Assembly (NCBI GenBank): GCA_031288515.1
Contig: JAITRG010000281.1
Coordinates: forward strand, 1 to 32,050
From: Tannerellaceae bacterium
Lineage (GTDB): Bacteria > Bacteroidota > Bacteroidia > Bacteroidales > Tannerellaceae
Length of the DNA: 32,050 bases
Direction of reading: 5' to 3'
Each line of letters begins with the position of its first letter. Position 1 is the first letter of the stretch. The translations under genes were made by a program, and so were the position numbers. The notes beneath the pieces were generated by a model. It saw only the letters and a list, made by a program, of their open reading frames with translations, made no database searches and had not been told where the DNA came from. This document shows positions 1-32,050 of the stretch, one piece after another.

Positions 1-1214
1 AGTACAATCGGATGGTTTTCGTCGCAAAGCGTATCGCCCGTACGAATATCTTTAAAACCGACGCCCGCGCCAATATCGCCACAACCAATCAGTTCCATTG
101 GATTCTGTTTGTTGGAGTGCATCTGGAACAAACGCGAGATACGTTCTTTCTTTTCAGAGCGCGAATTATATATGTACGAACCGGCATGTAATTCGCCGGC
201 ATATACACGGAAGAAGCATAAACGCCCTACATAGGGGTCTGTAGCAATCTTAAAGGCTAAAGCTGTTAACGGCTCGCCGGACTGAGGTTTGCGAACAATT
301 ATTTTGCTCGGGTCATTGGGGTCTGTTCCTTCGATAGAATCCGTATCCAGCGGACTCGGCAAATAAGCGCAAACCGCATCCAACAAGGTCTGGACGCCTT
401 TGTTTTTAAACGACGAACCACAGATCATCGGATTAATCTGCATGGCTAACGTCCCTTTGCGAACAGCCGCTCTGATTTCATCCTCCGTAATCGCAGAAGG
501 GTCGTCAAAGAATTTTTCCATCAAAGCGTCATCACATTCAGCCAGGGTTTCAAGCATCTTTTCTCTCCATTCATCCGCTTCGGCTTTCAAATCGGCGGGG
601 ATTTCTTCTATCGAATATTCAGCGCCCATTGTTTCATCATGCCAGAAAGTAGCCTTCATGGTTATCAGGTCTACTACGCCTTTAAATTTCTCTTCTGCGC
701 CGATAGGTATTTGTATCGGACAAGGACTTGCTCCCAATACGTCTTTAACCTGACGAACTACTTCAAAAAAGTTAGCGCCCGAACGGTCCATTTTATTTAC
801 ATAACCAATTCTCGGCACATTATATTTATCAGCCTGACGCCATACGGTTTCCGACTGAGGTTCTACGCCGCCCACCGCGCAAAATGCGGCAACCGCTCCG
901 TCAAGAATGCGTAAGGAACGCTCTACCTCAACCGTAAAGTCTACGTGCCCCGGGGTGTCAATAAGATTTATTTTAAATTTATTATTATCGTAATTCCAGA
1001 AAGTTGTTGTAGCGGCGGACGTAATCGTAATTCCACGTTCCTGCTCTTGCTCCATCCAGTCCATAGTAGCCGCGCCGTCATGCACCTCGCCTATTTTGTG
1101 CGTCAGGCCTGTGTAGAAAAGAATACGTTCCGAAGTCGTAGTCTTTCCCGCATCAATATGCGCCATGATACCGATGTTTCTTGTAAATTTTAAAAGTTCG
1201 TCACTTTTTGCCAT
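1..1214 (-). CDS. fusA: Elongation factor G (3' end truncated by window start)
   Basis: Minus-strand reading from ATG at 1214 gives [36 protein letters not shown]...[19 protein letters not shown]...[10 protein letters not shown], the EF-G G-domain; the reading frame runs off the left edge, so it is absent from the ORF track. Confidence 0.97.
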
Positions 1215-1240
1215 TGTCTTTTTAATTCTCCTGTTACTTA

Positions 1241-1717
1241 TTAAAACCTAAAGTGGGCAAAAGCACGGTTGGCTTCTGCCATACGATGCATATCTTCTTT
1301 TCTTTTAAAAGCGCCACCCTGATTATTAAACGCATCTACAATCTCTGCAGATAATTTATCCGACATCGTTTTACCGCCTCTCTTACGGGCATAAAGGATA
1401 AGATTTTTCATTGAAATTGATTCTTTACGATCCGGGCGTATTTCAGTTGGAACCTGAAATGTAGCGCCCCCTACCCGGCGGGATTTCACTTCTACTTGCG
1501 GCGTAATATTATCAAGTGCAGCTTTCCAGATTTCGAGTGCGGATTTTTCTTCATTTGCCAATTTGGCTTTTACATTTTCTAAGGCAGAATAAAAAATACC
1601 ATAAGCGATATTCTTCTTGCCATCATACATTAAATGGTTTACGAATTTCGTAACCTTTACATCACCGAAAACAGGGTCTGGTAATACCTGTCTTTTCTTT
1701 GGTTTTGCTTTTCTCAT
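1241..1717 (-). CDS. rpsG: 30S ribosomal protein S7
   Basis: [47 protein letters not shown]... is S7. The internal ATG at 1717 gives the usual ~158 aa protein; the 177 aa ORF start at 1774 is probably an over-extension. Confidence 0.96.
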
Positions 1718-1872
1718 TTCGTTTTCAAAATTTTTGTTCTCGTTTCTTGGTTGCCTCTGTTTTTTAGCCTTCAACGATTCCTCCGAATCATTTACTCAAC
1801 CCTAATAAGTCTTTCCAAATAACTCAAACCAGCTTTAATACTTAATTTAAAATCTCAGTTTGAAGGGATAAA

Positions 1873-2295
1873 TTACTTCTTCTTAACCGGGGCTTTAGTT
1901 GCGCCGGCCTTAGCTGCAACGCCTGGTTTCGGGCGCTTGGCTCCATATTTAGAGCGCCTTTGCGTACGGCCATTTACTCCGGCGGTATCTAACGTCCCAC
2001 GTACAATATGATAACGTACCCCCGGAAGGTCTTTCACGCGGCCGCCACGTACAAGTACAATCGAGTGTTCTTGCAGGTTATGCCCTTCTCCCGGAATATA
2101 AGAGTTCACCTCTTTACCATTTGTTAAACGTACTCTCGCTACTTTACGCATTGCAGAGTTAGGTTTTTTAGGGGTTGTTGTATACACTCTCACGCATACG
2201 CCACGTCTTTGCGGACAGGCGTCCAATGCCGGAGATTTACCTTTAACCGCCAAAGTTTCCCTTCCTTTTCTCACTAATTGCTGAATTGTAGGCAT
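1873..2295 (-). CDS. rpsL: 30S ribosomal protein S12
   Basis: [60 protein letters not shown]... is S12. Start placed at ATG 2293-2295 rather than 2364. The [10 protein letters not shown] loop has the wild-type lysine. Confidence 0.97.
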
Positions 2296-2950
2296 TTTTT
2301 TTCTTTTTAAACTTTGAATGTATTTTAAAATATTATTTCTTTCGTTTTTTATTTCAGGCTGCAAAAATACACATTATTTCCGAATAACCAGCAAGTTAAA
2401 CGTGAAATATATGTTTTTTCAGCGCGAAAGCGGCACAAAGGTAGCTATTTGTCCCCTTTGCTCCATAAACGGCTCTGCACTATTTTAATATATTTAAGTT
2501 TTTTTTGCTATCGAAAAGAAAGGTTGTAACTGAGATTCGACCGTATGTATTTCATGATATATATGGTTTTTAAATATTTTCTCTATTTGATGCAATAAGG
2601 TTCTGTAAATTCCACTTTTGTATTATCAGGGGTTACAAGATTTAGCAGCCATCTTTTTGTCCTTCCGATAGAAGGTCTGTTTATCTGTTGCTTTCCTCAG
2701 CCAAAAAGAGGGTTAATAATATAAATTTTCTCATAACATCACTGGCATCATTCTTATTAGATTATTTTCACAAAGATAACAGCTTTTTTTATTCATGCGA
2801 TCCAAGCGATTATTCCGTTAGTCGTACAGGTATAATTGTCTACCTTCCCGAGTCTTTTTTCACTTCTTCTTTCAGCTTCCAGCCTTGTCGCAAAGAGTTA
2901 GCTCACAGAATGTAATCCTGAAATAATATCCTTTCAAAAAGTCAAGGTTA

Positions 2951-3211
2951 AGGTCGGCGAAAGGGAAAAATCATTACGATGTCCTTAGCAAACCATTATG
3001 ATAACTTTAAAAAAGCATTATGACGTCTCCAGGGAACCATCGTAATGGTTTACTGAAGGCGTCATAATGCTTTTTTATGAAATAAATACTTCTCTTCCGT
3101 TTCCGGCTGAAAGAAAGCCGAAGGATATTCTTTCAGTATTTTGTTTCATATTTTGTTCTGTAAATCACACATTTGCAACAAAGTTGAAAGCTGAAAGGAG
3201 AGGTGAAAATC
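2951..3211. repeat. Dispersed intergenic repeat, copy A (hairpin-rich)
   Basis: Shares ordered blocks with 16394-16677: GG(T/A)CGGC.AAAGGGAAAAATCATTA, ACCATTATGAT, ATGGTTTACTGAA(G/A)GCGTCATA..GC.TTTTTTATG.AATAAAT, CTGAAAG blocks, TTTGCAACAAA, GGTGAAA. Confidence 0.8.
3009..3076. repeat. 17 bp perfect inverted repeat with nested 6 bp hairpin
   Basis: AAAAAAGCATTATGACG (3009-3025) pairs with CGTCATAATGCTTTTTT (3060-3076). Inside it, AACCAT (3035-3040) pairs with ATGGTT (3045-3050). Confidence 0.9.
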
Positions 3212-3722
3212 ATACCTCAATTGACAATAGCCATTTCCATGCAGGAATTACTTCTATTGTAATCCCTTCCGTTTCAATCGACCGTTCTTCGTCACAGGTG
3301 ATGACGGTTAAACGTTCGGCAGGCATGAAACGGCTGAATTTCGCCAGGGCAACCGTTTCGCGTTTTTCCGTATCCCTGTCCGACAAGCTGTATGACGCCT
3401 GTATCGCCCATCGCTCGGAAGGAATATAAAAATCAATTTCTATGTTGTGGTTGTAAAAATAGAGATCGTCGCCGTAAAGGCGTTTTAAGGTAATAGCTAC
3501 CATGTTTTCGAGCAGGCGGGTTTCGGGATTGAACAGGAACAGGTTGAGAATGCCATTGTCGCAGAAGTAAAATTTGCGGTTGCTTTCCTTCCCGGCAAGT
3601 TTGGCCGTAATGTTCGGTACAGCAAACGCAATCCATGTTTCAAGCAAATGATCAACGTAATCAATGTATATATGTTTTGCCTTCCACTGGTAATCTTCAT
3701 CGTTTTTATGTATTTTTGTGGA
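3210..3722 (-). pseudogene. Remnant of AAA ATPase (DUF4143-type C-terminal domain), 5' truncated
   Basis: Frame reads *SQKYIKNDEDYQWKAKHIYIDYVDHLLETWIAFAVPNITAKLAGKESNRKFYFCDNGILNLFLFNPETRLLENMVAITLKRLYGDDLYFYNHNIEIDFYIP..., resembling the C-terminal part of DUF4143 ATPases. The track ORF starts at a TTG, there is an in-frame TAA at 3723-3725, and no P-loop domain is present upstream. Confidence 0.7.
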
Positions 3723-3724
3723 TT

Positions 3725-4747
3725 ATGAGAGTATTCGGATTTATCGTATTGCTGATAACAAACATATTCGCTGGTTTGGCTAAGGGAACTGTTGGAATTG
3801 CAGAAGCAAAGGTTAATACTGTAAATTTTGATAAGCCTTATCAGGACAGGTTAGTGAAACATATCATCCAGGGGAACGACGCCGCTCGTATATTCGAAAG
3901 TAAAATAAGCCGTGGCGAATTATATTATCAGGCGCTTGTGCCGGAAGGAAAGATTAAAGGGGCGCTGGTACTTCTGCCTGGCGCGTGGGAAGAAACGGAA
4001 AGCGTATTGAATCACAACAAACAACTATGCCGGCAGGCTTATGATAAAGGCGTCATGACGGTTGTGCCGTCGACCAACGCCTATATTTGTGTGGATACGT
4101 CTGCGCTTGATTTTTTGAATAAAACATTTGCCGATGTTATCGTGCGATATGGAGTGGCTGACGACGCGTTTGTTATTGGCGGTTTTTCTTTAGGCGGTAC
4201 CATAAGCCTGCGCTATACGGAAATGGCTTATGAAGGCGCCCGGCAAACGGCGATTGTCCCCTGCGCCGCTTTCAGTGTAGATGGGCCTGTTGATTATATA
4301 ACCTTATACCGGCAGTTTGAAACGAGCATCCGCAGAAATATGGATGAGGAAGCCGTAGCCGAAGCAACTTATTTCATTGACGGAATGCATAACGTATTTG
4401 GCGGTTCGCCCGAAGATACATATATTAATTATGTAAAGCGCTCGGTTTATACTCGGGGAGAGCCTGAAGGCGGCAACGCCCGATACCTGGCAACCGTCCC
4501 TGTCAGGGTATATGCCGACCCGGATATTGATTGGGCCATGAAATACCGTAAAAGAGATTATTATGATATGAACGCCTCCGGCCTAAGCGCTTTAATCGTC
4601 GAGCTGAACCTGCAAGGCAATGATAAGGCAGCGTTCGTCAACCGGCTGGGCAAAGGTTTCCGGTTGGACGGAACACGCCACCCTCACTCATGGAGTTTAC
4701 TGGATGCAGATGATTGTATAGAATGGATTTTAATGTACATGAAATGA
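3725..4747 (+). CDS. Putative secreted alpha/beta-hydrolase-fold protein
   Basis: N-terminal hydrophobic signal (MRVFGFIVLLITNIFAGLAKG), nucleophile-elbow-like GGFSLGGT, possible catalytic His in RHPHSWSLLDADD. ATG at 3725 preferred over upstream 3635. Confidence 0.65.
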   Translation: MRVFGFIVLLITNIFAGLAKGTVGIAEAKVNTVNFDKPYQDRLVKHIIQGNDAARIFESKISRGELYYQALVPEGKIKGALVLLPGAWEETESVLNHNKQLCRQAYDKGVMTVVPSTNAYICVDTSALDFLNKTFADVIVRYGVADDAFVIGGFSLGGTISLRYTEMAYEGARQTAIVPCAAFSVDGPVDYITLYRQFETSIRRNMDEEAVAEATYFIDGMHNVFGGSPEDTYINYVKRSVYTRGEPEGGNARYLATVPVRVYADPDIDWAMKYRKRDYYDMNASGLSALIVELNLQGNDKAAFVNRLGKGFRLDGTRHPHSWSLLDADDCIEWILMYMK

Positions 4748-5325
4748 AAAAATATCACTTACTGCTCTTCATATTTTTACTGCAATATCCTGTAACAGCG
4801 CAGGATTTCTCAGTTGTCGACTCTTTCTTTTTCGGAAAAATTGCAGAAAAACAATCCGATTTTTATCTCTTTGAAAACGGCTCTCTCAAAAAGATTGATT
4901 CGAGGCGTCATTCTATTTATCACCATTTGCCGGCGGCTTTATCCGGCGGTGGCGGATGGTATGATTCATACGGCGGAGCAGTAAGCGCCGTTTCTGATTT
5001 TTATCTGTTGGCAGATTGGTTATTGAACCGGGATAAAAACCTGCATATGGATATCCTTCGTTACAATAGCTTGAAAATAATGCTTTCATACCAGACAGGC
5101 GAACTCACGGCATCCGGCCGGTCCAAATTTGGATTAGGAACAGGAATCGCAGTGGGAGATAATGGCGAAACAAAAGAAGCTTTTGGGGCAGGCTTTACCT
5201 GTCGAGTTGCCGCAGGGCTTTTATCATCTGATTGTTGTCTTTCTCATCCCGGATGGCTATACGGATATAGGGCCGGGAATGGGAAGCCGGCTTTGGTAGA
5301 ACAGTCTTTTATCAGTATATTATAA
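4744..5325 (+). pseudogene. Truncated/chimeric secreted hypothetical protein; C-terminus encoded by antisense of a duplicated gene 3' end
   Basis: MKKYHLLLFIFLLQYPVTAQDF is a signal peptide. From nt ~5194 the DNA is a degenerate copy of 6128-6327 (3' end of the minus-strand gene at 6129-7943), so the last ~45 residues are not the original C-terminus. Confidence 0.65.
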
Positions 5326-5390
5326 GAAGATAGAAGCTGGGCCGTTTAGTTTTTTCGGGATGTATTTCCTTGTGACGAGAAAAGTAATTG
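5194..5390. repeat. Direct repeat, copy 1 (degenerate copy of the 3' end of the 6129-7943 gene)
   Basis: TTTACCTGTCGAGTTGCCGCAGGGCTTTTATCA.CTGATTGTTGTCTTTCTC.TCCCGGATGGCTATACGGATATAGGGCCGGGAATG... shared with 6128 onward, ending near AAGTAATTG; substitutions and indels present. Confidence 0.92.
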
Positions 5391-5397
5391 ATTGATA

Positions 5398-5431
5398 TTT
5401 GAACAATATGAATATTCGTATTATATTTGTG
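5398..5431 (+). promoter_or_regulatory. Candidate Bacteroidetes promoter (-33 TTTG / -7 TAnnTTTG)
   Basis: TTTG (5398-5401), 22 nt spacer, TATATTTG (5424-5431), 26 nt before ATG 5458. Confidence 0.6.
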
Positions 5432-5457
5432 TCGTCAAATCAAACAAAAGAGGTCTT

Positions 5458-5631
5458 ATGGGTATTGAAGAGAAGAGGAGGATCGCGAAAGAAATCTTTC
5501 TCTACTATGCAATGAAGTTGAAACCGGCAATGGATATAAAAGAACAGAGAGAATTAGTCAAACAGATAGATGCAATTTTAGACATGTATCTGGATTATTT
5601 AGAAAGTAAAAACAATTCAGCCTGTCAATAA
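5458..5631 (+). CDS. Small hypothetical protein (57 aa)
   Basis: MGIEEKRRIAKEIFLYYAMKLKPAMDIKEQRELVKQIDAILDMYLDYLESKNNSACQ; ATG 5458 preceded by an AGAGG-type purine stretch and the candidate promoter. Confidence 0.6.
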   Translation: MGIEEKRRIAKEIFLYYAMKLKPAMDIKEQRELVKQIDAILDMYLDYLESKNNSACQ

Positions 5632-5656
5632 AAGCAGGCTGTTAAAAAAGAAAGAT

Positions 5657-6091
5657 ATGGAAGATATAAGAAATTTATTCCCAACAGAAGAAATGTATAA
5701 TGAATTTTTGTTGTTCCAACAGATGAATGATGAAGAACGGAAAAATTTTGCAAATAAAAATTCCATTCGTTTTAATTCATTAAGCAAGGAAGAGCAGAAA
5801 AAAGAATTGGCAGATATAAAATCAGGAATAGAAAAAACAGTCGAATTTACCGACGAAATAATTCTTATTGAAAAATTAGGACACCTTCCCGAATATGTTT
5901 CCTTCTCAAAAATAGCAAAAAAATATTTCGGTAAGACAAGCGGTTGGTTGTATCATCGCTTGAAAGGTACTTTAATAAATGGAAAACCGGTAAAATTTAC
6001 CGACGAACAAAAGAATAAACTGGCAGATGCTTTTGAAGAACTTTCCAAAGAATTTAATAAAGCCTCTGCGATACTTCGTTCTGTATCATAA
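5657..6091 (+). CDS. Hypothetical protein resembling the DUF5053 family
   Basis: EYVSFSKIAKKYFGKTSGWLYHRLKGTLINGKPVKFTDEQKNKLADAFEELSKEF matches my recollection of the family's YFGK..WLYHRLKGN..NGK..KFT core; needs HMM confirmation. Confidence 0.6.
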   Translation: MEDIRNLFPTEEMYNEFLLFQQMNDEERKNFANKNSIRFNSLSKEEQKKELADIKSGIEKTVEFTDEIILIEKLGHLPEYVSFSKIAKKYFGKTSGWLYHRLKGTLINGKPVKFTDEQKNKLADAFEELSKEFNKASAILRSVS

Positions 6092-6127
6092 ATGGGTTGG
6101 TTAGACAAGACCGAGACTTGAAGAACT

Positions 6128-6327
6128 TTTACCTGTCGAGTTGCCGCAGGGCTTTTATCAACTGATTGTTGTCTTTCTCGTCCCGGATGGCTATACGGAT
6201 ATAGGGCCGGGAATGAAAGCCGGCTTTGGTTGAACAGTCTTTTATTAATATATTATAAGAATATAGAAGTTGGCTGCTTAGTTCTTTCGTTGTGTATTTT
6301 TCAGTGACCTCGCACAAGAAGTAATTG
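6128..6327. repeat. Direct repeat, copy 2 (functional 3' end of the 6129-7943 gene)
   Basis: Same orientation as 5194-5390, offset ~934 bp. Confidence 0.92.
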
Positions 6328-7943
6328 GCCGACGAGGGGATAACACGCAGGAAAGAAATTGTTTCCAATAAGGAAAAGAAGCGGGTACGCTCATTTACAA
6401 AGCTCAGGCAGGCCCGTCCGTATGCATCCTGGTATTTGGTAAATATCTGCATAAAGAACTCTGCAAAGGAGTTGATATTCCAGATAGAGACTTCCTTCTT
6501 TATTTTATTTATTAATTCTATATTGCCCGAAGCTATAAAACCTAACCTCAGTCCCGGTACGCCGTATGATTTGGAAATGCTTTTAACTACTGTCAAATGT
6601 GGGTTATCGGCCAAATATTCTTTGTTGAACAGCGTAAACCGTTTACTGCCGGCTGCAAAATCGGCAAACGATTCGTCTACGACTAACGTTATCCCTTTTT
6701 CTTTCGCCCATGCTACAAGCTCCAATAATTGGGCCTCTTCAATCAGATTCCCGGAAGGGTTATCCGGGTTGATCACGATTAATTGCTTAATATCCTTTTC
6801 ACTGAAGAAATGAATGAGGTCGCCGGCCGTATAGGTAAAGTCTCTGTTTGCAGGAATAAACTCCACTTTATTGGCAGGCGTCAGCCTGTTGGGGTATTCT
6901 TCAAACGTAGGAAGTATGACGCCCGTTTTCACGTCATTCAGCCGGATATATGTATTTATTAATTCTGCCGCGCCGTTTCCCGCCGCAATCTGATTGGCGT
7001 ATACATTGGCAAACCGGGCGGCAAGCCGGGCATTTACTCCCATGCCGGAGGGGTATTCCGTCAATAAACTGTCAAAATTAGACAACATCTCTTCTTTCAT
7101 CCGCTCATTGGGGAAATAGGGGTTTACCAGATAGCAGAAATCCGTCATCTGCGGAAAGCGCCAATAGCCTCCATAGCGCTTTCCATATAAAGCGGGGGCC
7201 TCCTCTTCCGATGCAAAAAGCGCTTCGGCATTCGTTAAATCCTGTTCATCGTCAATCTCATACCACTTCTCTTTAGCGACGGTCATGGCTTTAAGTTCGG
7301 GCTTATCCAGCAGGGATATTACTCTTAAAACCTGTTCGTAATATTCGTTATTGCCCAGTGCCTTGCTGTATGCTTCGAGGAAAGGGACATATTTATTGGA
7401 TGAAAAATCAACGCTGAATTTGTAAATATTTACCGTTTTGTAATAGTTGTCTTTCTCGCTGAATTTAAAGGCTTTCTTGGGAATGAAGTTCAGGATGTTG
7501 TCGTCTTCGTCGAGCGTGACAACCGTTCCATCCATCCAACTCTGATATTTATCCACAACCGTCAGGTTGGGATAAGGATTCTTTATCAGTTTCTTTAGTA
7601 TTTGCCCTGAGAATATCAGGTCTGATTCGAGAAGGATGGTTTCATCTTCCATTAAGTATTCGCGGGCGAGATACAGGGAATAGATATTATTCGTTTTATC
7701 ATATATTTTATTTTCTACATATATAACAGGCTTTCCCTGGAACGTATCGCCTATAAACTTTTTCAGGTTGTCTCCTTTATAACCGATAACGATAATAATA
7801 CGCTTTATATTTTCAGCGGCAAGCTGGGTAAGCATACGTTCGATCAATGTCCGTGAATGGACTTTAATCATACACTTGGTGTTTTCTTTCGTGAGGCTGC
7901 CCAGGCGTTTTCCCATACCTGCCGCCAATATAATTGCTTGCAT
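6129..7943 (-). CDS. Bifunctional protein: LicC/PntC-like nucleotidyltransferase fused to CobD-like class I/II PLP-dependent aminotransferase/decarboxylase
   Basis: N-terminus MQAIILAAGMGKRLGSLTKENTKCMIKV (NTP_transferase signature) with LicC-like TNNIYSLYLAREYL and WYEIDDEQDL. C-terminus has NPDNPSGN, VVDESFADF and the PLP-Lys motif SISKSYGVPGLRLGF. Confidence 0.85.
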   Translation of the reverse strand: MQAIILAAGMGKRLGSLTKENTKCMIKVHSRTLIERMLTQLAAENIKRIIIVIGYKGDNLKKFIGDTFQGKPVIYVENKIYDKTNNIYSLYLAREYLMEDETILLESDLIFSGQILKKLIKNPYPNLTVVDKYQSWMDGTVVTLDEDDNILNFIPKKAFKFSEKDNYYKTVNIYKFSVDFSSNKYVPFLEAYSKALGNNEYYEQVLRVISLLDKPELKAMTVAKEKWYEIDDEQDLTNAEALFASEEEAPALYGKRYGGYWRFPQMTDFCYLVNPYFPNERMKEEMLSNFDSLLTEYPSGMGVNARLAARFANVYANQIAAGNGAAELINTYIRLNDVKTGVILPTFEEYPNRLTPANKVEFIPANRDFTYTAGDLIHFFSEKDIKQLIVINPDNPSGNLIEEAQLLELVAWAKEKGITLVVDESFADFAAGSKRFTLFNKEYLADNPHLTVVKSISKSYGVPGLRLGFIASGNIELINKIKKEVSIWNINSFAEFFMQIFTKYQDAYGRACLSFVNERTRFFSLLETISFLRVIPSSANYFLCEVTEKYTTKELSSQLLYSYNILIKDCSTKAGFHSRPYIRIAIRDEKDNNQLIKALRQLDR

Positions 7944-8039
7944 TTCGTTACTCGGCTTTTTATTCTTAGGTTATAAAAGAAGTACAAAAGTAGAGAATTA
8001 TCGCCTATCTTTGTAGAAAAATAACAAAAGATTCATCAT

Positions 8040-9353
8040 ATGAAAATAGCGATCGTTGGCACAGGCTACGTCGGATTGGTAACCGGCGCTTGTTTTGCAG
8101 AGATGGGAATGGAGGTTTATTGCGTAGACGTGGATAAAACAAAAATAGAAAATTTAAAGAAAGGTATTATTCCTATTTTTGAACCGGGGCTGGAAGAGAT
8201 GGCGAGCCGCAACGCACAAGCCGGGCGATTGAAATTTACGACAGCCTTACGCGAATGTATCAACGATGTGGAAGTTATATTCAGCGCCGTAGGTACGCCT
8301 CCCGACGAAGACGGCAGCGCCGACCTGAAATATGTATTGGAAGTAGCCCGCGAGATAGGCCGGAGTATGAATAAATACTTATTACTCGTTACCAAAAGCA
8401 CCGTACCGGTAGGTACGGCTCAAAAAGTAAAACAAACCATACAGGAGGAATTAGACAAACGAAACGTAAACATTGAATTTGACATTGCATCCAACCCCGA
8501 GTTTCTGAAAGAAGGAGCGGCCATCAAAGATTTTATGAGCCCCGACCGGGTGGTAGTGGGCGTTGAGTCCGAAAGGGCGGAAAAAGTAATGTCTAAATTG
8601 TACCGCCCGTTCCTGCTGAATAATTTCCGCGTTATCTTCATGGACGTACCCTCTGCCGAAATGACAAAATATGCAGCCAATGCGATGCTGGCTACCCGTA
8701 TCAGCTTTATGAACGACATTGCCAACCTGTGCGAGATAGTAGGCGCGGATGTAAATATGGTACGTAAAGGTATCGGTTCGGACGGCCGGATAGGCAGCCG
8801 TTTTTTGTATCCCGGCTGCGGTTACGGCGGGTCGTGTTTCCCCAAAGATGTAAAAGCGCTTATCCGCACAGCACAGGAAAACAATTATACGATGCGTATC
8901 CTGCAGGCTGTGGAAGAGGTTAATGAAAAGCAGAAAAATATCCTTTTCCATAAATTGGAGAACCATTTCAAGGGAGACCTTAATGGCAAACGGATCGCTT
9001 TATGGGGACTGGCCTTTAAACCCGAAACGGATGATATGCGCGAAGCCCCGTCTTTAGTATTAATAGAAAAACTATTGGCCGCAGGATGCCGCGTAACCAC
9101 TTACGACCCGGCTGCTATGGAAGAGGCTAAAAGGCTATACGGCGATAAGATACATTACGGTAAAGACATCTATGAAACGGCAGTAGACGCCGACGCCCTC
9201 ATCCTGGTTACCGAATGGAAAGAATTCCGTCTGCCTTCCTGGCAGGTGGTAAAGAGGCTGATGGCTACGCCGCTCATCTTAGACGGGCGAAATATATACG
9301 ACCCCAGAGAATTGGAAGAGAACGGCTTAGTCTATCATTGTATCGGCCGGTAA
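8040..9353 (+). CDS. ugd: UDP-glucose 6-dehydrogenase
   Basis: MKIAIVGTGYVGLVTGACFAEMG, KSTVPVGT, NPEFLKEGAAIKDFMSPDRVVVG, catalytic GCGYGGSCFPKDVKAL. Confidence 0.95.
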   Translation: MKIAIVGTGYVGLVTGACFAEMGMEVYCVDVDKTKIENLKKGIIPIFEPGLEEMASRNAQAGRLKFTTALRECINDVEVIFSAVGTPPDEDGSADLKYVLEVAREIGRSMNKYLLLVTKSTVPVGTAQKVKQTIQEELDKRNVNIEFDIASNPEFLKEGAAIKDFMSPDRVVVGVESERAEKVMSKLYRPFLLNNFRVIFMDVPSAEMTKYAANAMLATRISFMNDIANLCEIVGADVNMVRKGIGSDGRIGSRFLYPGCGYGGSCFPKDVKALIRTAQENNYTMRILQAVEEVNEKQKNILFHKLENHFKGDLNGKRIALWGLAFKPETDDMREAPSLVLIEKLLAAGCRVTTYDPAAMEEAKRLYGDKIHYGKDIYETAVDADALILVTEWKEFRLPSWQVVKRLMATPLILDGRNIYDPRELEENGLVYHCIGR

Positions 9354-9368
9354 ATCAGCAGCGTCTTT

Positions 9369-10481
9369 TTAAAGAGAGCAAAGCTGTCCGGCCGTATGGA
9401 TGCCGAAGTTCTGAATAATCCCGCTGCCGGATAAGTCTTTCCCCTGCAAGCCGGAAGCGGTAAGGTATTCTTTCCGCATTTTGTTTTGCATCCAAAGCAA
9501 GACGCCGTCAATACAGGGAGTCTCCACCTCCATGACTGCGGCTATGGATTTAATGATGAGCAGGCCAAAGGGAATATCTTCCGTAAAATAACGGTTGAAG
9601 TAGTCTATAGCATAAGTAGCGCCTTCCCGGTTCATACTCATCTTAATGCCTTTAAAGGCGGTGATGGAACGTATTTTCCGGGTTAGCGAAGCAGCGTCGG
9701 CAGATTCGTAATAGTCGAGTATGCCGGGGATTTCTTTTCCGTTTACCGGGAGTTTTGCTATTATCTGCTGAAATTCATTGTCGCAGCGGATTAATACATC
9801 CGAGCTGTAATCGTCCCATTCTTCATAAAACAAAAATTCTTTATCGAAAGAATCAACCGTTTCCCGGCTCAGCATACCAAATATGCGCGCCGGATGCAGC
9901 AAGGGGTTGCTGTTCGTCAGGGTGGCTTCCAGGTAATGACCCAGCGCGCATGTGGGCGTTTCAAAAACCTGCGAGAACATACCGGCCAGTATATCCGCCG
10001 GAGTATCAGGGTATCCGGCTATCTTTAACGTTGATTTATAGCCTTTGATCACTGCGCTTTTCCCATATTCCGTTATCCTGCAAATATAAGGAACCCGCTG
10101 GAAGCCGAATAATCCCGCAGTAGCTCCCAATATGTGCCGCGCTATCCAGAAAAAGCCATTGCTGCAAACTACCGACCCGATAAACATCCCCGGGCGGACA
10201 TACGGTTTGGCTTCGCACAGCATTTGTTCTATCATAAATCCGGGTACGCACAGAAGCGCCATATCGGAAACGGCCACCGTTTCTTCCGCCCGGTTGGAAA
10301 CGACATGCAAGCCTCCCTTAAAGGTTTTGCCGTTCAAGTCGCCGATTGTAATTTCGGATTGCCACTTACCGGGATGGCCTGTCCACAGATTTACGACATA
10401 TCCCTTATTACTTAAAACCGCGGCAATCACATGCCCCAAACTGCCCCCTCCACAAATACAAATGCTCTTTATTCCCAACAT
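9369..10481 (-). CDS. NAD(P)-binding protein, octopine/nopaline (opine) dehydrogenase-like family
   Basis: Rossmann motif CICGGGSLGHVIAAVLSNKGYVVNLWTGHP; C-terminal region GHYLEATLTNSNPLLHPARIFGM with the conserved Asn-x-x-x-His-Pro of opine dehydrogenases. Confidence 0.75.
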   Translation of the reverse strand: MLGIKSICICGGGSLGHVIAAVLSNKGYVVNLWTGHPGKWQSEITIGDLNGKTFKGGLHVVSNRAEETVAVSDMALLCVPGFMIEQMLCEAKPYVRPGMFIGSVVCSNGFFWIARHILGATAGLFGFQRVPYICRITEYGKSAVIKGYKSTLKIAGYPDTPADILAGMFSQVFETPTCALGHYLEATLTNSNPLLHPARIFGMLSRETVDSFDKEFLFYEEWDDYSSDVLIRCDNEFQQIIAKLPVNGKEIPGILDYYESADAASLTRKIRSITAFKGIKMSMNREGATYAIDYFNRYFTEDIPFGLLIIKSIAAVMEVETPCIDGVLLWMQNKMRKEYLTASGLQGKDLSGSGIIQNFGIHTAGQLCSL

Positions 10482-10566
10482 GCTGTTTCAACTAATTTAA
10501 AATTAAAGCCGCAAAAGTACGCATTAATCGTTAAAGTTTGCCTCTTACCCGCCGGTAATCGGCAAT

Positions 10567-11601
10567 TTATTGCCGCTCGAACACTGCGCACAAAATGATC
10601 CCTCTGCTGCCCTGGATTCGATATTCGGGTATGCGCATTACTTTCTTGCCTATCCTTTTTGCCCAGGGAATGGTTGCGAAGTATTTGTACAGCGCGCTTT
10701 TGGGGTGTATGGCATATCCGTTTTCATCTAAAAAAGGCATTTCAGACCACCGCATCGTCTTTTCAGGATTCATTCTGACGGTGAAACGATTTTGCCGATG
10801 ATATTCGCTCCAGTCAAAAAAACCGACGCTCGCGCCTGCCTGCTCTGCCATATAGCGCATGGAGGTTTCGCTCAGCCACCACATGTGAAACGGCGGCAAA
10901 CTGTTACACCAGACGGCTTCGCTGGGATACATGCTCTTGTTTGGGGTTGTTACGATAATCTTCCCTCCTCCTCCCGGCGCTTTCTGCGATTTGCAGCAGG
11001 CTGCTATGCTTTGCAGGAAAGGGAGGGCTTCGTCTACGTGTTCTATTGTTTCGATACAAAGCGCTACGTCATATTCTTCCTTATGCTTGTCTGCCCATTT
11101 GGTAACGTCTGCGCAAAGGTAATAATCGCCAAACGTTTGCCGGGCCTGGGCAACTCCGCTTTCCGAAATATCGATCCCCGTTGCATGGTAGCCCGCCTGA
11201 TTCAGGGCATACGTAAAATAGCCAAGCCCCGACCCGATTTCAAGAATTCTGAGGTCTTTCCTGTTCGCGCCCATTTCCTGAATGATTCTGTTAGCCGCCC
11301 AATAGGCAGGTTCGGCATCGGCCAGATACTGCAGGGGGTCTTTTGCCTTTTTGATTTCTTTCGGATAGCGGCAATAATGGCTATAAGCCCTTCCATACAT
11401 GTATTCGTATATCTTATTATTTCCGATGCGCGGCATTGAAAACTGCGTATCGCACGCAGAGCAGTGATATATACTGAACGTATCGGGTTCGATGAAACCC
11501 GGACAATGTTTCTCTACTAATTGAGCGCCTGCCCCACAGAGCGGACATTCAACGGATTCGGGAAAGTTCTCTTCAGTTTGCACGCTTTTAATTTTCTGCA
11601 T
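10567..11601 (-). CDS. Class I SAM-dependent methyltransferase with N-terminal zinc-ribbon-like region
   Basis: CPLCG...HCSACD two-CxxC N-terminus; RILEIGSGLGYFTYALNQAGYHATGIDISESGV motif I; DVALCIETIEHV. Confidence 0.85.
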   Translation of the reverse strand: MQKIKSVQTEENFPESVECPLCGAGAQLVEKHCPGFIEPDTFSIYHCSACDTQFSMPRIGNNKIYEYMYGRAYSHYCRYPKEIKKAKDPLQYLADAEPAYWAANRIIQEMGANRKDLRILEIGSGLGYFTYALNQAGYHATGIDISESGVAQARQTFGDYYLCADVTKWADKHKEEYDVALCIETIEHVDEALPFLQSIAACCKSQKAPGGGGKIIVTTPNKSMYPSEAVWCNSLPPFHMWWLSETSMRYMAEQAGASVGFFDWSEYHRQNRFTVRMNPEKTMRWSEMPFLDENGYAIHPKSALYKYFATIPWAKRIGKKVMRIPEYRIQGSRGIILCAVFERQ

Positions 11602-11719
11602 AAGTTCTTATCATTAGATTATAATAAATCGTTTGGCACATCCTGCAAAATTATACAAAAAGAACCGAACTACACAGTACAGCTCGCAGAAATGCCTGAT
11701 TTTTCTCTCCTAATCGCTG

Positions 11720-12970
11720 TCAGTAATCTATTATTACCGGAAATTCGGCGCGACCGGAAGACGGATTAAACGAGCCGAAATAGGTGACGTATATCTTCCT
11801 TTCGCGGGTATCTATCGAATAGACGGTAAAGCTATTGCTGGAGATACCGTTCACTTCACGATGTACGCTGTTAAAGACTACTCCTGCCTCAGACGCCGCC
11901 TGATTGGTGCAAAGAATCATCCGCTGGGGGAGCAACTGTTCGTTGGCATTACTCAGGCCTCCTACGTCGAAAACGGCAAAGACATGGGCATGCCCTCCCA
12001 GATAGCAGATAAATTCGCCCTCGCTTTCGCTGAAATCATAGTCTACCGTACATGTTTCCGACGGTTGCCGGATGTTTTCAAACGTCTTCTGTATGGACGA
12101 CCGGCTTCGGAAAGCTTCAACAATCTCCGGAAATAGCTTATAGGTATGTATGAAGTTTCCGTCAATCAGATAGGTGCTGGCGTCGCTCCTGTAAGACTGG
12201 AAAGGATAGTGCGTTAAGACAATGACGCTGTGCTGCCCGGTCATTCCCTGTTTTAAGGCTACATTGGCAAACCAGTCTATCTGTTCCTGCGAAAACGCGG
12301 CCTCTTTCATTGTATTATATTGAAAGGCCGGTTGGTCGGTCATATCCAAGGCTATAAAACGGATGAATCCCCCCATCGGATTCTTTACGTCGGCATAATA
12401 GTAATTCTTTCCGGCCGGCCTTTGCAGCGAATAATTCCCTTTATTGTTAAAGGCGTTTGCCAGCTCTGCCGAACTCAGGTATTCTTTTTGCAAGCGTTCG
12501 CCCATATTACTGTCGTGATTGCCGTAGCAGGGGAAGGTGGGTATCCGGTTATCGGTATAAAGATGGGTGTAAAAAGAATTCAGATACAGGAGCGCGCCGC
12601 TTTTTATTCCTCCGCTGATATGGTCGCCCGTAGCTGCCATGGCATTTATCCTCAGTTCGCTCTGATTGGCAAACTTCACCGATTCTGTTAAGTTCTTCGG
12701 AGATTTATAGTTATTGTCGACCGACCAGTCCGACACATGTACGTCTGAGATGTGTACCAGCTTAAAGCGTTCTACAGGATCGGCTGTGCCTGTTTTATTA
12801 TACATGAAAGAAGCTAAGCGGGCTGCCGCCTGCCTGTTGTTTACCATATAATAAAACTCATAATCATTACTTCTTAAAGTGTAGGGTTTGTCGTCGCAGC
12901 CGGTAATAATAAAACAGAGAACAAACAACAAAAAAACACTTATCTCCTTCTTTGAATCAGTTGCCATCAT
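11720..12970 (-). CDS. Metallophosphoesterase lipoprotein
   Basis: Lipobox FIITGC; HISDVHV, TGDHISGG, YGNHDSN, LTHYPFQ, GGHAHVF calcineurin-like phosphoesterase motifs. Confidence 0.88.
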   Translation of the reverse strand: MMATDSKKEISVFLLFVLCFIITGCDDKPYTLRSNDYEFYYMVNNRQAAARLASFMYNKTGTADPVERFKLVHISDVHVSDWSVDNNYKSPKNLTESVKFANQSELRINAMAATGDHISGGIKSGALLYLNSFYTHLYTDNRIPTFPCYGNHDSNMGERLQKEYLSSAELANAFNNKGNYSLQRPAGKNYYYADVKNPMGGFIRFIALDMTDQPAFQYNTMKEAAFSQEQIDWFANVALKQGMTGQHSVIVLTHYPFQSYRSDASTYLIDGNFIHTYKLFPEIVEAFRSRSSIQKTFENIRQPSETCTVDYDFSESEGEFICYLGGHAHVFAVFDVGGLSNANEQLLPQRMILCTNQAASEAGVVFNSVHREVNGISSNSFTVYSIDTRERKIYVTYFGSFNPSSGRAEFPVIIDY

Positions 12971-13021
12971 TTAGTTCTTTGCGAGGGTTCTATAATAAGG
13001 CAAATGTAATAAATTATTCAA

Positions 13022-13198
13022 TTAGTTAGTTCCCGGGCAGTCTTTTTTATTATTTCTCCGGTTTTTAAATTCACAACTGCCACACCCGGCGCACGGATTG
13101 CCGCCCCGGCGAATCTTTACTGTCAAACGGTATACCTGATATCCTGTATAAACAACCGTCATAACGCCTGTTATCGCCACTATTATTATTTGCCACAT
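13022..13198 (-). CDS. FeoB-associated Cys-rich membrane protein (58 aa; not in supplied ORF track)
   Basis: Minus-strand ATG at 13198: MWQIIIVAITGVMTVVYTGYQVYRLTVKIRRGGNPCAGCGSCEFKNRRNNKKDCPGTN*; one N-terminal TM, CxxCxxC motif, 9 nt downstream of the feoAB stop. Confidence 0.85.
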   Translation of the reverse strand: MWQIIIVAITGVMTVVYTGYQVYRLTVKIRRGGNPCAGCGSCEFKNRRNNKKDCPGTN

Positions 13199-13207
13199 AA
13201 TTAATAA

Positions 13208-15616
13208 TTAATTTATTCCAAGTAATAAGCTACCCGCCTGGTATACGATGCACGATACGATCCAGGCAAGCATACAGGTATAAACAACCGTAAACAATCC
13301 CCATTTCCACGAACCGGCCTCTTTTGATATGGCTACAACCGTGGCTATACACGGGAAGTAAATCAAGACAAACAGCATTAAACTTAATGCTGTCAATGGC
13401 GTAAATACAGGCGAACCGTCGGGGTAGGCGTCCTGTTTAAGCCGTTCGCGGAGCTTTTGCGCCTCTTTTTCTTCGTCTGCCGCTCCTTCGCCTCCTGTAT
13501 ACAGTATGCCCAGCGTACTGACAACGACTTCTTTTGCCGCCATCCCCGTAAGCAGGCTTACGCTTATTTTCCAGTCAAAACCCAACGGCTGCAAAACGGG
13601 CTGGATGGTTTGCCCTAACCGGCCTATGTAGGAATTTTGCCGGCGCCCGGATGCGTCGTTATTGCCTGTTTGAAGCGGGAAGTAGCCGAGAAACCATATA
13701 ATAATGGAAGCCAAAAGGATAATTCCCCCCATCTTTTTCAGGTATTGTTTTGCCTTTTCCCACATATGAATAAGAATCGATTTGAAGGCAGGCATACGGT
13801 ACGGGGGCAATTCCATCACAAAAGGCACATCTTCTGCATTGAAAAGAAAACGCCTGAACAACCGGGCCATCACCACAGCCAGTAAAATGCCCGACACATA
13901 TAACCCCAGCAGTACAATGGCCGCCTTATCAGGGAAAAAGGCGCCTGTAAGCAATACGTACACCGGAAGGCGTGCGCTGCAACTCATCAGCGGATTAATC
14001 AGCATGGTGATCAGCCGGCTGTTGCGGCTTTCAATGGTGCGTGAAGCCATAATCGCCGGGACATTACACCCGAAGCCCATCACTAACGGTATGAATGATT
14101 TCCCGTGCAAGCCCATCTTATGCATAATCTTATCCATGATAAAGGCCGCCCTTGCCATATAACCCGAATCTTCCATAAAAGAGATAAACAGGTATAGTAT
14201 CAATATGTTCGGCAGGAAAACAATCACGCCCCCTACCCCGCCGATAATTCCATCTATCAATAAGTCTTTCAACGGCCCTTCCTGCATGTATTGCCGCGCG
14301 GCGCTTCCAATCCATGCAACGAGGTTCTCTATCCATTCCATCGGGTAGGCTCCAAAACTAAAGGTTGCCTTAAACATTATCCACATAAAGAAGATAAAGA
14401 TAGGGAAACCCAGCGCCCTGTTCGTTACCAGCAAATCGATAAGCTGCGTACTTTTCATCGACCCGGCCTTACCCGGCTCGAACGTTTCGCGCAAGGCGCC
14501 TGAGATGAATCCGTACCGGGCATTGGTAAAAGCCGTCTCGCTATCTTCCTGCAACAGATTTTCTATTTGCGCTACATTCTCGCCGCAAACGTTCAATACG
14601 GCCTCGCCTCCGGGTATATCCCTGATAAAAACTTCCGTCTCCGGGTCGCCTTCCAGCAGTTTCATGGCTAAGTAACGTTTAGACAGTCCTTTAGACAAAT
14701 CGCAATTCTCTTTAATGGCTGTCCTTACATGGGTTATCGCTCTTTCAATGTCGTCTCCGTAATTGATATGGATGTGGCGGATCACCGGGTCTTCTCCTTC
14801 GTATACGCCGATAACGCGGTCAAACAATTCTTTTATCCCAAAGCCTGTTTTACTTATGACAGGGACGATGGGAGCCCCGATCATTTTTTCCAACGATTTA
14901 TAATCAAAGGTATCTTCCCGCTTCCGGAGCGTATCATACATGTTGAGGGCGATCACCATCCGTGCATCCATGTCGATCAACTGGGTGGTTAAATAGAGGT
15001 TTCGCTCCAGATTAGATGCGTCTACCACGTTGATCACCACATCGGGATGTTCTTCGTTCAGATGTTTCCGCACGAAACGTTCTTCCGGCGAACAGGCGGA
15101 TAAGGAGTAAGTTCCCGGCAGGTCTACAATTTTAAACGTGTAGCCGCTTTGTTTAAATACGGCGTCTTTGGCGTCTACGGTTACGCCGCTGTAATTGCCT
15201 ACATGTTCGTGGGCGCCGGAAGCATGGTTGAAAAACGTGGTCTTGCCGCTATTAGGGTTGCCTACGAGAGCTACATTAATCGTTTTGCCCCTTTCAATGG
15301 CTATCGACCGTATGTCGTCCGGCGAAGGCGTGACGTACGAATCGAAATCCCGCCAATTTGTTTCCGAATCCGCCTGCCTGCCTTCCGTCCCGGCCATACC
15401 GATTACTTCAATCAAGGCCGCTTCACTCCGGCGAAGCGATACGTCATAGCCCATTACTCTGTAATGGATCGGGTCTTTCAGCGGGGCGTTCCGGATTACT
15501 TCCACTTCTTTTCCCCTGATAAAGCCCATTTCGATAATCCGTTTACGGAAGCCTCCGCGCCCCATTACCTTAACGATTATCCCTTTTTCGCCGGTTCGTA
15601 GTTCCGATAATCTCAT
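13208..15616 (-). CDS. feoB: Fused FeoA-FeoB ferrous iron transporter
   Basis: FeoA-like N-terminus (MRLSELRTGEKGIIVKVMGRGGFRKRIIEMGFIRGKEVEVIRNAPLKDPI), then G domain VALVGNPNSGKTTFFNHASGAHEHVGNYSGVTVDAK, and the FeoB membrane core with PLVMGFGCNVPAIMASRTIESRNSRLITMLINPLMSCSARLPVY. Confidence 0.96.
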   Translation of the reverse strand: MRLSELRTGEKGIIVKVMGRGGFRKRIIEMGFIRGKEVEVIRNAPLKDPIHYRVMGYDVSLRRSEAALIEVIGMAGTEGRQADSETNWRDFDSYVTPSPDDIRSIAIERGKTINVALVGNPNSGKTTFFNHASGAHEHVGNYSGVTVDAKDAVFKQSGYTFKIVDLPGTYSLSACSPEERFVRKHLNEEHPDVVINVVDASNLERNLYLTTQLIDMDARMVIALNMYDTLRKREDTFDYKSLEKMIGAPIVPVISKTGFGIKELFDRVIGVYEGEDPVIRHIHINYGDDIERAITHVRTAIKENCDLSKGLSKRYLAMKLLEGDPETEVFIRDIPGGEAVLNVCGENVAQIENLLQEDSETAFTNARYGFISGALRETFEPGKAGSMKSTQLIDLLVTNRALGFPIFIFFMWIMFKATFSFGAYPMEWIENLVAWIGSAARQYMQEGPLKDLLIDGIIGGVGGVIVFLPNILILYLFISFMEDSGYMARAAFIMDKIMHKMGLHGKSFIPLVMGFGCNVPAIMASRTIESRNSRLITMLINPLMSCSARLPVYVLLTGAFFPDKAAIVLLGLYVSGILLAVVMARLFRRFLFNAEDVPFVMELPPYRMPAFKSILIHMWEKAKQYLKKMGGIILLASIIIWFLGYFPLQTGNNDASGRRQNSYIGRLGQTIQPVLQPLGFDWKISVSLLTGMAAKEVVVSTLGILYTGGEGAADEEKEAQKLRERLKQDAYPDGSPVFTPLTALSLMLFVLIYFPCIATVVAISKEAGSWKWGLFTVVYTCMLAWIVSCIVYQAGSLLLGIN

Positions 15617-15674
15617 CTTCGTTGCTTAAGTTGTATAAAACAATACAAAGTTATAGGTAAAAACAGTTCCGCTC

Positions 15675-15694
15675 AATACCTATATGTAGGTATT
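15675..15694. promoter_or_regulatory. Perfect 8-4-8 palindrome upstream of feoAB; candidate operator
   Basis: AATACCTA-TATG-TAGGTATT at 15675-15694, followed by another GGGTATTCC half-site-like stretch; lies in the feoAB / lipoprotein divergent intergenic region. Confidence 0.45.
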
Positions 15695-15751
15695 CCCTTT
15701 GGGTATTCCAACTATTTTAATTAGTTTTACGCCCTACATATACATATCTTT

Positions 15752-16240
15752 ATGAACAGAATGATAAAACGCATACTTGCTATCTCCGCTATTCCGGCGG
15801 CATTTGTAATATTATTTGCCGGTTGCCGGAACAGTTTGAAAGAATTTTCTTTCAGTTACAGTATGGAAAGCGTGGATTATTACAAAACCTCCGTTTCCTT
15901 CGACAGTAATAAAACCTATAAGATTGAAACCCATAATTACTACATGGACAATCATGCCGGCAAACGGGAGCCTGTTATACGGGAAGGAACGCTTACGGAA
16001 GAAGAATACAAAACCCTTGAAACCCTGCTTGCCAAATGTAATTTATTCAAAATGAAAGATTCGTACGGTTTCGACAAGGAAGCGGACAAGTACATGGGCG
16101 ATATCATGTATCAAGTTCATTTCCAAACGCCCGGCGAGAGTAAATTTATTTCCATCCGCGCTATCGGCGACCACACGTTCCCCCTCCCATTTATCGATCT
16201 GTTGAAATATATCAATACGTTTCTGGCGGGGCATAAATAA
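15752..16240 (+). CDS. Hypothetical lipoprotein
   Basis: MNRMIKRILAISAIPAAFVILFAGCRN has a lipobox-like FAGC; no recognised domain. Confidence 0.65.
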   Translation: MNRMIKRILAISAIPAAFVILFAGCRNSLKEFSFSYSMESVDYYKTSVSFDSNKTYKIETHNYYMDNHAGKREPVIREGTLTEEEYKTLETLLAKCNLFKMKDSYGFDKEADKYMGDIMYQVHFQTPGESKFISIRAIGDHTFPLPFIDLLKYINTFLAGHK

Positions 16241-16393
16241 CTCTTCATCCTCCTCTTCAGGCCCGTGCCATTAACCCGTTACACAGGCTTGTCTGGCGAT
16301 ATCTTTCAGCTTTCATCCGGTTTATAGATACTTGCGTGTGAACAGCTATGGCTGAAAGAAGACCGTTCAGCCTTCTTTCAGTAAAAAAATTAC

Positions 16394-16677
16394 AGGGACG
16401 GCAAAAAGGGAAAAAATCATTATGACGCCTTCAGCAGACCATTATTATGGTTTGGTAAAAAGTATATAATGGTTTACTAAAGACATTATAATGGTTTACT
16501 GAAAGCGTCATAGCGCTTTTTTTTATGGAATAAATCTCCTCCGGTTTCCGAAGGCTGAAAGGAAGCTGAAATCTCCTTTTTCGTCTTCTTTCAGTGTTTC
16601 ATTCTGTAAACCAATCCTTTGCAACAAAACTGAAACTGAAAGAACAGTATCTGTCTGTTCAAAACAGGGGTGAAATC
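16394..16677. repeat. Dispersed intergenic repeat, copy B
   Basis: Same ordered blocks as 2951-3211, with an extra internal unit (ATAATGGTTTACTAAAGACATTATAATGGTTTACTGAAAGCGTCATAG). Confidence 0.8.
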
Positions 16678-16883
16678 CGGCCTGCTGACAAAGCCGGAAA
16701 AATAAATTTGGATGTTAAAAAAATGGCATTACTAATTAAATATAGTTTTTGATATTCTAATTGAAATAATACCATTGAAAATCAGATATATACAATTCTA
16801 AATCTACATGAAATCTATATATAGTTAGCAATGCAAGGAAATTTATTGTGTTTCTGATATGCTGCCAGTCTATATAAATCTTT

Positions 16884-17138
16884 TTAGGATATTAAATTTC
16901 TGTGTAAAACATCCTTCTCTCCTGTTACACAATAAGCTCCATTGGCTGTGATATAGCCATCGAATACAAGGTCGCCAAGGTTATTTATATCATATAAAGA
17001 GCGTCCAGTAGCAATTGCTAGTTTTATTCCCTTTTGCCTGAGGCTTTCAATAGCCTCAATGGTTGATTGTGGAATTTGATGAGTTTTAAAGCTAACTAAA
17101 GCGCCATCGATGTCAAAGAAAACAGCTTGTATATACAT
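16884..17138 (-). pseudogene. Truncated Cof-type HAD hydrolase
   Basis: MYIQAVFFDIDGALVSFKTHQIPQSTIEAIESLRQKGIKLAIATGRSLYDINNLGDLVFDGYITANGAYCVTGEKDVLHRNLIS* has HAD motif I and the IATGR region but stops at 84 aa. The same frame after the stop still reads KDLYRLAAYQKHNKFPCI (to ~16830). Confidence 0.75.
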
Positions 17139-17139
17139 A

Positions 17140-17874
17140 TTAAAAAATTCGTTTACTTTCAAGAGTATATGTGAATGAATCGGCACGATAACATCCGATA
17201 TTATATTCAATAGGATTGTTATGGATATCATACACATATCTTTTTCGAATCAGAATAGGATCGCCCGGTTTTATTTCTAATTTTGAAGCAATAAAATTAT
17301 CCGCGGCGGCGGCATTGATTTCTTCTTTTGATGTTTCGGCAATAATTCCATAATCAGCCTCAAGTATTTCGTATAGCGGACGATTAAAGTTTTCTGAAGC
17401 GGAAATGGGTATTTCAGGGCTAAATTCTGAAATAAAATACACAAACGGAAATTCTTTCTTGCCTCTCAAGCGTTCAAGCCTCATGACTTTGATGCCTGCT
17501 TTGATATTAAAGAAAGCAGCAACTTCAGAAGAAACCTCATGCCGTATAATTTGCAATTCGAAATTATGAATTTCTATCCCCAGGATTTTCATTTCTTCTG
17601 AGAAACTCAACCAATTGCTCGCACCGCTAAAGATTTTCTTTTTTTCAACACGTGTACCTACTCCTTTTTTCCTTGTGAGCAGACCTTCAGATACTAATGT
17701 GTTGATTGATTGCCGTAATGTATTACGTGAAATATTTAATTGTTCAGACAAATCGACTTCTTTGGGTAAGAGCTTCCCATCTTTATATTCAGGTTTCTCA
17801 ATAAGTTCTCGAAGAAGCTTTTCGACCTGTTTATGCAAGGGTGTCTGACTGTTGTGATCTATTGTTAGTTTCAT
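17140..17874 (-). CDS. GntR-family (HutC/UTRA) transcriptional regulator
   Basis: MKLTIDHNSQTPLHKQVEKLLRELI...LLPKEVDLSEQLNISRNTLRQSINTLVSEGLLTRKKGVGTRVEKK is a GntR wHTH; the C-terminus is UTRA-like. ATG at 17874 preferred. Confidence 0.92.
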   Translation of the reverse strand: MKLTIDHNSQTPLHKQVEKLLRELIEKPEYKDGKLLPKEVDLSEQLNISRNTLRQSINTLVSEGLLTRKKGVGTRVEKKKIFSGASNWLSFSEEMKILGIEIHNFELQIIRHEVSSEVAAFFNIKAGIKVMRLERLRGKKEFPFVYFISEFSPEIPISASENFNRPLYEILEADYGIIAETSKEEINAAAADNFIASKLEIKPGDPILIRKRYVYDIHNNPIEYNIGCYRADSFTYTLESKRIF

Positions 17875-17911
17875 GTTTTTATTGCAAATATAAAAAATAA
17901 TCCTCAAACTA

Positions 17912-17961
17912 TTTGCTTTTAGCAAAAAACAATCTATATTTGCAATCGTATATGTACATAC
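17912..17961 (+). promoter_or_regulatory. Candidate promoter (TTTG-N19-TATATTTG) with adjacent quasi-palindrome GTATATGTACATAC
   Basis: TTTG 17912-17915; TATATTTG 17935-17942; GTATATGTACATAC 17948-17961 contains the perfect 10 bp palindrome TATGTACATA (17951-17960); 39 nt before ATG 18001. Confidence 0.6.
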
Positions 17962-18000
17962 ATATTAAGCAAATGGCTAAACATTAATAATAAATCTAAC

Positions 18001-19725
18001 ATGAAAAGTTCATACATGAAATTTCCGTCAGTTAAAATAGACGGTTTGGTGGTACAGGGTTGGGGTGAAATTATATCTTTCATAATTGAAAAGAACCTGA
18101 ATAAAAATGTAATAGCTATCGACTGCTACACAGGTGTTCATTATAATGAAATAAAATCTCAATTTGAAAAAATAAATTCGACCTTATTTATTGACACCAG
18201 AGATTTATTCATCTCTGAGGATGCAGTAGAGGCATTAACAAAAAGATTTATGACCGATGATGTATTATTTGGCTATATGTCAAATATATATCTATCAGAA
18301 TATTTCGATTCCGATAAGCTCCATACAGCTCGAAAAAAGATTGAAGAAACAGGTGGGAATGTTATAATATTCGGAAATGGAGCGTATCTGGTAGCTGATA
18401 ATTCCATATTAATTTATGCAGATATGCCTCGCTGGGAAATTCAACAGCGTATGCGACGTCAGGAGGCAAAAGGGTTAGGTATCGACAATAGTAAGGAGCC
18501 TTTTTCATCCCAATATAAACGCGGAATGTTTAACGATTGGCGCGTATCGGACAAGCACAAAGGGGCTATTTATGAACGTGTAGATTACTGGCTGGATACG
18601 GTTGTTCCCAATGACCCCAAAATGATAGACAAGCAAACCTTTTATGCGGGAATGGAAAAAGCATCCACATCACCTTTCCGCGTGGTTCCGTTTTTTGATC
18701 CTGCACCTTGGGGCGGACAATGGATGAAAGAAGTTTGTAACCTCGATTCTTCCAAGCCGAACTATGGGTGGTGTTTCGACTGTGTACCGGAGGAAAACAG
18801 CTTATTACTAGAGGTTGATAATATTATATTTGAGACGCCTTCGGTAAACCTAGTCTACACAAAAAGCCGACAACTGTTAGGTGAGCCTGTAGAAGCACGG
18901 TTCGGAAAAGAATTCCCTATCCGTTTCGACTTTCTGGATACTATTAATGGAGGCAACTTAAGTTTGCAGGTACATCCTGCAACGCAATATGCGCATGATA
19001 ATTTCGGGCTTAACTATACACAAGATGAGAGTTATTACATCATGGACGCCCGTGAAGACGCCCATGTTTATCTGGGATTAAAAACAGGCATTGACAATAA
19101 TGCTATGATTGAAGATTTGGAGAAAGCGCAGAAAGGCGAAATCGTTTTCGATGCTGAACAGTATGTAAATACATACCCGATTAAAAAGCATGATCATTTT
19201 CTTATCCCTGCGGGGACAATCCATTGCTCGGGAACAAATGCTGTAGTGTTGGAAATCAGCTCTACCCCTAACCTTTTTACGTTCAAATTATGGGATTGGC
19301 AACGTCTCGGATTGGATGGTAAGCCACGTCCCATTAATGTAAAACGAGGAAAAGAAGTAATCGACTGGGGCCGTGATACCGAATATGCGAAAAAGAAACT
19401 GGTAAATTGCTTCGAGATTGTTGCAAGCGGAGACGGGTGGAAAGAAGAAAAAACAGGCCTCCATCGGAATGAATTTATCGAAACAAGACGGCATACCTTC
19501 ACAAAGGCTGTAACTCATCATACAGATGAAAGTGTGAACGTTTTAAACCTTGTGGATGGGCAGGAAATAATCATTGAAAGCCCAGCCAATGCATTCGAAC
19601 CGATGATTATACATTATGCCGAAACCTTTATCATTCCTGCAAGCGTCGGGGAATATGCCATTCGTCCTCATGGCTTATCTGAAGGTAAAGAATGTATGAC
19701 TATAAAAGCATCGGTAAGGATTTAA
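18001..19725 (+). CDS. Class I mannose-6-phosphate isomerase-like protein with ~200 aa N-terminal extension domain
   Basis: C-terminal half: NGGNLSLQVHPATQYAHDNFGLNYTQDESYYIMDA..., HDHFLIPAGTIHCSG, NLFTFKLWDWQRLGLDGKPRPINV. The N-terminal ~200 aa are not isomerase-like by eye. Confidence 0.82.
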   Translation: MKSSYMKFPSVKIDGLVVQGWGEIISFIIEKNLNKNVIAIDCYTGVHYNEIKSQFEKINSTLFIDTRDLFISEDAVEALTKRFMTDDVLFGYMSNIYLSEYFDSDKLHTARKKIEETGGNVIIFGNGAYLVADNSILIYADMPRWEIQQRMRRQEAKGLGIDNSKEPFSSQYKRGMFNDWRVSDKHKGAIYERVDYWLDTVVPNDPKMIDKQTFYAGMEKASTSPFRVVPFFDPAPWGGQWMKEVCNLDSSKPNYGWCFDCVPEENSLLLEVDNIIFETPSVNLVYTKSRQLLGEPVEARFGKEFPIRFDFLDTINGGNLSLQVHPATQYAHDNFGLNYTQDESYYIMDAREDAHVYLGLKTGIDNNAMIEDLEKAQKGEIVFDAEQYVNTYPIKKHDHFLIPAGTIHCSGTNAVVLEISSTPNLFTFKLWDWQRLGLDGKPRPINVKRGKEVIDWGRDTEYAKKKLVNCFEIVASGDGWKEEKTGLHRNEFIETRRHTFTKAVTHHTDESVNVLNLVDGQEIIIESPANAFEPMIIHYAETFIIPASVGEYAIRPHGLSEGKECMTIKASVRI

Positions 19726-19749
19726 CCCTGCATAATCATATACCATACC

Positions 19750-20172
19750 ATGAACGACAAACAATCGAATTCACCCGCAGTATTCCTGCCGATATTCCTC
19801 AGCTTCTTTGTAATGGGCTTTGTGGATATTGCAGGAGTTGCCACAAATTATGTAAAGAAAGACTTTGACCTGTCAGACTCTGTGGCCAATCTGATACCTG
19901 TGATGGTATTTGTCTGGTTTGCCGTATTTTCTGTGCCTACAGGTTTGCTGATGGGGAAAACAGGAAGAAAGAAGACTGTTATGCTATCGCTGGTAATAAC
20001 AGCCGCTACCATCGAAATATCGGCTTTGATGATAATGGGAGTGTCGGGTGGAGCTTTATTATCTCCACTTCAAGGATTGATTACCGATATGTCGACTTTC
20101 ACAACCGGGATGGTTGTGCTTCTGGCAGCTTTATTAATAATGGGATCAATTTCATTTAAATTTAAATCATAA
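19750..20172 (+). pseudogene. Sugar MFS (FucP-like) transporter with apparent in-frame internal deletion (140 aa)
   Basis: N-terminal ~87 aa (FLSFFVMGFVDIAGVATNYVKKDFDLSDSVANLIPVMVFVWFAVFSVPTGLLMGKTGRKKTVMLSLVITAAT) is joined directly to a last-TM-pair-like segment (EISALMIMGVSGGALLSPLQGLITD...VVLLAALLIMGSISFKFKS). Confidence 0.75.
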
Positions 20173-20177
20173 TATCT

Positions 20178-21275
20178 ATGTACAGTTACGATAATCGCAT
20201 TGTGTTAACATTAGATGCCGGAGGAACAAATTTTGTTTTTTCGGCTATACAAGCCAATAAAGAAATAGTTACCCCATATTGTTTGCCCGCCTGTTCTGAT
20301 CACTTTGAAAAATGTTTGGATACATTAGTGAAAGGATTTACTCATAAAAAAAAGCAATTGTTAAGTGAACCCGTTGCTATTAGTTTTGCATTTCCCGGAC
20401 CGGCCGATTACAAGAATGGTATAATTGGAGATCTGCCTAATTTTCCTTCTTTCAGAGGCGGAGTACCTTTAGGCCCTTTTTTGGAAGAATATTTCCAAAT
20501 ACCTGTATTTATAAATAATGATGGCAATCTGTTTGCATACGGAGAAGCATTAGCTGGAGCGCTCCCTGATCTGAATAAGCGACTGAAGGAACATGGTAGC
20601 AAAAGAGAATATAAAAATCTGACAGGAATCACGTTTGGCACAGGTTTCGGGTCAGGAATAGTAATCGACAATCATTTGCTGACTGGAGATAATGACTGTG
20701 GGGGCGATATATGGGTGTTAAGAAACAAGCTGCATCCGAATATGATAGCCGAAGAAAGTGTCAGCATCCGTGCTATAACGAGGGTATACGACGAATTATC
20801 TCATATTGAAGATAAGGCATTGACTCCAAAAGATATTTTCCTCATTGCCGAGGGAGATAAAGATGGTGACAGGCAAGCCGCTATCGATAGTTTTGCCCAA
20901 TTTGGAGAAGCGGCTGGCGATGCAATCGCTCACTTACTGACATTCACAGATGGTATTGTTGTTACAGGAGGCGGAATTATGGGCGCCGCGAAATATATTA
21001 TGCCAGCCCTGTTGAAAGAGATGAAATCAACGCTGACCACATTTGCCGGCAATACTTTATCTCGCTTACAGATGGAAATATTTGATATGGCAGATGAAAA
21101 ACAATTTGAATATTTCCTTTTAGATAAAAGCGTAGAGCTTCAGATACCCGGGAGTAATAAAACTGCCCATTATAATCCCAATAAAAAAACAGTAATAATG
21201 AAGACTGCTCTTGGAACCAGCAGGGCAATTTCATTGGGAGCTTATGCGTATGCATTACATAAAATAGACAACTGA
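20178..21275 (+). CDS. ROK family sugar kinase
   Basis: LTLDAGGTNFVFSAI; ISFAFPGPADYKNGI; VFINNDGNLFAYGEALAG; GITFGTGFGSGIVID. Confidence 0.88.
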   Translation: MYSYDNRIVLTLDAGGTNFVFSAIQANKEIVTPYCLPACSDHFEKCLDTLVKGFTHKKKQLLSEPVAISFAFPGPADYKNGIIGDLPNFPSFRGGVPLGPFLEEYFQIPVFINNDGNLFAYGEALAGALPDLNKRLKEHGSKREYKNLTGITFGTGFGSGIVIDNHLLTGDNDCGGDIWVLRNKLHPNMIAEESVSIRAITRVYDELSHIEDKALTPKDIFLIAEGDKDGDRQAAIDSFAQFGEAAGDAIAHLLTFTDGIVVTGGGIMGAAKYIMPALLKEMKSTLTTFAGNTLSRLQMEIFDMADEKQFEYFLLDKSVELQIPGSNKTAHYNPNKKTVIMKTALGTSRAISLGAYAYALHKIDN

Positions 21276-21306
21276 ATCATATTATCAACGATTTAAATTT
21301 GATCAC

Positions 21307-24300
21307 ATGAAAAATTATTTGTTAACAAAAATGAGCTATGAACAGATCCGACATTTTCTTTCACTAAGAAAAAAAATGTCTTTTAGGGCTTTACTGTCCA
21401 TCTGTTTTCTTATCCTTAGTATAACCATTTATGCTCAGGATAATAAAAGCAGAGTAGAAGGAACAGTAATAGATGTAAATGACGAAAGCATCATCGGAGC
21501 TTCGGTGGTGGAAAAAGGTACAACGAACGGTACTATTACTGATCTTGACGGAAATTTCGTCCTCAATGTATCATCTGCAAATGCAACCTTAATTATTTCA
21601 TATGTTGGATATGAGAATAAGGAGGTATCTATTTCGGGAAAAAAGAACTTGAGAATAACCTTACTTGAGAATAATAAGATATTAGACGAAATAGTAGTTG
21701 TAGGATATGGCAACCAAAAGAAAGTAAACCTGACCGGAGCCGTCTCCTCAGTGGACATAAAAGAATTAGAAAGCAGGCCTGTCGTTAATGTAGTAGAAGC
21801 ATTACAAGGCACTACCCCGGGATTGACAATTCAGCAAAGTAATTCCCAGCCGGGAAGCCGTCCGTCCATTAATATTCGTGGGGTAAACACACTGAATAAT
21901 AATGACCCGATGGTAATAATCGATGGTATACAAGGCGACATTCAGAATGTAAATATGTCGGATATTGAAAATATATCTGTTTTGAAAGATGCTGCATCAG
22001 CTGCCATTTATGGTTCGCGCGCGTCAAATGGGGTTATTCTCATTACTACTAAAAAAGGCAGTAAAGGAACAGCCAGCGTATCCTATGATTATACGTATGC
22101 TATCCAAACGCCAACATTTATGCCCGATATTGTCGATTCATGGACATACGCGGAATTGAGAAATGAAGCATTGTTTAATTCAGGCAGACCTCTTCAATTT
22201 ACTTCGGAACAAATAAGGGATTACAAATTAAATGGTACTAATTCTAATTGGATGAAAGAAATATATAAGTCTAAGGCGCCCCAACAAACGCATAACCTAT
22301 CAATTACAGGCGGGAACGAAAAAACAACCTATTTGGTATCGGGAGCCTATACCGATCAGGAAAGTATGCTCGAAGGACCCGGCTATGGATTAGAACGTTA
22401 CAATTCCCGTGTAAACATAGATACTAAGGTCTCTGAACGGTTTAAATTCAACGTTTTAGCAGCTTATACCCGTAATGCGGTAAAAGATCATGCGTATTGG
22501 ACTGATTGGCTTATCGAGCAAGTCACCCGTATGCCTTCTATTTATCCGATAAAAGATGAAAACGGCGATTATACCTATCCGGGAGGTAGTAATTCAAATG
22601 CTCTGGCCCGTCTGGAGCAAGGAGGAGTGCGTAAAAGTTGGAATGACGATTTATCAGGAATCGTGAATGCAGAGTTTAGATTAATAGAGGGGCTAAAACT
22701 CCAGGGAATGGTTGGAGCACAGTTATATTATAACCGTCTGAAGGAAAATCGTAAAGCTATACCCGGATCAGGAGATCAGGAAAATCGCATGAACAATAGT
22801 TCACAACGGATACAAAATATTACTGCCAACCTCATCTTATCTTATGATAAAAAGTGGGGGGATCATACATTTAACGCAATGGGTGGATATTCTTATGAGG
22901 GAGGTACTGATAACCGTTTCGAAACTTTCAGATTACTGGATGAATCGAATTATGACATTATGGGAGGACTGCAAACCTCTAATACCGGTAATCAGGAATG
23001 GCAGACAGAATGGTCTATTTACTCAGCTTTTTTCCGTTTGAATTATAATTTCAAAGAACGGTATTTGTTTGAATTTAACATCCGAGATGATGTTTCCTCA
23101 AAATTCCGTAAAGGTAATCGTTCTGCATGGTTCCCGTCGTTATCTGCTGCATGGAGAGTTTCGGAAGAGAATTTTTACCCTGAAAGTTTGAAAGACATAA
23201 TGCCCTCTGTTAAAATCAGAGGATCGTGGGGATTGGTTGGTAATAACCGGATAGACAATTATAAATATCAGGCTACCGTAAATGTTTCTCAAGGATACAA
23301 TTTCGGGAACACAATTTATCCTGTGGCTGCTTTTGATGCCGTTAATCCTGATTTGAAATGGGAAACGACAAGTATGTATAATATCGGAGTCGATTTAAGT
23401 TTTCTGACTAATGCGTTGACATTTTCCGGAGAGTATTACTTTAATGATACCTACGATATTCTTGTTAATATTCCTGTTCCGGGATTATATGGAGGCGGTT
23501 CTCCTATTCAGAATGCAGGAAAAGTTAGAAACAAAGGATGGGAATTATCGGCACGTTATAATTTGAGAACCGGAAAAGTGAATCATAATTTCTCTGCAAG
23601 TTTGGCTGATAGCCAAAATAAAGTAATCGATCTTAAAGGTACATATTGGATTAATGGCTCAGATGTAACCAGTATTGTGAAAGAAGGATATCCAATAAAT
23701 TCATATTATGCTTACCGTTGGGATGGATATTTTCAAAATGAAGAAGAAGTAGCCCAAGGGCCTCATCTGGATGGTATCACTCCTAAACCGGGAGATATAC
23801 GCTACTTGGATAAAGATGGGGATGGAGTTATCAAAGAAGATGATGACCGCTTTGTATTAGGAAACAGGTTTCCTCGCTTTTTATACGGTTTTAATTATGC
23901 CGCAGAATGGAAAGGGTTTGACTTTTCTATGTTCTGGCAGGGAGTAGGTCAACGAAAAGTATGGCTTAGGGGAGAATCTGTTGAAGCCTTCCATAATAAT
24001 AATGAAGGTCCGGTCTTTAATTTCCATATCGACCGTTGGACTCCTGATAACCTCAACGCATCCTATCCCCGTTTGACAGTAGGGGCTGAATCGGCTAATA
24101 ATGCAGCTAAATCGAACTTCTGGATTGAAAATGCGGCTTATTTACGACTCAAGAATGTACAGTTGGGTTATACGCTTCCTGTCAATTTGACTAGAAAATT
24201 TTCGATCAGCCGTCTTCGTATATATGCAAGTATACAGAATGCTCTTACTTTCTGTGATATGAAAGGAGGATGGGATCCTGAAACCACAGATGGCGGAGGT

Positions 24301-24354
24301 CGTATCTATCCGGTAAACAGGACTTATTCTATGGGATTGAATCTTAATTTTTAA
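21307..24354 (+). CDS. SusC/RagA-family TonB-dependent outer membrane protein
   Basis: Carboxypeptidase-like N-domain (VEGTVIDVNDESIIGASVVEKGTTNGTITDLDGNFVLNV), LDEIVVVGYGNQKKVNLTGAVSSV, plug motif SINIRGVNTLNNNDPMVIIDG, terminal YSMGLNLNF. Confidence 0.97.
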   Translation: MKNYLLTKMSYEQIRHFLSLRKKMSFRALLSICFLILSITIYAQDNKSRVEGTVIDVNDESIIGASVVEKGTTNGTITDLDGNFVLNVSSANATLIISYVGYENKEVSISGKKNLRITLLENNKILDEIVVVGYGNQKKVNLTGAVSSVDIKELESRPVVNVVEALQGTTPGLTIQQSNSQPGSRPSINIRGVNTLNNNDPMVIIDGIQGDIQNVNMSDIENISVLKDAASAAIYGSRASNGVILITTKKGSKGTASVSYDYTYAIQTPTFMPDIVDSWTYAELRNEALFNSGRPLQFTSEQIRDYKLNGTNSNWMKEIYKSKAPQQTHNLSITGGNEKTTYLVSGAYTDQESMLEGPGYGLERYNSRVNIDTKVSERFKFNVLAAYTRNAVKDHAYWTDWLIEQVTRMPSIYPIKDENGDYTYPGGSNSNALARLEQGGVRKSWNDDLSGIVNAEFRLIEGLKLQGMVGAQLYYNRLKENRKAIPGSGDQENRMNNSSQRIQNITANLILSYDKKWGDHTFNAMGGYSYEGGTDNRFETFRLLDESNYDIMGGLQTSNTGNQEWQTEWSIYSAFFRLNYNFKERYLFEFNIRDDVSSKFRKGNRSAWFPSLSAAWRVSEENFYPESLKDIMPSVKIRGSWGLVGNNRIDNYKYQATVNVSQGYNFGNTIYPVAAFDAVNPDLKWETTSMYNIGVDLSFLTNALTFSGEYYFNDTYDILVNIPVPGLYGGGSPIQNAGKVRNKGWELSARYNLRTGKVNHNFSASLADSQNKVIDLKGTYWINGSDVTSIVKEGYPINSYYAYRWDGYFQNEEEVAQGPHLDGITPKPGDIRYLDKDGDGVIKEDDDRFVLGNRFPRFLYGFNYAAEWKGFDFSMFWQGVGQRKVWLRGESVEAFHNNNEGPVFNFHIDRWTPDNLNASYPRLTVGAESANNAAKSNFWIENAAYLRLKNVQLGYTLPVNLTRKFSISRLRIYASIQNALTFCDMKGGWDPETTDGGGRIYPVNRTYSMGLNLNF

Positions 24355-24365
24355 AAAACAATAAA

Positions 24366-25967
24366 ATGAAAAAATATATCAATATATTACGATACACAGT
24401 TGCAATAGCTGTTACGTTGGCGTGTATAACGTCTTGCGAAGACCTCGAACTCTCCCCACATGACAGGGATACCGACAAAGACTTTTGGGAAAAAACCGAG
24501 TCAGCTATTTACATGGTGAACAAATGTTATCAGGGGATGAATAACGCCGATGAAGTTTTATACTCTGATGCTATGACTGACAATGCTTACACCAAAGCAC
24601 ATACTCATAATCAACAGGTAGGCAATGGTTTATTTACTCCTGCCGACATGTATGTACGTTCGGTATGGGGTTACCGTTATGCAGGTATACGCGATTGTAA
24701 TCTATTATTGAACAATATACAGCTCGTTCCGGGTTTGAGTGACGAATTGAGGAATCGTTATATCGGAGAAGTAACTTTTGTAAGAGCATATCATTATTTC
24801 GAATTGTATTCCAAATTCGGTGATATCCCATACTTTACACACGTTATATCCATCAGCGAATCTAAAACTATAGGACGTACGCCTAAATCAGAAGTAGTAA
24901 ATAATATACTAAACGAATTATCCACCATTATTGACAACAACTATCTTCCTCCTTCTTATGATGATAAAAATACAGGGCGGATAACACGTTGGGCTGCCAT
25001 GGGGCTGAAAGCCCGTATTTTGATGTTTGAAGGGCGATTTAGCGAGGTTACTCCTATAACAAACAAAATAATGACAGAGGGAGGTTTTTCATTATTTGGA
25101 AATTATGAAAACTTATTCAAAATTGAAAATGAAAATAATTCAGAAGTAATGCTCGATGTGCAGTATAAGCCGGTAGACAGGGAATATCAGGTACAATATC
25201 AGTTTTTACCTCCATCATTAGGGGGACATTCACAACTTGCACCACTTCAGGAATTAGTTGACGATTATATCACTTTGGATGGATATACAATAAAAAATGC
25301 ACCCGCTTCAAGTTATGACCCTGCTAATCCGTTCGCTAACCGGGATCCGCGTTTAGCTGCCAGCATCATTTATACAGGCAATTCCTATACTTTAGCTGAT
25401 GGGTCGGCCCACGAAGTTGACTGTACTAAAAACGCGGCCCCAAATGGTTATGACTTCTCCTCCGATTGCTCACCTACAGGGTATTACATGAAAAAATATT
25501 GGGATAACACATATCGGTCAAACCTTATGTCAGGTTTAAATATAATTCTAATGCGTTATGCAGATATTTTGCTAATGCATGCCGAAGCATTAGCAGAGCA
25601 GAATCAGTTGGATGCAACTGAATGGAACCGTACTATACAGTTGATTCGTACCCGTGCTGGATTTACAGATACAAAAGCTTTGAATTTTCCCACAACGGGT
25701 GACCTGAAAGACATAGTGCGCCGCGAACGCCGTTGCGAATTAGCTCTTGAAGGCTTAAGACACAAAGATATTATTCGTTGGAAAACGGCAGAACAAGTGC
25801 TTAACGGATGGTGTCATGGTCTCTATACAGGAGATGCGGTTGGAACAGATAATGGTTATGTACGTGTAGATGAAAGAAGATTTGATGCTACAAAACATTA
25901 CTTATGGCCCTTACCTCAGAACGAAAGAGATTTGAATGAAAACCTCACACAAAACCCTAAATGGTAA
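24366..25967 (+). CDS. SusD/RagB-family nutrient-binding outer membrane lipoprotein
   Basis: Lipobox TSCEDLELSP; RYIGEVTFVRAYHYFELYSKFGDIPYFT; ILMRYADILLMHAEALAEQN; RRERRCELALEGLRHKDIIRW. Confidence 0.97.
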   Translation: MKKYINILRYTVAIAVTLACITSCEDLELSPHDRDTDKDFWEKTESAIYMVNKCYQGMNNADEVLYSDAMTDNAYTKAHTHNQQVGNGLFTPADMYVRSVWGYRYAGIRDCNLLLNNIQLVPGLSDELRNRYIGEVTFVRAYHYFELYSKFGDIPYFTHVISISESKTIGRTPKSEVVNNILNELSTIIDNNYLPPSYDDKNTGRITRWAAMGLKARILMFEGRFSEVTPITNKIMTEGGFSLFGNYENLFKIENENNSEVMLDVQYKPVDREYQVQYQFLPPSLGGHSQLAPLQELVDDYITLDGYTIKNAPASSYDPANPFANRDPRLAASIIYTGNSYTLADGSAHEVDCTKNAAPNGYDFSSDCSPTGYYMKKYWDNTYRSNLMSGLNIILMRYADILLMHAEALAEQNQLDATEWNRTIQLIRTRAGFTDTKALNFPTTGDLKDIVRRERRCELALEGLRHKDIIRWKTAEQVLNGWCHGLYTGDAVGTDNGYVRVDERRFDATKHYLWPLPQNERDLNENLTQNPKW

Positions 25968-25984
25968 CACTTAAATTGAAAATC

Positions 25985-27127
25985 ATGAAATATCTTTATT
26001 TATCATTAACAGCAACCATCCTGCTTTTATTTAGTAATTGCTCGGATGATTATAAACTTTCAACCGGATTTACAGTTCCCACTGAATTATCATCTCCGGC
26101 GAAAGTAGAACTGGATGTAACTTCATCAAATAATATAATTTTGTCATGGAACGGAGGAGGAGCCGATGACGGTTCATATGTAATATACGAAGTCCTTTTC
26201 ACAAAAAAAGGAGAAACATTTTCTGAGCCTATAGAAAAAATGGCGAGTGATTATGGCGCTCAAGCCAAGCTGACACTTACGCATGCAGTGTTGAATGGTA
26301 TTGCCCGTAAAGCCGGAATTAAACCGGGTGAAACCGGGGAAATATCATGGACGGTGACTACCTCAAAAGGTGGAGATATTAAAACAATAGATCTCAAAAA
26401 AGACATGGAAGTTACCCGTGGCGATGGCATAGACAATATGCCTGATAATTTATACTTATATGGCTCAGGAAATGAAAGCGGTGGAACAGACGGCTCATTA
26501 TTCCGGAAAGCTTCGGATGGAATATATATTATCTATTCAAAAATATCAGGTAGTGGCGATATTGAGTTGAAAGGAAAAATTGGAGATGAAGAATTCGCCT
26601 ACCATCTGGAAGATGCAAAACTGAAAGATGGTTCCGGAGTAACCAATATTACGCCAAACACGAATCCGTACAGAATAACCGTTGATTTTAATACTCTATC
26701 TGTCAAGACAGAAATTATTTCAAATGTGAGATGTATCTGGGGAGCTTCCTTTGATGTTATCGGCAACTTATCCTATATCGGTAACGGCAAGTTTGCTGCC
26801 GATAATTGTGCCATCAGGTTTCTTGATCCAAGCAAACCGGAAACAAATCCTCCGGGCTGGCTGAGCTGGATAGAAGAAAGATATTATTTCATAGCCACTG
26901 TGGACGGTACTGATAAATGTTGGGGACGTATGGACGGAGTAAGTTCGGAAAGGCCGACAGGCAATGAGCCATTATCTTTTTACGAACTTGGTGAATTTAC
27001 ATGGAGCCAGTGGGATCATCTTTGGAAAATGAAAGGCGATCTCGATTCTAAAAAAGCAACTATAACAATAGACGCCAACAAAGAAAACCTGATGATACAT
27101 GAATTTTCAAATGTAACCAATCTTTAA
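25985..27127 (+). CDS. SusE/SusF-like outer membrane lipoprotein
   Basis: MKYLYLSLTATILLLFSNCSDDYKLSTGF lipoprotein with Asp-rich sequence after Cys; SusE-like N-domain (VELDVTSSNNIILSWNGGGADDGSYVIYEVLFTKKGETF); position after SusD. Confidence 0.8.
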   Translation: MKYLYLSLTATILLLFSNCSDDYKLSTGFTVPTELSSPAKVELDVTSSNNIILSWNGGGADDGSYVIYEVLFTKKGETFSEPIEKMASDYGAQAKLTLTHAVLNGIARKAGIKPGETGEISWTVTTSKGGDIKTIDLKKDMEVTRGDGIDNMPDNLYLYGSGNESGGTDGSLFRKASDGIYIIYSKISGSGDIELKGKIGDEEFAYHLEDAKLKDGSGVTNITPNTNPYRITVDFNTLSVKTEIISNVRCIWGASFDVIGNLSYIGNGKFAADNCAIRFLDPSKPETNPPGWLSWIEERYYFIATVDGTDKCWGRMDGVSSERPTGNEPLSFYELGEFTWSQWDHLWKMKGDLDSKKATITIDANKENLMIHEFSNVTNL

Positions 27128-27135
27128 ACACGTAT

Positions 27136-27195
27136 ATCCTATACAGATTTGTTATCTGTAATATATTTGTTATCTGTAATATATCTGTATAGGAT
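27136..27195. repeat. Intergenic stem-loop: 13 bp perfect inverted repeat enclosing an 18 bp tandem duplication
   Basis: ATCCTATACAGAT (27136-27148) pairs with ATCTGTATAGGAT (27183-27195); TTTGTTATCTGTAATATA occurs twice at 27148-27165 and 27166-27183. Confidence 0.9.
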
Positions 27196-27209
27196 TAAAA
27201 TTTTATAAT

Positions 27210-28409
27210 ATGAAAAAAATACTATATTTATTTATAATAGCTCTGTTTGTTGTTTCTTGTGACGATGGTTCCGAACCCTATGTGAAACCCGACGGCGGAA
27301 AAACCCCTCCCGAAGAAACAGTATATTGTTATTTGAGGGCCAAAGAAATATTTGATCTTATAAATCAATATTATAAAGCAGGCGATTTATTCAAGGAAAA
27401 TTATCCTATGCAATCGGGAGATGCTACATACTCGTTTTTATGGCCTTACGATGCACTGGTAAGTGGCGCTGCTCAACTTCACGAACTGGGATATAATATC
27501 AACTACAGTGGAATTGTCAATGGTTTCGAAAAATATTATACCGATGGAGCTCAGGGCAACAGTATTGGAGGCTACGGCTCTTCTACTAACGGGACTTCCG
27601 GAGGAGGAACACGCTTCTATGATGATAATTCGATAGTAGGGATCAGTCTGCTTGAAGCATACCGTCTGACACAGGATGCGACCTGTCTTCAACGGGCATC
27701 CAGAATAGTTCCTTTCTTGAAAAATGGCATTGATAGTAATCTGGGCGGTGCATTGTGGTGGAATGAGGAATACAGATACAATACATCCGCTACTGAAGCC
27801 AATAAACCTACTTGCTCAAATGGCTACGCCACTCTTTTCCTTCTCGAATATTATAAAGTTTGTCCGGAAGCGGAAAAACAAGCAGTATTAGATATGGCAA
27901 AAGGCTTATATGATTGGTTGCGGGCTAATTTATATGATTCGTTTACAAAATGTTATTGGAACGACCGTAATACCAATGGGACAATAAATAAAACATTCTG
28001 GACATACAATGCAGCCGTAATGGTACAAAATGGAATCCGTTTAGCTGAAATTACTGGTAACAACCAATATCTGGATGAAGCTAAAACCACAGCATCAGGA
28101 GCTTATGATTATTTTGTAAAAACACAAAACGGAGTTCTTTCATACACCGATACAGACCCATGGTTCAACACCAAATTATTACGTGCTTATATAGATTTAG
28201 AGCCATATAGCGAAACAGCTAAAACATTTATAGAAACATATTATAACTTTACAAACAATGGTTATAAAAAAGCAAGGACGGAGACAGGCTTCTTCTATGA
28301 AGACTGGACCGGTAGAAATCCGGGAAGGTATTATTCATTGCTTATGCAGGCTGCCGTTGTCGAATCTTATGGAGCATTAGCCGTTTATAAAGGAGAACAG
28401 AAGAATTAA
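27210..28409 (+). CDS. GH76-family (endo-alpha-1,6-mannanase type) lipoprotein
   Basis: Lipobox FVVSCDDGSE; GH76-type RFYDDNSIVGISLLEAYRLT, GGALWWNEEYR, KPTCSNGYATLFLLEYYK, FWTYNAAVMVQNGIRLAEIT. Confidence 0.85.
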   Translation: MKKILYLFIIALFVVSCDDGSEPYVKPDGGKTPPEETVYCYLRAKEIFDLINQYYKAGDLFKENYPMQSGDATYSFLWPYDALVSGAAQLHELGYNINYSGIVNGFEKYYTDGAQGNSIGGYGSSTNGTSGGGTRFYDDNSIVGISLLEAYRLTQDATCLQRASRIVPFLKNGIDSNLGGALWWNEEYRYNTSATEANKPTCSNGYATLFLLEYYKVCPEAEKQAVLDMAKGLYDWLRANLYDSFTKCYWNDRNTNGTINKTFWTYNAAVMVQNGIRLAEITGNNQYLDEAKTTASGAYDYFVKTQNGVLSYTDTDPWFNTKLLRAYIDLEPYSETAKTFIETYYNFTNNGYKKARTETGFFYEDWTGRNPGRYYSLLMQAAVVESYGALAVYKGEQKN

Positions 28410-28413
28410 GAAT

Positions 28414-29592
28414 ATGAAATTTTGGTTATCTTTAGTATTAGTTTTTTGCGGGTGCATTTTTCAGGCAGACGCCCAACAACAGGGTATTTATCTCGACAGG
28501 GCAGAAGAAGCTTTTGCCCTGGTCTGGGATAAGTATCGGGTAAATGAATATGGTTTGTTTTCAGAATATTATCCGAATAGTTATAAGCCGGATTTGAATT
28601 ATTTTCAGGGTGATGTACAGCAGGCAAAGGAAGTGTCATATCTATGGCCTATGAGCGGAGTGTTTTCATCTGTAACTGTATTGATGGAGATAAATCAAAA
28701 CAAATATGCTTCTTATCTGGATTCGATGGTTATAGCTGTAGAGAAATATTTAGACAAGACTCGCACCCCTTATGGATATCAGGCTTATCCTTCGAAGTTT
28801 GAGGTTGTAGACCGTTATTACGATGACAACGGACTCGTAGGGATTGATTATATTGATTCGTACAATCTGACCAAAAATCCATTATACCTGCAACGTGCAA
28901 AAGATGTAATGACTTTTATCGAAAGTGGATGGACAGACGATTTTGGCGGCGGTGTGTCGTGGCTCGAAGGTATCAGGGATCAGAAACCTGCTTGCTCGAA
29001 TGGAAAAGCCACAGTACTGGCATTGAAACTATATGAAGCTACCCACGAACAACAATATCTGAATTATGGAATGAAATCGTACAATTGGATGATATCTACC
29101 TTGCGTGACGATTCGCTCCATATCATATGGAATTCCTTGCTGACACCGGAAGGTACTCATAGCGAAGTACAGAAACATCCCTATACTTATAATACGGGAA
29201 CGATGATACAAGCGGCTGTTCGTCTATATAAGATTACGAACAATAGTAAGTTTTTGGAAGACGCCAAAGCTCTGGCGGAAGGATCTTGTAAATTTTACTT
29301 CGATCATACGAAAGAAGGTATCCCTTATGTAAAAGATATGCCTTGGTTCACGCTTGTACTGTTCAGAGGATATCAAGAATTGTATGAGATAGATAAAGAC
29401 CTTCGTTATGTGAATGTCGTTATTGAACGTGCCGATTGGGCATGGCAACATGCCCGGGATAAGGAAGGCCTTTCATATCACGATTGGTCAGGCAGAGAAG
29501 ACGAGAGTAAAAAGCCAAAATGGCTGTTAGATACATCCTGTATGGCTGAATTATATGCTCGTATCGCTATTATTAAAAATGAAAATAAATAA
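28414..29592 (+). CDS. GH76-family protein, probably periplasmic
   Basis: Signal peptide ending QADAQQ; RYYDDNGLVGIDYIDSYNLT, GGGVSWLEGIRDQKPACSNGKATVLALKLYEAT, YNTGTMIQAAVRLYKIT. Confidence 0.83.
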   Translation: MKFWLSLVLVFCGCIFQADAQQQGIYLDRAEEAFALVWDKYRVNEYGLFSEYYPNSYKPDLNYFQGDVQQAKEVSYLWPMSGVFSSVTVLMEINQNKYASYLDSMVIAVEKYLDKTRTPYGYQAYPSKFEVVDRYYDDNGLVGIDYIDSYNLTKNPLYLQRAKDVMTFIESGWTDDFGGGVSWLEGIRDQKPACSNGKATVLALKLYEATHEQQYLNYGMKSYNWMISTLRDDSLHIIWNSLLTPEGTHSEVQKHPYTYNTGTMIQAAVRLYKITNNSKFLEDAKALAEGSCKFYFDHTKEGIPYVKDMPWFTLVLFRGYQELYEIDKDLRYVNVVIERADWAWQHARDKEGLSYHDWSGREDESKKPKWLLDTSCMAELYARIAIIKNENK

Positions 29593-29605
29593 ATAAATAC
29601 AGATT

Positions 29606-32008
29606 ATGAATAAATTTTTTATTAAATCTTTTTTATTGGCAGCTTTTCTATTGTTATTGACTTCATGTAATAACAGTAATGAGCAAGTTGCTGCTGAAAA
29701 ACTATCTGATTATGTAAATCCGAATATAGGGTCAGTACATAGTCGCTGGTTTTTTTATACACCGGCTGCCGTACCTTTTGGAATGGCTAAACTTGGAGCA
29801 TCTACCAATGGCAGTTATGGCAATGAGCAGGGATGGGAAGCTGTAGGATACGAAGATGGACACACATCTATTGAAGGATTCCCTTGTTTCCACGAATTTC
29901 AGGTAGGTGGCGTCATGCTTATGCCTGTTGTTGGCGAATTGAAAACCATACCCGGAACTTTAGAGAATCCCGAAAATGGCTATCGCTCTCCTTTCAAAAA
30001 AGAAAACGAATATGCTACATCAGGTTTCTATTCGGTCTTGTTGGATAAATACAATACGAAGGTAGAATTAACAGCAACGGACAGGGTTGGATTTCAACGC
30101 TACACGTTTCCCGAGTCAGACCAGTCATATATATTATTTGACATAGGAAGTAAGCTTGGAGAAAGTGGTGCAGTTGAAGATGCATATATCAAAATGATTG
30201 ATGATACAACAATCGAAGGTTATGTTGTGACTAAGCCCGAATATGTAAAAAAATATCAGCCTGATGCAACAGTCAATATGTATTTTTATGCTAAACTAAG
30301 CAAACCTGCCGATGGTGCGAAAACCTTTCTTCGAGGAGATAAAACATCGTCCAATAAAGAAATAAAAGGTACAGGAGCATGCCTTGCTGCGGTTTATAAA
30401 ACGACAAAAGATGAACCGATAACTGTAAAGATAGGGCAATCTTTCACTTCTATCGAAAATGCAAAGCAAAATCTCGAAACAGAAGCTTTGGACGCCGATT
30501 TTGATACTGTAAAAGGTAAAACGCTTGGTAGATGGAATGAGATGCTTGGTCGCATAAAGGTAGAAGGAGGGCGATATGAGGATAAAGTGAAATTTTATAC
30601 AGGTCTGTATCATGCCTTGTTAGGACGTGGATTGACCAATGATGTTAATGGCGCTTATCCAAAAAATGATGGCGACATCGGATATATTCCATCGAACGAG
30701 AAACAACAGCCCGTACATAATTATTATAATACTGATGCTATTTGGGGAGCATTTTGGAATCTTACTCAACTTTGGGCAATAGCCTATCCCGAATATTATT
30801 CGGATTGGGTACAAAGCCAGTTATTGGTATATAAAGAAACAGGTTGGTTAGGAGATGGAATTGCTAACAGTAAGTATGTTTCTGGCGTTGGAACTAATTT
30901 TACGAGTCTTGCCATTGCAGCAGCCTATAATTGTGAAATTCGTGATTTTGATTACAATTTAGGATATGAAGCAGCTCTGAAAAATGAGGTAGATGGCAAG
31001 AACCGTCCTGCCGGAGCGGGTAAGTTGGATGTATCAGCATTTGTAAAGCGAGGTTATTGCCCTTATATTCCTAATGATGATTATTTTATTACAAAACAAG
31101 ATGAAGGTTCTGTTTTTGGAGCTTCGCATACTCTCGAATATTCTTTCAGCAGTTATGCTGTAGCACAATTTGCAAAACATTTGAATAGAGATTCAGACTA
31201 TGAAATGCTTTCGAAAATGGCGTCTAACTGGGAAAATCTTTTCGATTCCGAAACAGCGTTAATCCGTCCTCGTACGCTGGATGGAAAATTTCTAAAAGAC
31301 TTCAATCCTTTAGCTCCATGGACAGGTTTTCAGGAGGGAAATGCCATTCAATATACTTTCTACGTACCTCACGAACCCCAAAAGTTAGTTGAAAAAGTAG
31401 GTCAGGATGTGTTTAATAATCAATTGGACAGTATATTTATTCTTTCGCAAAACGATATTTTCGGAGGAGGAAAAACGGTAAATGCTTTTGCCGGAATCCA
31501 AGCATTATATAATCATGGGAATCAACCCAATTTACACATATCATGGTTGTTCAATTTTTCAGGAAAGCCATATTTAACTCAAAAATGGCTTCGTACTATT
31601 TGTGACGAGTTTTATGGCATAGAGGGATTGCATGGATATGGATATGGGCAAGACGAAGATCAAGGACAACTAGGAGCATGGTATGTGATGGCAGGAATCG
31701 GTTTGTTTGACGTAAAAGGCTTAACGCAAATCGATCCTGAATTTCAAATCGGTAGCCCGCTGTTTGACCGGATAGAAATCAAATTGAATAAAGAGTATCA
31801 CAAAGGGGATAAATTTATTATTGAAGTTGAGAATAATTCCCCTGAAAACATATATGTTCAAACAATCAATAATAATGGCAAAGAACAAAATTCTATTTCT
31901 GTTCCATTTGCGGATGTTGTAAATGGAGGTAATCTGAAAATTAGAATGGGAAATTTACCCAATTTAAATCAATGTCGTTTAGTTAAGGGAACCCCTTCGG
32001 CCTCTTGA
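29606..32008 (+). CDS. Divergent GH92-family alpha-mannosidase-like lipoprotein
   Basis: Lipobox LTSCNN; DYVNPNIGSVHSRWFFYTPAAVPFGMAKLGAST; FGASHTLEYSFSSYAVAQFAKHL; HGNQPNLHISWLFNFSGKPYLTQKWLRTI; DEDQGQLGAWYVMAGIGLF. Confidence 0.82.
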   Translation: MNKFFIKSFLLAAFLLLLTSCNNSNEQVAAEKLSDYVNPNIGSVHSRWFFYTPAAVPFGMAKLGASTNGSYGNEQGWEAVGYEDGHTSIEGFPCFHEFQVGGVMLMPVVGELKTIPGTLENPENGYRSPFKKENEYATSGFYSVLLDKYNTKVELTATDRVGFQRYTFPESDQSYILFDIGSKLGESGAVEDAYIKMIDDTTIEGYVVTKPEYVKKYQPDATVNMYFYAKLSKPADGAKTFLRGDKTSSNKEIKGTGACLAAVYKTTKDEPITVKIGQSFTSIENAKQNLETEALDADFDTVKGKTLGRWNEMLGRIKVEGGRYEDKVKFYTGLYHALLGRGLTNDVNGAYPKNDGDIGYIPSNEKQQPVHNYYNTDAIWGAFWNLTQLWAIAYPEYYSDWVQSQLLVYKETGWLGDGIANSKYVSGVGTNFTSLAIAAAYNCEIRDFDYNLGYEAALKNEVDGKNRPAGAGKLDVSAFVKRGYCPYIPNDDYFITKQDEGSVFGASHTLEYSFSSYAVAQFAKHLNRDSDYEMLSKMASNWENLFDSETALIRPRTLDGKFLKDFNPLAPWTGFQEGNAIQYTFYVPHEPQKLVEKVGQDVFNNQLDSIFILSQNDIFGGGKTVNAFAGIQALYNHGNQPNLHISWLFNFSGKPYLTQKWLRTICDEFYGIEGLHGYGYGQDEDQGQLGAWYVMAGIGLFDVKGLTQIDPEFQIGSPLFDRIEIKLNKEYHKGDKFIIEVENNSPENIYVQTINNNGKEQNSISVPFADVVNGGNLKIRMGNLPNLNQCRLVKGTPSAS

Positions 32009-32050
32009 TGGGATTTTGATAAAATAAGTTCTTTGACATTTTGGGATTAG

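Follow-up and report, generated by a model that had tools for sequence, protein, structure and literature searches.

The cassette at positions 5391-6127 of the window, by which we mean the whole 32,050-nucleotide stretch of Tannerellaceae DNA that was analysed, is probably a copy of a two-gene operon, widespread and self-contained, whose behaviour resembles that of a phage 'moron', and was gained beside the 3' end of cobD by RecA-type recombination rather than by an integrase (probability about 0.58). The evidence comprises a direct repeat of the cobD end on both sides of the cassette, mosaic identity between the two repeat copies, an empty site in a relative of the same genus, a contig that carries no integrase, and the recurrence of the operon at other loci. 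The features of the locus are as follows.

3635-4747, plus strand: gene of alpha/beta-hydrolase type (esterase) that borders the insertion on the left; weak Abhydrolase matches, orthologue in relative G016
4744-5193, plus strand: remnant of a serine hydrolase gene, cut by copy 1; aligns in two separate blocks with a 399-aa ORF from Bacteroides sp. 519
5194-5390, minus strand: frameshifted copy 1 of the cobD 3' end, which resembles copy 2 at 97% over its first 89 bp and at about 80% thereafter
5405-5422, no strand assigned: near-perfect palindrome AATATGAATATTCGTATT, by its sequence a putative operator; overlaps the promoter
5422-5429, plus strand: Bacteroidetes-type -7 element TATATTTG, assigned from sequence
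5458-5631, plus strand: helical protein of 57 aa, corresponding to the ORF of 45-65 aa that lies upstream of DUF5053 across the family
5657-6091, plus strand: 144-aa DUF5053 protein (PF16476, E 3.3e-23)
6128-6327, minus strand: copy 2, the functional cobD 3' end and right border of the insertion
6129-7943, minus strand: intact gene for a LicC-type nucleotidyltransferase fused to a CobD-type aminotransferase; orthologues 82-95% identical (aa) in G016, G008, G017, G015 and G011

The extent of the inserted DNA is defined by G016, a member of the same genus whose cobD product is 95% identical (aa) and in which the esterase and cobD stop codons lie 3 nt apart and cobD has a single end, so that positions 4748-6127 of the window represent inserted DNA. 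Such a site is expected of an att-type element, yet it is not specific to integrative elements. The initial annotation had anticipated a single cobD end directly next to the gene at 4744; the single end was found, but it adjoins the esterase, because the 4744 ORF was itself inserted and has decayed. Nor does copy 1 abut an intact gene: the 4744 ORF is a broken serine hydrolase whose matches to the 399-aa ORF from Bacteroides sp. 519 are confined to residues ~3-39 and ~237-352 and which ends where copy 1 starts, having lost ~200 aa internally and ~46 aa at the C-terminus of a gene of ~400 aa. It has no counterpart in the rest of the genus, and elsewhere only distant serine hydrolases were found. 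The DNA beyond the cobD stop codon differs each time in G008, G015, G011 and G007, and this variation in every relative examined marks the position as a variable spot or insertion hot spot.

Several other features of the region were observed. Upstream, an ATPase that spans 422 aa in G016 is reduced to a C-terminal remnant of 145 aa (3210-3647). In G016 itself (L016, 4454-6330), a 43-bp second copy of the esterase 3' end (88%) is present with an acetyltransferase-like stretch between the copies, resembling a similar insertion scar. A 240-bp repeat at 2960-3197 and 16405-16642 of the window is 74% identical between its copies and contains inverted repeats; it resembles a palindromic element of dispersed type.

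The direct repeat described in the initial annotation is real: self-comparison of the window recovered the pair at 5194-5390 and 6128-6327 as 174 bp at 90.8% identity (E 1.5e-61), far beyond chance, and a flank-versus-flank comparison, supplying the alignment that had been suggested, gave 86.6% over 202 columns (E 9e-56). Copy 1 is diverged and its frame is broken by indels, the left edge of each copy lies 1 nt outside the cobD stop codon, and the promoter, 57-aa ORF and DUF5053 ORF lie between the copies as reported. No further copy of this cobD end exists elsewhere in the genome. Identity along the repeat is distinctly uneven, with 86 of 89 positions matching from the stop codon inwards (97%) and only 87 of the following 109 (~80%; Fisher p 4e-4). 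Over the left 89 bp the two copies resemble each other more than either resembles any relative (best 92%, G008). Over the 109 columns of the right part, copy 1 matches copy 2 at 87, G008 at 89 and G017 at 87, while copy 2 agrees with G016 at 109 of 114 positions. Had a local duplicate simply decayed, copy 2 would remain the closest match of copy 1. The right-hand stretch of copy 1, however, stands no closer to copy 2 than to either of G008 and G017, and it is therefore not simply a decayed local duplicate. The earlier proposal that one copy came from another strain or element is thus supported for at least part of one copy. Mosaic identity of this kind is the pattern that would be expected from a crossover or gene conversion within the repeat, although 200 bp is a short stretch of evidence: it could partly reflect uneven decay, and the crossover point cannot be located.

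These comparisons weigh directly on the proposal that a region with the cobD 3' end was duplicated in tandem and that the operon was then inserted between the copies, copy 1 decaying afterwards. The direct orientation of the copies and the near identity of their first 89 bp accord with this order of events, but in its right part copy 1 differs as much from copy 2 as from the cobD of other species, and a gene remnant that is not present in the rest of the genus lies to the left of copy 1; we regard a tandem duplication as unlikely.

For recombination through the cobD end, we infer the donor, the order of events and the enzymes of insertion as follows. The incoming DNA would have consisted of the operon joined to the cobD 3' end of a related species, and a single crossover with the resident cobD end would have taken it in, for example after circularisation with loss of part of the homologous stretch, or through one-sided homology. 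Such an event would leave a truncated copy 1 on the far side, preserve a working cobD end and remove the operon's own terminator, and the crossover, or gene conversion afterwards, would account for the likeness of the first ~90 bp of the two copies. Experiments in Escherichia coli offer the best model for the scar: with donors of one-sided homology, PCR tests of 60 clones showed part of the homologous locus to be duplicated in 56, and 14 sequenced duplications measured 109-950 bp and were ascribed to a single crossover (PMC3240628). The nearest DUF5053 proteins are only about 38% identical to that of the window, and hence no donor was found.

Site-specific integration at a gene 3' end, as the initial annotation suggested, would have an element bring a replacement cobD end and displace the native end to 5194-5390, with the integrase and most of the element deleted later. 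The topology fits, cobD is intact and the copies differ, and prophages that replace the 3' end of their target gene with imperfect homology are known (e14/icd). DUF5053 is also common on phages, and a tyrosine-integrase-like ORF, identified by eye, adjoins one related operon (L027). However, the absence of an integrase noted earlier was confirmed by Pfam for the 32-kb contig, all Pfam integrase matches of the genome lying on other contigs, and the repeats contain no short identical att core. Moreover, the search for longer integrase-bearing elements ending in this cobD sequence returned none, the cobD end occurring in no phage, plasmid or IMG/VR record at the sensitivity used, and the repeats beside related operons, where there are any, are of other kinds. 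Att-type integration is accordingly not supported, and we consider it quite improbable.

The cassette is one representative of a two-gene operon that is found repeatedly at unrelated loci, both chromosomal and phage, in the Bacteroidales. DUF5053 is present in 41 of 125 genomes of the family, and in IMG/VR there are 129 stretches encoding relatives. In the window and in most of the long-type loci, a helical ORF of 45-65 aa lies directly upstream of DUF5053 on the same strand. The operons also reside on phage contigs (42 long-type units were tested), where some have tail tape-measure or terminase-like genes as neighbours. Of 49 chromosomal units, 13 lie between direct repeats, as compared with 1 of the 111 control genes taken from these loci (p 6.5e-7) and 24 of 708 random positions. 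The repeats are of assorted kinds, among them a gene end (the window), terminators (L064, L138), an intergenic stretch (L073), dispersed repeats (L069, L091, L089), a phage gene (L147) and neighbouring paralogues (L134), and some related operons have no flanking repeat at all. This assortment points to recombination-prone sites rather than to a fixed target duplication, although repeat-rich insertion sites alone may account for the enrichment, since dispersed repeats, terminators and paralogue arrays are among the repeats concerned. The idea of a fixed target-site duplication was rejected because several of the bracketing repeats (L089, L091, L137) have the look of dispersed repeats.

Two further observations concern the neighbourhoods of these units. 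DUF5053 units lie side by side in L134 (2400-4700, reverse orientation) and in L136, which suggests small arrays, and genes resembling toxin-antitoxin pairs (HigBA or HicAB types, judged by eye) adjoin the units in L064, L138 and L028.

A second common feature of the operons lies in the ends of their mRNA. In the family layout, a dyad overlies a Bacteroidetes promoter (TAnnTTTG), and 2-4 nt downstream of this promoter lies a 5' arm (often GTCAAAC...) that is the reverse complement, over up to 20 bp, of a segment just past the DUF5053 stop codon and ahead of the terminator. In 46 chromosomal units, own ends scored 9.37 as compared with 6.77 for swapped ends, and in 38 phage units 11.6 as compared with 6.6, the own end being best in 24; neither difference was reached in 50,000 permutations, figures that overstate the certainty somewhat because related loci are not independent. 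A stricter promoter rule was set for the chromosomal units and applied unchanged to the independent viral set; with an earlier, poorer choice of promoters the complementarity was weak (p 0.02). Scores of at least 12 occurred in 14 of 46 units and in none of 64 control genes. Perfect matching of arms whose sequences vary, with stems of 20 bp in L250, 19 bp in L204 and 17 bp in L075, argues more strongly for pairing than the permutations do. When whole transcripts were folded by partition function, the 5' end was predicted to pair with its own 3' end in 50 of 84 units and with a swapped one in 25, and internal non-Watson-Crick pairs were more often G-U than A-C (15 versus 4, p 0.01), a bias that favours pairing in the sense RNA. 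An Rfam search gave no match.

The corresponding arms in the window are the following.

5434-5443, plus strand: 5' arm GTCAAATCAA, equivalent in position to the family's conserved 5' stem arm, weak
6097-6106, plus strand: 3' arm TTGGTTAGAC, complementary to 5434-5443 apart from one mismatch and a G-U

This putative 10-nt stem is a weak form of the family's: the operon's own 3' end ranks only 22nd of 46, with 2.6 expected pairs, and the intrinsic terminator present in most relatives is missing from the plus strand at 6091-6128. Weak arms together with a missing terminator suggest that the window copy may be decaying. In related copies, the predicted stem closing the mRNA could either stabilise or silence the message. 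Whether DUF5053 operons constitute a large, unstudied class of two-gene units on Bacteroidales phages and chromosomes, whose messages are closed by pairing of the 5' end with a segment ahead of the terminator, and thereby represent a new kind of regulatory arrangement for phage modules that encode proteins, is to our minds evenly balanced; the paired ends have apparently not been described before. Six units (L084, L087, L098, L138, L191 and L200) have a local hairpin-like 5' end (TTGTC ATTAA GACAA), and most units of this kind lack the long-range stem, possibly representing an alternative way of pairing the 5' end. That the operon is instead a mobile gene cassette whose arms are inverted ends recognised by a trans-acting recombinase, with the bracketing repeats (27% of chromosomal units) as a by-product, would suit the inverted arms at both operon ends and the patchy distribution, but is highly improbable, given that the arms begin just past the promoter, which would thus stay outside the moved unit, and that their sequences vary freely yet stay complementary and show the sense-strand G-U bias expected for RNA.

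The DUF5053 assignment in the window is secure (81.6 bits as compared with a curated cut-off of 26.6), and a literature search for the domain found no paper. AlphaFold2 modelled the protein at good local confidence, with a pLDDT of 89 and a pTM of 0.55, predicting a helical N-terminus, two helices with helix-turn-helix-like spacing accompanied by a small beta hairpin, and a long C-terminal helix. A fold search returned no significant match (Aca11 only at E about 5), a profile search of the PDB found no sequence relative, and PADLOC and NCBIfam returned no match when the operon was considered as a toxin-antitoxin system. Most likely, DUF5053 is the operon's autoregulatory DNA-binding protein, DNA binding being predicted from motif and topology because the fold search yielded nothing significant. 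Related operons carry similar dyads ahead of TAnnTTTG, as judged by eye; a shuffle test of the promoter palindromes was only mildly positive and not statistically strong.

Read in this way, a puzzling repeat becomes a legible recombination scar, and it points to a common, unstudied phage-type operon of the Bacteroidales that combines a simple predicted RNA design, the paired ends, with a probable self-regulating DNA-binding protein; the recurring operon with its complementary message ends is the side result most worth following. As in one-sided-homology recombination, foreign DNA stands beside a homologous stretch with a partial duplicate of ~100-950 bp (PMC3240628; orphan arrays, PMC5361080), although here the process is known from its scar alone. 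Like phage morons, the operon is small and self-contained, has its own promoter and usually its own terminator, and is found among phage genes as well as at chromosomal spots. Unlike them, the DUF5053 family has 5' and 3' mRNA ends that are predicted to pair, and the window copy retains a promoter but has lost its terminator; any moron-like function is putative. The acr-aca operons share with it the order of genes, a small protein being encoded ahead of a conserved protein of putative helix-turn-helix type, together with promoter dyads; however, the small protein of the DUF5053 operon appears to form a single conserved helical family and not a set of varied effectors, and DUF5053 has neither a sequence match nor a significant fold match to the Aca proteins. 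Finally, in hok-type toxin mRNAs the 5' and 3' ends of the message pair. The DUF5053 unit differs from these in being a two-protein operon in which neither an antisense RNA nor a hydrophobic toxin peptide was seen, but the message ends of related DUF5053 copies are likewise predicted to pair, which could render the mRNA stable or inactive.
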